A stretch of DNA of 64,000 nucleotides, taken from assembly GCA_016870115.1 (NCBI GenBank), contig VGCH01000007.1:62001-126000 (forward strand), written 5' to 3'. Below the pieces are notes generated by a model. That model had not been told where the DNA came from. It ran no database searches and was given only the letters and a program-made list of their open reading frames with translations. Made by a program: the position numbers and the translations under genes. The DNA comes from Alphaproteobacteria bacterium (GTDB taxonomy: Bacteria > Pseudomonadota > Alphaproteobacteria > Reyranellales > Reyranellaceae). This document shows, piece after piece, positions 1 to 64,000 of this stretch (its first letter is position 1; every line of letters starts with the position of its first letter).

Positions 1-1
1 G

Positions 2-412
2 GACGAACCGGACGCCGTGCGCGCGACGCCGGAGACCCTGGCGCGCGACGGATTCGTGGCTAACCCGCAGTTCGGCGCGGTGATCGCCGAGCGCGGCGCG
101 ACGGCGGTCGGCTTCGCCCTGTTCACGTTCAACTACTCGGTGTGGAGCGGTGCGCGCGGCATCTTCGTCGAGGATATCTGGGTCGAGCCGGCGGAGCGTC
201 GTGGCGGTGTCGCACGGGCGTTGCTGGCGGCGCTCGCCCGCGCCTGCGCCGCTCGCGGCTACAAGCGCATCGATCTCAATGTGCTCGACTGGAACAGTGC
301 CCGCGGCTTCTACGAAACGCTCGGCTTTCGCTGGATCCGAAACTGGCTCCCGTATCGTCTTGAGGGCGAATCGCTGATGCGACTGGCCGAGATCACTTCT
401 TCGCAAGACTGA
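2..412 (+). CDS. GNAT family N-acetyltransferase, 5'-truncated
   Basis: Transfers acetyl from acetyl-CoA to an amine of unknown identity. The reading frame is open to the left edge of the window, so the N-terminus is missing. A GTG at 17 could start translation, but too little would precede the core fold. Visible are the acetyl-CoA pyrophosphate loop RRGGVA (about visible residues 66-71) after the beta-strand VEDIWVEP, and the C-terminal N-S-A-R-G-F-Y-E-T-L-G-F segment, whose Tyr (about 104) is the usual general acid in GNATs. The 3' end overlaps the convergent thioesterase gene by 20 bases. The family is clear; the substrate cannot be read. Confidence 0.85.
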   Translation, partial: DEPDAVRATPETLARDGFVANPQFGAVIAERGATAVGFALFTFNYSVWSGARGIFVEDIWVEPAERRGGVARALLAALARACAARGYKRIDLNVLDWNSARGFYETLGFRWIRNWLPYRLEGESLMRLAEITSSQD

Positions 413-938
413 TCGTTCGTCCGGCCTTGGCCGGCTTCGCGAGGGCGTGGTGCGTCGCCCAGATCGCGTCGAGGCGTTGGCGAGCCCAATCAGGCCACGG
501 TGCCGAGCGGCGGCTGGCATGGTCGATGTTGATCACGACCGTCTCGTTCGTCGCCGCGAGATAGTTCAGTTCGGCATGATGCATCTCGTGAAAGAGGTGC
601 ACGCGTTTGGCGTCGCGGTCGAGCAGCTGTGTTGTAAAGCGCATCGGCGCGTCCTGGCGCATCTCTCGGTCGTAGGTCACGTGCGTTTCCAGCACGAACG
701 TCATGCCGTGCTTGCCGTCCACGTAGGATCGGCCCAATCCCATGTTCCGCATGAACGCGCCTGAGGCCTGGTCGAAGGCGGCGACGTAGAAGGCGACGTT
801 CATGTGACCGTTCCAATCGACCCACTCCGGCAGCACTCGTGCGCGGTGAACCGCAAGCGGTGCGTCGAGGACCAGTTCAGGCAGCGGATAGGGTGCCGTC
901 GCGGTGGATTCCGTCATGGCGGGGGCAGGCATTTTCAT
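393..938 (-). CDS. Acyl-CoA thioesterase, hotdog fold (4HBT-like)
   Basis: A 181-residue single-hotdog protein predicted to hydrolyse an acyl-CoA thioester. The motif VDWNGHMN (Asp41, His45, Asn47) on the first strand is typical of the thioesterase group related to 4-hydroxybenzoyl-CoA thioesterase and FcbC. It is followed by strands matching the double-hotdog dimer core. The ATG at 938 is chosen. A longer in-frame start at 1016 would run across the start of the divergent SDR gene and adds a non-homologous leader. ATGs at 932 and 917 are also possible. The neighbourhood is rich in CoA-thioester enzymes, but this gene stands alone on its strand. Confidence 0.8.
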   Translation of the reverse strand: MKMPAPAMTESTATAPYPLPELVLDAPLAVHRARVLPEWVDWNGHMNVAFYVAAFDQASGAFMRNMGLGRSYVDGKHGMTFVLETHVTYDREMRQDAPMRFTTQLLDRDAKRVHLFHEMHHAELNYLAATNETVVINIDHASRRSAPWPDWARQRLDAIWATHHALAKPAKAGRTISLAKK

Positions 939-999
939 GCGGCGGACCGTAGCGAAACCGGCAGGTGCGGGGCAAGGTCGGCTCAAGAGAGGTGACGCG

Positions 1000-1743
1000 A
1001 TGCAGAAAATGACCAAGGCGCTTGTAATCGGGGTCGGCGCTGAGCGTGGTCTCGGCGCCGCGGCTTGCCGCCGGTTCGCGCGGGAAGGACATCACGTGAT
1101 CGTCGCGGGCCGCACGCGCGCGAAGCTGGATGCCGTGGTGCAGACGATCGTCGCGGCCGGGGGCAGCGCATCGGCCGCTGTCGTCGATGCAACCAACGAA
1201 CGCGCGGTCATCGAGTTGTGGGACGAGGCGATGGCCGACGATGAAGCCGGCGCGCCCGCCGAGATCGCGGTCTTCAATGTCGGCAACAACATGTCGGGCG
1301 ACCTGCGCGAGATGACGGCGGCCTATTTTGAGGAAGCCTGGCGCCTGGCCTGCTTCGCGGGCTTTCTCTTCGGCCGGGAGGCGGCGCGGCGATTGGCGCC
1401 GCTGGGACGCGGCACCGTGATCTTCACCGGCGCCTCGGCCTCGATGCGCGGCCGGCCCCGCTTCGCCGCCTTTGCTGCCGCCAAGGGCGGGTTGCGCCTT
1501 CTTGTGCAGGCCATGGCGCGCGAGTTTGGGCCCATGGGTATTCATGTCGCTCATGTCATCGTGGATGGCGGAATCGACGGCGAACGGCTGAATACGCGCA
1601 ACCCGACGGCCCGCGACCGCTTGGGTCCCGATGGCTTGCTCGACCCGGACGCCATCGCCGAGACCTACTGGCACCTCCATCGACAGCATCGCAGCGCCTG
1701 GACCCATGAACTGGACGTGCGCCCGTTCAAGGAGACGTTCTGA
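1000..1743 (+). CDS. Atypical short-chain dehydrogenase/reductase with Phe for catalytic Tyr
   Basis: A 247-residue Rossmann-fold SDR. The nucleotide-binding loop G-A-E-R-G-L-G (13-19) fits GxxxGxG, and Ser146 lies in FTGASAS. At the YxxxK position the sequence reads F-A-A-A-K (Phe158, Lys162), so the catalytic tyrosine is absent. Either the chemistry is altered or the protein binds without reducing. The start ATG follows AGAGG at a normal distance; longer in-frame starts would overlap the divergent thioesterase. The gene ends directly against the convergent hydrolase. By style it resembles a known group of SDRs with the HVAHVIVDG segment, but the function is not known. Confidence 0.8.
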   Translation: MQKMTKALVIGVGAERGLGAAACRRFAREGHHVIVAGRTRAKLDAVVQTIVAAGGSASAAVVDATNERAVIELWDEAMADDEAGAPAEIAVFNVGNNMSGDLREMTAAYFEEAWRLACFAGFLFGREAARRLAPLGRGTVIFTGASASMRGRPRFAAFAAAKGGLRLLVQAMAREFGPMGIHVAHVIVDGGIDGERLNTRNPTARDRLGPDGLLDPDAIAETYWHLHRQHRSAWTHELDVRPFKETF

Positions 1744-2493
1744 TCAGGGAATCTCGAGGAGTTCGCGGGCCACGAGATCCGGGGCGGACAGGATGCAATT
1801 GTGGCCGGCGGCGATGGGCCGGAACCTGACGCCAGGCATTGAAGCTGCCCGTTCGTGATTGCCGGCGGAGACCGGGTAACGCGGGCTGGTACAGGCGACG
1901 TAGGTCATGGGCAGACCGTTGCCCGGCGGATGCGCGAGAGCGATTGGGTCGGTGTAGCAGCGCAGCGGATGGGGTGTGAGCTGTCGGTGCGTCCAGATCG
2001 CGAGATCCGGATCGTCGATGATCAGGCTGCCCGGTGGCGCGAAGGGCAGCACGGGAACGTCGCCGACGTGCGTCACGAGCTTCCGCCGCTTGGCGACGAT
2101 GTGTTCGGGGATACGGCCGAAGATCGACTGGCCGTCGCGCGCGAAGCCACCGTCCAGGATCACCAGGTGAGCCAGCCGTTCCGCGACACGGTCGGCGACG
2201 AGTTGGGTGATCAGGCTCCCGAAACTGTGGCCGACCAGGATGACCTCGCGCAGGTCTTCACGCTCGAGGCGGTCCACGACATCGTCCCGCATCGCCTCGT
2301 TGCCGATGGCGGTCGACAGTTCGCCCGCGCGCTCACCCACGCCGGGCAGCGCCCATGCCTCGGCCGTCCGTCCTGCCGCACGCAATCGCTGAACCACGAA
2401 CTGCCATGTCCAGGCGCCCATCCAGGCTCCGGGGAGCAGGACGAAAGGCCGGTGATCGGGGGCGCCCTCGGACGCCGGCGCAGGTCCGGTCAC
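1744..2493 (-). CDS. Alpha/beta hydrolase (esterase-like)
   Basis: A 249-residue soluble alpha/beta hydrolase. The oxyanion region is FVLLPGAWMG, the nucleophile elbow is G-H-S-F-G (Ser about 94), and the C-terminal catalytic His is in AAGHNC. The short lid and overall size match the EstC/salicylate-esterase-like group that cleaves small esters. Translation starts at a GTG whose G-T-G-A overlaps the stop of the upstream ankyrin gene (stop 2490-2492), so the two are translationally coupled. The 3' end abuts the convergent SDR. The substrate cannot be inferred. Confidence 0.8.
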   Translation of the reverse strand: MTGPAPASEGAPDHRPFVLLPGAWMGAWTWQFVVQRLRAAGRTAEAWALPGVGERAGELSTAIGNEAMRDDVVDRLEREDLREVILVGHSFGSLITQLVADRVAERLAHLVILDGGFARDGQSIFGRIPEHIVAKRRKLVTHVGDVPVLPFAPPGSLIIDDPDLAIWTHRQLTPHPLRCYTDPIALAHPPGNGLPMTYVACTSPRYPVSAGNHERAASMPGVRFRPIAAGHNCILSAPDLVARELLEIP

Positions 2494-3155
2494 CGGCCGC
2501 CTGCGCTCTCAAGAACCGTCGCCATCTCGCGCTGACCGCGCTGACGGGCATGCTGCAACGGTGTGACGCCCTGGTGGTCGGCGAGGTTCACGCCGGCGCC
2601 CCGCGCGAGCAACAGGCGCGCGATCTCAAGATGGGCCGGCCCGCCATCGCCCAGGATCACCGTCTCCAGCAAGGCCGTCCATCCGAGGCGATTGTAGTGG
2701 TCGACGTCGATCGACGTCTTCAGAAGCTCGCGCACGGTCTCGACATGGCCGTAGTGGCAGGCCGGGATGAGCGCTGTTCCGCCGAAGCGGTTGGTGCTCT
2801 TGAGGTTAGCGCCGGCTGCCAGAGTCATGCGCAGGATCTCCAGATGACCACGCGCACCCGCGAGCAGGTAGGCACTGTTCAACATCTGGTCCTGAGTGTT
2901 CACGTCGGCGCCGGCGGCGATCAGGATCCGAGCGACGTCGGGCTTGTTGGCATAGGTGGCGGTCAGAAGCGCTGTTCGCCCTTGCGCGTCCTGCGACCGC
3001 ACACTCGCACCGTCCGCGAGCAGACGTCTCACGGCTGCCGCGTCGCCGCGCTCCGCGGCTGCGAGCAGTGTGCGATCAATTTCGCGGAGCGCGGTCTGCG
3101 CATGTGCCGCGCAGGAAATCGCGAGAGCCTCAACCAGAGTCGCCAGTCTATGCAT
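2490..3155 (-). CDS. Secreted ankyrin-repeat protein
   Basis: A 221-residue protein with an N-terminal signal peptide (MHRLATLVEALAISCAAHAQ, cleavage likely after AHA). It is followed by about five ankyrin repeats covering the remainder, recognisable by D-x-x-G-x-T-A-L and A-x-x-x-G-H-x-E/D-I/V-V blocks such as GRTALLTAT and GVTPLQHAR. Ankyrin repeats mediate protein binding, and export to the periplasm is predicted. ATG 3155 is chosen because it gives the signal peptide; the longer frame to 3296 has no homologous look. It is coupled by GTGA to the downstream hydrolase, which suggests co-expression. The binding partner is unknown. Confidence 0.8.
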   Translation of the reverse strand: MHRLATLVEALAISCAAHAQTALREIDRTLLAAAERGDAAAVRRLLADGASVRSQDAQGRTALLTATYANKPDVARILIAAGADVNTQDQMLNSAYLLAGARGHLEILRMTLAAGANLKSTNRFGGTALIPACHYGHVETVRELLKTSIDVDHYNRLGWTALLETVILGDGGPAHLEIARLLLARGAGVNLADHQGVTPLQHARQRGQREMATVLESAGGR

Positions 3156-3211
3156 CCGTTTCACGTCCCCCAACGTGCGTGCTACGCTGCCCCAACAGCA
3201 AGGGAATTGCC

Positions 3212-4237
3212 ATGACTGCGATGAATCGACGGGTGCTTCTGAAGTCGCGCCCGAGCGGCGAGCCGACTGTCGCCAATTTCGAGATTTCCGACGCACCGAT
3301 CCCGGAGCCCAAGGAGGGAGAGTATCTCTCCCGGACGATCTGGATGTCGCTCGACCCCTACATGCGCGGTCGCATGGACGACGCCAAGGGCTACGCCGCC
3401 AACGTCAATCTCGGCGACCCGATGGTCGGCGGAACGGTCGGGCAGGTGCTGAAGTCGCGCAATCCCAAGTTCAAGGAAGGCGACTATATCGCCGAGTTCT
3501 CCGGCTGGCAGAGCCACGCGGTTTCCAATGGCGCCGGCGTGATGAAGCTCGATCCGGCGGCCGCGCCGATCTCCACGGCGCTGTCGGTCGTCGGCATGCC
3601 CGGCATGACCGCGTGGTGGGGACTGATGCAGATCGGCAAGCCGAAGGCTGGCGAGACCGTTGTGGTTTCGGCCGCGTCCGGCGCGGTCGGATCGGTGGTC
3701 GGCCAACTCGCGCGGTTGCGGGGCTGCCGCGCCGTCGGGATCGCCGGGGGCAAGGACAAGTGCGACTACGTCGTCAAGGAACTGGGATTCGATGCCTGCA
3801 TCGACTACCGCGCCGAGGGGACGAACCTGTTCAAGGCGATTCGCGCGGCGTGCCCGAAAGGCATCGACATTTATTTCGAGAATGTCGGCGGCGCGGTTCA
3901 GGCTGCGATCCTGCCTCAGATGAATGATTTCGGCCGCATCCCGCTCTGCGGGCTGATCTCGCAATACAACGCCACTGCGATGAGCCCGGGCCCCGATTGG
4001 CGGCTCCTGCTGATCAAGCGGCTGACAGTGTCGGGCTTTATCGTGTCCGACCACTTCACCACCATGGGCGAGTTCTGGAAGGAAGTGCCGGCCGCGGTGC
4101 GGGGCGGCCAGATCAAGTACCGCGAGGATATCGTCAAGGGTATCGACAACGCGCCGGAGGCGTTCATCGGCCTGCTCAAGGGCCGCAATTTCGGCAAGCT
4201 GCTCATCCAGGTGGGTGACGACCCCACCCGCAAGTGA
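3212..4237 (+). CDS. NADP-dependent medium-chain oxidoreductase (PTGR/curcumin reductase-like)
   Basis: A 341-residue zinc-free MDR-family enzyme of the leukotriene-B4 12-hydroxydehydrogenase/prostaglandin reductase type. These reduce alpha,beta-unsaturated ketones or aldehydes with NADPH. Evidence is the N-terminal SLDPYMRGRM signature (about residues 47-56), the Rossmann loop VVSAASGAVGSVVGQLA (about 150-166), and FENVGG in the cofactor domain. No zinc-ligand cysteine cluster is present. ATG 3212 follows AAGGGA. It is divergent from the ankyrin gene. The NUDIX gene begins 19 bases downstream on the same strand, so the two probably form one transcript. Confidence 0.9.
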   Translation: MTAMNRRVLLKSRPSGEPTVANFEISDAPIPEPKEGEYLSRTIWMSLDPYMRGRMDDAKGYAANVNLGDPMVGGTVGQVLKSRNPKFKEGDYIAEFSGWQSHAVSNGAGVMKLDPAAAPISTALSVVGMPGMTAWWGLMQIGKPKAGETVVVSAASGAVGSVVGQLARLRGCRAVGIAGGKDKCDYVVKELGFDACIDYRAEGTNLFKAIRAACPKGIDIYFENVGGAVQAAILPQMNDFGRIPLCGLISQYNATAMSPGPDWRLLLIKRLTVSGFIVSDHFTTMGEFWKEVPAAVRGGQIKYREDIVKGIDNAPEAFIGLLKGRNFGKLLIQVGDDPTRK

Positions 4238-4256
4238 CGGAAAGAGAACAAACGAC

Positions 4257-5108
4257 ATGACCGACAAGGACAAGAAGGCGCCGGCACCGGCGCGTCCCGC
4301 CACCACCGTGCTGCTGCTGCGGCCCAGCCGCCGTGCTGACCCGGCGTCGGCACTCGAGGTCTTCATGGTGGTGCGCCATCAGCAGATCGACTCCTTTTCG
4401 GGCGCGCTCGTGTTTCCCGGCGGCAAGCTCGAGGACGCCGACGGCGCGGCCGCTTTGCGCGGGCGCTGCACCGGCGCCGCGGCGCTCTCCGACTCCGAAC
4501 TGGCGTTTCGGGTGGCGGGCGTCCGGGAGGCATTTGAAGAGTGCGGGATCCTGCTCGCGCGCCGGCGCGGCGAGGCGGACCTGATCGCGGCGGCGGCCCT
4601 GAAACCGATCGAGGCCCGCTGGCGCGAGAAGCTCGCGAAGGACGAGGCCAGCATCGTCGATCTGGTCGAGGCCGAGAACCTCGACCTCGCCACCGATCTC
4701 ATGGTGCCGTTCGCGCACTGGATCACACCCACCTTCGTCCCCAAGCGCTTCGACACCTGGTTCTTCGTCGCCTCCGCGCCCATCGACCAGGTGGCGTTGC
4801 ATGACGGCAGCGAGTCCGTGGATTCGGTGTGGATCGGCGCCCAGCAGGCGATCGACGAAGCGGGGGCGGGCAAGCGGACGCTTGTGCATGCCACCCTCAA
4901 GAACCTGCAACTGCTGTCGGAGGGCGTGACCGTCGACGGTGCCCTGGCGCAGGCGCGCGCCCGCAAGGTCGTGACGGTCCAGCCCTGGGTCGAGGTCAGG
5001 GACAACAAGCGGTTCCTGCACATTCCCGCGGATGCCGGCTATCACACGCCGGTGCGCGAGATGACTTGGGACGCCGGGCAGAACGCCGTTCCGCAGACTG
5101 GAAGATAG
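4257..5108 (+). CDS. NUDIX hydrolase, NUDT19 (RP2p)-like, probable CoA diphosphatase
   Basis: A 283-residue NUDIX protein. The Nudix box is split: the glycine part (FPGGKLEDAD, about residues 63-72) is separated by an insertion of about 25 residues from the catalytic REAFEECGIL helix (about 99-108). An interrupted box is a known feature of the NUDT19 group, whose characterised members cleave CoA and acyl-CoA to 3',5'-ADP and phosphopantetheine species. ATG 4257 is used; a GTG in frame at 4215 would overlap the MDR gene. It stands directly upstream of the HMGCS-fold/thiolase locus, so a role in CoA homeostasis there is an attractive inference. Confidence 0.8.
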   Translation: MTDKDKKAPAPARPATTVLLLRPSRRADPASALEVFMVVRHQQIDSFSGALVFPGGKLEDADGAAALRGRCTGAAALSDSELAFRVAGVREAFEECGILLARRRGEADLIAAAALKPIEARWREKLAKDEASIVDLVEAENLDLATDLMVPFAHWITPTFVPKRFDTWFFVASAPIDQVALHDGSESVDSVWIGAQQAIDEAGAGKRTLVHATLKNLQLLSEGVTVDGALAQARARKVVTVQPWVEVRDNKRFLHIPADAGYHTPVREMTWDAGQNAVPQTGR

Positions 5109-5147
5109 GCCCGCATCGCGGCCCGCCCATACCGAAAACCGCCTCGC

Positions 5148-5166
5148 GCGCGCCGAGGTGGCGCGC
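5148..5166. repeat. GC-rich hairpin downstream of the NUDIX gene
   Basis: Perfect 7-base arms GCGCGCC (5148-5154) and GGCGCGC (5160-5166) with loop GAGGT. There is no T-run after it, so it is at best a weak or Rho-assisted terminator. It sits just before the palindromic operator-like site upstream of the next operon. Confidence 0.4.
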
Positions 5167-5176
5167 TATGTACGCC

Positions 5177-5190
5177 TGAACGAGCGTTCA
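5177..5190. promoter_or_regulatory. Perfect palindrome TGAACG-AG-CGTTCA, TetR-type operator candidate
   Basis: The 14-base site has identical 6-base arms around a 2-base centre. It lies 40 bases before the start of the HMGCS-fold/DUF35 gene, where an operator would be expected. Palindromes with an AACG..CGTT core are common TetR-family operators at fatty-acid and acyl-CoA genes. No TetR gene lies next to it; the only TetR in the window is at 38368. The assignment rests on symmetry and position only. Confidence 0.55.
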
Positions 5191-5230
5191 TAACCTGGCG
5201 CCGCCGGGCTTGAGGGAGGTCTGGAACAAG

Positions 5231-6673
5231 ATGGTCGGAATTGTCGCCTATGGGGCCTACGTGCCGCGCCTGCGGCTCAGCCGGCAGGCTGTCTATGACG
5301 CCAACAAGTGGTTCGCTGGCGGCCTGCGCGGCCTCGCCAAGGGCGAGCGCTCGATGGCCAACTGGGATGAGGACTCCATCACCATGGCCGTCGAGGCGTC
5401 GCGCGACTGCCTCACCAGCCACAAGGCCGAGGACGTCCGCCAGATTTACTTCGCCTCGACGACGCACCCCTTCAAGGATCGGCAGAACGCCGGCGTGATC
5501 GGGACCGCGCTCAACGTCGAGCAGGATCTGATGGCCTCGGATGTCGGCGGCTCGCAGAAGGCGGGCACCTCGGCACTCATCGCCGGCCTCAACGCCTCAC
5601 GTGGCGGCCGCAGCTCGCTGGTCGCGGCGGCGGACAAACGGATGACCCGCGTGGCGTCCGCGAACGAACTCAACTACGGCGACGGGGCGGCAGCCCTGCT
5701 GTGCGGTACCGAGAACGTCGTGGCCAAGCTGGTCGGCCACCATTCGGTATCGATGGACTTCGTCGACCATTTCCGCGGCGACGAGAGCGACTTCGACTAT
5801 GGTTGGGAGGAGCGCTGGATCCGCGACGAGGGCTACACCAAGATCGTGCCCCCCGCCATCAAGGCCGCGCTCGCCGCCTGCAAGCTCAAGGGCGCGGACA
5901 TCACGCACTTCATCATGCCGAGCCTGATGCCGGCGGTGCCCAAGCAGATGGCCAAGATGAGCGGCGTCGGCGAGGGCGCGGTGCGCGACCTGCTGGGCGC
6001 GACGCTCGGCGACACCGGCGCGGCGCATGCCCTGGTGATGCTGGTGGACGCGCTGGAGAACGCCAAGGCGGGCGACCGCATCATGGTCGTGGCCTTCGGC
6101 CAGGGCGTCGACGTGCTGGTGTTCGAGGCGACGGAGGCGCTCGCCAAGCTGCCGAAGCGTCGCGGCGTCAGCGGCTGGATGGCACGGCGGAAGGAAGAGA
6201 AGAACTACATGAAGTTCCTCGCCTTCAACGAGATGCTGCCGATCGACAAGGGTATGCGCGCGGAGTTCGACAAAAAGACCGCCCTCAGCATCCTGTGGCG
6301 CAAGCGCGACATGATCTACGGCCTGGTCGGCGGCAAGTGCCGCGTCTGCGGCACCGTCCAGTTCCCGCGAAGCCAGGTTTGCGTCAATCCGAACTGCCAT
6401 GCGGTGGACAGCCAGGACCCCTACAACATGTCCGGGCTCGAAGCGTCGGTCATGTCGTTTACCGCCGACGCGCTCACCTATTCGCCGGACCCGCCGGCCT
6501 ACTACGGGATGATCACGTTTCCCGAGGGCGGGCGGTTCATGGCGGACTTCACCGACAGCGATAAGGAGCAGGTCAAGGTCGGCGCCAAGATGCGCATGAC
6601 CTTCCGGGTCCGCGACAACGACCAGATGCGCGGCGGCTTCAAGCGGTACTTCTGGAAGGCGGCGCCTGCCTGA
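5231..6673 (+). CDS. HMG-CoA-synthase-fold protein fused to DUF35 Zn-ribbon/OB domain, catalytic residues replaced
   Basis: A 480-residue fusion. Residues 1-305 match archaeal-type HMG-CoA synthase (MVGIVAYGAYVPR start, GDGAAALL, MVVAFGQG). Residues about 340-475 are a DUF35 domain with Zn-ribbon cysteines 370, 373, 384 and 389 followed by an OB fold. Aligned by eye to archaeal HMGCS, the catalytic Glu-Cys-His become Thr77 (FASTTHP), Gln109 (GSQKAGT) and about Met229. The HMGCS half is therefore probably structural or has other chemistry. Archaeal HMGCS/ACAT/DUF35 and Pseudomonas PhlACB place these domains in one complex with a thiolase, and a thiolase follows here. ATG 5231 follows AGGGAGGT. 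The substrate is unknown. Confidence 0.85.
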   Translation: MVGIVAYGAYVPRLRLSRQAVYDANKWFAGGLRGLAKGERSMANWDEDSITMAVEASRDCLTSHKAEDVRQIYFASTTHPFKDRQNAGVIGTALNVEQDLMASDVGGSQKAGTSALIAGLNASRGGRSSLVAAADKRMTRVASANELNYGDGAAALLCGTENVVAKLVGHHSVSMDFVDHFRGDESDFDYGWEERWIRDEGYTKIVPPAIKAALAACKLKGADITHFIMPSLMPAVPKQMAKMSGVGEGAVRDLLGATLGDTGAAHALVMLVDALENAKAGDRIMVVAFGQGVDVLVFEATEALAKLPKRRGVSGWMARRKEEKNYMKFLAFNEMLPIDKGMRAEFDKKTALSILWRKRDMIYGLVGGKCRVCGTVQFPRSQVCVNPNCHAVDSQDPYNMSGLEASVMSFTADALTYSPDPPAYYGMITFPEGGRFMADFTDSDKEQVKVGAKMRMTFRVRDNDQMRGGFKRYFWKAAPA

Positions 6674-6736
6674 CGGCCGTCGTCTTCCACTGTTCAAAGG
6701 GTTAAACTCGCGACACTCGCACCAAGGAGACCGACC

Positions 6737-7936
6737 ATGGCTCGCGGAATCAAGGACAAGGTGGCGATTCTCGGAATGGGTTGCTCGAAGTTCGGCGAAC
6801 GCTGGGACAGCGGCGCCGAAGAGCTGATGCTGGAAGCCTACAAGGAGGCGATCGCCGATGCCGGCATCGACTCCAAGCAGATCAACGCCGCGTGGTTTTC
6901 GACCGCGATCGACGAGGTCCATGTCGGCAAGTCCGGCATTCCGCTCAGCACGACGCTGCGACTGCCCAACATTCCCGTGACGCACGTCGAGAACATGTGC
7001 GCGTCGGGCACCGAGGCGTTCCGCGGCGCCTGCTACGCGGTGGCGTCGGGCGCCGCCGATTTCGCGCTGGCGTTGGGCGTCGAGAAGCTGAAGGACACGG
7101 GCTACGGCGGCCTCCCCGGCGGCCGCGGCGCGCCGCTGCAGCAGCTCTGGAACGCCAACGGCACCGCGCCGGGCAACTTCGCCCAGCTCGCGACCGCCTA
7201 CATGGCCGCTCACGGCGTCGGTGGCGACGATCTCAAGCGCGCTATCGGGCATGTGTCTTGGAAGAGCCATCAGAACGGCGCCAAGAACCCCAAGGCCCAC
7301 CTCCAGAAGGCGGTGGAAATGGACACGATCCTGAACGCTCCGATGATCGCCTCGCCGCTCGGCCTCTTCGATTGCTGCGGCGTGAGCGATGGCGCCGCCG
7401 CTGCGATCGTGACCACGCCCGAGATCGCCAAGGCGCTCGGCAAGTCCAACATCGTGAGCGTGAAGGCGCTGCAGCTCTCGGTCTCCAACGGCTCGGAGTC
7501 CGGCCACAACTCGTGGGACGGCAGCTACTTCCACACGACCCGCATCGCCTCGAAGAAGGCCTATGAAGAGGCCGGCATCAAGAACCCGCGCGGCGAGGTC
7601 TCGATGTTCGAGGTGCACGACTGCTTCTCGGTCACCGAACTCGTGACCATGGAGGACCTTCACATCTCCGAGACCGGCAAGGGCTGGAAGGACGTGCTCG
7701 ACGGTTTCTACGATGCCGACGGCAAGATCCCGTGCCAGATCGACGGCGGCCTCAAGTGCTTCGGTCATCCGATCGGCGCCTCGGGCCTGCGGATGCTCTA
7801 CGAGATGTATCTGCAGTTCCAGGGCCGCGCCGGCGCGCGCCAGCTCAAGGACCCTCGCATCGGCATGACCCACAATCTGGGCGGCGCCCCGCGCGAAAAC
7901 GTTTCGAGCGTGGCGATCGTCGGTCGCTTCGAATAG
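6737..7936 (+). CDS. SCP-x/PhlC-type thiolase
   Basis: A 399-residue thiolase-fold enzyme expected to make or break a carbon-carbon bond in an acyl-CoA by Claisen or retro-Claisen chemistry. The nucleophile is Cys88 in VENMCASG, His294 lies in VHDCFSVTEL, and His344 lies in the GHPIGASG loop. The usual C-terminal Cys-Gly-Gly is replaced by NLGG, as in the SCP-x/PhlC group. That group normally works with a DUF35 partner, here likely the domain fused to the gene 63 bases upstream. The start follows AAGGAGA. It is closely similar to the thiolase at 35784. An intrinsic terminator follows directly. Confidence 0.92.
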   Translation: MARGIKDKVAILGMGCSKFGERWDSGAEELMLEAYKEAIADAGIDSKQINAAWFSTAIDEVHVGKSGIPLSTTLRLPNIPVTHVENMCASGTEAFRGACYAVASGAADFALALGVEKLKDTGYGGLPGGRGAPLQQLWNANGTAPGNFAQLATAYMAAHGVGGDDLKRAIGHVSWKSHQNGAKNPKAHLQKAVEMDTILNAPMIASPLGLFDCCGVSDGAAAAIVTTPEIAKALGKSNIVSVKALQLSVSNGSESGHNSWDGSYFHTTRIASKKAYEEAGIKNPRGEVSMFEVHDCFSVTELVTMEDLHISETGKGWKDVLDGFYDADGKIPCQIDGGLKCFGHPIGASGLRMLYEMYLQFQGRAGARQLKDPRIGMTHNLGGAPRENVSSVAIVGRFE

Positions 7937-7951
7937 CGGCGGCTTGTCAGG

Positions 7952-7992
7952 GCCCTCTTTCCGGCCGCTAGGCCGGGAAGAGGGCTTTTCTC
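7952..7992 (+). terminator. Intrinsic terminator after the thiolase gene
   Basis: A 15-base stem (7952-7966 with 7971-7985; one G-T pair, tetraloop GCTA) followed by TTTTCTC. It splits what otherwise looks like one pathway operon. The next start codon is only about 25 bases further on, so the MaoC genes need read-through or a promoter overlapping this hairpin. Confidence 0.85.
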
Positions 7993-8016
7993 TGAACAGC
8001 GACCGGGGAGGGGCGC

Positions 8017-8478
8017 GTGCAGCTCGACAAGGCTCTGATCGGCCACACCTTCAAGGCCTTCACCACCACGGTGGAGGCCGGCAAGGTCAGGCTCTTCTGC
8101 AAGGCGATCGGTGAGGAAAACCCGATCTACACCGACCCGGCGGCGGCGAAGGCGGCGGGACATCCCGGCATCCCGGTGCCGCCCACGTTCTTTACCGCGC
8201 TCACCAACGACGATCCGGATAAGGGCGGGCTGCTGCGGCTTCTCAAGGTCGATATCGGTCTGATTCTGCACGGTGAGCAGCACTACGAGTATCTGGCGCC
8301 CGTGCATGTCGGCGACCGCGTCACCTGCCAGCAGAAGGTGGTGGACATCTACGACAAGAAGGGCGGCGCGCTCTGGTTCGTGGTCTCGGAGACCGAACTC
8401 AAGGATCAGACGGGCAAGCCGGTGGCCAAGGCGCGCGGCATTACCGTCGTGCGCAACCCCGACGGCGCGAAGAAGTGA
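8017..8478 (+). CDS. MaoC N-terminal-type hotdog protein, hydratase dyad absent
   Basis: A 153-residue protein of the FAS1-dehydratase/MaoC_dehydrat_N type (VRLFCKAIGEENPIYTD, then PPTFFTAL). Where R-specific hydratases have Asp-x4-His, the aligned positions are Glu33 and Tyr38, so it is probably the non-catalytic half of a heteromeric hydratase, as in the ChsH1-ChsH2 type. The GTG start follows GGGGAGGGGC. The next gene, 11 bases downstream, encodes the hotdog with an intact dyad. The predicted pair hydrates an enoyl-CoA of unknown structure. Confidence 0.85.
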   Translation: MQLDKALIGHTFKAFTTTVEAGKVRLFCKAIGEENPIYTDPAAAKAAGHPGIPVPPTFFTALTNDDPDKGGLLRLLKVDIGLILHGEQHYEYLAPVHVGDRVTCQQKVVDIYDKKGGALWFVVSETELKDQTGKPVAKARGITVVRNPDGAKK

Positions 8479-8489
8479 GGGAGACCGCC

Positions 8490-8912
8490 ATGGCGACCGC
8501 ACCCAAGTTCGACCAGGTCAAGGTGGGCGACGCGCTTCCGGCGCTCGTCCTGCCGCCGATCAACCGTCACCAGCTCGCGCTCTACTGCGGCGGTTCGGGC
8601 GACCACAATCCGATCCACGTCGATATCGACTTCGCCAAGAAGTTCGGTTTCAAGGACGTCTTCGCCCACGGCATGCTGTCGATGGCGTTCCTCGGCCGCC
8701 TCGCCACCTCGTGGGTACCGCAGGGCCAGGTCCGCAAACTCGGTACGCGCTTCACCTCCATCACTTGGGTGGGCGACGTCATTACCGTGACCGGCAAGAT
8801 CACGGGCAAGCGCGAGGAGGGCGGCGCCAGACTGGTCGACCTCGAGATCAAGTGCACAAACCAGAACGGCCAGGATACGCTGCAGGGCGACGCCACGGTC
8901 GTGTTGAACTGA
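8490..8912 (+). CDS. MaoC family (R)-enoyl-CoA hydratase subunit
   Basis: A 140-residue single hotdog carrying the hydratase-2 motif GDHNPIHVD with Asp38 and His43 as the expected catalytic dyad, followed by the substrate-loop segment VFAHGML. It should add water across a 2-enoyl-CoA to give the (3R)-hydroxyacyl-CoA. ATG 8490 is preferred, with GAGGGAGA upstream; a GTG at 8475 overlaps the preceding stop. It is co-transcribed with the dyad-less MaoC protein before it and the SDR after it (16-base gap). That SDR is the natural enzyme to oxidise the product. Confidence 0.9.
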   Translation: MATAPKFDQVKVGDALPALVLPPINRHQLALYCGGSGDHNPIHVDIDFAKKFGFKDVFAHGMLSMAFLGRLATSWVPQGQVRKLGTRFTSITWVGDVITVTGKITGKREEGGARLVDLEIKCTNQNGQDTLQGDATVVLN

Positions 8913-8928
8913 GGCCAGGGAGCAAGAC

Positions 8929-9753
8929 ATGGGTCAGATGGACGGCAAGGTCGCGATCGTCACCGGATCGGGGCGCGGCATCGGCCGCGAGATCGCGCTG
9001 CGGCTGGTGCGCGACGGCGCGAAGGTGGTCATCAACGACATCGACGAGGCGCCGGCGAAGGAGACCATTGCCGACATCGAACGGATGGGCGGCAAGGCCG
9101 TCGCGTGCAACGGTGATGTTTCCAAGCCGGATTTCGGCGATCGCATCGTCAAGACCGCGGTCGACGCGTTCGGCGGCTGCCATGTTGTCGTGAACAACGC
9201 CGGCTACACTTGGGACTCGGTCATCCAGAAGATGACCGACGAGCAGTGGCACGCCATCCTCGAAGTGCATCTCACGGCGCCGTTCCGCATCCTGCGCGCG
9301 TTCCAGCAGCATTTCCGTACCGAAGTGGAGAAGGAGCGTTCGGCCGGCAAGCGCATCGTGCGCAAGGTCGTCAACATCTCGTCGACCTCGGGCGTCAACG
9401 GCAATGCCGGTCAGTCGAACTACTCCGCGGGCAAGGCCGGCATCGTCGGCCTTACCAAGACGCTGGCCAAGGAGTTCGGCCGCTACGACGTCACGGTGAA
9501 CGCCGTGGCGTTCGGGTACATCCAGACCCGCCTCACCAAGCCGCTGGCGCAGGGCGAGGATGGCGAGATCGAGGTGCAGGGTCGCAAGGTCAAGATCGGC
9601 GTCCAGGGCGGTCGGATCGCGGCCATGAACCAGATGATCCCGCTCGGCCGCGGCGGGCTGCCGGAAGAGGCCGCAGGATCGGTGTATCTCTTCTGCAGCC
9701 CCGACAGCGACTATGTCAGCGGCCAGTGCCTGGTGGTGAACGGCGGCCTATGA
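8929..9753 (+). CDS. SDR-family 3-hydroxyacyl-CoA dehydrogenase (predicted)
   Basis: A 274-residue classical SDR: TGSGRGIG cofactor loop (12-19), NNAG, and the Ser152-Tyr165-Lys169 triad (YSAGK). The order hydratase pair then SDR, together with the upstream thiolase, fits a beta-oxidation-like sequence. By context it would oxidise the (3R)-hydroxyacyl-CoA made by the MaoC proteins. The sequence resembles the dehydrogenase domain of multifunctional (R)-specific enzymes (DVSKPDFG, LAKEFGRYDVTVNAVAFG). Compared with FabG it has a longer substrate loop around residues 195-225. It ends overlapping the convergent MFS gene by six bases. The family is sure, the substrate inferred. Confidence 0.88.
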   Translation: MGQMDGKVAIVTGSGRGIGREIALRLVRDGAKVVINDIDEAPAKETIADIERMGGKAVACNGDVSKPDFGDRIVKTAVDAFGGCHVVVNNAGYTWDSVIQKMTDEQWHAILEVHLTAPFRILRAFQQHFRTEVEKERSAGKRIVRKVVNISSTSGVNGNAGQSNYSAGKAGIVGLTKTLAKEFGRYDVTVNAVAFGYIQTRLTKPLAQGEDGEIEVQGRKVKIGVQGGRIAAMNQMIPLGRGGLPEEAAGSVYLFCSPDSDYVSGQCLVVNGGL

Positions 9754-10944
9754 CGGGCTGCTGCGCCGACCGAAAACGAGGGCAGTCGCGGCGACGTTAA
9801 ACGCGACACAACAGGCCAGCGGCAGGCCGTAGCCGCCGCTGGCGTCGCGCAGGATGCCGAGCAGACCCGGTCCGAACGCGTAGGCGAGCTGGGCCACCGC
9901 GGTCGAGGCGGCCACGGTGGCGGCAAACGCGCCGGCCTCGAACTCGCGCTGGATGATGAGGGGCGCGAGCGTGATGTTGTTGCCGACCGACAGCCCGTAG
10001 ATGCCGCACGCCAGATAGACCTCGAGCGGCGTGGCCGCGACCATCAGCCCGGCGATGGCGCCCACCTGTAGAAGGAAAGACCCAGCCGAGACGCGCCTCG
10101 GATCCAGTCGATCGATCACCAGCCCCATGCCGACGCGGCCGACCAGGGCGGTTGCCGAGGTGATCACGAGCGCAAGGGAGGGCGCGACGTCGCCGGCGGG
10201 GCGAAAATCCGGATCGGCGATCAGGGGGACGAGGTGGGTGAGGAGGCCGACCTGCGCGGCCAGCACCAGCGCGAACGGACCGGCCACGGTCCAGAAGCCG
10301 GGTGAGCGCAGCGGGGCCCAGCGGCTTTGGCCGCGCGCGCGCGACGCAACCGGGACGGGACCGCGTCGCACGAACGCCAGCACGGCCCCACCGGCAATCG
10401 CCACCCCGCAGCCCAGCATCACCGGCAGGGTGATGCCAAAGCCCGCCTCCTCGATACCCCAGAGCATCAGCGGCGCCACGGCGAGGCCGGCCACGGTCGC
10501 GCCGCTCAGCGCGAGATTGAGCGCGAGCCCGCGCTTGCGCTCGAACCACTGGCCGACGGTCGCGGCGATCGGCGCGACCGATGTGGCGTTCCAGCCGATC
10601 GCCGCCACGGCCAGGATCGCGGCGAGCTGCCAGGGGTTTTGCACGACGGGCAGCAGGCCGAAGCTGATGGCCAGGATCGCGAGGCCGGCGAGGAACACCG
10701 CGCGCGACCCGAATCGGCCGATCGCCTCGCCGATCCAGGGCAGCAGCAGCGCGCCCACGACGTAGTGGCCGGTGACGAGCGCGGAGATCAGGCTGGTCGA
10801 CCAGCCGTGCACCTTGCGCAATTCGACGAGGTAGATGCCGTGGGCATAGAAGCCGAAGCCCCAGGCGAAGACCGCCGTCAGGAAGCACGCCAGGACAACG
10901 CCCCAGGCGCGCTCCGTCACAGCTGACTCAAGAACGGCCGACAT
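9748..10944 (-). CDS. MFS transporter
   Basis: A 398-residue membrane protein with about 12 hydrophobic segments. The cytoplasmic loop between helices 2 and 3 reads GEAIGRFGSRAVF, and WFERKRGLALNLALSGATV is typical of the OFA/monocarboxylate-like MFS branch (oxalate/formate antiporter relatives). It probably exports or imports an organic anion across the inner membrane. ATG 10944 is chosen; longer in-frame starts would run deep into the neighbouring SnoaL-like gene, which it overlaps by 17 bases. It is convergent with the SDR of the thiolase locus. The substrate is not readable. Confidence 0.88.
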   Translation of the reverse strand: MSAVLESAVTERAWGVVLACFLTAVFAWGFGFYAHGIYLVELRKVHGWSTSLISALVTGHYVVGALLLPWIGEAIGRFGSRAVFLAGLAILAISFGLLPVVQNPWQLAAILAVAAIGWNATSVAPIAATVGQWFERKRGLALNLALSGATVAGLAVAPLMLWGIEEAGFGITLPVMLGCGVAIAGGAVLAFVRRGPVPVASRARGQSRWAPLRSPGFWTVAGPFALVLAAQVGLLTHLVPLIADPDFRPAGDVAPSLALVITSATALVGRVGMGLVIDRLDPRRVSAGSFLLQVGAIAGLMVAATPLEVYLACGIYGLSVGNNITLAPLIIQREFEAGAFAATVAASTAVAQLAYAFGPGLLGILRDASGGYGLPLACCVAFNVAATALVFGRRSSPS

Positions 10945-11305
10945 GCGCCGAAACGCACTGCCAGCGTCCGTCACGCCACTGCCAGTCGTCGGTGTAGCGA
11001 CCGCTGCCCGCCGTTCCGTCGGCTTTCCGATAGGTCGTGCGGGCATGGATGATCGCGAAATCCCGAAAGAGACGAATGAGGACGTCGTGTGCCAGCAAGC
11101 CGCTGACGCCGGCCCCGGCAGCCGTGTGGGACAGGAACCCCGCCTTGTCGAGCAATCGACCGTCGGCGGTGGTGCAGCGAAAGTCATTGGCGAGGTTGGC
11201 CTCGAACCAGGCCACGTCGGATTGCTCGACCGACCGAATGTAGTGCCGATTGAGTTCCGTCAGAACGGCGCGCTCGCGCGCAGGGTCGCCAACTGATGCG
11301 TTCAT
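10928..11305 (-). CDS. SnoaL-like/DUF4440 nuclear-transport-factor-2-fold protein
   Basis: A 125-residue NTF2-like protein: YIRSVEQSDVAWFEANLANDFRC near the N-terminus, then RLLDKAGFL, IRLFRDFAIIHARTTYRK and YTDDWQWRDGRWQCVSAH at the C-terminus. This is the classic DUF4440 pattern. Such small cone-shaped folds bind or isomerise hydrophobic small molecules or simply dimerise; no catalytic residue can be assigned. ATG 11305 has AGAGAG upstream. Its end overlaps the start of the MFS gene, and the patatin gene ends 13 bases before it on the same strand, so these genes probably share a transcript. Confidence 0.78.
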   Translation of the reverse strand: MNASVGDPARERAVLTELNRHYIRSVEQSDVAWFEANLANDFRCTTADGRLLDKAGFLSHTAAGAGVSGLLAHDVLIRLFRDFAIIHARTTYRKADGTAGSGRYTDDWQWRDGRWQCVSAHVGRS

Positions 11306-11318
11306 TGAGGCTCTCTCT

Positions 11319-13121
11319 TCATCGAACGCCGAGGATGGCCGCCGCGGGCGAGTCGCGGTTGCGCTCCAGCGCTTCCATCGTGGCACGGTACCCCGCCTCT
11401 ACGACGGCGTCGAAGCTCGTCCAGTCCAGCAGGTCGAAGCCACCGACAGGGGGCAGCACGAGAAGATCGGCGGCCTGACGGTCTTCCAGCGCGCGCGCGG
11501 TGCTCGAGACGAGGGCGGACCGAAGCAGAATGCGCACGATCGACGGGATCGGCAGCGTCTCGCGCCGCTTCCAGACGAGGCGACGGAAGAACTGCCACGC
11601 CGACCAGGGTTCCTGCACGTCGGCGCCGGCGGCCATCGCACCGCCGGTATCGATGTCGATGCCGATGGTGAGGCCACGGCCCAGCTTGCGCATCGCCCGC
11701 ACCGGGAAGTTGTCGATCACGCCGCCATCGACATGGACGCTGCCCGCCTCGGTGTGCGGTGCCAGCACGCCCGGGATCGAGACACTGGCGCGCAGCCAAC
11801 GCCATACCTCGCCGCGATCGTGCAGGTCCGATCGCGAATCGGTGAGGTTGGCCGTAACGCAGAAGAACGCGAGCGGCAGATCTTCGATCCGCAGGTCGCC
11901 GAAGGTCGCCTGCAACAGCCGCGTCACGCGTCGGCCACCGAACAGCGACACCAGCGGCACCGTGTAGTCGCTGAGCGGGTTGGTCGCCACAAAGGAACGC
12001 CGAAACCGTTCATCCATCTCGGCGTCTGTCCAGCGCGCGGCGGCGGCGGCCGCTACGATCGCACCCATGCTGGTTCCACCGGCCAGGTCGATCGGAACGC
12101 CGGCGGCTCGCAGCGCCTTCACGGCGCCGATATGCGCGAAGCCGCGGGCACCGCCGCCGGCCATCACCACGCCGACCGCCGTTCCGGTCAGCAGCCGCGC
12201 GAGGCGGTCGATATCGCCGGCCGTATCGAGTCGCACATGGTGGTGTGGGCCAAAGGCACCGTCGGCCAGCAGTGCTGCGGTGGAGCCGGGTGCCGCGTCG
12301 CGCGCATCGTGCAGCAGCACGAGCTCGCGCCGGCGCTGGAAGACTTCGCCCGCCGCCTCAGTCTCCAGCGGGAAGGGCAGGGACGTGGGTCGGGGATCGT
12401 CGGCGCGGCGCAGCACGATCAGACAATCGGCCTGACGCAGACAGAGGCGGGTCCAGTCAGTGTCGCCCGGATCGGCGCGATAGACGACGTGCGCCGATTC
12501 GGCTTCGCATCGACTGAACCACTCCGGCCCGCGCTCAGCGGATTCCGGCCCCAGCATCTGCGTATCGCCGCCGCGTCGTTCCAGTGCCGCCGAGAGCGAC
12601 ACAGCGAAGCGCGCCGCCGGCACGTCGTGCCCCATGGGCAGAAGCGCGAACGTGCGTGGCTGGCGTCGCTTGTAGGGTGGGATTGAGGCCGTGCGAACCG
12701 CCACTTTGCGGGTGAGGGTCGCCAGGCCTTCGGGATGAGCACGGGCGAGCTCGTCGAAGTCTTCGCGGGCGAGTCGCCAGACCTCGCTATCCCGCAGCGC
12801 GGCGACGGCCCGGGTGCGGGGAGTCCCAGCCAACATCGACATCTCGCCCACAATGTCGCCGGGTGGGACCTCGGCGATTAGCTGCGGCTCATCTTGCGGG
12901 CTGTCGTGGCGAAAGACGCCGAGGCAACCGGCCGCCACCAGATAGATCGCGTCTGACGCGGCGCCGGGCCGAAAGAGCGCGGCCCCGCCCTGCAGCGCGC
13001 GGAAAGTGAAGGCGCGTTCGAGAGTGGCCCGGGTGGCGTGGTCCAGCGACCCGAACAACGGTGCGCGGGCGAGCGCCCGCTCAAGCCGCGATCGCTGGTC
13101 GCCGGAGGCGCTGATGCTCAC
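11319..13121 (-). CDS. Cyclic-nucleotide-binding-domain patatin-like phospholipase (NTE family)
   Basis: A 600-residue protein. Residues 20-140 form a cNMP-binding/Crp-like domain (GDIVGEMSMLAGTPRTRAVAAL). Residues about 315-480 form a patatin lipase domain with oxyanion loop GGGARG (322-327), nucleophile elbow GTSMG (Ser351) and the dyad Asp465 in VDGGV. This is the neuropathy-target-esterase/RssA layout, a serine lysophospholipase acting at membranes. Its activity may be modulated by the N-terminal domain, which has the PRTRAVAAL ligand-site segment. Its start overlaps the stop of the DUF2817 gene by 4 bases (ATGA), so the two are coupled. Confidence 0.9.
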   Translation of the reverse strand: MSISASGDQRSRLERALARAPLFGSLDHATRATLERAFTFRALQGGAALFRPGAASDAIYLVAAGCLGVFRHDSPQDEPQLIAEVPPGDIVGEMSMLAGTPRTRAVAALRDSEVWRLAREDFDELARAHPEGLATLTRKVAVRTASIPPYKRRQPRTFALLPMGHDVPAARFAVSLSAALERRGGDTQMLGPESAERGPEWFSRCEAESAHVVYRADPGDTDWTRLCLRQADCLIVLRRADDPRPTSLPFPLETEAAGEVFQRRRELVLLHDARDAAPGSTAALLADGAFGPHHHVRLDTAGDIDRLARLLTGTAVGVVMAGGGARGFAHIGAVKALRAAGVPIDLAGGTSMGAIVAAAAAARWTDAEMDERFRRSFVATNPLSDYTVPLVSLFGGRRVTRLLQATFGDLRIEDLPLAFFCVTANLTDSRSDLHDRGEVWRWLRASVSIPGVLAPHTEAGSVHVDGGVIDNFPVRAMRKLGRGLTIGIDIDTGGAMAAGADVQEPWSAWQFFRRLVWKRRETLPIPSIVRILLRSALVSSTARALEDRQAADLLVLPPVGGFDLLDWTSFDAVVEAGYRATMEALERNRDSPAAAILGVR

Positions 13122-14209
13122 CCCGCCGCGAGGCCCTGGAGCGCCCAGCCGATAGTCTGTTCGGAGCGCGCGACCACCATCTCACGCCACTTGTCGCCGG
13201 CCGGAAAGAAGCGCTCCTTCATGAACGCCTTCATTTCGCGGCCTTGGGTCGAGTCGATACGGCCGCGCCGATGCAGCCAGTTGTCCTGCAGGACGGCCTT
13301 CATGACCTCCGGCACCGGATAGGTCCCGTACTCGATCGCCACGGAGGTCACTTCCGCATCCGGCAGCTCCTGCGGGATGCAGTCGGTCATGCAGCCGACC
13401 ACGATGGCCGAGGTCGACGTCCCGGATTCGGGCGACGTCAGTTCCTTGCCGTACCAGGCATTGGCGCGGGCGAAGGACTTGGCGCCCGGTGGGACGGTGC
13501 AGATCAGCTCGCCATGGCCAAAGGGACCGAGCCCCGTGTGGTAGTCGATGACGCCCACGCGACGGGCGTGGCTGAGCTCCTGCCGGGCGATCGCGCGGAT
13601 CGTGCGGTTGCTCCAGGTGGGCCGCGCGCCGCCGAAAAAGATGCCGTCGGGGTGGCTGTACTGGCCCCCCGATAGCGCGCCCTGCAGACCGAAGGCACCA
13701 TGCTTCTGGGCATAGGCGGCGAATGTCGCCTGCATCGCGCCCCAGCTCGCGTCCGTCCAGTCTTGGGGCAGGACCGCGTCGGCCAGCTCGGCGTATCCCC
13801 GCGATGCCGGATAGGGCTTGTCGTGGTCTACGAAGTTTCGATTGAGATCGACATTGTCCTCGTTGACGCGGCGCGTCCACGCGAACCCGTGCGGATTGAT
13901 CGCGTGCACGATGAGGCAGCCGGTGTCTGCCGGAAGTCGCGCGGGCCCGCCGCCGCGCAGCCACGCGATCTGCGCGCCCGATCCGCAATGGCCCTCAACC
14001 CCGTGCGTGGCGGAGATCAGGACCAGCATGTTGGGCGCATCGGCACGCCCGAAGCGCGCGGTGTCGAGATAGAGCGCATCGCCCGCCGGTCCGCGGCCGT
14101 AGGCGTTCAGCCACGACCGCAGCGCGCCGCCGGCCTCCGCGACCGCCGCGCAGAACTTCGGGCGGGCCTCGGCGTAATTCTCGGAAAAGCAGCTCGACAG
14201 GTTGTTCAT
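13118..14209 (-). CDS. DUF2817 protein, M14-like zinc carboxypeptidase/amidohydrolase
   Basis: A 363-residue DUF2817 member. The zinc-site pattern of M14-type enzymes is visible: ATHGVEGHCGSG (His and Glu ligands, about residue 70), then the RVNEDNVDLNRNF substrate-binding block (Arg and Asn residues, about 118-130), and DYHTGLGPFG (His, about 220). It is predicted to be a cytoplasmic metallo-hydrolase that removes an amide-linked group; the true substrate of the family is not settled. It is co-translated with the patatin lipase downstream. It is divergent from the PaaI-like thioesterase, with 80 bases between starts. Confidence 0.82.
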   Translation of the reverse strand: MNNLSSCFSENYAEARPKFCAAVAEAGGALRSWLNAYGRGPAGDALYLDTARFGRADAPNMLVLISATHGVEGHCGSGAQIAWLRGGGPARLPADTGCLIVHAINPHGFAWTRRVNEDNVDLNRNFVDHDKPYPASRGYAELADAVLPQDWTDASWGAMQATFAAYAQKHGAFGLQGALSGGQYSHPDGIFFGGARPTWSNRTIRAIARQELSHARRVGVIDYHTGLGPFGHGELICTVPPGAKSFARANAWYGKELTSPESGTSTSAIVVGCMTDCIPQELPDAEVTSVAIEYGTYPVPEVMKAVLQDNWLHRRGRIDSTQGREMKAFMKERFFPAGDKWREMVVARSEQTIGWALQGLAAG

Positions 14210-14289
14210 TCGAATCTCCCCGTCTGGATGGTAGCCGGTTTGACGGGTCGCGCGAAAGCCGCCTGAATGCCGAAGTGAAAGGATCGGGC

Positions 14290-14760
14290 ATGGGTTTCTT
14301 CACGTTGGAGACGATGCAGGCGCAATTGTCGCCGGGGGGCAATTTCTCGCCCTGGGTTTGGGACCTCGGCTTGAAGGCGGAAGCGGTGGGTGCGGACGAA
14401 GTGCGCGTGCGCCTGCCGTACAACGAGCGGATCGCGCGGCCGGGTGGTGTTGTGATCGGTCAGGCGATGATGGCCCTGTCGGACAGCATTCTGGTGCTGG
14501 CGTTCTGCGAGCGCCTCGGCCGCTTCGCCACCATGGCGACGATCTCGCTCACCACGAACTTCCTGCGGCCCGCCGTCCGTCAAGACATCATCGGCGTGGC
14601 GCGAGCGGTGAAGGTCGGTCGGACGACGGCGTTCGGCGAAGTCGACATCTTCGCTGACGGGTCGCCCGACAGGATCGCGCAGACGATCGGTTCGTTCGCC
14701 GTGTTGCCGGAAGGCGTCGGCGGCGTCTTCAAGCCCGCCGACGCGCGCGGCAGCCGCTGA
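14290..14760 (+). CDS. PaaI-like hotdog thioesterase
   Basis: A 156-residue single hotdog domain: VRVRLPYNERIARPGGVVIGQAMMALSDS with the central helix, then TISLTTNFLRPA and a C-terminal strand ending in IGSFAVLP. The pattern of proline-glycine before the helix and TxxLTxNFLRPA matches the PaaI/YigI branch of acyl-CoA thioesterases, which clear stalled or aromatic acyl-CoAs. ATG 14290 is chosen with GAAAGGA just upstream; a GTG at 14275 is possible. It is convergent with apt and ends without a gap. The substrate is unknown. Confidence 0.82.
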   Translation: MGFFTLETMQAQLSPGGNFSPWVWDLGLKAEAVGADEVRVRLPYNERIARPGGVVIGQAMMALSDSILVLAFCERLGRFATMATISLTTNFLRPAVRQDIIGVARAVKVGRTTAFGEVDIFADGSPDRIAQTIGSFAVLPEGVGGVFKPADARGSR

Positions 14761-15285
14761 CTACGAATCGTACTTGAGAAGTGTTTCGACCTGGAGGTCG
14801 AGTCGGTCGCGGCCGTTCAGGAACGAGAGCTCGATGATGCAGGCTGCCGCCGGGACGGTGGCGCCGACCTGACGCAGGAGCGTGATGGCGGCCGCCATGG
14901 TTCCGCCGGTCGCCAGCAGATCGTCCACCAACACCACGCGCTGGCCCGGTGCGATGGCGTCGTTCTGGATCTCGATCGTGTCGGTGCCGTATTCCAGCGC
15001 ATAGGTGTGCGGCACCGTCGCGCCCGGCAGCTTGCCTTTCTTGCGCAGCATGACGAAGCCCGTGCCCAGGGCCAGCGCCAAGGGCGCCGCGCATAGGAAC
15101 CCGCGCGACTCGATACCCGCGATGAGATCCGGCTTGTGCGGACGAATGACCTCCGCCAGCTGGTCGATGGTCTGGCGCCACGCGGCAGCGTGCGCCAGCA
15201 ACGTCGAGATGTCGTAGAACAGGATTCCGGGCTTGGGAAAGTCGGGGATCGAACGGATATGCTGTTTCAGGTCCAGTCGGGCCAC
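14761..15285 (-). CDS. apt: Adenine phosphoribosyltransferase
   Basis: Converts adenine and PRPP to AMP in purine salvage. The 174-residue product has the conserved [15 protein letters not shown] opening, the flexible PRPP loop GIESRGF, the EYGTD segment and the diagnostic PRPP-binding motif [13 protein letters not shown]. Length and layout match Escherichia coli Apt closely. The GTG at 15285 is chosen because AGGA stands about 10 bases before it and the alignment to other Apt proteins begins there. An upstream start at 15333 would add 16 residues that do not match the family. The hrpB gene lies upstream on the same strand. Confidence 0.95.
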
Positions 15286-15336
15286 GGAAGGATCCTCGTT
15301 CGTCTGCTTGCGGGCGAGGGTGAGCTTTAGCACGGA

Positions 15337-17823
15337 TCAGCGTTGACGCACGCGCGCCGTGGGTTGGGCGACCAGCGGATCGTCGGGCCAGTAGTGACGT
15401 GGATACCGGCCCTTGAGTTCCGCTTTCACCGCGCGATAGCCGTTCGCCCAAAAGCTCGCGAGATCGCGCGTCACCTGGACGGGACGGCGTGCCGGCGAGA
15501 GCAGGTGCAGCGTGAGGGGCACCGCTCCCCCGGCAATTCGCGGCGTGTCGGTGAGACCGAAGAGCTCCTGCAGGCGCACTGCGAGCACTGGATCTACAGG
15601 GTTTTCGTAGGCGATGGCCACGCGCGAGCCACTCGGCACCTCGATGTGCGTAGGGGCGAACGAGTCCAGCCGCTTCGCCAACTCCCAAGGGACCAACGCC
15701 CGCAACGCGCCGCCGAGGTCGATCCGTGCGAGGTGCGCCCGACGCGAGGCGCCACCCAGCCAGGGCGCGAGCCAGGTCTTGAGAGATGCGGTCAAGGCCG
15801 CGTCCGAGAGATCCGGCCATGTCGCATCGCTGGCGCGCGCGAACGCGACGCGCTGACGCCAGCCCGTGATCGCATCCGTCCAAGGCAGGGCAGGAAGGCC
15901 GAGCTGCCGGACTCCCTCGAGCATGGCTTCTGCCACCGCGTCGCGGTCGGGACTCTCAAGGGCGCGATCGTCCAGGATCATCGCGCCCAGCCGCCGTCGG
16001 CGACGGGCGAGGACCGCCTCATCACGGGTGGACCACTCAACGATGTCTTCCTCGACGATTCGATCGGCCAGGCCATCTTCGATGTCGGCGCGGCTCAGGG
16101 CGGCAGCGAGGTGGATGCGCGAGTCCGTGCCCGCGCCATCGAGATCGGCCACCACGATGAACTCGGCGGCACCGAGCGGGTCGCCCTCGCTGAGGACGGC
16201 GCCGCGACCGCCGCTCAGCAGATAGCGTCCCCACGTTCCGGCGCGCCGGCGGCCGATACGATCCGGATAGGCCAGGGCGAGCGTCGCGCCGGTGCGCGCG
16301 GTGTCGATGGTGGCTCGCCGGTCGTCCCCGCGGGGCATGAGGCGCCGCGCCTGTTCGCGGATGGTCCTGGGAATGCTTTCGCCGCGTCCGCCGTCGACCA
16401 TCTCGACGCGGTGCCGCAGATCCGCGTCGCGTGGTCTTCCCGGAGCCACGCGCAGGAAGTCGCGTTCGCCCAGGATTGCCGTGAGGTACGCCGCAAGGCG
16501 ACCATCGCCTCGCGCCCGGGCGGCGAGCAGCATGTGGGCGAACCGCGGATGAACGCCGGCCTCGACCATCGCCTTGCCGTGCCGCGAGATCGAGCCATCG
16601 GTGTCGAGAGCACCGAGATCCATCAAGAGGGCGCGCGCCGTTGCGAGGGCGGCGGCTGGCGGTTGCGTGAGCCATGGCAGCGCGGTCGCATCCGTCGCCC
16701 CCCAAGCCGCCAGCTCCAGCGCGAGCGGGGCGAGGTCAGCGTCGAGAATCTCGGGCGCGGTGGCGAGCGGTAGCGCGCGGTCCGCCGCTTCGGTCCAAAG
16801 TCTGAAGCAAATCCCGGGCTCCAGGCGACCCGCGCGTCCGCGCCGCTGGCCGGCGGCGGCTTGGCTGACGCGCTGTGTGGTCAGTCGCGTCATGCCGGTT
16901 CGTGGCGAGAAAGACGGCAAGCGCATCAATCCGCTGTCGATCACGACGCGAACGCCCTCGATGGTGAGGCTGGTCTCGGCGATCGAGGTCGCGAGAACGA
17001 CCTTGCGGCAACCCGGCGCCGCCGGGGCGATCGCACGGTCCTGCGCATCACCCGACATGTCACCGTAGAGTGGCGCTACGTCGACATCCCGGGGCAGCGT
17101 TCCGCCATCCAGGAGCGCGGCGGTCCGCCGGATTTCTGCGACACCGGGCAGGAATACGAGAATGCTCCCTCGCTCATCGGCGAGTGCGCGTCGGGTAGCG
17201 GTCGCCGTGGTCTCCTCGATACGACCGACGGGATCCGTGGGTAGGAAGCGGGTCTCGACCGGGAACATGCGACCATCGCTTCGAACGACCGGCGCGCCCC
17301 CCAACCGGTCGGCGACCGGTCCCGGGTCAAGGGTCGCGGACATGGCGATGATCCTCAGGTCCGGTCGCAGCGCCTGCTGCATCTCCCTTACCAAGGCGAA
17401 GGAAAGGTCCGTCTCCAGCCCACGCTCGTGCAATTCGTCGAAGATCACGCAGCCGACGCCCTCCAGCGACGGATCGGCCTGCAGGCGCCGCAGGAAGAGG
17501 CCATCGGTCACGACTTCGATGCGGGTCGCGGGGCCGACGCGCGAGTCCAGCCGAACGCGATAGCCGACGGTCTCGCCGACTGGTTCCTCCAGTGAGGCGG
17601 CCATGCGCCGAGCTGCGGCCCGCGCCGCGAGGCGGCGCGGCTCTTGCATGACGATGCGCCGACCGGCCAGCCAGGGGGCGTCGAGCAAGGCCAGCGGGAT
17701 GCGCGTCGTCTTGCCGGCACCGGGCGGCGCTACCAGAACGCACGCGTTGTACGCGGCGAGCGCTTCCAGGAGCGCCGGCAGCGCCTCATCGACCGGCAGC
17801 GGAGAGGGAGGTGCAGCGACCAT
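15337..17823 (-). CDS. hrpB: ATP-dependent RNA helicase HrpB
   Basis: An 828-residue DEAH/RHA-type helicase. Motifs in order are Walker A APPGAGKTT (about 32-40), the DEAH-box variant DELHERG (about 130), SATLD, the LVFLPG strand, QRRGRAGR (motif VI), the HA2/ratchet region, and a C-terminal HrpB domain ending in the KGRYPRHYWPDDP segment diagnostic of HrpB. It is expected to remodel RNA, though its targets are largely unknown. ATG 17823 is taken; a TTG 24 bases upstream also fits. It is divergent from gltB. The apt gene follows 51 bases downstream on the same strand. Confidence 0.95.
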   Translation of the reverse strand: MVAAPPSPLPVDEALPALLEALAAYNACVLVAPPGAGKTTRIPLALLDAPWLAGRRIVMQEPRRLAARAAARRMAASLEEPVGETVGYRVRLDSRVGPATRIEVVTDGLFLRRLQADPSLEGVGCVIFDELHERGLETDLSFALVREMQQALRPDLRIIAMSATLDPGPVADRLGGAPVVRSDGRMFPVETRFLPTDPVGRIEETTATATRRALADERGSILVFLPGVAEIRRTAALLDGGTLPRDVDVAPLYGDMSGDAQDRAIAPAAPGCRKVVLATSIAETSLTIEGVRVVIDSGLMRLPSFSPRTGMTRLTTQRVSQAAAGQRRGRAGRLEPGICFRLWTEAADRALPLATAPEILDADLAPLALELAAWGATDATALPWLTQPPAAALATARALLMDLGALDTDGSISRHGKAMVEAGVHPRFAHMLLAARARGDGRLAAYLTAILGERDFLRVAPGRPRDADLRHRVEMVDGGRGESIPRTIREQARRLMPRGDDRRATIDTARTGATLALAYPDRIGRRRAGTWGRYLLSGGRGAVLSEGDPLGAAEFIVVADLDGAGTDSRIHLAAALSRADIEDGLADRIVEEDIVEWSTRDEAVLARRRRRLGAMILDDRALESPDRDAVAEAMLEGVRQLGLPALPWTDAITGWRQRVAFARASDATWPDLSDAALTASLKTWLAPWLGGASRRAHLARIDLGGALRALVPWELAKRLDSFAPTHIEVPSGSRVAIAYENPVDPVLAVRLQELFGLTDTPRIAGGAVPLTLHLLSPARRPVQVTRDLASFWANGYRAVKAELKGRYPRHYWPDDPLVAQPTARVRQR

Positions 17824-17949
17824 CGGGGGAGCGGCACCATAGCCCAATCAGGCCGGGCGGCCCGGGCTGGAAATCCCCGGCAAAGCCGTTAGAACGGTCG
17901 GTCGGGGGCGGCGTCCGGATGGGGCGCGGCCTCCGACCCCGGAAGGACG

Positions 17950-22602
<4,653 letters not shown>

Positions 22603-22637
22603 CGGCGCCGCGCGCCGCAAGACGGAGTTCAGGTACG

Positions 22638-24086
22638 ATGGGTCTCCCCACCGGATTTCTCGAGATCGAACGCAAGGACCGGCCTTACCAGAAGGTCGCC
22701 GAGCGGGTGAAGACATGGCGGGAGTTCGTGCTGCCGCTTCCGGCCGAGGAGCTGCGCGGGCAGGGCGCGCGCTGCATGGATTGCGGCATTCCGTTCTGTC
22801 ACAACGGCTGTCCGGTCAACAATCTGATCCCGGACTGGAACGAGCTGGTTCGCCGCGATCGCTGGCGCGACGCGCTCGAGTCGCTGCATTCGACCAACAA
22901 CTTTCCGGAGTTTACGGGTCGCATCTGCCCCGCGCCCTGCGAAGCGGCCTGCACGCTCAACATCGACGACAACCCCGTCACCATCAAGTCGGTCGAGTGC
23001 GCGATCGTCGATCGCGGGTGGGACGAAGGCTGGATCGCGCCGCAGCTTGCGGCGCGCAAGACCGGCAAGCGCGTGGCGGTCGTCGGTTCTGGACCGGCCG
23101 GCCTTGCCTGCGCGCAACAGCTCGCACGTGCGGGCCATGCGGTGACGCTGTTCGAGAAGGCAGACCGGGTGGGCGGGTTGCTGCGCTATGGCATCCCCGA
23201 CTTCAAGATGGAGAAGCGCCTGATCGACCGGCGCATGCACCAGATGGAAGCCGAGGGCGTCGAGTTCCGAACCGGAGTCGAGGTCGGCACGACTTTGGCC
23301 GTGAAGAGTCTGCTCGAAGGCTACGATGCCGTGGCGCTGACGGGCGGCGCCGAGGCGCCCCGCGATCTTGCGGTGCCGGGCCGTGAGTTGCCGGGCACGC
23401 ATTTCGCGATGGATTTCCTCACCCAGCAGAACAAGCGCGTGGCCAACGACGACGAGGCCCGGGCGGCGCCGCGCGGTACGATCACCGCGAAGGGCAAGCA
23501 TGTGATCGTGATCGGCGGCGGCGACACGGGTTCGGATTGCATCGGCACGTCCAATCGGCAGGGCGCCGCCTCCGTGGTGAATCTGGAGCTCATGCCCCGG
23601 CCGCCGGAGCGCGAGGACAAGGCGCTGAGCTGGCCCCTGTGGCCGCTCAAGTATCGCGGCTCGTCCTCGCACGATGAAGGTTGCGAACGCGACTTCGCCG
23701 TCGCCACCAAGCGCATCCTCGGCAAGGACCGCGTCGAGGCCATCGAGTGCGTCCGGCTTGAACAGGTCACCGGCGCCGATGGCCGGCCGACGTTGCGCGA
23801 GATCGAGGGCAGCGCCTTCACTCTGAAGGCCGATCTGGTGCTGCTGGCCATGGGCTTTGTCGGCCCCCGAAAGGCGGGGCTGGTGGAGCAGTCGGGCGTG
23901 TCGCTCGATGCGCGCGGCAACGTGGCCGCCAACGAGCGCGACTACGCGACATCGATCCCCAAGCTTTTTGCGGCCGGCGACATGCGTCGCGGCCAGTCGC
24001 TCGTGGTCTGGGCGATCCGCGAGGGGCGGCAATGCGCGCGGGCGATCGACGAGGCGCTCATGGGCGCCTCCACCCTGCCGCGCTGA
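22638..24086 (+). CDS. gltD: Glutamate synthase small subunit
   Basis: Supplies electrons from NADPH through FAD and iron-sulfur clusters to GltB. The 482-residue protein begins with the [12 protein letters not shown] signature. It carries the N-terminal cysteine clusters [14 protein letters not shown] and CPAPCEAAC that hold two [4Fe-4S] centres. It then shows an FAD loop [12 protein letters not shown] and an NADPH loop [11 protein letters not shown], followed by the [13 protein letters not shown]-terminal signature. It directly follows gltB, and the dehydroquinase-like gene starts only 10 bases after it, giving a three-gene unit. Confidence 0.98.
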
Positions 24087-24096
24087 GGGCAGCGCG

Positions 24097-24552
24097 GTGG
24101 CGAAAGCGCGCGTCCGCAAGCCGCGGCTGCTGCTGATCCAGGGGGCCAATATGGAGCATCTGGGCCATCGCCAGCCCGAGCTCTACGGCACCACCACCGC
24201 TCGCGAGTTGGACGCGCTGCTGCTGGCCGAAGCCGCACGGCGGGCGATCGATCTTGAGATTCTCTACACCAACGTCGAAGGCGAAGCGGTTTCGGCGATC
24301 TATCGTGCGGTTCGCGCCGGACTGGATGGATTGCTGTTCAATCCAGCCGGCTTCCTGCATTCAGGCTTCGCCTTGCGCGATTGTCTGCGGTCCATCGACG
24401 TCCCGGCGATCGAGATCCACATGACGAACATCGAACGGCGCGGCTACGGCTCGGTGACGGCCGAGGCGGCCGTCGGTTCGATCGCTGGCTTCGGGATCGA
24501 CAGCTACCTATTGGCGCTGGAGGCGATGCTCGCCCGGCTCAATCGGGCGTGA
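24097..24552 (+). CDS. Type II dehydroquinase-like protein, divergent
   Basis: A 151-residue flavodoxin-like-fold protein related to AroQ (3-dehydroquinate dehydratase II). Conserved features are GANMEHLGHRQPELYG (family GPNLNxLGxREPxxYG, with the lid Arg and catalytic Tyr kept), NPAGFLHSGFALRD (catalytic His) and the IHMTN loop (family HLSN). The following loop reads ERRGYGS instead of HAREFRxxS, so one substrate-anchoring Arg appears displaced. It could be a shikimate-pathway enzyme or a paralogue with another substrate. The GTG at 24097 follows GAGGG. Tight linkage to gltD suggests shared transcription. It overlaps the convergent DUF1194 gene. Confidence 0.8.
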   Translation: MAKARVRKPRLLLIQGANMEHLGHRQPELYGTTTARELDALLLAEAARRAIDLEILYTNVEGEAVSAIYRAVRAGLDGLLFNPAGFLHSGFALRDCLRSIDVPAIEIHMTNIERRGYGSVTAEAAVGSIAGFGIDSYLLALEAMLARLNRA

Positions 24553-25423
24553 CGCCGAAGCGTCGCTGCCAGAACTCGCGGCTGCGCCGCTCGCCGACGT
24601 CGCAGCCGAGCGCGTACTCGGGCCGGACATAGCGCGTGTAATCGTCACTCGCGGCGCTGCGGCGCGATGGGCGGGACTGGGCCAGCTGCGCGCCAGCGCG
24701 GGGCACGCCAAGCTCGTTCCGGTCGAAATCCTCGGCGACTTCCTGCAGCAGCTTCTTGCGGACCGCCCGGGGGAAATCCTCGAAGTTGCGCGCCACCTCG
24801 ACAAAGGAGCGAGGCCCGCCCACGACGCAGTGCAGATAGTAGACGTTGAGGTCGGCCTCAGTGGGAAAGCCGAACGGGTTCGGCCGATCATTCATGATCG
24901 GCAGGCCGTTGATCACGATCTTCCGTTCCAACGCCTCGTGGCGCGCGATCGTCACCAGCCCGCCGTCGTTGTTCGAGCCGTCGCCCGAGATGTCGAGAAC
25001 GAGCCGGCTGGCATCCCAAGGCAGGCGGCCGAACAACGGCACTGCATAGCGGATCGCACCCGAAATCGAGGTGCGGCGAGCGATCGAGATCGGTGCCTTC
25101 TCCAGGCGATCGGCGAAAGCCTGGATGGCGGCCTCACTGTCGAGCAGGGTCCAGTCGATCAGGAGCTTCTGCAGCCAGGAGTCCGACCACTCATAGTAGG
25201 CGACGGCGATGCGGCCATGATTGCCGCCAAGGATGGCGCGGCGGATCTCGGGGTCGCGGAAGGCCTCGACGTAGCCCGAGCGCTGCATCTGCGCCTCGTC
25301 GCGGTCGATGCTGCCTGAGATGTCGATGCCGAGCGCCAGCGCGACGTCGATCTCGAGGCGATCCTGGGCGCCCGCCGGGAAGGCGAGAAACAGGGCGGCG
25401 ATCAGGCTTGCAAACCAACGCAT
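24539..25423 (-). CDS. Periplasmic DUF1194 (VWA-like) protein
   Basis: A 294-residue exported protein. A signal peptide (about residues 1-19, cleavage after AGA) precedes a von Willebrand A-like DUF1194 domain with the metal-site motif DISGSID (about 33-39) and the strand LVLDISGDGSNNDGG (about 143-157). DUF1194 proteins are frequent in Alphaproteobacteria and have no established role; VWA folds usually bind other proteins through a divalent metal. Its 3' end overlaps the dehydroquinase-like gene by 14 bases. The start faces the acyl-CoA dehydrogenase gene across 122 bases. Confidence 0.85.
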   Translation of the reverse strand: MRWFASLIAALFLAFPAGAQDRLEIDVALALGIDISGSIDRDEAQMQRSGYVEAFRDPEIRRAILGGNHGRIAVAYYEWSDSWLQKLLIDWTLLDSEAAIQAFADRLEKAPISIARRTSISGAIRYAVPLFGRLPWDASRLVLDISGDGSNNDGGLVTIARHEALERKIVINGLPIMNDRPNPFGFPTEADLNVYYLHCVVGGPRSFVEVARNFEDFPRAVRKKLLQEVAEDFDRNELGVPRAGAQLAQSRPSRRSAASDDYTRYVRPEYALGCDVGERRSREFWQRRFGVTPD

Positions 25424-25545
25424 GGCCGGCCTCGTCGGCTGGATGAGGGGGAAGCATACCGCCCTTCGGAAGCCCGTGTCAGCTGCGCACTGGACGCTGA
25501 CCGGCCTCCGCCCTTAGCCTCGGTTGACAAGTTCCGGAGTTGCCC

Positions 25546-26754
25546 ATGGATCTGGCCCTCAGCCCCGAAGACATCGCCTTTCGTGACGAGGTGCGAAGCT
25601 TCATCGCGCAGAACCTCACCGACGATCTGCGCGAGGCCGGTCGCAAGACTGGCGGCGTTTTCACGGACTTCGACGCGGGAATGCGCTGGCACCGGGCGCT
25701 CGCGCGACGCGGCTGGTCCGCGACGACGTGGCCGCGCGAACATGGCGGCACCGGCTGGAGCGCCATGCAGCGCTACCTCTATGCCCGCGAGATGACCGCC
25801 GCCGACGCGCCCCGGCTGTTCAACATGAGCGTTCGGATGGTCGGTCCCGTCGTGATGAAGTACGGCACCGCCGAGCAGAAGGCGAAGTACCTACCCGGAA
25901 TTGTCTCGGGCGACATCGTGTTCTGCCAAGGCTACTCCGAGCCCGGTTCGGGCTCCGATCTCGCGAGTCTCAAGACGCGCGCCGTGTCCGACGGTGACGA
26001 CTATGTCATCAACGGCACCAAGATCTGGACCACCAATGCCCATCAGGCGAACCGGATGTTCTGCCTGGTGCGGACCTCCACCGAAGGCAAGCCGCAGGAC
26101 GGCATCAGCTTCGTGTTGATCGACAGCATGGACACGCCCGGACTGACCGTGAAGCCGATCCTGACGCTGGCCGGCGACCATGAGGTGAACCAGGTCTTCT
26201 TCGACAACGTGCGGGTGCCCAAGGCCAATCGCATCGGCCCCGAGAATGGCGGCTGGACGGTCGCCAAGTACCTGCTCGAGTTCGAGCGGGGCGGTGATGC
26301 CTACACGCCCAACCTGTACGCGCGTCTCGACGACGTTCGACGCATCGCTCGCGACGAGGCGGCGGATGGCAGCGGGCGACTGGTCAATGAACCTGACTTC
26401 GCCCGCCGTCTCGCCGAAGTTGAGATCGACATACAGGCGCTGGAGATGATCGAGCTCAGGGTGCTCTCCGACCTCAATCGTGGCCGCAATCCGGGCGCGG
26501 CGTCGTCGTCAATGAAGATACGGGGCAGCGAGACGCTGCAGAAGATCGACCATCTCGGTGTCGAGGCGCTGGCCTGGTACGCGTCGCCATTCGAGCCCGA
26601 GGCCCGCCAGCTCGGCCACAATGAGCCGACCGTGGTACCGGAGGCAGGCATCACCGCGATGCCGCTCTATCTGAACAACCGCGCGTCCAGCATTTATGCG
26701 GGATCGAACGAGATCCAGCGCAACATCGTGGCCAAAGCGGTCCTCGGCCTGTGA
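25546..26754 (+). CDS. Acyl-CoA dehydrogenase family protein
   Basis: A 402-residue flavoprotein that introduces a 2,3 double bond into an acyl-CoA and passes electrons to ETF. Visible are the N-terminal helical domain (PEDIAFRDEVRSF), the ACAD signature CQGYSEPGSGSDLASL (about 125-140) with WTTNAHQA, the beta-domain IRLNxxG-type segment, and the C-terminal YAGSNEIQRNIVAKAVLGL. The sequence resembles the FadE-like branch found near steroid or terpenoid genes, and its substrate is open. ATG 25546 follows CGGAG. The downstream GST gene starts inside its stop codon (GTGA), giving translational coupling. Confidence 0.92.
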   Translation: MDLALSPEDIAFRDEVRSFIAQNLTDDLREAGRKTGGVFTDFDAGMRWHRALARRGWSATTWPREHGGTGWSAMQRYLYAREMTAADAPRLFNMSVRMVGPVVMKYGTAEQKAKYLPGIVSGDIVFCQGYSEPGSGSDLASLKTRAVSDGDDYVINGTKIWTTNAHQANRMFCLVRTSTEGKPQDGISFVLIDSMDTPGLTVKPILTLAGDHEVNQVFFDNVRVPKANRIGPENGGWTVAKYLLEFERGGDAYTPNLYARLDDVRRIARDEAADGSGRLVNEPDFARRLAEVEIDIQALEMIELRVLSDLNRGRNPGAASSSMKIRGSETLQKIDHLGVEALAWYASPFEPEARQLGHNEPTVVPEAGITAMPLYLNNRASSIYAGSNEIQRNIVAKAVLGL

Positions 26755-27749
26755 CCTACATTCTGCACGGCTTCGACCCGTCGCCTTACTCGGTCAAGAT
26801 GCGGGCGATCATGCGCTATCGGCGCCTGCCGTTCATCTGGCACGCGCAGGGTCTGCCGCGCGATGTGGCCGTTGCGGCCGGCCTGCCGCCGGTGATTCCG
26901 ATTCTGGAGTTTCCGGACGGTCGCAAGCTGAACGATTCGACACCGCTCGCAGCAATCCTGGAACGCGAGCATCCCGGCCAGCGCTCGATCGTGCCGGACG
27001 ATCCCGTCCAGGCCTGGCTCTCCGCGCTGATCGAGGATTTCGGTGACGAGTGGGTCACCAAGATGATGTTTCACTATCGGTGGTACTACGCCGCCGATCG
27101 CGAGTTTGCCCAGATCTGGGTCACAGCATCGCGCAATCCTTGCCTGCCCGCGGCGGATCGGCGCGCGATGATGCAGTCGTTCAACGACCGGCAGGTGGGC
27201 CGCATGGCCTTGGTCGGCTGCACCGAGGCCAATCGGCCGACCATCGAGGAGAGCTACCGGTTCCTGCTGGACACGCTCGAAACCCATGTGCGGCAGTTTC
27301 CGTTCCTGTTCGGGACGCGGCCGAGCCTGGGCGACTTCGGCCTGTATGGGCAGTTGCAGATTCTGTCCGTCGATCCGACGCCTGCCAGCGAGATGCGGGC
27401 TCGGGCGCCGGACGTCTTTTGCTGGCTGATCAGGCTCGATGACGCATCCGGCGTCGTTGGCACCTGGGCGCCAGCCGAGACGCCGCTGCCCGCCACGATC
27501 AGCCGTCTCCTGTCGCATGTCGGGCAGACCTACCTGCCGTTTCTGGCTGCCAATGCGCGGGCCCTCCAGGAGGGTACCGATTCCGTTGAGGTCGAGATTC
27601 TCGGGCGCCGCTGGACGCAGGCACCGTTCCGCTACCAGGCCAAGTGCTACGACGCGTTGCGCAAGTCGCTGGCGGCGTTGCCGAAGCCTGCACGCGCCCG
27701 GTTGGACCCGATCCTCGAGCAAGCGGACTGCCTGCGCTACCTCGTGTGA
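26751..27749 (+). CDS. Glutathione S-transferase-like protein
   Basis: A 332-residue protein with an N-terminal thioredoxin-like GST domain (DPSPYSVKMRAIMRYRRLPF, then VIPILEFPDGRKLNDST with the cis-Pro and glutathione gamma-Glu site) and a helical C-terminal domain. It is about 100 residues longer than classic GSTs, with the extra length at the C-terminus. It probably conjugates or reduces an electrophile with glutathione. It is coupled to the acyl-CoA dehydrogenase by a GTGA overlap. It is convergent with the alpha/beta hydrolase genes with a two-base gap. The substrate is not readable. Confidence 0.8.
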   Translation: MTYILHGFDPSPYSVKMRAIMRYRRLPFIWHAQGLPRDVAVAAGLPPVIPILEFPDGRKLNDSTPLAAILEREHPGQRSIVPDDPVQAWLSALIEDFGDEWVTKMMFHYRWYYAADREFAQIWVTASRNPCLPAADRRAMMQSFNDRQVGRMALVGCTEANRPTIEESYRFLLDTLETHVRQFPFLFGTRPSLGDFGLYGQLQILSVDPTPASEMRARAPDVFCWLIRLDDASGVVGTWAPAETPLPATISRLLSHVGQTYLPFLAANARALQEGTDSVEVEILGRRWTQAPFRYQAKCYDALRKSLAALPKPARARLDPILEQADCLRYLV

Positions 27750-27751
27750 CC

Positions 27752-28624
27752 CTAGTCTCGGAGGGCGGCGATGATCGCCTCCAGAGCGCGCGGCTCGCTC
27801 ACCAATCCCTGGTGCCCGAGATCGGTCAGCACCCGGATGGCTGCCGCCGGCGCATGCCGTCGAAACGCGTCCGCCATCGCTTCTGTATTGAACACCCGGT
27901 CGTCGGTTCCAAGGATCACCGTGGCGCGGCGATCCAGCTTGCCCAACGCCACGGGCCATTTGTCGATCGGTCGCTGGTTGGAAATCAGGCGCCAGGTTTG
28001 ACCCTGCCAACGCAGGGGGAGCAGTCCCAGCCGGTCGATGGCGTCAGCCGCCGAAGCCACAGTGCCGTCGACCCGTAGCCAACCGGTGGGAGACTGAGCC
28101 CACAGCGTGGGATCGGCACCGAGATTGGGCGCGAGCAGCACGAAGCGCGTGAAGGAAGCTGAGTGCGGGCCGGTCGCGGTCCGCAGGGCGAGGCCGCCAC
28201 CCGCCGAGAATCCGACCAGGCCCGTCGCCTTGGCGCCGTGCGTCGCCGCGAGCCAAACCATCAGGTCGGAGAGGTCGTCGTCGAGCTGCCCGGGCCGATC
28301 GAGTGTGCCTTCGTGACGCCCGCTATGCCTGTGACCGCGTAGATCCGGCGCCCACGCCTCGATGCCCGCCGCGGAGAGCGCCGCGCGCAGCGGCAGCATC
28401 TCGCGCGAGTCGGCGTTGCCGCCATGCAGGAGCAATGCGCGCAGCGGACCGGGCTGGGCAGAACCGCGGACGAACAACCGCGCGCCATCCCGTGCAGTGA
28501 TGATCGTAGCGGCACCCTCGACGGCGAGGTCGGGCGCCGGGATGGCGCGCGGCCGGGGCCAACCCATCACGGCGGCGGCGACGGCACCGGCCAGGATCGC
28601 CGCGACCGCGAGCCGGCGCTTCAC
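27752..28624 (-). CDS. Membrane-anchored alpha/beta hydrolase
   Basis: A 290-residue protein with an N-terminal membrane anchor (RRLAVAAILAGAVAAAVMGW) followed by an alpha/beta hydrolase domain. Features are LLLHGGNADS (oxyanion region), PDLRGHRHSG, nucleophile elbow GFSAGG, an acid in GTDDRVF, and His in DLGHQG. The GTG at 28624 is chosen because it forms a GTGA overlap with the upstream hydrolase's stop; a TTG seven codons earlier is also possible. It is clearly a paralogue of that upstream gene, so a tandem duplication is likely. It probably faces the periplasm as an esterase or lipase-like enzyme of unknown substrate. Confidence 0.82.
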   Translation of the reverse strand: MKRRLAVAAILAGAVAAAVMGWPRPRAIPAPDLAVEGAATIITARDGARLFVRGSAQPGPLRALLLHGGNADSREMLPLRAALSAAGIEAWAPDLRGHRHSGRHEGTLDRPGQLDDDLSDLMVWLAATHGAKATGLVGFSAGGGLALRTATGPHSASFTRFVLLAPNLGADPTLWAQSPTGWLRVDGTVASAADAIDRLGLLPLRWQGQTWRLISNQRPIDKWPVALGKLDRRATVILGTDDRVFNTEAMADAFRRHAPAAAIRVLTDLGHQGLVSEPRALEAIIAALRD

Positions 28625-29538
28625 TCGCGCGTGCCCTGCTGCCAAACCATCGAGATGAGAAAGGTGGCGCGGGGATCGGCGATAAGATCCATATGGCCGT
28701 GCGTCGGCTGGATCGATGCCGCGATCTGCTTGCTGAGCGGCAGCAGCGTCGGCGCGAACTGCGCCGAATCGAAGAGCTCGTCGCGACCGCCCGCCAGCAC
28801 GATCGTCTTCTGTTCGATGCGCCCCAGCCGCTGGCGCCAGTCCTGTCCGATCTGCATCGACGCCAGCAGCCGGTACGAATAGGCCGTCGTCCGTTCCTCA
28901 CCCCCGCGGCCGTCGGTGGCAAAGCGGACGACCGGCAGCGACTGGAACCACGCAAGTCCGAAGCGCTCGAGGGTCGACAGCACGATCATGCGACCCACTG
29001 CGACACCAGCCCAGCCGCCGGCTTTGGGGCGAACCGTCGGCGAATCGTGGGCGACATAGGGTGCCAGCGCGAGGTAGCGATCGAACAACGTGGCGTCGGG
29101 GCCGCTCGCCACGCGCAGCACGAACCCGCCGCCGGATGAGAAGCCCATCAGCGTGCGATGGATTTTCGGATCGCCAAGGCCCGTCGCTTTCAGGAGGTCG
29201 TGAAGATCCTCATCGAGCTGGCCGATATGGCCGACATCGCCGCGAACCGCGCCGCTGCCGCCATGGCCGCGCAGATCGACGGCCCAGACCGACGCCCCCG
29301 CCGTCTGCAGCGCCTGCGCCAGCTTGTGCATCGAGTAGCTCGATCCCGATGAGCCGTGGACCAGCACCACCGCGCGATCAGGCCGCGCGGGATAGTGCCG
29401 GAAGGTGAGGGGTGCACCGTCGCGCGCCGTGATCGTCCGGCGGGGTGGTACCTCGGAGTGGTCCCATCGCTCTATTCCCGGGATGCCATCACCGGCGGCG
29501 AGACGCGGCAGCTCTGGCGGCGTGTTGAAGGTGAGCAC
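28621..29538 (-). CDS. Alpha/beta hydrolase, paralogue of its neighbour, anchor interrupted by TGA
   Basis: A 305-residue alpha/beta hydrolase domain: VVLVHGSSGSS, VDLRGHGGSG, nucleophile elbow GFSSGG, acid in GGRDELF, His in THGHMD. The annotated start is a GTG at 29538. Upstream in the same frame lies an ATG at 29607 that forms an ATGA overlap with the preceding molybdopterin gene. From there the sequence reads MNARRL, a TGA stop (29589-29587), then ISIAAVPIVLVGAVAGV running straight into this frame. The intact ancestor evidently had a membrane anchor like its paralogue. As written, only an unanchored protein could be made from GTG 29538, or the sequence has an error. Confidence 0.8.
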   Translation of the reverse strand: MLTFNTPPELPRLAAGDGIPGIERWDHSEVPPRRTITARDGAPLTFRHYPARPDRAVVLVHGSSGSSYSMHKLAQALQTAGASVWAVDLRGHGGSGAVRGDVGHIGQLDEDLHDLLKATGLGDPKIHRTLMGFSSGGGFVLRVASGPDATLFDRYLALAPYVAHDSPTVRPKAGGWAGVAVGRMIVLSTLERFGLAWFQSLPVVRFATDGRGGEERTTAYSYRLLASMQIGQDWRQRLGRIEQKTIVLAGGRDELFDSAQFAPTLLPLSKQIAASIQPTHGHMDLIADPRATFLISMVWQQGTRE

Positions 29539-29603
29539 ACCGGCGACCGCGCCGACGAGGACGATCGGGACGGCCGCGATTGAGATTCAGAGTCGCCGCG
29601 CGT

Positions 29604-31871
29604 TCATCGTTGGAGCGCCTTCCAAATGCGGTGCGGTGTGAGCGGCATGTCGATATGGCGTACGCCGAGCGGGCGCAGCGCGTCCATCACGGCGTTGCCG
29701 AGCGCGGCCGGCGCACCATTGGTCGGCAGTTCGCCCACGCCCTTGAAGCCGAGGCTGTTGTTGGGTGAAGGCGTGGCGATGGTCACCACGTCAATCGGTG
29801 GCGCGTCGTCCGCGCGGGGCAGGGCATAGTCCATCAGTGTGCCGCTCAGCAGCTGGCCGGTGTCCTGATCGTAGATCGCTGCCTCAAGAAGGGCGTTGCC
29901 GAGGCCATGGACCGCGCCCCCCTGGATCTGTCCCGCGAGCAGCATCGGATTGACCACGATCCCGGCGTCGGAAGCCGCGACGAACCGGTCGACCCGGACC
30001 GCGCCGGTCGCCGGGTCGATCTCGACTTCGCAAACCATGACACCCGTCGGAAAGCTGTCGATGCGTTCGGCGAAGACCGCATCGCCGCCGAACGGTCGCG
30101 TTGTGGCCAGTTCCATCAGGCCGACCCGCCGGTCGGTGCCCACGACCTCGTAGCGTCCGTCACGGAACACGATGTCGGCTGGCGCCGCCTCGAGCCGCTC
30201 GGCCGCCACATCGCGCCCGCGCTCGATCGCGACGTCGGCGGCGCGCTTCAACGTCGTACCACTGATGATCGTCGAGGACGAGCCGCCGGTTCCACCGCCG
30301 CGCGGGATCGAGAGGCTGTCGCCCTGGCGGACCTCGATCCTGTCCAGCGGGACGCCCAGCGCGCCCGCCAGGACCTGCGCGAAGACGGTCTCGTGGCCTT
30401 GCCCCTGCGATTGCGTGCCGACGCGGGCGACAATCCGGTCCGGCGCGATCTCGATCTCGGCGTTCTCGTCGGCGATGCCGCCGGTGCCGTGCAGATGGCA
30501 GGAGAGACCCAGCCCGCGCCGAAGGCCGCGTGCCTCGCTGGCGGCGCGCCGCGCGGTGAAGTCTGCGACATCCGCCGTTGCAAGCGCGGTCTCGAATAGG
30601 CGGGGACAGTCGGCCGCGTCATAGGTGTAGCCGCTCGCGGCCGCGTAGGGCATGTCCGACGGGCGCAGCAGGTTCAGTCGGCGCAACTCGATCGGCGAGC
30701 GGTCAGTCTCTTCGGCGGCCAGATCGACCAGCCGCTCCAGCAGAAACAGCGCCTCCGGCTTGCCGGCACCGCGGATCGCATCCACCGGCACGGTGTTGCT
30801 GAAGACGCAATGGAAATCGAGATGGATCGCCGGGACGCGGTAGAGCCCCGAGATCACCTTGGCGAGACCCGTCGTGGGGATGGTCGGCGCAAACATCGAG
30901 ACGTAGGCGCCGTAGTTCGCAAGCGCGCGCACGCGCAGACCGATGAACCGGCCCTCGGCGTCCAGCGCGAGTTCGCCCTCGGCCGAGAGATCGCGCGCGT
31001 GGCTGTCGCAAAGTGCATGCTCGCCGCGCTCGCTCGCCCAGCGCAGCCCGCGCTTCAGGCGCCGCGTCGCCCAGGCGATCAGGGTTTGCTCGGCATAGAG
31101 CGGGTACTTGGGGCCGAAGCCGCCGCCCACATCCTCCGTGACCAGCCGCAGCTTCTCCTTTGGCCAGCCCAACACGCGCTCGCAGAGCAGGCGGTGCGGG
31201 ATCTGCACGCCCTGCGAGGAGAGCGTCACAGTTACGAGATCGGAGCTCGCATCCCATCGCGACCACACGGCGCGGGTTTCCATGTAGTGGGCGATCTGGC
31301 GCGGCGACCGGATGGCGAGGCGGGCCACGTGGGCGGCGCGGGCGAACGCCGCATCGGTCGCGGCCGGGTCGCCCTTGCCCCAGCGGCACATCAGGTTGCC
31401 CGGCACATCGTCATGAACGAGCGCGGCGCCGGGCGCCATCGCCTGTTCGGCAGTCACGATCGCAGGCAACTCGTCCCACGCCACCTCGATCAGCTCGGCC
31501 GCGTCGCGACAGGCGTTGAGCGAGGTTCCGACCAGCATCGCCACGATGTCGCCGACATGCCGCGCCTTGTCGGCCGGCATGGGCGGATGATGCGGCTCGC
31601 GATGGCGCCGGCCCTCCGCATCCTTGATCTCGCTGATCGCCGGCAGATGGCCAACACTATCGGCTGTCGCGTCAGCGCCGGTGAGAATCGCCACAATCCC
31701 CTGCGCCGCCTGGGCCCGTGCCAGGTCGATCCGTCCGATCCGCGCATGGGCGTGGGGCGAGCGCAGGAACAGCACATGCAGCGCGTCGGCAGGGGCGGTC
31801 GAGTCCGTGTAGCGGCCCAATCCGCGCAGGAAGCGCGCATCCTCGCGTCGCGTGACGGCGCTGCCGATCAT
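29604..31871 (-). CDS. Molybdopterin-binding subunit of a xanthine dehydrogenase/CoxL form II-type hydroxylase
   Basis: A 755-residue molybdenum hydroxylase large subunit. It shows the opening RREDARFLRGLGRYTDS, EDVGGGFGPK (about 245), the form-II-like loop AIRGAGKPEA in place of the CO-dehydrogenase AYxCSFR loop, QSQGQGHET, and the catalytic Glu in GFKGVGELPTNGAP near the C-terminus. It would hydroxylate an aldehyde, N-heterocycle or similar compound with water as oxygen source. No FAD (CoxM) or [2Fe-2S] (CoxS) subunit gene is nearby, so its electron partners must be elsewhere. Its start overlaps the threonine aldolase stop (ATGA). Confidence 0.9.
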   Translation of the reverse strand: MIGSAVTRREDARFLRGLGRYTDSTAPADALHVLFLRSPHAHARIGRIDLARAQAAQGIVAILTGADATADSVGHLPAISEIKDAEGRRHREPHHPPMPADKARHVGDIVAMLVGTSLNACRDAAELIEVAWDELPAIVTAEQAMAPGAALVHDDVPGNLMCRWGKGDPAATDAAFARAAHVARLAIRSPRQIAHYMETRAVWSRWDASSDLVTVTLSSQGVQIPHRLLCERVLGWPKEKLRLVTEDVGGGFGPKYPLYAEQTLIAWATRRLKRGLRWASERGEHALCDSHARDLSAEGELALDAEGRFIGLRVRALANYGAYVSMFAPTIPTTGLAKVISGLYRVPAIHLDFHCVFSNTVPVDAIRGAGKPEALFLLERLVDLAAEETDRSPIELRRLNLLRPSDMPYAAASGYTYDAADCPRLFETALATADVADFTARRAASEARGLRRGLGLSCHLHGTGGIADENAEIEIAPDRIVARVGTQSQGQGHETVFAQVLAGALGVPLDRIEVRQGDSLSIPRGGGTGGSSSTIISGTTLKRAADVAIERGRDVAAERLEAAPADIVFRDGRYEVVGTDRRVGLMELATTRPFGGDAVFAERIDSFPTGVMVCEVEIDPATGAVRVDRFVAASDAGIVVNPMLLAGQIQGGAVHGLGNALLEAAIYDQDTGQLLSGTLMDYALPRADDAPPIDVVTIATPSPNNSLGFKGVGELPTNGAPAALGNAVMDALRPLGVRHIDMPLTPHRIWKALQR

Positions 31872-32911
31872 GCGGCGAGCACGTCCTCAATTGTCTTCAG
31901 CGCGACGCCCAGATCGGCGCGGGTGACGTCGAGATGGGTGACCGCGCGGATCCGCGTCGCGGTGTTGGCGCCCAGGCCGACACCCCGCTGACGACAGGCC
32001 TCGACCAGCTTCACCGGCGACCAGCCCGGCTTCACCACGTCGAAGAACACCAGATTCGTTTCCATCCGCTCGACCTCGATCGCGAGCCCCTTGATGTTGG
32101 CGATCCCCTCGGCGAAGTAGCGGGCGTTGGCGTGATCCTCGGCCAACCGGTCCCAGTGATGGTCGAGCGCATAGAGCCCGGCGGCGGCGATGACGCCGGA
32201 CTGGCGCATCGACCCGCCCATCATCTGCTTGAAGCGCCAGCTTTCGTGGATGAAGTCGCGGGTGCCGGCGAGGATCGCGCCTACCGGCGCCCCCAGACCC
32301 TTGGTGAAATCGAGCCAAAGCGAGTCTACGCAGGCGGCATAGTCCTTCGCCGCGACCCCGGACTTCACCGAGGCGTTGCACAGCCGCGCACCATCCATGT
32401 GCAGGGCGAGCCCCGCCGCGCGCGCGACCTGGCTCACGCTCCGCATGGTCTCAAGCGGCCAGACCGTTCCGAAACCGCTGTTGGAGGTGTTCTCGATCGA
32501 CACCAGCCGCGAGCGCGGATTGTACCGGCTGGCCGGGTCGCGCAGGGCCGCCTTCACTTGTGCCGCCGTGAAAACGCCGTTGGGCCCATCGAGCCCGCGC
32601 AACATGACGCCGGCGTTGGCGGCGGGACCGCCGCCCTCGGAATTGATGATGTGGGCGGTGCGGTCGCAGATCACTTCTTCGCCGGGCCGGCAATGAACCC
32701 GGATCGCGATCTGGTTCGCCATCGTGCCGCTGGGCAGAAACACCGCGTCCTCGGTACCGAGAAGCTCGCACACGCGGTCGCGCAGCCGGTTGACCGTCGG
32801 GTCCTCGAACTTCTGTTCGTCGCCCACCTCGGCCTCGGCCATGGCCTTTCGCATCCCGGGGGTCGGTTTGGTCTTGGTGTCGCTGAAAAGATCGATAAAA
32901 CGGTTCTGCAT
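31868..32911 (-). CDS. ltaE: Low-specificity L-threonine aldolase
   Basis: A 347-residue fold-type I PLP enzyme that splits threonine or allo-threonine to glycine and acetaldehyde. Evidence is the N-terminal FIDLFSDTKTKPTPGMRKAM, the PLP-phosphate region LPSGTMANQ, HMDGARL (Asp that pairs with the pyridine nitrogen), and the Schiff-base lysine in DFTKGLGAPVG (about 202). ATG 32911 is used; a longer start at 32953 would overlap the divergent enoyl-CoA hydratase. Its end is coupled by ATGA to the molybdopterin subunit gene downstream. It lies 40 bases from the divergent gene, so promoters are back to back. Confidence 0.92.
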   Translation of the reverse strand: MQNRFIDLFSDTKTKPTPGMRKAMAEAEVGDEQKFEDPTVNRLRDRVCELLGTEDAVFLPSGTMANQIAIRVHCRPGEEVICDRTAHIINSEGGGPAANAGVMLRGLDGPNGVFTAAQVKAALRDPASRYNPRSRLVSIENTSNSGFGTVWPLETMRSVSQVARAAGLALHMDGARLCNASVKSGVAAKDYAACVDSLWLDFTKGLGAPVGAILAGTRDFIHESWRFKQMMGGSMRQSGVIAAAGLYALDHHWDRLAEDHANARYFAEGIANIKGLAIEVERMETNLVFFDVVKPGWSPVKLVEACRQRGVGLGANTATRIRAVTHLDVTRADLGVALKTIEDVLAA

Positions 32912-32951
32912 GGTGCGGGCGGCCTCCCGGCGCACCATAGCCGGAGGCGCC

Positions 32952-33746
32952 ATGTCAGACGAGGTCCTTTACGCGGTGGACGGTCCGATCGCGACCATCA
33001 CGCTCAACGCCCCGCAGCGGATGAACACGATCTCCGGGCCAATGCTGCGGCTCCTGACGGAGCGGCTGGTGGCCGCCGATGAGGATCGTGCGGTGCGCTG
33101 CGTCATCTTGACCGGCGCCGGCCGGGCCTTCTGCGCCGGCCTCAACATGGAGGCCCAGAGTCGGGGCAGCGACAACCTCTCCGTCGGCTCCGGCGCGACG
33201 CCCACCAACCTCGATCTGCGCAACACGCCGCCGACCGTACTGCATGCCATGGACACGCCGGTGGTCTGCGCGCTCAATGGCTCCGCCGCCGGCTACGGTC
33301 TCGATCTGGCGCTCGGCTGCGACATCCGCGTGCTCGCGCGCTCGGGCAAGCTCGCGGCCTCCTACGTCAAGCGTGGCGTGTTGCCGGAGTCCGGCGGCAC
33401 TTGGTACCTGCCGCGGCTGCTCGGCCTGTCGATGGCCGCGGAGCTGGTCTTCACCGGCCGCACCTTGTCTTCCGAAGAATCCCTCCGGCTCGGGCTGGTG
33501 AGCCGGGTCGTCGAGGACGGCGAGCTGATGGGCGCGGCCCGGGCGGTCGCGCTGGAGATCGCGGCCAACGCGCCGCTCGCCGTGCAGGCCGCGAAACGCA
33601 TGATGCGCATGGCCTGGAACGAGACCTTCAACGACCACACCCACCATGTGTTCCTGCAGCTCCTACCGCTGATGCAGACTGCCGACATGAAGGAAGGCAT
33701 CCGTGCCTTCCTGGAGAAGCGGGCACCAAACTTTACCGGACGGTGA
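32952..33746 (+). CDS. Enoyl-CoA hydratase/isomerase family protein
   Basis: A 264-residue crotonase. Visible are the oxyanion-hole segments RAFCAGLNM (about 57-65) and NGSAAGYGLDLALGCDIRV (about 107-125), the catalytic-region residues VLPESGGTWYLPRLLG, and the C-terminal trimerisation helices ending FLEKRAPNFTGR. The Glu in PESGG matches the general acid/base Glu164 of rat hydratase; the second Glu position is not obvious by eye. It probably hydrates or isomerises an enoyl-CoA. The start follows CCGGAGG. The next gene on the strand, a lipoprotein, is 60 bases downstream and probably unrelated. Confidence 0.9.
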   Translation: MSDEVLYAVDGPIATITLNAPQRMNTISGPMLRLLTERLVAADEDRAVRCVILTGAGRAFCAGLNMEAQSRGSDNLSVGSGATPTNLDLRNTPPTVLHAMDTPVVCALNGSAAGYGLDLALGCDIRVLARSGKLAASYVKRGVLPESGGTWYLPRLLGLSMAAELVFTGRTLSSEESLRLGLVSRVVEDGELMGAARAVALEIAANAPLAVQAAKRMMRMAWNETFNDHTHHVFLQLLPLMQTADMKEGIRAFLEKRAPNFTGR

Positions 33747-33806
33747 AGACACCCATGGGCTTGACAACCCCGGCGGGTAGGCCACTGTTCAGAGCGGGGG
33801 AGCGAG

Positions 33807-34649
33807 ATGAGATTGATCTATATGGCCGGCGTGGTCGCGCTTGGGTCGACGATCTCAGCCTGCGCAGGCGACGTCACCGTTACACCTATCCGCGAAGAGG
33901 TGCGCCTGTCGGTCAAGACGATCGCGGCCGAGGTGATTGCGAATCCCGTCAGCGCGATGCCAGTTATGGGGGCGCGTGGAAGCCGTGAGGGATCGCAGAT
34001 CGGTGCCAGAGGTGCAGCGGGTTCGGCGACGGTGACAGGATCGGTGCTCATGGGGCCGCTGTCGACGCTGATCGGTGCGATTGGCGGTGCGATAAGCGCC
34101 GAGAGCGCCGAGGCGGTGGACGCGGCAAGAGCGGGTATTCAATCGGCCCTTGATGGTACCGATATTGTGTCTTTGGTCGTCGAGCGACTACGAACGGGCA
34201 CACTCAACGGAGCTACCCTTGTCGCCGTCGAGCCTGGAGATCGCAGGAAGCCTCTCAATGCGGTGGATGGCACCCCGGTCACGAATCCCTTGCGGTTGAC
34301 CTTTGACGTGGGGGTCCGGGCATTCGGAACGATCAATCCCGATATCATGGTGACGGTCTCAGTCGACGCAGCGCTCTGGGCTATGAACCGTACGAGCTTG
34401 GCTCACCAGGGGAGGTGGACGTACTGCTCGGCGCTCGTGCCATTCATTCAAATGGGTGCTGAAGACGGCGCGCGCGTGCGCGCCTACATCCTGGAGGGGG
34501 CGCGACGCGCCACGGATGCCGTTCTTCACGATTTGCTGCGTGTCGACGCGAAGCGGCACGAAATCGGCACCACGACGTGTACGCCAATCGACGATGTTCC
34601 TCGCCGCCCGACAGATCCGCCGGTACTGCCGACGGCGTGGTTTACGTGA
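33807..34649 (+). CDS. Putative lipoprotein of unknown function
   Basis: I do not recognise the family. The 280-residue product has a short N-terminal hydrophobic signal and a lipobox-like TISAC (Cys19), so export and lipidation are likely. A glycine-rich, zipper-like region (about 70-95, including SVLMGPLSTLIGAIGGAISAE) could pack in a membrane or assembly. The C-terminal half is beta-rich (LRLTFDVGVRAFG, IMVTVSVDAALW) with two cysteines (about 209 and 263) that may pair. AGCGAG precedes the ATG. Codon use looks less GC-biased than in neighbours, with several A/T-ending codons, which may indicate a laterally acquired gene. Confidence 0.6.
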   Translation: MRLIYMAGVVALGSTISACAGDVTVTPIREEVRLSVKTIAAEVIANPVSAMPVMGARGSREGSQIGARGAAGSATVTGSVLMGPLSTLIGAIGGAISAESAEAVDAARAGIQSALDGTDIVSLVVERLRTGTLNGATLVAVEPGDRRKPLNAVDGTPVTNPLRLTFDVGVRAFGTINPDIMVTVSVDAALWAMNRTSLAHQGRWTYCSALVPFIQMGAEDGARVRAYILEGARRATDAVLHDLLRVDAKRHEIGTTTCTPIDDVPRRPTDPPVLPTAWFT

Positions 34650-34701
34650 GCGACGAGCTCCCGGGCCACGTCCTACCGCGAGTTTGACTGTCGCGACCGC
34701 T

Positions 34702-34714
34702 CCCCATGCTGGGG
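34702..34714. terminator. Weak hairpin between convergent genes
   Basis: Arms CCCCA and TGGGG with loop TGC lie in the 116-base gap between the lipoprotein gene and the convergent quinone oxidoreductase. A second small inverted repeat GGTC/GACC follows at 34752-34764. Neither has a T-run, so any terminator function is tentative. I see nothing else in the gap. Confidence 0.35.
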
Positions 34715-34765
34715 CGTTCGGCGAGTTTCTGAACGGTTCGCAATTCTTGTGGTCTCGGGGACCGA

Positions 34766-35773
34766 TCAAGCCATCGCGATGGCGACGCGGCCCACGACGC
34801 TGCGCTCGAGCAGCGCCTGCAGGGCCTTCGCCGCGTCGGGTAGGTCGAACACGCGATCGACATGAGGCCGGCAAACGCCCGCCTCGCACCAACCGTGCAG
34901 CCGCTGCATCAGGTCCGCGACCCGGTCCGCCTCTTCCCAGCGCGCGTCGTGTGGGCTCCAGCCGACATAGTAGCCGTAGTTGAAGCCCATCACGGCGAGG
35001 TTCTTGACCAGCAGTATGTTGGCCGGCGCGTTGGGGATGGTGCCGCCGGCGAAGCCGATGGGACAGATGCGGCCCTCGACCGCCATGCAGCGCAGCGATT
35101 GCGTGAAAACATCGCCGCCCACCGGGTCGTAGACGCGGTCCACGCCGCGGCCGTCGGTCAGTTTCAGCACTTCCTCGCGGAAGTCCGTCACGGTGTAGTC
35201 GATGACGTGATCGGCGCCGCGTTCGCGCGCGAAGGCGGTCTTGCGCGCACCGCCGGCGGTCGCGATCACCCGGGCGCCCAGCGCCTTGCCGATCTCGACG
35301 GCGGCCATGCCCACGCCACCCGCGGCAGCATGGACAAGGAGGGTCTGTCCCGCCTTCACGTCGAGCGCATTGCGCCAGGTGAGCGCGCCGGCGGAGGTCG
35401 GGTAGGAGATCGCGAGCTGGATCGCCTCCACAAAGCCGACCGACGGCGGTTTCGGAAAGACATTCACCTCGGCGGCCAGGCACTCTTCGGCGAGGCCGCC
35501 CCAGTCGAGGACGGCCACGACCTCATCGCCGGGCCGGAACCGCCGGACTTCTTTGCCGACCTCCACGACCACACCAGAGACTTCCGTGCCGGGCGCGAAG
35601 GGGAAGGGTGGGCGGCGCTGGTACTTGCCGGCGATCACCAACGTCGTGGCAAAGCTGACGCCAGCGGCACGGGTGTGAATGCGCACCTGCCGCGGTCCGG
35701 GCGCCGGCAGCTCCGTCTGCTCCAGTCGGAGATCTTCCGGGGCGCCCCACTGGCGGCAGATCATGGCGCGCAT
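34766..35773 (-). CDS. Zinc-free NADPH:quinone oxidoreductase-type MDR
   Basis: A 335-residue medium-chain reductase of the quinone-oxidoreductase (QOR) branch. It has the GroES-like domain with RIHTRAAGVSFATTLVIAGKYQ and PFAPGTEVSGVV, the cofactor loop LVHAAAGGVGMAAVEIGKALGA (about 146-167) and YDPVGGDVF. It uses NADPH to reduce a quinone or enoyl substrate, and no structural zinc site is seen. ATG 35773 is taken; ATG 35764 is equally possible. The upstream thiolase ends 10 bases before it on the same strand, so both belong to the P450-thiolase-reductase unit. The precise substrate is unknown. Confidence 0.9.
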   Translation of the reverse strand: MRAMICRQWGAPEDLRLEQTELPAPGPRQVRIHTRAAGVSFATTLVIAGKYQRRPPFPFAPGTEVSGVVVEVGKEVRRFRPGDEVVAVLDWGGLAEECLAAEVNVFPKPPSVGFVEAIQLAISYPTSAGALTWRNALDVKAGQTLLVHAAAGGVGMAAVEIGKALGARVIATAGGARKTAFARERGADHVIDYTVTDFREEVLKLTDGRGVDRVYDPVGGDVFTQSLRCMAVEGRICPIGFAGGTIPNAPANILLVKNLAVMGFNYGYYVGWSPHDARWEEADRVADLMQRLHGWCEAGVCRPHVDRVFDLPDAAKALQALLERSVVGRVAIAMA

Positions 35774-35783
35774 CGGGGACGCC

Positions 35784-36986
35784 CTAGGCGTGCTCGCGGC
35801 CGACGATCGCCACCGAGCAGACGTTGCGGGCGGGAAATCCGCCGAGATTGTGGGTGAGGCACAGATCGACGGCGCCACGCTGGCGCGCGCCGGCGCGCCC
35901 CTGCAACTGCAGATACATTTCGTAGAGCATGCGAATGCCTGACGCGCCGATCGGATGGCCAAAGCACTTCAGTCCGCCATCGATCTGGCAGGGAATGCGC
36001 CCGTCGCCGTCGTAGAAGCCGTCCAGCACGTCCTTCACCGCGCCGCCCTCGGGCGAGATATGCAGGTCCTCAAGCGTCACCAGTTCGGTGACCGAGAAAC
36101 AGTCGTGGCACTCGACGAGGCTCAGTTGCTCGCGCGGCCGCTCGATGCCAGCTTCACGATAGGCGCGGGAGGCCGCAATCCGCGCAGTCGCAAAGTAGCT
36201 GCCGTCCCAGGTTGAGTGGCTCTCTTCGATGCCGTTGGAGGCCGCGATCTGAAGCGCCTTCACCGTCACGATGTCGCGCTTGCCAAGCGCCTTGGCGATC
36301 TCCGGCGTGGTGACGATCGCGGCAGCGGCGCCGTCGCTCACGCCGCAGCAGTCGTAGAGTCCCAGAGGGTCGGCGACCAACGGCGCGTTCAGCACGTCGT
36401 CCTCGGTGATTGCGCGTTGGAGATGAGCCTTGGGGTTCTTGAGCCCGTTGGCGTGGCTCTTGACCGAGATTCGCGCCATCGCGCGTTTCAGGTCCTCGCG
36501 GCTGACGCCGTGCTTGGCGCGATAGGCCGAGGCGAGCTGGGCGAAGCTGCCGGGAGCCGTGAGGTTGGCCCACCACAACGGCGCCTGCGTCCCCGCCGTA
36601 AGGCCGGGCAGGCCGCCGAAGCCGGTGTCCTTCAGTTTCTCGACGCCCAGCGCCAGTGCGACGTCGCAGGCACCGGCGGCGACGGCATAGACGGCCGACC
36701 GGAAGGCGTCGGAGCCGGAAGCGCAGTAGTTCTCCACCCGGCTCACCGGGATGTAGTCGAAGCGCAGGGTCTCGGCGAGCGGCAGGCCGGACTTGCCGAC
36801 GTTTACCTCGTCGAGGCAGGTCGAGAGCCAAGCGGCCTCGATTCGCTTGCGTTCGATGCCGGCGTCAGCCAACGCCTCGCCGAACGCGGCGACCATCAGC
36901 TCTTCGGCGCCCTTGCTCCAATGCTCGCCGAAGGGCGTGCAACCCATGCCAAGGATCGCGACCTTGTCCCGAATGCCAGATGCCAT
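35784..36986 (-). CDS. SCP-x/PhlC-type thiolase, second copy
   Basis: A 400-residue thiolase-like enzyme closely similar along its whole length to that at 6737. Shared features are the N-terminus (GIRDKVAILGMGC), Cys88 in VENYCASG, HDCFSVTEL, GHPIGASG and the NLGG ending. Members usually depend on a DUF35 partner, and none is encoded next to it, so it may borrow the DUF35 fusion at 5231 or use an unlinked partner. ATG 36986 follows GGGAGAGG. The P450 lies about 100 bases upstream and the QOR-type reductase directly downstream, suggesting oxidation followed by chain or ring cleavage of a hydrophobic substrate. Confidence 0.92.
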   Translation of the reverse strand: MASGIRDKVAILGMGCTPFGEHWSKGAEELMVAAFGEALADAGIERKRIEAAWLSTCLDEVNVGKSGLPLAETLRFDYIPVSRVENYCASGSDAFRSAVYAVAAGACDVALALGVEKLKDTGFGGLPGLTAGTQAPLWWANLTAPGSFAQLASAYRAKHGVSREDLKRAMARISVKSHANGLKNPKAHLQRAITEDDVLNAPLVADPLGLYDCCGVSDGAAAAIVTTPEIAKALGKRDIVTVKALQIAASNGIEESHSTWDGSYFATARIAASRAYREAGIERPREQLSLVECHDCFSVTELVTLEDLHISPEGGAVKDVLDGFYDGDGRIPCQIDGGLKCFGHPIGASGIRMLYEMYLQLQGRAGARQRGAVDLCLTHNLGGFPARNVCSVAIVGREHA

Positions 36987-37049
36987 GCCCCTCTCCCTGT
37001 CTCCCACGCGGATGCCGCCCGTTCTGCCCATCGTATCGTCCTGAATACC

Positions 37050-37067
37050 CGCGAAGGATCGTTCGCG
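37050..37067. repeat. Inverted repeat between P450 and thiolase genes
   Basis: Arms CGCGAA and TTCGCG around GGATCG, in the 102-base gap between the P450 stop and the thiolase start. It could be a hairpin that processes or attenuates the transcript, or a protein-binding site. No T-run is present. The rest of the gap shows only the ribosome-binding site of the thiolase. Confidence 0.35.
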
Positions 37068-37088
37068 AGCCGCCGGCGATGGTGGCCG

Positions 37089-38309
37089 TCAGTCGAGCGT
37101 CACTGGCAGCGCCTTGACGCCGCGCAGGATCAACGAATCGTGCCAGTCCGGCGGCCCGCCGGCCAGCGCCAGACGCGGCAGCCGTTCCGCCAGCCGGCGC
37201 GCCGTCACCTGGCCCTCCAGTCGGGCGAGCGGCGCGCCGAGGCAGAAATGGATGCCATGTCCGAAGGTGAGGTGCGGATTCTCCGCCCGACCCAGATCGA
37301 AGCGATCCGGATCGACGAAAGCCTCGGGATCGCGGTTGGCCGAGTTCATGAAGGCGAACACGCGCTGTCCCTTGCGGATCGCCCGCCCGCCCAGGTCCAG
37401 ATCCTGAGCGGCGACCCGCGCGAGCGCACCGGACGGTCCGTCGTAGCGCAGCCACTCCTCGACCGCGGGTTCGACGGCTTCGCCCGAGGTCAGCCGCTCC
37501 CACTGGTCGCGATGGCGCAGCGAGTAGTAGACACCGTTGCCGATCAGGTTGGTGGTCGTCTCGTGGCCCGCGAACAGCAGCAGGATGCAGGTCGCGATCA
37601 CCTCGTCGGCCGACAGTGCCTCGCGTTCGTCGCGGGCGGCGACGAGGCTCGAGATCATGTCGCACGCGGGCTCCCGGCCGCGCGCGTCGACCAGATCGCG
37701 GAAATAGGCTGCCATGGCACGCGCGCCTTCCTCGGCGCGCAGGTACTTGTTGCCGGCGACCTGGGCGGTGCCGATGAAGAGGGCGATGTCATCGGACCAG
37801 ACCTTGACCCGCGCCAGGTCCGCGCGCGGCACGCCCAGCATGTCCATGATGACGGTGGCCGGCAGCGGATAGGCGAAGTCGGCGATGAAGTCGACCGGCG
37901 CCCCGGCCCGCGCCTTGGCCTGCATGCCATCGATCAGGAGGGCGACGATCTCCTCGATGTTGGGCAGCAGCGCCGCCACTGCGGTCGGCGTGAAAACCTT
38001 GTTGAAGAGGCGCCTGAGCCGCGTGTGATCCGGCGGATCGCGGAACACCATCCAGTGGCCGAGATACCGCACCAGGTTCTCGATGCGCCCCGTCTGATAC
38101 TCAGGATTGCTCCTGAAGAAGGGTGTCAGCCGGTCGGCCGAGATCGCCTTGCCGTCCAGCACCACGCGCTTGACGTCGGCGTAGCGCGTCACGATCCACG
38201 CCTTCATGGCGGGCGACCAGTGCACCGGATCGCTCTCGCGCAGGCGCGCGAACTCGGGGAACGGATCGGCGTTGGTGGCCGGCCGGCCGAGGTCGAACAC
38301 ATAGTCCAT
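37089..38309 (-). CDS. Cytochrome P450
   Basis: A 406-residue soluble bacterial-type P450 monooxygenase. Motifs are the I-helix oxygen-activation AGHETT (247-252), the K-helix ExxR (Glu285-Arg288 in EEWLR), and the heme loop FGHGIHFCLGAPLAR with Cys356 as iron ligand. It hydroxylates an unknown organic substrate and needs a ferredoxin/reductase pair that is not encoded nearby. It is divergent from a TetR gene with a palindromic operator centred in the 58-base gap, so substrate-inducible expression is likely. The thiolase and quinone-reductase genes follow on the same strand. Confidence 0.95.
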   Translation of the reverse strand: MDYVFDLGRPATNADPFPEFARLRESDPVHWSPAMKAWIVTRYADVKRVVLDGKAISADRLTPFFRSNPEYQTGRIENLVRYLGHWMVFRDPPDHTRLRRLFNKVFTPTAVAALLPNIEEIVALLIDGMQAKARAGAPVDFIADFAYPLPATVIMDMLGVPRADLARVKVWSDDIALFIGTAQVAGNKYLRAEEGARAMAAYFRDLVDARGREPACDMISSLVAARDEREALSADEVIATCILLLFAGHETTTNLIGNGVYYSLRHRDQWERLTSGEAVEPAVEEWLRYDGPSGALARVAAQDLDLGGRAIRKGQRVFAFMNSANRDPEAFVDPDRFDLGRAENPHLTFGHGIHFCLGAPLARLEGQVTARRLAERLPRLALAGGPPDWHDSLILRGVKALPVTLD

Positions 38310-38331
38310 GCCTCAGGCTAGCCAAGCCGCG

Positions 38332-38361
38332 TTGACCAAACAAGTGTTTGGTCGCTAGTTT
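38332..38361. promoter_or_regulatory. TetR-type operator with overlapping promoter, between P450 and tetR
   Basis: Perfect 8-base arms GACCAAAC (38334-38341) and GTTTGGTC (38346-38353) around AAGT. The pattern fits TetR-family operators. On the plus strand a -35-like TTGACC (38332-38337) and a weak -10-like TAGTTT (38356-38361) flank it. Transcription would then begin at or next to the tetR ATG at 38368, which also lacks a Shine-Dalgarno sequence, so tetR may be leaderless. Binding here should repress both divergent genes. Confidence 0.7.
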
Positions 38362-38367
38362 CGCCCG

Positions 38368-38901
38368 ATGTCGCGCGAGACCCTGATGGCGGTATCGGCA
38401 CGCCTTTTCGCCCGGGGCGGCTTCGAGGCGGTGTCCATGCGCGACATCGCGGGCGAGGCCGGCATGCTGGCCGGCTCGATGTATCATCACTTCCGTTCCA
38501 AGAACGACCTCATCGCCTCGGTCTACGAGGCCGGCGTCGCGGAGATCGCCGCCGCCGTCGACGCCGCGGTGGCGCGGCCCGTCCTGCCTTGGGAGCGTTT
38601 GGAGGCGGCGTGCGTGGCCCATCTTGAGGCGCTGCTGGCCGACCGGGCGCACGCCCGTGTTATGACAGTCGATCTCGGCCGGCTCGACGGCCGGCTGCGG
38701 CGGCGTCTGGTGGCGCTGCGCGACGGCTACGAGCGGCGTTTCGTCGAGTTGGTCGCCGCGTTGCCGCTGCCCACGGCGACCGACCGCAGGCTCTGGCGCC
38801 TGCAGCTTCTGGGGTCGCTGAACTGGACGCCGACCTGGTTTCGGCCGGGCAGACGCACACCGGCCGACATCGCCCGCGCGACCGTCGCCGCACTCAGGTG
38901 A
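38368..38901 (+). CDS. TetR family transcriptional regulator
   Basis: A 177-residue repressor. The N-terminal helix-turn-helix reads RLFARGGFEAVSMRDIAGEAGMLAGSMYHHFRSKNDLI (about 12-49), the standard TetR DNA-binding pattern. The C-terminal ligand domain is helical and has the ARVMTVDL and LNWTPTWF segments seen in regulators of acyl-CoA degradation genes. It is divergent from the P450 across a palindromic operator, so it is the obvious regulator of the P450-thiolase-reductase genes and probably of itself. The inducer may be the P450 substrate or an acyl-CoA; this is inference. Confidence 0.93.
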   Translation: MSRETLMAVSARLFARGGFEAVSMRDIAGEAGMLAGSMYHHFRSKNDLIASVYEAGVAEIAAAVDAAVARPVLPWERLEAACVAHLEALLADRAHARVMTVDLGRLDGRLRRRLVALRDGYERRFVELVAALPLPTATDRRLWRLQLLGSLNWTPTWFRPGRRTPADIARATVAALR

Positions 38902-39750
38902 TCAGCCGGGGTCGCGCGCCCACGGGCCGAAGGGCGGCATGTCCTTGCTCGGCTTGAGCGGGAAGGCGGGCGGGCGCTTCTCGAAGAACGACTTGATGCC
39001 CTCCTGAGCGTCGGCGGATTGCGCGAGCCAGCCGACGCATTGCAGGTCGAGTGTCACCGCATCGACCGGATCCTGCGCCCCCAGCATCGACCACATCAGC
39101 CGCCGATTGATCGCCGCTGCGACCGACGAGGAGGCCGGGGCGGCGAAGCGGCGCGCGAGCGCTTGCGCCGCCGGCAAGAGTTCATCGGGCGCGTGGACCG
39201 ATCGCACGAGACCTCCAGCCAGCGCCTCGTCGGCACCGAACAGCTCCGCCGTCATCACCCACTCCTGGGCGCGCTGCATGCCGACCAGCCGGGGCAGGAA
39301 CCACGAGCTGCCGGCCTCCATCGCCATGCCGCGCCGGTTGAAGACGAACCCGACGCGGGCCGCGCTCGACATCAGGCGGATGTCCATCGGCAGGCACATG
39401 GTGATGCCAACACCGACCGCCGCGCCATTGATCGCCGCCACGATCGGCTTCAGGCAGTTGAAGATGGCGAGCGTGATCGACTCCGAGGCCTTGCGCTCGG
39501 CCGGCTTGTCTCCCTTGCCCCACGCCGTGAAGGCGCCGTCGCCACCCGAGATATCGGCGCCGGCGCAGAAGGCGCGGCCGGCGCCGGTCACCACGATCGC
39601 GCGCGCCTCGTCCAGGGCGTTGGCGCGGCCGAAGAAATCGATCAGCTCGGCATTCATGCGCGGATTGTAGGCGTTGAGCTTCTCCGGCCGGTTCAGCGTG
39701 ACGGTCAGCACGCCGTTCTCGAGCTCGGTTTTCAGGGTCTCGTATTGCAT
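38902..39750 (-). CDS. Enoyl-CoA hydratase/isomerase family protein
   Basis: A 282-residue crotonase: RAFCAGADISG (about 58-68) and NGAAVGVGITMCLPMDIRL (about 107-125) form the oxyanion hole. The usual Glu164 region reads NRRGMAMEAGSSWFLPRLVG, with Glu kept (AMEAGSS). The C-terminus is longer than usual and ends in a proline-rich tail. It probably acts as an isomerase or hydratase on a medium-chain or cyclic enoyl-CoA. ATG 39750 follows AGGAG. The 3' end abuts tetR, and the gene is divergent from another crotonase. It may be part of the TetR-controlled catabolic set, but this is not shown. Confidence 0.88.
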   Translation of the reverse strand: MQYETLKTELENGVLTVTLNRPEKLNAYNPRMNAELIDFFGRANALDEARAIVVTGAGRAFCAGADISGGDGAFTAWGKGDKPAERKASESITLAIFNCLKPIVAAINGAAVGVGITMCLPMDIRLMSSAARVGFVFNRRGMAMEAGSSWFLPRLVGMQRAQEWVMTAELFGADEALAGGLVRSVHAPDELLPAAQALARRFAAPASSSVAAAINRRLMWSMLGAQDPVDAVTLDLQCVGWLAQSADAQEGIKSFFEKRPPAFPLKPSKDMPPFGPWARDPG

Positions 39751-39859
39751 CGGGTCGCTCCTGCGGGTTCCGCCACGCGAAGTCGAAGGAAGTTGCGCGC
39801 CAGCGGGCATTGCGGAACAGTCGCGCCGAACGACATCGATCGCAATCGCGGAGGAAACC
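39751..39859. promoter_or_regulatory. Divergent promoter region between two crotonase genes
   Basis: This 109-base gap must hold promoters for both enoyl-CoA hydratase genes. AGGAG lies before the minus-strand start and GGAGGAAACC before the plus-strand start. I found no convincing palindrome and no clear -35/-10 pair. Confidence 0.4.
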
Positions 39860-40651
39860 ATGTCCCAGTTGATCAAGACCGTCGAGGACGGCGTCATGAA
39901 GCTCGTGCTGAACCGGCCGGAGGCGATGAACGCGCTTTCCCGCGACATGATGCAGGGGCTGGATGATGCGCTGGCTGCCGCCGCGTCTGATCGCAGCGTC
40001 GGCTGCGTGGTGGTGCGCGGTGCCGGCGACAAGGCGTTCTGCGCCGGCGGCGACGTGAAGTCGATGGCGGCCGGGCGGGATCACGAAAAGAGCTATGAGG
40101 ACAAGGTGACCGATCTGCGTGCGCGCATGCGCGTGTCGGAACTGCTGCACGAGATGGGCAAGCCCACCATCGCCATGGTGAACGGCGTGGCCGCCGGCGC
40201 CGGTCTCTCGATCGCGCTCGCCTGCGACATGCGCTTCGCAGCCCGCAGCGCGCGCATGACGACGGCCTTCGCCAAGGTCGGCTTCTCGGGCGATTTCGGT
40301 TCGCACTATTTCCTGCACAAGCTGGTCGGCACCGCCAAGGCACGCGAACTCTACTTCACCGCGGAAATCCTGGGTGCGGAGCAGATCGAGAAGCTGGGGC
40401 TGGCCAACCGCATCATCGATGACGCCGCGCTCGAGGCCGAGACCATGGCGTTCGCCAAGAAGCTCGCGGCCGGCCCGCGGGTGGCCTGGTGGCATGTGAA
40501 GCACAACATGAAGGTCGCCGAGGAGGGCACGCTCTCGGCGGCGCTCGACAGCGAGGCCGCACGCATGATCCGCACCGGCGACACCGAGGATCACAAGGAA
40601 GCCGCCCGCGCCTTCGTCGAAAAGCGCGCACCGGCGTTCAAGGGACGCTAG
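39860..40651 (+). CDS. Enoyl-CoA hydratase/isomerase family protein
   Basis: A 263-residue crotonase: KAFCAGGDVKSM (about 55-66) and NGVAAGAGLSIALACDMRFAA (about 103-123) build the oxyanion hole. FSGDFGSHYFLHKLVG marks the active-site region, where Asp replaces the usual first Glu. That points to an isomerase or another crotonase reaction rather than a plain hydratase. The C-terminal helix ends AFVEKRAPAFKGR. A strong ribosome-binding site (GGAGGAAACC) precedes ATG 39860. It overlaps the convergent LivM-like gene by 14 bases. The substrate is unknown. Confidence 0.9.
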   Translation: MSQLIKTVEDGVMKLVLNRPEAMNALSRDMMQGLDDALAAAASDRSVGCVVVRGAGDKAFCAGGDVKSMAAGRDHEKSYEDKVTDLRARMRVSELLHEMGKPTIAMVNGVAAGAGLSIALACDMRFAARSARMTTAFAKVGFSGDFGSHYFLHKLVGTAKARELYFTAEILGAEQIEKLGLANRIIDDAALEAETMAFAKKLAAGPRVAWWHVKHNMKVAEEGTLSAALDSEAARMIRTGDTEDHKEAARAFVEKRAPAFKGR

Positions 40652-41603
40652 ACCGCCGCGTTGCCAGCCGCTCCACGAGGCCCGCGATGCCGCGCGGCAT
40701 CGCCACGATGGCGGCGACCAACAACACGGCGAACAGCAGCGCCGACAAGCCCTTGCCCAGAGCCGCGGTGAGGCTGGGGAAGAACTGCAGGAACAGCGCG
40801 CCCACAACCGCACCCCAGAGCGAGTGGATGCCGCCGATCACGGCGCCGAACAGGAGCTGCACGGCGAAGGCGAAGCCGTAGCTGGTCGGTCCGACATAGC
40901 CGAACTGCCCCGCCATCAGGCTGCCCGAGAGCGCGAAGGCGGCGCCGGCGATGCCGCTGGCCAGTGCGCGCTGGTGGGCGACGTCGATGCCTTGCGCGGC
41001 CGCCGCGAGGTCGTGGTCGCGCACCGCCCGGATCGCCCGGCCGGTGCGGGTTGCGGGGAGATTGGCGAGCAGTGCGAGGCAGACCGCGAGCAGGCTCGCG
41101 GCCACGAGGAACGACCAGCGCCCGTTGGCGAGACCAGTCCAGGAGGGCGCCTCGAGGAGGTCGAGATAGAGCCCGTTCACGCCGCCGGTCAGTCCCTCGA
41201 TCGGCGGCCAGCGCAGGAACTGCGGGAACGCCACCGTCAGCGCGTAGCTCACCAGAGCCTGCGTCCAGAGGCTGTGACCACCGGCGACGCGGCCCAGCGC
41301 ATAGCCGAGCGCGCCACCCGCTGCCGGCGCGAGTGCCAGCGCCGCCCATGGGCCGAGTCCGGTGCGGGCCGCCAGGATCGCCGCCACGTAGCCGCCCAGA
41401 GCACAGAGCGGAGCCTGCGCGAAGGAGAATTGCCCGCTCCAGCCGCAGAGCACCACCAGACCGGTGAGCGCGATCGCGTTGATGGCGATCAACGTGCCCG
41501 GGAAGAGCCACGCCTCGGGGAGGAACAACGACAGCGCGAGGACCGCGCCAAAGCCGATGGTGGAGCCGGGCCGCATCACGCTACCATAGCCGCCGGCCAT
41601 CAC
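40638..41603 (-). CDS. livM: Branched-chain amino acid-type ABC transporter permease (LivM family), orphan
   Basis: A 321-residue inner-membrane permease with about eight to ten hydrophobic helices. Family signatures are SFAQAPLCALGGYVAA in the N-terminal half, ATRTGRAIRAVRDHDLAAAAQGID (the EAA-like coupling loop) and LFGAVIGGIHSLWGAVVGALFL near the C-terminus. It would pair with LivH, LivF, LivG and a binding protein, none of which is in the window. The start is uncertain: ATG 41603 or ATG 41576, neither with a clear Shine-Dalgarno. It lies only 16 bases from the divergent VOC gene. The transported compound could be an amino acid, urea or aromatic acid. Confidence 0.85.
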   Translation of the reverse strand: MMAGGYGSVMRPGSTIGFGAVLALSLFLPEAWLFPGTLIAINAIALTGLVVLCGWSGQFSFAQAPLCALGGYVAAILAARTGLGPWAALALAPAAGGALGYALGRVAGGHSLWTQALVSYALTVAFPQFLRWPPIEGLTGGVNGLYLDLLEAPSWTGLANGRWSFLVAASLLAVCLALLANLPATRTGRAIRAVRDHDLAAAAQGIDVAHQRALASGIAGAAFALSGSLMAGQFGYVGPTSYGFAFAVQLLFGAVIGGIHSLWGAVVGALFLQFFPSLTAALGKGLSALLFAVLLVAAIVAMPRGIAGLVERLATRRSSVP

Positions 41604-41619
41604 GCCGGGGAGGGGAACG

Positions 41620-42369
41620 ATGCGGCTGCGTCAATGCGTGTTCGTGTGCGCGGACCTCGAAAGCTCGCGCGCCGAGCTGTGCGATATTCTCGGGATCGAG
41701 GTCGCCTATCGCGATCCCGGCGTCGCCAAGTGGGGTTTAGTGAACGTCGTCTGCCCGACCGGCCACGATTTCCTCGAGATCGTGACGCCGTTCCAGCCGG
41801 GCACCTCGGCCGGTCGCTACATCGAGCGTCGACAGGGTGACGGCGGCTACATGGTGATCCTGCAGGTGCCGGACGCCGTGCCGCACCGCGCGCGTGTGAC
41901 GTCGTTGGGCGTTCGTGCGGTCGCCCAGAAGGACTTGCCCGGTTACCAGTACACGCACTTCCATCCCGCCGACACGTCGGGTGTGCTGCTGTCGATCGAC
42001 AGCACGCGGGCGCCCGTCGGCACGCCGGCAGATCTCTGGTGGCCGCCGGCCGAGAAGGATTGGCTCGCCCATGCCCGATCCGATGTCACAAGCGGGCTAG
42101 TGGGCGTGGAAATCCAGCACACCGATCCCGATGGCGCGGCCGCCCTGTGGTCGCGACTGCTCGACCGGCCGGCGGTGGGGCGGCGGATCGCGCTGGACGG
42201 TGGCGAACTGAGGTTCGTGGGCATCGCCGACGGACGCGGGCCGGGTATCTCGGCCTATGACGTGCGCACGGCCGATCGCGCGAAGGTGCTGGCGGCGGCG
42301 GAGAAGCGCGGCAAACGCCGAAGCGACTCGCAGGTCGAGGTTTGTGGCTGCCGCATCAATCTGGTGTAG
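41620..42369 (+). CDS. VOC/glyoxalase-like protein
   Basis: A 249-residue protein made of two VOC-like (beta-alpha-beta-beta-beta) modules. The first opens CVFVCADLESSRAELCDILGIEVAYRDP and ends near FHPADTSGVLLSID. The second opens VGVEIQHTDPDGAAALWSRLLDRP. Related proteins are annotated glyoxalase/bleomycin-resistance-like. A metal ligand set (His/Glu) is only partly visible (HDFLEIV, HFHP), so catalysis is uncertain. It has a strong GGGGAGGGG ribosome-binding site. The disrupted GST gene starts five bases after its stop, and the small membrane-protein gene follows, so these three form one transcript. Confidence 0.78.
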   Translation: MRLRQCVFVCADLESSRAELCDILGIEVAYRDPGVAKWGLVNVVCPTGHDFLEIVTPFQPGTSAGRYIERRQGDGGYMVILQVPDAVPHRARVTSLGVRAVAQKDLPGYQYTHFHPADTSGVLLSIDSTRAPVGTPADLWWPPAEKDWLAHARSDVTSGLVGVEIQHTDPDGAAALWSRLLDRPAVGRRIALDGGELRFVGIADGRGPGISAYDVRTADRAKVLAAAEKRGKRRSDSQVEVCGCRINLV

Positions 42370-42374
42370 GCACC

Positions 42375-43112
42375 ATGCTGGTCGTCGGCAGCTACCTTTC
42401 GCCCTACGTCCGCAAGGTGCTGGCATGCCTCGAGCTGAAGCAGCTCGCTTACGAGGTGGACCCGATCGTGCCCTTCTACGGCGACGAACGGTTCGGCGCC
42501 TTGAGCCCGCTGCGCCGCATTCCGGTGCTGATCGACGGCGATCTCACGCTCTGCGACTCCTCGGTGATCTGTCAGTACCTTGAGGACAAGTATCCCGCGC
42601 ATGCGCTTTATCCGGCCGACGTAGCCGACCGCGCCCGCGCGTGCTGGCTGGAGGAGTTCGCCGATTCGCGGTTGGGTGATCTCTTCATCTGGCGATTGTT
42701 CTACCAGGCTGCGGTGCGGCCGTCGGTCTGGGGCGAGAAAGGCGACCGCGAGTTGAGCGAGCGCACACTCACCGTCGATGTCCCCGCCGCCATGGACTGG
42801 CTGGAGGGTTAGGCGCCGCAGGACGGCTTCCGCTTTGGCACGCTCAGCATCGCCGACGTGGCGGTCGCTTGTTTCTTCCGCAACGCCGCGTTTGTGCGTT
42901 GGCGTCCCGACGCGGCGCGCTGGCCAAAGACAGCGGCCTGGATCGACCGGACACTAGCGACGCCAGCGTTCGCAAAACTGGCCGTGATCGAGGACGCCAT
43001 CCTGCGCGTGCCCATCCCCGAACAGCGTGCGCGGCTTCAATCCATGGGCGTCGCGATCTCCCGGGAGACGTTCGGTATGGCGACGCCGCGGCGCGGCGTC
43101 ATGCCTCTGTAG
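42375..43112 (+). pseudogene. Glutathione S-transferase gene interrupted by an in-frame TAG
   Basis: The frame encodes a 245-residue GST with a TAG at codon 146 (42810-42812). Before it are the thioredoxin-like domain (GSYLSPYVRKVLACLELK; RIPVLIDGDLTLCDSS with the cis-Pro) and the start of the helical domain. After it the same frame continues with GFRFGTLSIADVAVACFFRN, the conserved GST helix-6 N-capping region, and TAAWIDRTLATPAFAKL to a TAG at 43110. No frameshift is needed. A CAG-to-TAG change would explain it. As written the product lacks half of the C-terminal domain and is probably non-functional, unless the stop is a sequence error. Confidence 0.85.
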
Positions 43113-43114
43113 CG

Positions 43115-43486
43115 ATGCCGCGCTTCCATCCCTTTACCTGGGGTCATGTCGGCTTCGCGATGGTGCTGGGCGGGGTGGGCGGCGGCTGGATGTCGCCGGA
43201 GATGATCCCCTGGGGCGTTGGCGTTCTCGGCCTCGGCTCCGCGCTGGGGAATCTGGTGGCGTGGTGGCGGCCCGGTCTCGATGGTGCCGCGTGGAAACTC
43301 TACCTCGCGGCGACCCTTGGCAATCCGCTGATGCCGATTGCGCTTGGCATCATCGCTTTGGAGAGCCGCTGCCGGCCCGGCCTGGAGTGCCTGCTCTTCG
43401 GCATGGCGCTCCTGCTCGCCGGCGCGCTGGTCGTGCCCGCGCTGGGCGGCCTGATCGTTCGCTGGATCGTGCGGCGGCGGGGTTAG
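43115..43486 (+). CDS. Small membrane protein of unknown function
   Basis: A 123-residue protein with about four hydrophobic segments (GFAMVLGGVGGGWM, IPWGVGVLGLGSALGNLVAWW, LYLAATLGNPLMPIALGIIAL, FGMALLLAGALVVPALGGLIV) and a basic C-terminus (RRRG), so it is likely an inner-membrane protein. I do not recognise a family. It starts two bases after the stop of the GST frame and is probably co-expressed with it and the VOC gene. Its 3' end is three bases from the convergent nitronate monooxygenase gene. Frame quality and hydrophobic periodicity support it as real. Confidence 0.65.
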   Translation: MPRFHPFTWGHVGFAMVLGGVGGGWMSPEMIPWGVGVLGLGSALGNLVAWWRPGLDGAAWKLYLAATLGNPLMPIALGIIALESRCRPGLECLLFGMALLLAGALVVPALGGLIVRWIVRRRG

Positions 43487-43489
43487 GCG

Positions 43490-44464
43490 CTAGGCCGCGA
43501 TCGCCTTCGCGAGACGGCCGCGGATCATCGCCTCGGCTTCGCTCACGATTCGCTCCACCAGCTCCCTGCAGGTCGGGATGTCGTTGATGAGGCCAATACA
43601 GGTGCCGGCCGACCAGATGCCGTGCTCCATGTCGCCGGTCTCGTAGACAACACGGCCCTTGGCGCCCGCCACGATCGGGCCGATTTCCTGGATGGTCTTG
43701 CCCTCGTGCTCCATCTCGATCGCTTTCTTGGCGACGGAGTTGCCGAACACGCGGCTGGTGTTGCGCATGGTGCGCAGGATCAGCGCCGTCGAGCGCTCGT
43801 CGCTATCGACCAGAGTCTGCTTCACCTTATCGTGGATCGGCGCTTCCTTGGTCGCCATGAAGCGCGTGCCCATGTTGACGCCTTCGCAGCCCAACGCCAG
43901 CGCCGCGACGAGGCCCCGCGCATCGGCGAAGCCGCCCGAGGCGATCATCGGAATCTTGATCACATTGGCCGCCGCCGGCAGCAGCACCAGGTTCGGCACG
44001 TCGTCCTCACCGGGATGGCCGGCGCACTCGAAACCGTCCATCGAGATCGCGTCGACGCCGGCCTTTTCGGCCGAGATGCCATGGCGGACCGACGTGCACT
44101 TGTGAATCACCTTGATGCCGGCGCCCTGCATCTTCGGCAGGAACGGCTTGGGATTGTTGCCCGCTGTCTCAACGATCTTGATGCCCGAATCGACGATGGC
44201 GTCGATGTATTCGCCGTAGGGGCGTGGCACGAGCGTCGGCAGGATCGTGAGGTTCACGCCGAATGGCTTGTCGGTCATCTCGCGGCAGCGCTTGATCTCC
44301 TTGCGCAGGTCCTCTGGCGTCGGCTGCGTGAGGCCGGTCAGAAAGCCAAGCGCGCCGGCATTGGCGACCGCGGACGTGAGTTCGGCGCGCCCGACCCATT
44401 GCATGCCGCCCTGCACAATCGGGTGCTTGATGCCGAACATCTCGGTGAAGCGCGTCTTGATCAT
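43490..44464 (-). CDS. Nitronate monooxygenase family protein (2-nitropropane dioxygenase-like)
   Basis: A 324-residue FMN-dependent TIM-barrel enzyme. It shows the N-terminal HPIVQGGMQWVG, KPFGVNLTI, the IHKCTSVRHG strand, DGFECAGHPGEDD (with the catalytic-region His in AGHPG), IASGGFADARGLVAALALGCEGVNMGTRF (FMN phosphate site) and a C-terminal GxxGxI-like tail. It oxidises alkyl nitronates such as propionate-3-nitronate. The AGHPGE variant also occurs in related enoyl-ACP-reductase FabK-like and acyl-CoA-linked proteins, so a different substrate is possible. It has its own promoter region facing the esterase gene, whose stop is 82 bases away. Confidence 0.88.
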   Translation of the reverse strand: MIKTRFTEMFGIKHPIVQGGMQWVGRAELTSAVANAGALGFLTGLTQPTPEDLRKEIKRCREMTDKPFGVNLTILPTLVPRPYGEYIDAIVDSGIKIVETAGNNPKPFLPKMQGAGIKVIHKCTSVRHGISAEKAGVDAISMDGFECAGHPGEDDVPNLVLLPAAANVIKIPMIASGGFADARGLVAALALGCEGVNMGTRFMATKEAPIHDKVKQTLVDSDERSTALILRTMRNTSRVFGNSVAKKAIEMEHEGKTIQEIGPIVAGAKGRVVYETGDMEHGIWSAGTCIGLINDIPTCRELVERIVSEAEAMIRGRLAKAIAA

Positions 44465-44546
44465 TGGAGTTCCCTCGCCCGGAGTTTGATCCGAGACTTA
44501 GCGGACCCGCGGCGCCCCGGCCAGTCCGGGCCTTCCGCAAAGCGGC

Positions 44547-45374
44547 TCAGGGGGTCCTGTCGAGGAACCGGAGCGTGTCTGCGAGAACCGGCGCGCGGCC
44601 CCGGAGCAGGTCGGAGAAGGCGGAGACAAGGTCGATATGGTCGGCCTCGGGGTAGAGCCCGAGCGACACCTCGCCACCAGCCGCCTGCCAAGCCGCGGCC
44701 AGCCGCTCGCTGTTGCGTGGCGCCACCACCGTGTCGGCCAAGCCGTGAGCCAGGAGCGCTCGCGGCAGCGGCGCCCGCACGAAGCCGATCGGCTGGGACT
44801 GTTCAGGCGGGGTCGCCGCAAACACCGCCGCGACGCTGCGGCTGCTGCTGGGGAGAAAGTCGTAGGGACCCGCCAGCCCGATCACCCCGGCGAGCGCGGT
44901 GCGGTCCACGCCCGCGGCTGCAAGGTAGGGCGTGTTGGTCACCAGCATCAGTGCGATATGGGCACCGGCTGAGTGACCCATCAGAAAGGTCGAACCAGCA
45001 CCGAAGCGCGCCGTCACCCAGCGCGTGGCGAGCGCCCCATCCTCGACAAACGCCGGAAAACGAACCTCGGGGTGCAGGCGATAGTCGGCGACGGCCACTG
45101 TCACGCCGCGCGCCGCCAGCGACTGACCGACAAACAGGTACTGCTCTTTCGAGCCACCGCGCCACGATCCACCGTAGAAGAACAGGACCGTCGCGCTATC
45201 CGCTCGCGGAGACGTCGGGTGGTACAGGTCCAGCCGATGACGCGGTCCCGGCCCATAGGCGATGTCGCGCTCGAGGCGATACCCCTCGCTCGGCACCGTG
45301 GCGTTCAGGAGCGCCGCCGGAGAGCAACCGGCCAGCGCGACCGGAAGCAGCAAGGCACGGCGGTGGCCGAACAT
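44547..45374 (-). CDS. Lipoprotein alpha/beta hydrolase (BD-FAE/carboxylesterase-like)
   Basis: A 275-residue esterase with a lipoprotein signal (LLLPVALAGCSPAALL, lipobox LAGC, Cys17). The fold of the kynurenine-formamidase/BD-FAE group is visible: LDLYHPTSP, LFFYGGSWRGGSK (oxyanion HGG-like), nucleophile elbow GHSAG, Asp in LADTVV and His in EADHIDL. It is predicted to be tethered to the outer or inner membrane, hydrolysing an ester. The start codon overlaps the upstream oxidoreductase stop (TGATG), so the two genes are coupled. The longer frame to 45653 is a shadow inside the oxidoreductase gene. Confidence 0.85.
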   Translation of the reverse strand: MFGHRRALLLPVALAGCSPAALLNATVPSEGYRLERDIAYGPGPRHRLDLYHPTSPRADSATVLFFYGGSWRGGSKEQYLFVGQSLAARGVTVAVADYRLHPEVRFPAFVEDGALATRWVTARFGAGSTFLMGHSAGAHIALMLVTNTPYLAAAGVDRTALAGVIGLAGPYDFLPSSSRSVAAVFAATPPEQSQPIGFVRAPLPRALLAHGLADTVVAPRNSERLAAAWQAAGGEVSLGLYPEADHIDLVSAFSDLLRGRAPVLADTLRFLDRTP

Positions 45375-46486
45375 CAGGCCATCGCCGCGACGTGATCGGC
45401 CAGCGCAAGGGACGCCGTCAGCCCGGGAGACTCGATCCCGAAGAGGTGGATCAGTCCGGGCACGCCATGATCCGCCGGGCCCAGCACGGTGAAGTCCTGC
45501 GCCGGCGCGCCGGGCGGGACGATCTTGGGCCGGATGCCGGCGTAGCCCGGCTGCAGCGCACCGTCGGTCAGCGCCGGCCAATAGCGCCGCACCGCGGCGT
45601 AGAAGCTGTCGGCGCGACGGGGGTCGACGCTGTAGTCGATATCGTCGATCCACTGCACGTCGGGACCGAACTTGGCCTGTCCCCCCATATCCACCGTGAT
45701 GTGAACGCCCAGCCCGCCCGCCACGGGCACCGGGTAGATGAGGCGCGAGAAGGGAGAGCGGCCGGTCAAGGTGAAATAGTTTCCTTTGGCGTAATACGGT
45801 GTCGGCACCCGATCGGATGGCATGCCGGCGATGCGACGCGCGATCGCGGGGGCATGCAGCCCCGCGCAGTTCACCACGAGCCGGCTAGACAGGCGCATGG
45901 GCTCGGCGCCGCCGACAGCGATGTCGACCCCACGGTTGCTGGCGTGGCCGCTCTCAAGCGGGCTGTTGAAGGCCACCATCGCACCCGCCGCTTCGGCGTC
46001 GCCCTGGAGGGCGAGCATGTAGGAGTGGCTATCTACGATGCCGGTCGTCGGTGACAGCAGCGCCGCTGTGCAGCGCAGGTTGGGCTCCAGCCGCACGGCC
46101 TCGGCGGCACCCAGCAACTGCATGCCCTCCACGCCATTCGCCTCGGCCCGCGCCTTGATCCCGGCCAGACGTTCCGCCTCGGCCTCATCGGTGGCGACGA
46201 TCAGTTTGCCGCAGTTCCGGTGGGGCACGCCGCGCTCGGCGCAGTAGCGGTAGAGTGCCCGGCGGCCGGCGACGCAGGTGCGTGCCATCAGGCTGCCCGC
46301 GGGATAGTAGATGCCGGCGTGGATGACTTCGCTATTGCGCGAGCTGGTGCCGGTGCCGATGGCCTCGGCCGCCTCCACCACGATCACCTCCCGGCCGGCC
46401 AGCGCGAGCGCGCGAGCGACCGCAAGACCCACGACCCCCGCGCCGATCACGACGCAGTCGACCGATTCCTGCACAGACGCGTTCAT
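45374..46486 (-). CDS. FAD-dependent oxidoreductase, L-2-hydroxyglutarate dehydrogenase-like
   Basis: A 370-residue DAO-family flavoprotein. FAD loop [17 protein letters not shown] (about 12-28) is followed by the EA at the end of strand 2. The [19 protein letters not shown] motif (about 47-65) is diagnostic of the L2HGDH/LhgO group. [13 protein letters not shown] and the C-terminal [18 protein letters not shown] also match. It oxidises a 2-hydroxy acid, likely L-2-hydroxyglutarate, feeding electrons to the respiratory chain. It is coupled with the lipoprotein esterase downstream and divergent, over 46 bases, from the pteridine-reductase-like gene. Confidence 0.9.
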
Positions 46487-46532
46487 GGCCGCATGCTAGA
46501 AGCTGGCGTCCTTACAGTCACGGGCGGCGGCG

Positions 46533-47321
46533 TTGCGGCAGGGTGAAGGCGCATTGGTCACGGGAGCCGGCATGCGGATCGGGCGTGCCTTGGCGACCGC
46601 GCTGGCCGCCGACGGCTTCTTCGTCTTTGTGCACTACCATCGCTCGGCAGCCCCGGCGCGCGAGACCGTAGCGGCGATCCGTGCGGCGGGCGGACGGGCA
46701 CGAGCAGTCCGGGCCGACCTGGCCTCGGCACGGCAAGCGGCCGCGCTGATCGGCAAGTGTCGCGCGCCGGGCATCGCGGTCACCACGCTGGTGAACAACG
46801 CCTCGCTCTTTGAGCTGGACCGGATTGGCACCGCCACCGCGGCCTCGTTCGATCGGCACGCCGCGATCAATCTGCGGGCGCCGCTCCTCTTGGCTCAGGC
46901 GCTCGCGGGCGGTCTACCTGCGGGACGGACCGGGCTGATCGTCAATCTGCTGGACCAGAAGCTTTGGAATCTCAATCCGGACTTCTTGTCCTACACGCTC
47001 TCCAAGATCGGCCTGGCGGGTCTGCAGACCATGCTGGCACAGACGCTCGCCCCGCGTATCCGTGTGGCCGGCATCGCACCCGGGCTCACCTTGCGCAGCG
47101 GCAGCCAGACTGACGCGCGGTTTCGCGCCCAGCACGCGGCCAATCCGTTGGGCGTCGGAGCCGAACCCGCCGACCTGGTGCGCGCGCTTCGCTTCATCGT
47201 GTCGACGCCGAGCTATACGGGCGACACGATCGTGATCGATGGTGGTGAGCATCTGACCGGCCGTCCGCGCGACATCGCGTTCCAGTCTCCAGCGCGGAGG
47301 AAACGTCGTGGCCCTGCATGA
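46533..47321 (+). CDS. SDR, pteridine reductase/FolM-like
   Basis: A 262-residue SDR with the cofactor loop TGAGMRIG; the Arg at this place is typical of pteridine reductases (TGxxxRxG). It also has VNNASLFE and the Tyr-x3-Lys YTLSK. The catalytic Ser position reads L-L-D, as in FolM/PTR1, where Asp replaces Ser. It is predicted to reduce dihydrofolate or dihydromonapterin with NADPH. It overlaps folB by 14 bases, which strongly supports a pterin role. No ATG start exists: the frame is closed by TAG at 46497, leaving TTG 46533 (used) or CTG 46503. Confidence 0.83.
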   Translation: MRQGEGALVTGAGMRIGRALATALAADGFFVFVHYHRSAAPARETVAAIRAAGGRARAVRADLASARQAAALIGKCRAPGIAVTTLVNNASLFELDRIGTATAASFDRHAAINLRAPLLLAQALAGGLPAGRTGLIVNLLDQKLWNLNPDFLSYTLSKIGLAGLQTMLAQTLAPRIRVAGIAPGLTLRSGSQTDARFRAQHAANPLGVGAEPADLVRALRFIVSTPSYTGDTIVIDGGEHLTGRPRDIAFQSPARRKRRGPA

Positions 47322-47682
47322 TGTGTCGCGGCGCATCTTTCTGCGCGACTTCCGGCTCGAGGTTTCGATCGGCATCCACAGTTTCGAGCGCGCCCGCCCG
47401 CAGGCCGTGCTGGTGAATGTGGACCTGCTGCTTGATCCCGCGCGCGTGCCGCAGGCCGACGACATCGCTGAGGTGTTGGACTACGATTTTCTTCGGGACG
47501 GCATCCGGGCGCTCGCGGTGGCGCGTCACTTCGATCTGCAGGAGACCCTCTGCGAGGCGATCCTCGATCTTTGCCTTGCCCGCGGCGAGGTGATCGAGGC
47601 ACGCGTGTCGACGGAGAAGCCCGACGTCTATCCCGACACGCGCGTGGGCTACGAGGTGATCCGCCGGCGCGGCGGCGTTTGA
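47308..47682 (+). CDS. folB: Dihydroneopterin aldolase
   Basis: A 124-residue FolB that converts 7,8-dihydroneopterin to 6-hydroxymethyl-7,8-dihydropterin and glycolaldehyde in folate synthesis. Family features are IFLRDFRLEVSIGIHSFERARPQAVLVNVDL (with the substrate Glu/Tyr region), VLDYDFL, and the KPDVYPDTRVGYEVI segment; the catalytic Lys lies in EKPD. The GTG start at 47308 lies inside the pteridine-reductase-like gene, so the two are translationally coupled. The first EamA transporter begins two bases after its stop, so the transcript probably continues into the transporters. Confidence 0.92.
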   Translation: MALHDVSRRIFLRDFRLEVSIGIHSFERARPQAVLVNVDLLLDPARVPQADDIAEVLDYDFLRDGIRALAVARHFDLQETLCEAILDLCLARGEVIEARVSTEKPDVYPDTRVGYEVIRRRGGV

Positions 47683-47683
47683 C

Positions 47684-48616
47684 GTGAGCGGCCCCTCCGC
47701 CCCGCAGGTAAGGCGCGCCACACTCGTCTTGCTGGGATCGGCGTTCATTTGGGGGTCGATGATCCCGTTCATGAACGAGCTGTCGCGAACCTACGACAAC
47801 TTCCTGCTCGCGCTGTCGCGCTACGCGCTCGGGTTGCCCGTTTTGTGGCTGATCGTCGCCTTCGTCGCACCACCCGCAAGCGCGCCCCGGCCGATCGAAC
47901 CCGGGAAGCTGTTCCGGCTGTGCGCCGCCATGACGGCGTTCGGTGTGCTCTACACATTCGGCGTCGCGTGGGCGCACCCCGCGACCTCGGCCATTGTGCT
48001 GATGTGCGGGCCGATCTGGGCGGCCTTGCTCTCGCGGGCCATGCTCGCGGCGCCCACGCCTCGGGGCTTCGTGCCGACGCTCGCGGTGGTCATGCTTGGC
48101 GGTCTGCTGGTCGTGTTCGGCGCGCCCGGTCGTCCAACTGGCGGACTGGGACTCCAGGGCGGGGAGCTCCTCTTGGTCGTCGCCCAACTCTGCTGGAGTT
48201 GGCATTCGATCCGGGCGCAGCAGTGGCTGGGCGATCGCGGACAGATTCGCCTGTCTGCGATCACCACCACGGTGGCGAGCCTGCAGCTGCTTTCGATCGT
48301 CGGTGTCCTTGCCGCGCTTGGCATGATTGCGATGCCACCCCGAGTACCGACGGCGTCCGAGTGGGGCATGCTGGCCTGGATCGGTGTGTTGGGTGTCGCC
48401 ATCGCGCTGTTGTTCTGGAACACAGGTGTGTCCCTGGTCGGTGTCCCGGTGGCGTCGCTGTTCTCCAACACGGCGCCGATTTTTGCGATCGGGGTCGCCG
48501 TCCTGATGGGCAGCGACCCGACCTGGCTCCAGCTTGCGGGTGGCGCGATCGTGTTGGCCGCCATCGCCAACCTGCAACTGCGCCAGATCCGGGCGCATCG
48601 CGAGACGAGACCGTGA
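47684..48616 (+). CDS. EamA/DMT-family transporter
   Basis: A 310-residue membrane protein with ten predicted helices in two EamA repeats (LLGSAFIWGSMIPFMNEL opening the first; ELLLVVAQLCWSWHSIRAQQWL opening the second). It probably exports a metabolite or amino acid. A GTG start lies two bases after folB. The second transporter starts within its stop codon (GTGA), so the pair may form a heterodimer or be a tandem duplicate; both share the PVASLFxNxxPIFA-type segment in the last helices. The substrate is unknown. Confidence 0.85.
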   Translation: MSGPSAPQVRRATLVLLGSAFIWGSMIPFMNELSRTYDNFLLALSRYALGLPVLWLIVAFVAPPASAPRPIEPGKLFRLCAAMTAFGVLYTFGVAWAHPATSAIVLMCGPIWAALLSRAMLAAPTPRGFVPTLAVVMLGGLLVVFGAPGRPTGGLGLQGGELLLVVAQLCWSWHSIRAQQWLGDRGQIRLSAITTTVASLQLLSIVGVLAALGMIAMPPRVPTASEWGMLAWIGVLGVAIALLFWNTGVSLVGVPVASLFSNTAPIFAIGVAVLMGSDPTWLQLAGGAIVLAAIANLQLRQIRAHRETRP

Positions 48617-49527
48617 CGGTGCCGCGCCGCGGTCTGGCGGGCGCATTCGCTGCGATGCTGTTCGTCGGCATCGCGTGGGGTGCCAACTTGCCGGTCAGCA
48701 AGGTTCTGATCGGCCACTTCGACGTTGTGCCGATGACCGCGTTGCGGCTGTTGGCCGTCTGCGTTGTGCTGGCCGCGCTGCTGGCGGTGCTTGAGGGAGC
48801 TGCGGCTCTGCGCATTGGGTTGTCGACGGGGCGGTTTCTGGCGCTCGGCCTGATGATGGGCGGCTTCTTCATCGTCTACACGCTCGGTCTCCAGTTCAGC
48901 CACCCGGTCAGCGCGGCCGCGGTTCTCGTGGCGGGGCCGCTCGTCTCGGCGGCGACGGTCCGTCTGGTCACCGGCGCGCGTTTCGATCCAGGGTTCGGCG
49001 TGGCACTCGCCCTCACTTTGGTCGGCGGTGGCATCCTCGCCTTTGGCCGATTCTCCGGTTCGACGCAGGTGTCTCTCGGCTGGGGCGAGGCGGTTGTCCT
49101 CTTCAGCAACGCCATCTGGGCGCTCTACTCGATCAAGGCCCAGGTCTGGTTCGCAAGCGCCAGCCAGCTGCGGCGAACCTATGTGGCATCGGTGTCGGCA
49201 CTCGGCTGGACAACGCTGTTTGCGGGGGTCGCCATCGCCGGGGGCGCCGCCGCCGCGCCATGGTTCGTTCGGGATGGCTGGGCGTGGGCCCAGCTGGTCG
49301 GCATCGCGGTGCTTGCCACCGGGCTCGGCGGCGTCTTCTGGAACGTGGGCGCCAGCCGATTGGGGGTGGCCGTCGCCTCCCTGTGGATCAATCTGGTGCC
49401 CTTGTTCGCCGTCCTGATCTCGATGGCTTACGGCTTCGTGCCGAATGGCTACCAGATCGCCGGGGGCCTCGTGGCACTCAGCGGGGTCGTTTACATGCAG
49501 TGGCGGAAGATGACCGCAAGCCAATGA
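48613..49527 (+). CDS. EamA/DMT-family transporter, second of a pair
   Basis: A 304-residue protein with ten hydrophobic helices. The first EamA repeat begins AMLFVGIAWGANLPVSKVLIG, the second GWGEAVVLFSNAIWALYSIKAQVW. It aligns by eye with the preceding gene along its length (SHPVSAAAVLVAGPL against AHPATSAIVLMCGPI), which implies tandem duplication. The GTG start overlaps the upstream stop by GTGA. The two halves of such pairs sometimes work as a heterodimeric exporter, but each could act alone. The fdtA gene follows 45 bases downstream. Confidence 0.85.
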   Translation: MTVPRRGLAGAFAAMLFVGIAWGANLPVSKVLIGHFDVVPMTALRLLAVCVVLAALLAVLEGAAALRIGLSTGRFLALGLMMGGFFIVYTLGLQFSHPVSAAAVLVAGPLVSAATVRLVTGARFDPGFGVALALTLVGGGILAFGRFSGSTQVSLGWGEAVVLFSNAIWALYSIKAQVWFASASQLRRTYVASVSALGWTTLFAGVAIAGGAAAAPWFVRDGWAWAQLVGIAVLATGLGGVFWNVGASRLGVAVASLWINLVPLFAVLISMAYGFVPNGYQIAGGLVALSGVVYMQWRKMTASQ

Positions 49528-49572
49528 TTGGATTGGCGTTTTCCTCTGGTAGTCCGTAGTATCCCGCGACCA

Positions 49573-50004
49573 ATGACAACGTCCGATCCGACCGCCCGCG
49601 ATTGCCGCTGGATCGCCGTGCCCGGTCATACCGACGGCCGTGGCAGCATCAATTTTCTGGAGTTCGGCAAAGGCCTCGACTTCAGACCGCAGCGGATTTT
49701 CTGGCTACACCATATCGCCCCGGGTCAGTGGCGCGGGCGTCATGGGCATCGGGAGTCGCGTTTGGTTTTCGTGCCTCTGGCGGGAGGCTGCGACGTCTCG
49801 CTCGACGATGGTTCGATCATCGAGACGGTCAGGCTCGATGACCCTGCCCGCGCCCTCTATGTCGGGACGTGGGTATGGCACGAACTGACCCGGTTCACGC
49901 CCGACGCCGCGATCCTGGTCCTCGCGTCGACCCTGTACGACAACGACGAGTACTTGCGGGACTACGACGAGTTCAAGCGCGACGTGGCGAGGAGAGGGGC
50001 GTGA
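49573..50004 (+). CDS. fdtA: dTDP-4-dehydro-6-deoxyglucose 3,4-ketoisomerase-like (FdtA/WxcM-like cupin)
   Basis: A 143-residue cupin. The FdtA pattern is complete: GHTDGRGSINFLEFGKGLDF, RIFWLHHIAPGQWRGRHGHRESRL (the RGxHxH catalytic histidines), the VWHELTRF strand and the C-terminal LVLASTLYDNDEYLRDYDEF. It converts dTDP-4-keto-6-deoxyglucose to the 3-keto sugar, the step before 3-amination. The aminotransferase gene starts at a GTGA overlap with its stop, and rfbB, which makes the substrate, is 2.6 kb away on the other strand. The 6-deoxy-3-amino sugar made (Fuc3N or Qui3N type) cannot be told from sequence. Confidence 0.9.
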   Translation: MTTSDPTARDCRWIAVPGHTDGRGSINFLEFGKGLDFRPQRIFWLHHIAPGQWRGRHGHRESRLVFVPLAGGCDVSLDDGSIIETVRLDDPARALYVGTWVWHELTRFTPDAAILVLASTLYDNDEYLRDYDEFKRDVARRGA

Positions 50005-51103
50005 TCCCGTTTCTCGATCTCAAGCCGGTCTACGACGAACTCAAGCCGGAGCTCGACGCCGCCTACGAGCGCGTCATGCGGTCGGGATGGTTTGTGCTGG
50101 GACCCGAGGTCGAGGCCTTCGAGGCCGAGTATGCCGCATTCTGCAGCACACGCTTTTGCGTGGGAGTGGGCAACGGGCTTGAGGCGCTGGAGCTCGTGCT
50201 GCGCGCCTGGGATATCGGACCCGGCGACGAGGTGATTGTTCCGTCCAACACCTACATCGCGACCTGGCTCGCGGTGACCGCCGTGGGCGCGCGCGTGGTG
50301 CCGGTGGAGCCGACTCCCGAAGGCCCGAACATCGATCCCGACCGCATCGCCGCCGCGCTGACACCGCGCACCAAGGCTATCATGCCGGTCCATCTCTACG
50401 GTGAGCCGGCCGACATGGACGCGATCCGCGCCCTGGCCGCGGAGCGCGGCATCAAGGTGATCGAGGACGTGGCCCAAGCCCAGGGAGCGCGGGTGCGCGG
50501 TCGCCGCACCGGCGCGCTGGGAGACGCGGGAGCGCACAGTTTCTTCCCGACCAAGAATATCGGGGCGCAGGGCGACGGTGGCGCGGTAACGACCGACGAT
50601 CCGGCGCTGGCCGAGCGGCTGCGCGTACTGCGCAACTACGGAAGCAAAGTGAAGTACGTGAACCTGGAGCGCGGGGTGAATTCGCGCCTCGACGAACTGC
50701 AGGCCGCGTTCCTGCGGGTGAAGCTGCGCTCGCTCGATGCCTGGAACGAACGTCGCCGCAAGCTCGCCGCGCGCTACGACGATTGCCTCCGCGGTATCCC
50801 TGGGTTGGGGCTGCCGCGCCCGCCGCAATGGGCGGATCCGGTGTGGCACCTGTACGTCGTGCGCACCGCCCGGCGCGCCGATCTGGTGGCCTCGCTGGAC
50901 AAGGCCGGCATCGGAACGCTGATCCACTATCCGACGCCACCCCATTTCCAGCGTGCCTATGCCGACTTGGGACAGGGCCGCGGGAGCTACCCCCTCGCGG
51001 AGCGGCTGGCCGATACGGTTCTCAGCCTGCCGATCGGCCCGCACATGGCGGCCGAAACCGTCGACCGCGTCGCCCCGTCGTTCGCGACGTCCTCGACCGC
51101 TGA
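50001..51103 (+). CDS. fdtB: DegT/DnrJ/EryC1 sugar 3-aminotransferase (FdtB-like), 3' end frameshifted
   Basis: A PLP aminotransferase, about 367 residues if corrected. It has the opening IPFLDLKPVYDELKPELD, GVGNGLEALELVLRAW, PLP-contacting EDVAQAQGA, the Schiff-base Lys185 in SFFPTKNIGAQGDGGAV and a C-terminal SLPIGPHM. It would aminate the 3-keto sugar produced by FdtA. After codon 358 the frame slips: the expected VVRDVLDR and TGA (51101-51103) lie in another frame, explained by one base missing in the CCCC at 51073-51076. As written, the frame runs on in register into the flippase gene until TAG 51557. Only about ten C-terminal residues are lost, so activity might survive. Confidence 0.85.
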
Positions 51104-51125
51104 CGCCGACGACGCGCGGTCAACC

Positions 51126-52664
51126 ATGCGCAAGAAGCTGCTCGCACTGGCGACCACGGGGAGCACGACGATCCTCGCGCAGCTGCTGGGCATTCTGACC
51201 AACAAGATATTCGCCGTCGTGCTGGGGCCAGCGGGCGTCGGGTTGTACGGCCTTTTCAAGCAGCTGTGCGACATGGCAACCGGCATCGCGGGAATCGGCT
51301 CAGCCGGTGGCCGTGTGCAGGGACTCAGCTCGCGGCAAGGCGAAGCCCGGGCACGGATGTTCGCGGCGGCGGTGTGGCTCAATCTCGCCGGTGTGCTGGC
51401 GGTGGGCGGGGCGTTGTTCCTCGCCGCGCTAATGATCGCGCGCGACTATATCGGCAGCCAAGATCCCGAGATGGTCACGGCCGTCCGCTGCCTCGGCGTG
51501 CCCGTGGCGACCTACACGTTCGGCCACATGCTCTGGAATCTGGTCACGGTCTCGTAGGCGTTTCGTCTGCTGGCGCTGCTGACGGTTATCCCCGCCGTCG
51601 CCTCGCTGGTCGCAGCTTGGCCGTTGGCCAACCTTGCCACGAGCGGTGGGCCGTGGGGATTCATGGCCATCCTCATCGTGGTCCCGGTTGCGCAGATCGT
51701 GTTTGCAGTTCCGATTGTGCGGTATCTCGGTTGGGGGAAGGTGGCGCGCGATGCCTGGGCGATCCGACCGACCCGCGCCGACATTCTGCACCTGTTCCGG
51801 TTTCACGGAAGCAATCTCGTTGCTTTCGCGGGTGGTATCCTCGCCTTTCTGGTCCTTCCGCCGCTGATCGTCGAGCACTACGGTCTCGACCATAACGGCT
51901 TCTTTCGCGTGGCCTGGCTGCTCTGCGCCCAGCAACTTTCGGCGATGCTCATGTCACTGGCGGTCTATGCGCTGCCGGCCCTGAGCAGCTCTCAGGACGA
52001 GGCGACGCGCACGCGGACGACCGACGATATCGCCGTCATGGTGACGATACTGTCGATCCCGCTGATGGGCCTCGTGATCCTGTTCCAGCCTCTGGTCATC
52101 AAGATCCTGCTCACCGACGCGTTTCTGCCGGCGATCGATACACTGCGCTGGATGCTGATCGGCAACTACTTCAAGACGATGCAGTGGCTGTTCGTCTCGT
52201 CGTCCATGTCACGCGGCCATCTCGCCATGTTCACGACGACCGAGCTTTGCTTCAACTTCGGCCTGCTGGGCCTTGGTTTGTTCGCCGTCGCAACGCCGCC
52301 GGCGGCGGCGCCGATTCCGTGGTTTATCGGGATCGAGGGACTCGGGATGCTCTACTGCGGGCTCTACGTCGTCACGTCGCTGTTGTCGGCCGTTTGGTCT
52401 GTCCGACAATATGGCTACCTTCCGGCGCGGCGGACTATCCTTGTGTGGTTGCTCGGTGCTGCGGTGCTGGCAGCGTGTTCGGTGGCGACGTGGGGGCTGC
52501 GCCACGTGGACTGGACCAATTCCTTGCTGTTTTCGCTCGCGGTGGTCGGTACGCCCCTGCTCCTGCTCGATCACGACCGCCGCACGCGTCTGATCGCGAT
52601 GGTGGCGCGTCTGCGCGGCCGGCCGGCCGCCCCGCCGACCGATCGCGACTCCCTCAAGTCGTGA
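51126..52664 (+). pseudogene. Polysaccharide flippase (Wzx/O-antigen translocase-like) with in-frame TAG
   Basis: The frame encodes a 512-residue multi-helix MATE-like flippase, with about 12 helices if read through. It opens MRKKLLALATTGSTTILAQL and KIFAVVLGPAGVGLYGLFKQ, typical of O-antigen translocases. TAG at codon 144 (51555-51557) interrupts it, and the same frame continues with AFRLLALLTVIPAVASL to TGA 52664. It follows the fdtB-like gene and should move a lipid-linked amino-sugar glycan across the inner membrane. A CAG-to-TAG change restores it. As given, only two or three helices would be made from the ATG, so it is non-functional unless the stop is a base-call error. Confidence 0.85.
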
Positions 52665-53709
52665 GTCCGAGTCTTTCGCCGCGGTAGGCGCCGCTCATCA
52701 CGCGTTCCCACCAGTCGCGATTGTCGAGATACCAGCGCACGGTCGCCTCGAGGCCAGCCTCGAAGGTCCACCGCGGTTCCCAACCGATCTCACGACGTAT
52801 CTTCCCGGAATCGATCGCGTATCGCGCGTCGTGGCCCGGACGGTCCGTGACGAACTCGATCAGCCGGTCATGGGGGCGATGGCCGGTCTCCGGCGCCAGG
52901 CGATCCAGGGCTGCACAGATCGCGCGCACCACGGCTATGTTCGTCCGCTCGTTCCCGCCGCCGACGTTGTAGGTCTCGCCGGGCTGGCCGCGTTGGAGCA
53001 CGTCGATCAGCGCACGGGCGTGGTCCTCCACATGCAGCCAATCGCGGACGTTCTCGCCGCGGCCGTAAACCGGTAGTCGCTGGCCACGCAATGCCCGGAT
53101 GATGCACAGCGGGATCAGTTTCTCGGGGAAGTGATAGGGCCCGTAGTTGTTCGAACAGTTGGTCGCCAGCACCGGCAAGCCGTGAGTGTGACCCCAAGCG
53201 CGGACCAGATGGTCGGACGCGGCCTTGCTGGCTGAGTAGGGGGAGTTGGGCTGGTACGGCGTGGTCTCGGTGAAGAGCCCTGTCGGACCCAAGGAACCGA
53301 AGACCTCATCAGTGGAGATGTGCTGGAAGCGGAAGCGCGAGCGCTCGTCCGCCGGCAGGCCCCGCCAGTGGGCGAGCGCGACCTCCAGCAGTGTCCAGGT
53401 GCCGACGATGTTGGTTTGGATGAACGGCGCGGCGCCGTCGATGGAGCGGTCGACGTGGCTCTCCGCCGCGAGATGCAGGACGGCATCGGGTCGCTGTTCG
53501 CGGAAGATCGCCTGGAGCGCCGGCCGGTCGCAGATATCGACCGGATAGTGCCTGTGCCGATTGCTGGCGAGTGCGGGCCCCAGCGATTCGAGATTGCCAG
53601 CGTAGGTCAGTTTGTCGACGTTGGCGACGGTCCAGTCGGTGGTGGCGATGACATGGCGGATGACTGCGGAGCCGATGAAGCCCGCGCCCCCGGTGATCAG
53701 CAGACGCAC
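52654..53709 (-). CDS. rfbB: dTDP-glucose 4,6-dehydratase
   Basis: A 351-residue extended SDR that forms dTDP-4-keto-6-deoxyglucose. Features are the NAD loop [15 protein letters not shown] (5-19), [10 protein letters not shown], the STDEVFG segment with catalytic Asp and Glu, [12 protein letters not shown] (Tyr-x3-Lys), [15 protein letters not shown] and [19 protein letters not shown]. This is a full match to RmlB. It supplies FdtA and FdtB, although it lies on the opposite strand and converges on the flippase gene with an 11-base overlap. It starts four bases after aapP and may be transcribed from the aap promoter. The thymidylyltransferase gene rmlA is not in the window. Confidence 0.95.
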
Positions 53710-53713
53710 GGCG

Positions 53714-54478
53714 TCAGTGCAGGATCTGGCTTAGGAAGAGCTTGGTGCGATCGTTCTGCGGATTGGCAAAGAACGTCTCCGGCTCGTTCTGTTCGACGAT
53801 CTCGCCGCGATCCATGAAAATCACCCGATCCGCCACGGCGCGCGCGAAGCCCATCTCGTGGGTGACGACCAGCATGGTCATGCCTTCGCCCGCCAGCTCG
53901 ATCATCACATCGAGCACTTCCTTCACCATCTCGGGATCGAGCGCCGAGGTCGGTTCGTCGAACAGCATGATCTTGGGGCGCATGCAGAGCGCGCGCGCGA
54001 TCGCGACACGCTGTTGCTGGCCGCCCGAGAGCTGGCCGGGATACTTGAGCGCCTGCTCCGGAATGCGCACGCGCGTGAGCAGGTTCATCGCGATCTCCTC
54101 GGCGTCCTTCTTGGGCATTTTCTTCACCCAGATCGGCGCGAGGGTGAGGTTTTCGAGGATCGTCAGATGCGGGAAGAGGTTGAAGGACTGGAACACCATG
54201 CCGACTTCGCGCCGGATCGCCTCGACGTTCTTTACGTCGTTGGTCAGCGTGATGCCATGCACCACCAGGTCGCCCGCCTGGTGCTCTTCCAGCCGGTTGA
54301 TGCAACGGATCAGCGTGGATTTGCCCGAGCCGGATGGTCCGCAAACCACGATCTTCTCGCTCTGCTTCACTTGCAGGTTGATGTCGGTGAGCACCTGGAA
54401 TTGGCCGAACCACTTGTTGACGCCGCGCAACTCGATCACGGTCGGCGCGTCGGCGAGGTCGGTTTTGCTGCGGGCCAT
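53714..54478 (-). CDS. aapP: General amino-acid ABC transporter ATP-binding protein
   Basis: A 254-residue ABC ATPase of the polar-amino-acid class: Walker [10 protein letters not shown] (46-54), Q-loop [12 protein letters not shown], signature [15 protein letters not shown], Walker [14 protein letters not shown], and the H-loop His in VTHEMGFA. It drives uptake through the two membrane proteins encoded upstream. It is the last gene of aapJQMP. The order and the distinctive long permeases identify the Aap system of alphaproteobacteria, which imports a wide range of L-amino acids. Confidence 0.95.
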
Positions 54479-54505
54479 GCGATTGTCTCCCTGGGCGGAT
54501 CGCGG

Positions 54506-55795
54506 CTAGCGCCGCGTTCCCTTGTTGAGTTCGATCTCGAGGTACTTGGAGTATCGCGACATCGAGTAGCAGAAGATGAAATAGATGGCGGCGGCGAACA
54601 GATAGACCTCGCCGGGGAAGCCGGCCCAGTTGGGGTCGACCAGCGCCTGATTGGCGGTGTTGAGGAAGTCGAAAATGCCGATGATCAGCACCAGCGACGT
54701 GTCCTTGAAAAAGCCGATGAAGGTGTTGATCAGCGGCGGGATGACCACACGCAGCGCCTGCGGCAGGACGATCAGCGTTGTGGACTGGACGTAGTTCAGC
54801 CCCATCGCATCGGCCGCCTCGAACTGGCCCTTAGGCAGCGACTGGAGGCCGCCGCGGATGATTTCCGCGATGTAGGCGCCGGCGAAGAAGATGACCGCCA
54901 CGAGCGCGCGCAGGAACTTGTCGATATTCGAGCCGGTCGGAAGAAAGAGCGGCAGCATCACCGACGCCATGATCAGCAGGCTGATCAGCGGCACGCCGCG
55001 GATCAGCTCGATGAAGCCGACGCACAGCCCCTTGATCAGCGGCAGGTTCGAGCGGCGGCCCAGCGCGAGCAGAATGCCGTACGGAAACGCGAAAACCAGC
55101 CCATAGGTCGCCAGGATCATGGTGACGGGCAGGCCGCCCCACAGGCCGGTTTCGACGTAGGAGAACGCGTTGATCTCGAGGCCCCATGCCGGGATCACGC
55201 CGGCGATCCGGCCCGCGAGGCCAACGCCGCCCACGATCGCGAGCACGCGGTAGGTCAACATCTCGCGCGGCGAGGCGATGCCGGCGCGCAGTCCCATGCC
55301 AACGCCACCCACAACTAGTCCGACGATCAGGAAGATGGTCAGCGGGAAGCGAAGCTCGCCGAACATCAGGAGGAACGTGACGAAGGACCCCACCGACCAG
55401 ATCACGAGCAGTCGCCAGTTCCACATCCGCCGGTCCGCGCTGGCCAGCAACATGGCCAGCATGGCGATGCAGGCGAACAGCGGCCGCCAATGCTGTTCGT
55501 AGGGAAACGAGCCGAAGAAGATGTAGCGATACTTCTCGCCGATCAGCGCCCAGCAGGCGCCCGCGTTCTTGCCGCACTCGGGACCGTTGGCGGCGACGAA
55601 GGTGGCGTTGACCAGACCCCAGTCGATGAACCAGTCGATGATCCAGACGACACAGGCGATCAGCACGATCGTGGTGAGCGAGTTCCCCCAGCTCGAGAAC
55701 AGGTTTCGCTTCAGCCAGCCTACGATCCCGGTCTGGTCGGCCGGCGGCGACATCTTGGGGCGCGGCGCATCGCCCGATTGCGCGAGGTCGGTCAT
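54506..55795 (-). CDS. aapM: General amino-acid ABC transporter permease AapM
   Basis: A 429-residue membrane protein. It is much longer than common HisM-type permeases because of an N-terminal extension with extra helices, as in AapM/BztC. The conserved inner-membrane coupling loop is FEAADAMGLNYVQSTTLIVLPQALRVVIPPL, preceded by GAYIAEIIRGGLQSLPKGQ. It forms the channel with AapQ. The stop of aapQ is one base before its start codon region, so translation is nearly coupled. The C-terminal tail is YLEIELNKGTRR. Confidence 0.94.
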   Translation of the reverse strand: MTDLAQSGDAPRPKMSPPADQTGIVGWLKRNLFSSWGNSLTTIVLIACVVWIIDWFIDWGLVNATFVAANGPECGKNAGACWALIGEKYRYIFFGSFPYEQHWRPLFACIAMLAMLLASADRRMWNWRLLVIWSVGSFVTFLLMFGELRFPLTIFLIVGLVVGGVGMGLRAGIASPREMLTYRVLAIVGGVGLAGRIAGVIPAWGLEINAFSYVETGLWGGLPVTMILATYGLVFAFPYGILLALGRRSNLPLIKGLCVGFIELIRGVPLISLLIMASVMLPLFLPTGSNIDKFLRALVAVIFFAGAYIAEIIRGGLQSLPKGQFEAADAMGLNYVQSTTLIVLPQALRVVIPPLINTFIGFFKDTSLVLIIGIFDFLNTANQALVDPNWAGFPGEVYLFAAAIYFIFCYSMSRYSKYLEIELNKGTRR

Positions 55796-55796
55796 C

Positions 55797-56987
55797 TCAG
55801 CGCTCCTTCAGGGCGATCTGTTTGTTGTACCAGTTCATAAAGGCCGAGATCGACAGACTGACCGTCAGATAGGCCGCCATGATAATCAGGATGTTCTCGA
55901 TCGCCTGGCCGGTCTGGTTGATGGTGACGTTGATCGAGGCCACCAGGTCGGGATAGCCGATGGCGATGGCCAGCGAGCTGTTCTTGGTGATGTTGAGATA
56001 GGTGCTGGTCATCGGTGGCACGATCACGCGCAGCGCCTGGGGCAGAAGCACCAGCCGCATCGACTGGCCGCGCGAGAGGCCGATGGCCGCAGCCGCCTCG
56101 CTCTGCCCCTTATGCAGCGCGAGAATGCCCGACCGCACGATCTCGGCGACAAAAGCCGAGGTGTAGAGCACGAGCCCCAGCAACAGGGCCGCGAACTCCG
56201 GCTGGATCACCGTTCCGCCCTCGAAATTGAATCCCTTGAGCGCGGGCCAGCTCATGGCCGACGGCGCGCCCCCCAACAGCCAAACGAGGAAGGGTGCGGC
56301 CAGAACAATGCCGAAGCCGGCCAGGATCGAGGGGAAGGGCTCGCCGGTGCGCGCCTGCCGTGCGGTCGCCCAGCGATGAAGTGCCCAGGCGCCGACGATG
56401 CCGACGATCAGGCCGACACCCATCCATTTGTGGATCGGGGCCGCGATCGGCACCGGAAAGTAGAGGCCGCGGTTGGACAGGAACACCGTGTCGCCCATCA
56501 TCCGGATCGCCTGCCGCGGTCCGGGGAACGCCTCGCTCACCAGCTTGTAGATCAGGAACAGCCAGAGCAGCAGCGGGACGTTCCGGAAAATCTCGACGTA
56601 GATCGCGCAGATCCGCGCGAGCAGCCAATTCGGCGACAGGCGACCAATGCCAATTATTGTGCCCAGGAACGTTGTCAGGATGATGCCGATCACGGCCACG
56701 CGTAGCGTGTTCAGGATGCCCACCCAGATGGCGCGGGCGTAGGTGTCGGCGGGGGAGTAGGCGATCATGGTGTCGCCGATCGCGAACCCGGCCTCGCGAC
56801 CAAGGAAGTCGAACCCAGTCGCGATCTTCTGGCGCGCGAGGTTCTCCAACGTGTTGCTGACGAGATACCAGGCCAGCGCGGCCACCAGACCGACGACCAC
56901 GATCTGGAATACCCAGCCGCGGATCACCGGATCGTTCCACGGCGCAACCTTGGTGTCGGATGTCGCGCGGACCGCTTCGACCGCCAT
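55797..56987 (-). CDS. aapQ: General amino-acid ABC transporter permease AapQ
   Basis: A 396-residue permease with the long central insertion characteristic of AapQ/BztB. The N-terminal part includes ILNTLRVAVIGIILTTFLGTIIGIGRLS and EIFRNVPLLLWLFLIY. The coupling loop is EAAAAIGLSRGQSMRLVLLPQALRVIVPPM with SAFVAEIVRSGILALHKGQ before it. It pairs with AapM in the inner membrane. It lies 164 bases downstream of aapJ, behind an intrinsic terminator, so it probably receives only part of the aapJ transcription. Confidence 0.94.
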   Translation of the reverse strand: MAVEAVRATSDTKVAPWNDPVIRGWVFQIVVVGLVAALAWYLVSNTLENLARQKIATGFDFLGREAGFAIGDTMIAYSPADTYARAIWVGILNTLRVAVIGIILTTFLGTIIGIGRLSPNWLLARICAIYVEIFRNVPLLLWLFLIYKLVSEAFPGPRQAIRMMGDTVFLSNRGLYFPVPIAAPIHKWMGVGLIVGIVGAWALHRWATARQARTGEPFPSILAGFGIVLAAPFLVWLLGGAPSAMSWPALKGFNFEGGTVIQPEFAALLLGLVLYTSAFVAEIVRSGILALHKGQSEAAAAIGLSRGQSMRLVLLPQALRVIVPPMTSTYLNITKNSSLAIAIGYPDLVASINVTINQTGQAIENILIIMAAYLTVSLSISAFMNWYNKQIALKER

Positions 56988-57077
56988 TCGCCACTCCCCG
57001 TTCCCTGCCGCGGTTGCCCCGCGTGCAGCAATTCTCGAGCCAGTCTAGAAGGGAATCGCGCCTTCGCAATGGGCCGC

Positions 57078-57108
57078 AAAGAAAAACCGCCGCCCTTGCG
57101 GGCGGCGG
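57078..57108 (-). terminator. Intrinsic terminator downstream of aapJ
   Basis: Perfect 9-base arms CCGCCGCCC (57087-57095) and GGGCGGCGG (57100-57108) with loop TTGC. Read on the minus strand they are followed by TTTTTCTTT. It lies between aapJ and aapQ and should give more binding protein than membrane components, a common arrangement in ABC operons. Confidence 0.9.
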
Positions 57109-57116
57109 TCCTTCCG

Positions 57117-57135
57117 GCACGGGTCTTGCCCGTGC
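57117..57135 (-). repeat. Second hairpin in the aapJ-aapQ spacer
   Basis: Arms GCACGGG and CCCGTGC with a five-base loop, just downstream of the aapJ stop and before the intrinsic terminator on the minus strand. It probably protects the 3' end of the aapJ message or helps termination. Confidence 0.6.
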
Positions 57136-57151
57136 CCGATTTGCAGCAGAT

Positions 57152-58186
57152 TTAGCGGATCGGCGGCGCGTACTGCAGACCACCCTTGGTCCACAGCTTG
57201 TTCAGGCCGCGCTCGATCTTGAGCACCGAGCCCATGCCGACGTTGCGCTCGAACGACTCGCCATAGTTGCCGACCTGCTTGACGATGTTCACGACCCACT
57301 TCTCGTCGACGCCCAGCGCCTTGCCCATACCGGGCGTGACGCCGAGGATACGCTTGATCACCGGATCCTCGCTCTTGAGCATCTGGTCGACGTTCTTCGA
57401 GTTGATGCCGTACTCCTCGGCCTCAAGCATCGCGAAGTGCGCCCAACGCACGATGTCGGCCAACTGGTTGTCACCATGGCGGACCACCGGGCCCAGCGGC
57501 TCCTTGGAGATGATCTCCGGCAGGATGATGAAGTCGTCAGCCTTCTGCGGAGCCGGCACGTTCGCGGCGCGCACCGAGTAGAGGCTCGAGGCGTCGGTCG
57601 TGTAGACGTCGCAGCGACCCGAGAAGAACGCGGCGCGGATTTCGTCCGCCTTCTCGATGACGACCGGCTTGAACGACAGCTTGTTGGCGCGGAAGTAGTC
57701 GGCGAGGTTCAGCTCGGTGGTGGTGCCGGGGCTGACGCAGATCGTGGCGCCGTTCAGCTCCTTGGCGCTCTTCACGCCGAGCTTCTTGTTCACCATGAAG
57801 CCCTGGCCGTCGTAGTAGTTGATGCCGGGGAAGTCGAAGCCGAGCGCGGTGTCGCGAGTCAACGTGTAGGTGGTCGTGCGCGAGAGCATGTCGACTTCGC
57901 CCGACTGGAGCGCCGTGAAGCGCTGCTGGGCAGTCGTCGGCACGTACTTCACCTTCTCGGAGTCGCCGAAGATCGCCGCGGCGACCGCGCGGCAGACATC
58001 GACGTCGAGACCGGTCCACTTGCCCTGGCTGTCAGCGAGGCCGAAACCGGCGGTGCCGGTGCCGACGCCGCAGATCAGGCTGCCGCGCGCCTTGATGGCG
58101 TCGAGGTCCTTGCCGGCGTGGGCGATGCCCGAAAATCCGGCGATTGAGGCCGCGGCGACGCCGACGGCGATTGCGTTCTTGATCAT
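57152..58186 (-). CDS. aapJ: General amino-acid ABC transporter substrate-binding protein
   Basis: A 344-residue periplasmic binding protein with signal peptide (cleavage after AHA, residue 24). Family features are LICGVGTGTAGFGLADSQGKWTGLDVDVCRAVAAAI (ligand-site Asp), PTTAQQRFTALQSGEVDMLSRTTTYT, CVSPGTTTELNLADYF and the C-terminal GLNKLWTKGGLQYAPPIR seen in AapJ/BztA. It captures polar and other L-amino acids for AapQMP. It is the first gene of the operon, with a terminator immediately downstream. A conserved Cys pair (about 38 and 70, CGV and VCR) may form a disulfide. Confidence 0.95.
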   Translation of the reverse strand: MIKNAIAVGVAAASIAGFSGIAHAGKDLDAIKARGSLICGVGTGTAGFGLADSQGKWTGLDVDVCRAVAAAIFGDSEKVKYVPTTAQQRFTALQSGEVDMLSRTTTYTLTRDTALGFDFPGINYYDGQGFMVNKKLGVKSAKELNGATICVSPGTTTELNLADYFRANKLSFKPVVIEKADEIRAAFFSGRCDVYTTDASSLYSVRAANVPAPQKADDFIILPEIISKEPLGPVVRHGDNQLADIVRWAHFAMLEAEEYGINSKNVDQMLKSEDPVIKRILGVTPGMGKALGVDEKWVVNIVKQVGNYGESFERNVGMGSVLKIERGLNKLWTKGGLQYAPPIR

Positions 58187-58303
58187 GTGTTCCTTCCTGT
58201 TGCCTCTGGATACCGGCGTGGCGGCCGTTCTCGCGCGGCACCTTCGCAGGATGCGCGAATACCTAGGCTATCGTCGCGGGCCGCGCAACGGCGGTCCGGC
58301 GCC

Positions 58304-59695
58304 TCACAGCCGATCGAAGGTTCTCGTCTGGAACGGATTCGTGCTCCAGCTATCGCCGGGTTGCATGCCCGAGGGCTGGTCGTCTGAACTCCGACCGCGC
58401 GATCCCCGGCTATTTACCGAACCCCGGATGTCCTGCTGCCACTGACGGAAGGCGACGAGGGAGTCCCCGGCGAGGGGGCCACCACGTTCCGACACAAAGG
58501 GTGCCGGATCGACGAATTGTCCATTCACAATAGTGGAGAAATGCAGGTGCGGGCCGGTCGAGCGACCGGTCGAGCCGACGTACCCGATTACCTCCCCGCG
58601 CCGAACACGGCTGCCCGGCCCCAGCCCTACAACGAATTGGGTCATGTGGGCGTAGAGCGTCTCGAAGTTGTCGGCGTGGCTCACCTTAACGGTCCGCCCG
58701 TAGTTGAAGTACCAGCCCTGATAATTGATGACGCCATCGGCCGCGGCGAGGATCGGGTCGCCGATCTTGCCCTCGTAGTCGATGCCATTGTGGAAGCCGG
58801 TGCCCGAGCGACGGCCATAGTAGCGCCGCACACCAAACGGCGATGACACGCGAGCGCCGGGGCGCGGGTTGGCGAGCGCAGTGCCACCGAGCCGCTCGCC
58901 CTGGTCGTCAAACCAGCCTTCCGGCTGGTTGGGCGGAGCGAACCACCAGATTGACTTGCGATCCTGACCGTCAGTCAGCGCGGCCATCAGGATGCGTGGC
59001 GTCCCGTCGGCGGTCTTGCCGTGCGCGATATCCACTCGGCGGCCTTCGGCAGGCAGGGTTGCCACGGCATCCGCGAGCTCTTTCAGCGTGGCCGGGGACG
59101 CGCCCGACGCCCCGAGGCTCGCAGGAATCACGGATCCGGTCGACCGGACGGTCGACACAGACCCTGGCAAGAGACTGCGTGCGATGAGCCCGGAAACACC
59201 CCCGGCGCTGGGCAGGCTCGACACCCGCTCATCATCGCTTTCGGTGGCACCTGGCGCGAGCTTGTAGCCGTAGGTGCCGTCAGCCTGGCGGTGCAAGTCG
59301 GCGGCCAGCGCGCGCACAGAATAGACCTGCAGCATTGTCAGCCGGCGCGACCCGTCAGCTTGAGGCACGATCGTGGCCCGGCCGGAGGTTGCGATCGCCA
59401 TGTCGCTTCGGGTCATTGCCTGCGCCAAGGCCTCGGCCGCCGCCTTGGCATCCGCCTCGGCGACTTTCAGGGCAATCAGCTGCTGGGCGACGTCAGTGTC
59501 GGGGTTGAGGGAGAAGGACTGAACGTCCGTTTGGGGTTGCTGGGCCTTGCGAGACTGCGTCTGGGGCTTGGCAGGCGGCTTGGTCGCCTGGGCAAGCGCC
59601 TCGGCGACCGGCATTGCGAGGAGGCTCACGGCAGTCAGGGACACGAGGGCAAATCGCCAGCGTCCGGCGCGATCCTGGCGCGTCGTCGTGTTCAT
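58304..59695 (-). CDS. M23 (LytM-type) peptidoglycan endopeptidase
   Basis: A 463-residue exported protein. A signal segment (about 14-36) is followed by an alanine-rich helical region (about 65-110) and a C-terminal LytM domain. The domain has the zinc motif HNGIDYEG (HxxxD) and the HLHF motif, with DGVINYQGWYFNYGRTVKVSH between. It cuts peptide cross-links or activates amidases during envelope growth. The Ser/Arg-rich tail after the domain is unusual and could be disordered. It has its own 211-base upstream region. The 117-base gap after its stop leads to aapJ and shows no gene. Confidence 0.9.
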   Translation of the reverse strand: MNTTTRQDRAGRWRFALVSLTAVSLLAMPVAEALAQATKPPAKPQTQSRKAQQPQTDVQSFSLNPDTDVAQQLIALKVAEADAKAAAEALAQAMTRSDMAIATSGRATIVPQADGSRRLTMLQVYSVRALAADLHRQADGTYGYKLAPGATESDDERVSSLPSAGGVSGLIARSLLPGSVSTVRSTGSVIPASLGASGASPATLKELADAVATLPAEGRRVDIAHGKTADGTPRILMAALTDGQDRKSIWWFAPPNQPEGWFDDQGERLGGTALANPRPGARVSSPFGVRRYYGRRSGTGFHNGIDYEGKIGDPILAAADGVINYQGWYFNYGRTVKVSHADNFETLYAHMTQFVVGLGPGSRVRRGEVIGYVGSTGRSTGPHLHFSTIVNGQFVDPAPFVSERGGPLAGDSLVAFRQWQQDIRGSVNSRGSRGRSSDDQPSGMQPGDSWSTNPFQTRTFDRL

Positions 59696-59906
59696 TGGCC
59701 TCTCCTGTCTTACCCAGCGTATTCGTTGGTCGTTCGCACTTGAGGCCGTCTGCGAATTTGTCCGACCCGCTCCCCCTGGATCGACGTCCCCCGCTCAGCC
59801 GACTCCCCGATAGACGGGGTTTATCCCCAAGTCCATCGAAAAGTGGCAAAAATGCCACACTGGCCTGTGGGCACCAACTGACTGTGAACCAAGGATTTTT
59901 CGCCAG
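59696..59906. promoter_or_regulatory. Intergenic region upstream of the M23 peptidase gene
   Basis: This is the longest gap in the window (211 bases), between the M23 start and the stop of the acyl-CoA synthetase gene. It must hold the M23 promoter on the minus strand. A small inverted repeat CCCCG-ATAGA-CGGGG lies at 59805-59819, followed by TTTAT on the plus strand. I see no coding frame with family resemblance. Confidence 0.4.
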
Positions 59907-61355
59907 TTAGGCCCGGCGGTCCCGCAACGGCGCGGTGTCGCCGCTGCCGGTTTGGGCGGTCTGACGCAGCGCTGGGTAGCGCGCCAGCAACGCCGCAGTC
60001 TCGGCCATTTCCTCGACATCGTTGAATGCGGGCACGCCGGCGGCCTCGAGCCGGGCGAACCAGTCCTGCTTGCCCGGAAGCGTCCCCATCATCGCGTGCA
60101 TGGACGGAAGGGGTGAGTGGGACGCCGCGCCGGCAATGGCGCTGACGACAGGATCGGCGTCGACCATGAAGGGGACCACGTGGATCGACAGAACGACGTC
60201 GTAAGTCGAGCCTGCGTGCGCCATCGTGGCGTCCAGGGCCATCCCGAACCGATCCTCGCGGGCGTCGGCCAGCAGGTCGATCGGATTGGCGACTGACGCT
60301 TCCGGGGGCAGGCGCTGGCGCAGGACGGCTGCCATCGGATCAGGCAGGGGCGCGAGATCGAGCCCATCCGACCAGGCCCGATCGGCGCAGAGCACGCCGG
60401 GTCCGCCGGAGTTCGAAAGAATCAGCGCGCGCCGACCGATGCCGTGCGGGAAACGGGCGAAGCCTTTGGCGGCGAGAAGGAGCTGGCGAAGACTGGTCAC
60501 GCGCAGAACGCCGGCCGAACGGCAGAACGCCCCGATCGCGGCATCGTCGTTCACCACGGCGCCGGTGTGGGCGGCTGCAGCTCGTCCCCCCACATCGGTC
60601 CGTCCACCGAATAGGGCCACAACCGGCTTGCGCGCCGCGACTTCACGGGCGATGGCGGCGAAACGGCGATGGTCCTCGATCGACTCGATATAGAGCAGCG
60701 CCGCCGCGATCTCGGGTCGCGCGCCCAGCCAACCGAGGTAATCTTCGACGCCCAACTGCACGCCATTGCCGACTGAGACTACCGAGGTGAGCGGCAGGCC
60801 CCGGGCGTTCGCCTTGTCAATCACTTCCTCGGCCAGCGCACCGGACTGCGAGATGAAGGCGAGGCCATTGGGCCCCGCCTTGGCGCCGGGTGGCAGATCG
60901 CGCAGGAATGTCGCGGCGAAGGGCCAGGCGGGGTCGAGGTGGATCAGCCCGGCGCAATTGGGCCCGGCGATGCGCAACCCGTGACGCGTCGCCAGTGCCT
61001 TCAGCGCCTCATTGCGCGCCACTCCCGGCGGTCCCGCCTCGGCGAATCCGCCAGGAAGGATCAGCAGATTGCGGATGCCCTGCGCGGCGCACTCCGCGAC
61101 CGCGTCCAGGATCGCGTCGGGCCGGATCACGATCACCGCCAGATCCACGGGCGCGCCGATGCCCGATATCGACGACACAGCCTCGTAGCCGAAGATCGTC
61201 CCACCCTTGGGATTCACTGGGACCACCCGACCTCGATAGCCCGCCTGCCGAAGGAGCTGCATCACCGCCCCGCCGGACGAGGTCGCCCGGTCACCGGCTC
61301 CGATGACGGCGATGCTGCGTGGTCCGAGCAGCGGGGCGAGGTCGGGAACGCTCAT
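59907..61355 (-). CDS. ADP-forming acyl-CoA synthetase alpha-type subunit (CoA-binding and ligase-CoA domains)
   Basis: A 482-residue protein of the acetate-CoA ligase (ADP-forming)/pimeloyl-CoA synthetase group. The N-terminal CoA-binding Rossmann domain reads SIAVIGAGDRATSSGGA (about 14-30) and VPVNPKGG. The second domain has GPNCAGLI and FISQSGALAEEV. The predicted phosphohistidine is His263 in AAAHTGAV. The third domain contains LILSNSGGPGV. The ATP-grasp beta domain present in full-length enzymes is absent and no beta gene is adjacent. It would make an acyl-CoA only with an unlinked partner. It lies 46 bases downstream of the M81 peptidase gene on the same strand. Confidence 0.88.
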   Translation of the reverse strand: MSVPDLAPLLGPRSIAVIGAGDRATSSGGAVMQLLRQAGYRGRVVPVNPKGGTIFGYEAVSSISGIGAPVDLAVIVIRPDAILDAVAECAAQGIRNLLILPGGFAEAGPPGVARNEALKALATRHGLRIAGPNCAGLIHLDPAWPFAATFLRDLPPGAKAGPNGLAFISQSGALAEEVIDKANARGLPLTSVVSVGNGVQLGVEDYLGWLGARPEIAAALLYIESIEDHRRFAAIAREVAARKPVVALFGGRTDVGGRAAAAHTGAVVNDDAAIGAFCRSAGVLRVTSLRQLLLAAKGFARFPHGIGRRALILSNSGGPGVLCADRAWSDGLDLAPLPDPMAAVLRQRLPPEASVANPIDLLADAREDRFGMALDATMAHAGSTYDVVLSIHVVPFMVDADPVVSAIAGAASHSPLPSMHAMMGTLPGKQDWFARLEAAGVPAFNDVEEMAETAALLARYPALRQTAQTGSGDTAPLRDRRA

Positions 61356-61401
61356 CGGCCCGTTGCACCACAGGCCCGACGCCGCGACAAGCCTCGCGCC
61401 G

Positions 61402-62937
61402 TCAGGGCGATGGGGGCGGCGTCCACTCGGTATCCTCGTCGAGCGGATAGACCGGCCGCGGCAGCTTGCTCCAGGTGAAGTTTTGCAGCAGCGGGGATGT
61501 GAGGCCGGGGCAGTCGACCTCGTAGACTTGGTCGGGCTTGAAGAACTCGTCGAAGCCGGCCCGGAAGTGGCCGCGGCTCTTCACCACGACGATGCGGGCC
61601 TGCGCAATGTCCAGACCGAAACTCTCGAATTGCCGCGGCTCCATGCACTGGCAGCGCAGCGAGATGACGACGACCAGGATGCCGCCGAGATCGAGCAGCG
61701 CCGACGGCCCCATATCCGCCGCCACATTTCGCAAGACGCCACGGCGTCCGGTGAACTTGCCGTCGGTCAGTTTGACGACCTTGGCCTCGCAGTCGAAGGG
61801 CAGCGAGAATTCGTGGTGCTCATCGCGATTGAACGAGGCGGTGAAGATCGCACCCTCGCCCAGGCGATGGGCTTCGGCGGCGAGGGTCGCGTCGTTGAAC
61901 ACGCCAAAAAAAACGCCCTGCACACCGGCGCCCTTCAGCGCGCGCAACAGATACGTGGTGTTGCCCCGTCCGCCGCCGCCGGGATTGTCGGCGACATCCG
62001 CGAGCGCGATCGGCTTGCGGCGTTTGTCGCGCCCGACCTGGCGGGCAAGCTGGACCGCATCGGCCAGCGGCATCATCGCGCGCTTGTAGCTCTCGCGATC
62101 CGCCCATCCGCGACGGGCGATGTCGAGCGCGAGCTCGCCCGCCGCCCGCGCATTGCCGTTGCGTGATGTCACAACGGCCGTCAGCCCGTTCTTGGGTGAG
62201 TCGCTGTAGGCGAAGCCGGCCATCACCGAGACGTTGATGATGTCGCCGCCCACCCGGGTCTGGCCGTAGTTCACCAGATCGGCGTAGGGCCCCTTGGCGG
62301 TCAGCAGCGAGATCTGCGGCGGCACCAGCGGCAGCTTCACCATCGCGATCGCGGTCTTCTCGCCGGCGAGACACGAGCGAAGATGGCGCGCCGCCTCGAT
62401 GCCCCGTTCCTCGATGTCGGTGTGGGGATTCTTGAGGTAGCCCACGAACACCGAAAGATTGTCGATCATCTTGCGCGACACGTTGGCGTGGAGGTCGAAC
62501 ACGCCCACCACCGGCACCGCCGTGCCCACCACGCCTCGGATGGCGGCGAAGAGATCGCCGTCGGGATCGTCGGTGCCCTCGGCCAGCGCCGCGCCGTGGC
62601 TGGCGATGAACACGCCGTCCAGCGGCATCACCGATCGCAGGCCGCTCTCGATCTCCGCGACGAACGTCTTGAAGAAGCGTTCCTCCACAGGTCCCCCGGG
62701 CTGGGCCAGTGAGACGCGCAGCGGGACGGGCGTCCAGGGACCAGTCCGATCCATCTCGGCAAAGAAGCCGGGCAGGTCGGGCAGGGTGATCGACGCGCCT
62801 GACCGCGCCTCGGCCACGATGCGATTGCCGCGGATATCGACATCGTGTTCGAAATCCTGCGCGGTCGTCACCGGCGCGAAGCGATTGCACTCGATCGCGA
62901 AACCGAGAATGGCGATGCGCGGACTATCCTTTGACAA
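61402..62937 (-). CDS. M81 family metallopeptidase (MlrC-like)
   Basis: A 511-residue protein of the MlrC (microcystinase C) family. The N-terminal IAILGFAIECNRFAP, the metal-site segments SHGAA and VFDLHANVS (Asp and His ligands), the VADNPGGGGRGN motif and DLGGILVVV in the C-terminal domain are family hallmarks. MlrC cleaves a linear tetrapeptide of microcystin; most relatives act on unknown peptides or amides. A TTG start at 62937 is chosen because GGAGG lies seven bases before it and the family N-terminus begins there. Longer in-frame starts give no family match. The cytoplasmic location is inferred from the lack of a signal. Confidence 0.88.
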   Translation of the reverse strand: MSKDSPRIAILGFAIECNRFAPVTTAQDFEHDVDIRGNRIVAEARSGASITLPDLPGFFAEMDRTGPWTPVPLRVSLAQPGGPVEERFFKTFVAEIESGLRSVMPLDGVFIASHGAALAEGTDDPDGDLFAAIRGVVGTAVPVVGVFDLHANVSRKMIDNLSVFVGYLKNPHTDIEERGIEAARHLRSCLAGEKTAIAMVKLPLVPPQISLLTAKGPYADLVNYGQTRVGGDIINVSVMAGFAYSDSPKNGLTAVVTSRNGNARAAGELALDIARRGWADRESYKRAMMPLADAVQLARQVGRDKRRKPIALADVADNPGGGGRGNTTYLLRALKGAGVQGVFFGVFNDATLAAEAHRLGEGAIFTASFNRDEHHEFSLPFDCEAKVVKLTDGKFTGRRGVLRNVAADMGPSALLDLGGILVVVISLRCQCMEPRQFESFGLDIAQARIVVVKSRGHFRAGFDEFFKPDQVYEVDCPGLTSPLLQNFTWSKLPRPVYPLDEDTEWTPPPSP

Positions 62938-63040
62938 GGCGGCCTCCGGTATCTCACGCGCGAATCGTAGCGGCGCGCTGGCGCCGTGGCGAGCCGCCCA
63001 GCCCTGCTTGCTGCGCAGGGGTGGAATGAGTCGGGTAGGC

Positions 63041-63598
63041 CTAGAAGAGGGCCAAGGTCTTGCCCACGACACCCAACGGCCAGCGTCCGGCCGCGAACAG
63101 ACGCAGCTTGGTCTCAAACGGGAGCGCGGCTGCGCCGGCCAGCCGCGCCAACGCGACCTGATAGACCGCGTGGGCGGCGGCGCCCGCCGCGACGTGGATC
63201 GTGGCCGCGCTCACGCCGCCGGCGCGAGCGGCTGCGGTCGCGGCGCGGCCATGCACGAGGTCGCCGGCTTCCGTCGTGAGGTCGGTCAGGGCGGTCCACA
63301 ACGCCCTCTCGGTGTGCCGCTCTTCCGCTTCGGCGAGGCAGGCACGGCGCAGCGCGTCCTCGCCGTCCCACCACGCTGTGGACCAGTCGGGCGACTTCAG
63401 ATGCCGCTCGGCGTCGGCCCAGTCGCGCGCCGGGAGAATATCGAGATCGCCGAGGCCCAGGGCGCCCGCGTAGCCCTGCGCCTCCTCGAGTTCACCGCCG
63501 GTCAGCGGTTCACCGAGCGCCGCGAACCACGACGCGGCGCGCACTTCGCCGCGCAGCGCAGCGAGCGCGGCGGCGGGATGCGCGAGAGGCGCGCTCAC
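63041..63598 (-). CDS. Unknown protein coupled to a PaaA-like oxygenase subunit
   Basis: A 185-residue, alanine-rich, mostly helical protein; I do not recognise its family. The GTG start (63598) forms a GTGA overlap with the stop of the PaaA-like gene, so the two are co-translated. Notable segments are AASWFAALGEPLTGGELEEAQ, ERHLKSPDWSTAWWDGEDALRRACLAEAEERH and a C-terminal GRWPLGVVGKTLALF. The ERH and E..H patterns hint at, but do not prove, a metal site. Its size and coupling suggest an accessory subunit or maturation partner of the oxygenase. A 103-base gap without features separates it from the M81 gene. Confidence 0.65.
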   Translation of the reverse strand: MSAPLAHPAAALAALRGEVRAASWFAALGEPLTGGELEEAQGYAGALGLGDLDILPARDWADAERHLKSPDWSTAWWDGEDALRRACLAEAEERHTERALWTALTDLTTEAGDLVHGRAATAAARAGGVSAATIHVAAGAAAHAVYQVALARLAGAAALPFETKLRLFAAGRWPLGVVGKTLALF

Positions 63599-64000
63599 GC
63601 CGCCTGCTGGAGGGCGGGCAGGGTGAGGCCGTACTTGGTGGCGACTTCGGTCGCGCGCTTGATGTAGTCCACGCGCATCTCGTCGTTGGTGCGCTGCTTG
63701 ATGTTCCACTTGCGGAAAATCTCGTTGTTGCGCGACTTTGAACCGCCGAAGAAAGAGGGCAGGTAGGGCCAGTACGCGTCCACAGCGGCTTGCAGGCGCG
63801 CCTTGCCGTCTTCGGTCTTCACCAACTCGGCGGAGAAGTCCTCGCCGAACTGCGCGTGGAAGCGCTCCTCCGGCATGGTTGCGCGGGCCAGGTTGCGCAG
63901 CGGGTGGAAGGCGCAATGCAGCAGGTCCTCGACCTGGAGGATCTCGGCCAGGTCGGCGAGAAGCTTGATCGCGACGAATTCCTCCCAGGTCTTGAGCGGG
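63595..64000 (-). CDS. PaaA-like phenylacetyl-CoA epoxidase family subunit, 5'-truncated
   Basis: Its 5' part lies beyond the window's right edge; 134 C-terminal residues are visible. Diiron-protein features of PF05138 (phenylacetic acid catabolic) are PLKTWEEFVAIKLLADLAE, DLLHCAFHPLRNLARATM, the ligand motif EERFH followed by FG, and the tail SRNNEIFRKWNIKQRTNDEMR, as in PaaA. It probably belongs to an oxygenase that epoxidises an aromatic or related acyl-CoA. An internal ATG at 63876 is not the start because homologous sequence continues upstream. It is coupled to the unknown 185-residue protein. The remaining paa-type genes, if present, are outside the window. Confidence 0.8.
   Translation of the reverse strand, partial: PLKTWEEFVAIKLLADLAEILQVEDLLHCAFHPLRNLARATMPEERFHAQFGEDFSAELVKTEDGKARLQAAVDAYWPYLPSFFGGSKSRNNEIFRKWNIKQRTNDEMRVDYIKRATEVATKYGLTLPALQQAA

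Follow-up and report, generated by a model that had tools for sequence, protein, structure and literature searches.

The locus lies in a 64,000-nucleotide stretch of DNA that was analysed as a whole (the window), from an alphaproteobacterial genome of 3.56 Mb. Five genes run on the same strand: a fused HMGCS-fold/DUF35 protein, which comes first, a thiolase, two MaoC-like hydratase subunits (MaoC1 and MaoC2) and an SDR-family dehydrogenase (Table 1). The best-matching loci were found in Reyranella and other Rhodospirillales-labelled genomes; this five-gene order was also present in Reyranella-type loci with contigs long enough, the SDR gene being conserved after MaoC2. In more distant alphaproteobacterial loci (55-59% identity), only the fusion and the thiolase were kept nearby. 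MaoC1 is without the D-x-N-P-x-H hydratase motif and carries EENPIY there, and MaoC2 has the motif (GDHNPIH); one motif-bearing subunit of two is the arrangement of heteromeric HadAB-like hydratases. Neither an acyl-CoA dehydrogenase nor a CoA ligase was recognised within the window operon. The source genome was searched for a second HMGCS-DUF35 gene and only the window copy was found; the same genome holds two further DUF35 genes (L001 G000:C16, L002 G000:C4), each adjoining a thiolase-like gene and without an HMGCS half.

Table 1 Features of the window and split operons in related loci
Feature	Position	Strand	Basis or remark
Oxidoreductase gene, upstream	3206-4237		CurA/MDR type resemblance by eye
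Fused HMGCS-fold/DUF35 protein	5231-6673	+	Single 480-aa frame, coordinates exact
HMGCS-fold domain, residues 1-~335	5231..6235	+	NF003274/TIGR00748 matches, AlphaFold model fold match
Low-confidence linker between HMGCS fold and DUF35, residues ~336-360	6236..6310	+	pLDDT < 50 at 338-362
DUF35 domain, zinc ribbon + OB fold	6311..6673	+	PF12172 at 364-391, PF01796 at 400-459
Thiolase	6737-7936	+	399 aa; Cys88, His294-Asp-Cys296-Phe, Gly-His344-Pro
MaoC-like hydratase subunit 1 (FAS1_DH/HadA-like)	8017-8478	+	PF13452 3.5e-40
MaoC-like hydratase subunit 2 (HadB-like)	8490-8912	+	PF01575 1.6e-20
SDR-family dehydrogenase (3-ketoacyl/3-hydroxyacyl type)	8929-9753	+	PF00106/PF13561, FabG-like NCBIfam matches
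Second thiolase, same subfamily	35784-37031	minus	70% identical
Split operon loci	L166 7590-10213; L167 7262-9873; L168 6705-9357; L128 5877-9048

The fused protein was matched by NF003274 over residues 1-335 and by TIGR00748 over residues 1-327, at 181 and 123 bits, respectively, neither of which reached the curated cut-offs (244 and 353). The C-terminal part was assigned to zf-ChsH2 (residues 364-391) and OB_ChsH2_C (residues 400-459), and the zinc-ribbon cysteines Cys370, Cys373, Cys384 and Cys389 are present. An AlphaFold model gave a mean pLDDT of 80 and a pTM of 0.84, with a weak linker at residues 338-362. The initial annotation had proposed a structure-based alignment to the Methanothermococcus and PhlACB proteins as a check; when the model was compared using VIA-align, the HMGCS half aligned with chain I of 6ET9/6ESQ at Z 42.2 (322-323 residues, 2.1 A), with PhlA at Z 39-40 and with MucA at Z 37, and other HMG-CoA synthases scored lower than all of these (Z ~34). 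A frame or assembly artefact was rejected as the source of the fusion, fused frames being found in 64/385 alphaproteobacterial genomes, and the earlier description of one 480-residue frame joining the two folds was thus borne out. Separately, zinc-ribbon cysteines were seen to be lost in the fusions of Sphingomonas paeninsulae and Sphingopyxis (one left and none, respectively; L084 7001-8446 and L088 6980-8410). Because some relatives are without the zinc ligands, the ribbon is not always needed, and zinc seems, judging from these sequences, dispensable in some members.

The active-site columns of the HMGCS half were read from an alignment to Methanothermococcus HMGCS and PhlA. Gln109 occupies the Cys column and Thr77 the Glu column; in the His column, different aligners place Ile228, Met229 or Pro230, none of which is His. 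The initial annotation had read these columns as non-catalytic and had named a conserved Cys, Glu and His as what would speak against it; none of the three was found in the window protein. Conservation was assessed in 32 diverse fusion relatives sharing <80% identity with each other. Column 109 is Gln in 22, Arg in three, Leu in two, Ser, Pro, Ala and Gly in one each and a gap in the remaining one, so that Cys is absent from 32/32, and its conservation is merely average. Thr77 is kept in 29/32, and column 230 is Pro in 22/32 and His in two. The split alphaproteobacterial homologues described below and the haloarchaeal fusions likewise lack Cys and Glu (column 109 is P or A in split homologues and T in one haloarchaeal sequence). 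Since these losses recur across relatives, split homologues and haloarchaeal fusions, the dead HMGCS half is, on the evidence of the alignments, a family trait.

Two readings that leave the HMGCS half catalytic can be weighed against these columns. An active HMG-CoA synthase serving the mevalonate pathway is scarcely credible as the identity of the fused protein: NF003274 and TIGR00748 do match across the domain, but at 181 versus 244 and 123 versus 353 bits, with all three of Glu, Cys and His absent. An archaeal HMG-CoA synthase identity was rejected for the same missing residues and scores under cut-off. The initial annotation had also raised a changed chemistry, in which Gln in place of Cys forms a decarboxylating site like that of KSQ domains. 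Gln109 does stand exactly at the Cys column and is kept in 22/32 relatives, alongside the well-kept Thr77, but R, L, S, P, A and G occur there too, split homologues have P or A and a haloarchaeal sequence T, and there is no His at 228-230 of the window protein. Given that column 109 is variable and Gln is not conserved as a catalytic residue would be, KSQ-like chemistry is unsupported; the candidate was set aside, and we consider it very unlikely.

The thiolase matched NF004810/PRK06157 at 692.6 bits, above the cut-off of 403. Its nearest sequences were 7yvy, archaeal 6esq_A, 4yzo and BbsB, with 7pxp_C also among the nearest solved structures, and it resembles archaeal acetoacetyl-CoA thiolase, BbsB and SCP2 thiolases. 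Cys88, HDCF (294-297) and GHP (343-345) were invariant in 82/82 paired relatives, which agrees with the catalytic Cys88 of the initial annotation. His294, Cys296 and His344, intact in the window thiolase and equally invariant, we take to be the acid/base and oxyanion residues. As the active site is that of a usual thiolase, an ordinary thiolase reaction is the default, and ordinary activity would be expected from the residues present. A structure prediction of the thiolase only, from 15 close relatives, was poor (pLDDT 50). The second thiolase of the window adjoins a gene for a likely cytochrome P450 and genes resembling enoyl-CoA hydratases. No HMGCS-DUF35 partner lies near this copy, which may use the one fused protein jointly with the first thiolase.

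The label PhlC-type, given to the thiolase in the initial annotation, did not hold: PhlC carries Tyr-Asp at the HDCF position, whereas HDCF and GHP are kept here. An aldolase-type (Ltp2/Sal) label was rejected as well, those enzymes having YDHF/YDCY at that position (PMC12329534). We regard as improbable, on the same residues, a thiolase that acts non-thiolytically on a special substrate, either as a retro-aldolase (like Ltp2/Sal) or as a C-acylase (like PhlC). DUF35-associated thiolase-fold enzymes do include aldolases and acylases (PMC12329534, PMC6392133), and some relatives adjoin ring-hydroxylating dioxygenases and a CoA ligase, but the aldolases have Tyr and PhlC Tyr-Asp at a position where this subfamily has HDCF, together with GHP, in every paired relative.

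Partnership between the two proteins was examined in 385 alphaproteobacterial genomes, with the thiolase subfamily counted at E <= 1e-100. Fusion and thiolase subfamily occurred in exactly the same 64 genomes (38 genera by tally). The corresponding Fisher p of ~1e-74 counts genomes as independent despite shared ancestry and therefore overstates the case. The thiolase lies directly downstream of the fusion in 58/69 cases, with a gap of 16-206 bp, and for the remaining fusions it is 0.9-3.4 kb away, except in one genome in which the two are on separate contigs. In this last genome (L169/G147), the partnership thus seems to be kept without close linkage. Five genomes contain two fusions, and each of them also contains two thiolases; five further genomes, including that of the window, have one extra thiolase and no second fusion; here either the partner is shared or the thiolase works alone. 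The two genes are likewise neighbours in Azoarcus, Variovorax, Sphingomonas, Rhodococcus, M. avium and Streptomyces plasmids, and in haloarchaea the thiolase comes first and the fusion second. In Paraburkholderia sp. PGU19 (L096 8443-9700), the thiolase beside the fusion matches in two separate frames with no annotated gene, possibly a pseudogene or a sequencing error.

In every pair the thiolase shows higher conservation (mean 67%) than the HMGCS half (mean 48%), a pattern as would be expected of a catalyst and its scaffold. Strict co-occurrence points to one enzyme, and the fusion and the thiolase probably form a single enzyme making or breaking C-C bonds in fatty-acid-like compounds. With no Cys at column 109 in the 32 relatives and with this strict co-occurrence, the earlier proposal that PhlA- and PhlB-like roles are fused here and that the HMGCS half looks like a scaffold was upheld.

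Split operons were also found, in which the thiolase, an HMGCS-like protein (~335 aa) and a DUF35 protein are encoded by three consecutive genes (Table 1); these are likely the unfused counterpart of the window protein. A tree of the HMGCS domain, in which active HMGCS was represented by one row and the PhlA-like sequences formed one long branch, placed the bacterial fusions in one clade (99/95) and the haloarchaeal fusions in a separate clade grouping weakly (87/68) with the split forms. Archaeal HMGCS grouped with PhlA and not with the fused family. The single clade of bacterial fusions suggests that the fusion arose once in bacteria. On the assumption of an active ancestor, HMGCS catalysis may, tentatively, have been lost at least twice, in the PhlA line and in the fused line.

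We propose, at a probability of roughly 0.7, that the pair is a heteromeric thiolase with a non-catalytic HMGCS-DUF35 partner, most likely completing a beta-oxidation module. The 399-aa protein would be the catalytic subunit, with Cys88 as nucleophile, and the 480-aa protein its non-catalytic partner. By analogy with the archaeal thiolase/HMGCS/DUF35 and PhlABC complexes, the DUF35 domain would pack on the thiolase with the dead HMGCS-fold half beside it, and the partner would stabilise the assembly and shape the acyl-CoA/CoA site. The MaoC pair and SDR would convert enoyl-CoA to 3-hydroxyacyl-CoA and then to 3-ketoacyl-CoA, with thiolysis last. That a thiolase-fold protein requires DUF35 has precedents in the Shy-Sal pair, whose thiolase-fold enzyme associates with the DUF35 domain (PMC12329534), and in haloarchaeal BktB/PhaA, which cease to function when the beta subunit loses its OB domain (PMC7137286). 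In PpATase, only PhlC residues act in catalysis (PMC6392133). The physical complex, the role of the dead half, the direction and the substrate are inferred; the help given by the dead half may lie in stability, the CoA site or specificity.

The neighbours of relatives include acyl-CoA dehydrogenases, CoA transferases, MaoC proteins, SDRs, enoyl-CoA hydratases and ring-hydroxylating dioxygenases, which, together with the MaoC-MaoC-SDR genes of the window, point to a module for beta-oxidation whose last step is thiolysis. Because the window operon has no recognised acyl-CoA dehydrogenase or CoA ligase, the degradative direction is drawn mainly from the neighbourhoods of relatives. On Rhodococcus and M. 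avium plasmids (L095, L097, L090), a ring-hydroxylating dioxygenase, an AMP-binding ligase and three enoyl-CoA hydratases precede the pair, which suggests an aromatic-acid CoA pathway there.

The same five genes could run synthetically, with the thiolase condensing acyl-CoAs and the SDR and MaoC pair reducing and dehydrating the product (reverse beta-oxidation or PHA-precursor supply). The FabG-like SDR, the HadA/HadB-like MaoC pair and the upstream CurA/MDR-like oxidoreductase fit this direction, and DUF35-dependent thiolases are synthetic both when Haloferax makes PHA (PMC7137286) and in the mevalonate pathway of archaea. We nevertheless hold it unlikely, as the relatives adjoin catabolic sets (acyl-CoA dehydrogenases, CoA transferases and ring-hydroxylating dioxygenases) and among the five genes neither a PHA synthase nor a CoA-dependent enoyl reductase was recognised. 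A thiolase reaction not yet described, in which an unusual branched or cyclic 3-keto substrate is cleaved or acylated and the dead HMGCS half sets specificity in the pocket, would be a long shot.

For the heteromeric thiolase proposed here, database names such as 'OB-fold domain-containing protein', '3-oxoacyl-ACP synthase III C-terminal domain' and 'hydroxymethylglutaryl-CoA synthase' miss the probable role of the fusion as a second thiolase subunit. It would also be unwise to annotate a mevalonate-pathway HMGCS, or an acetyl-CoA acetyltransferase acting alone, on the strength of such matches. The strict pairing also raises the question of why a thiolase needs a 50-kDa partner with a dead enzyme half. 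The suggestion of an undescribed complex and reaction was weakened: the architecture (6ESQ, PhlABC, MucABC), an inactive HMGCS-fold partner (PMC6392133) and DUF35 fusions (PMC2954200) are known and the active site is that of an ordinary thiolase, and what stands is a widespread fused form, apparently an uncharacterised variant of a known complex type. No experimental study of it was found in the open-access literature.

A three-part thiolase/HMGCS/DUF35 architecture is known from 6ESQ, PhlABC and MucABC, and the window locus encodes the three together as these systems do. The Methanothermococcus complex (6ESQ/6ET9) has the same three folds and a thiolase close by sequence (6esq_A). Unlike that complex, the window pair carries HMGCS and DUF35 as one chain, has catabolic neighbours and has an HMGCS half without Glu, Cys and His; the loss of these residues leaves no second, HMGCS step to which a product could be channelled. 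PhlACB/PpATase and MucABC combine an inactive HMGCS-fold subunit, a DUF35 protein and a catalytic thiolase-fold subunit, as proposed for the window pair. PhlA and PhlB are separate chains and PhlC has Tyr-Asp, whereas the window protein is fused and its thiolase has HDCF. PhlA has suffered the same kind of loss, of Cys (Gly115) and Glu (Cys83) (PMC6392133).

BbsAB and haloarchaeal BktB/PhaA, like the window pair, consist of a thiolase with a Zn-ribbon/OB partner, and BbsB aligns with the window thiolase, with conserved HD and GHPIGASG motifs. We know of no HMGCS-fold half reported for BbsA. Nor has one been reported for the BktB/PhaA beta partner, unlike the window fusion, and the haloarchaeal alpha subunits are reported as Ser-His-His where the window thiolase has Cys. 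The fusion of DUF35 to thiolase-superfamily proteins was already noted in 2010 (PMC2954200). In Ltp2-ChsH2 and Sal-Shy, a thiolase-fold catalyst binds a DUF35 domain that belongs to a different enzyme (PMC12329534); there the fusion partner of DUF35 is a MaoC hydratase and the catalytic motif is YDxF/Y, whereas in the window DUF35 is fused to an HMGCS fold and the motif is HDCF.
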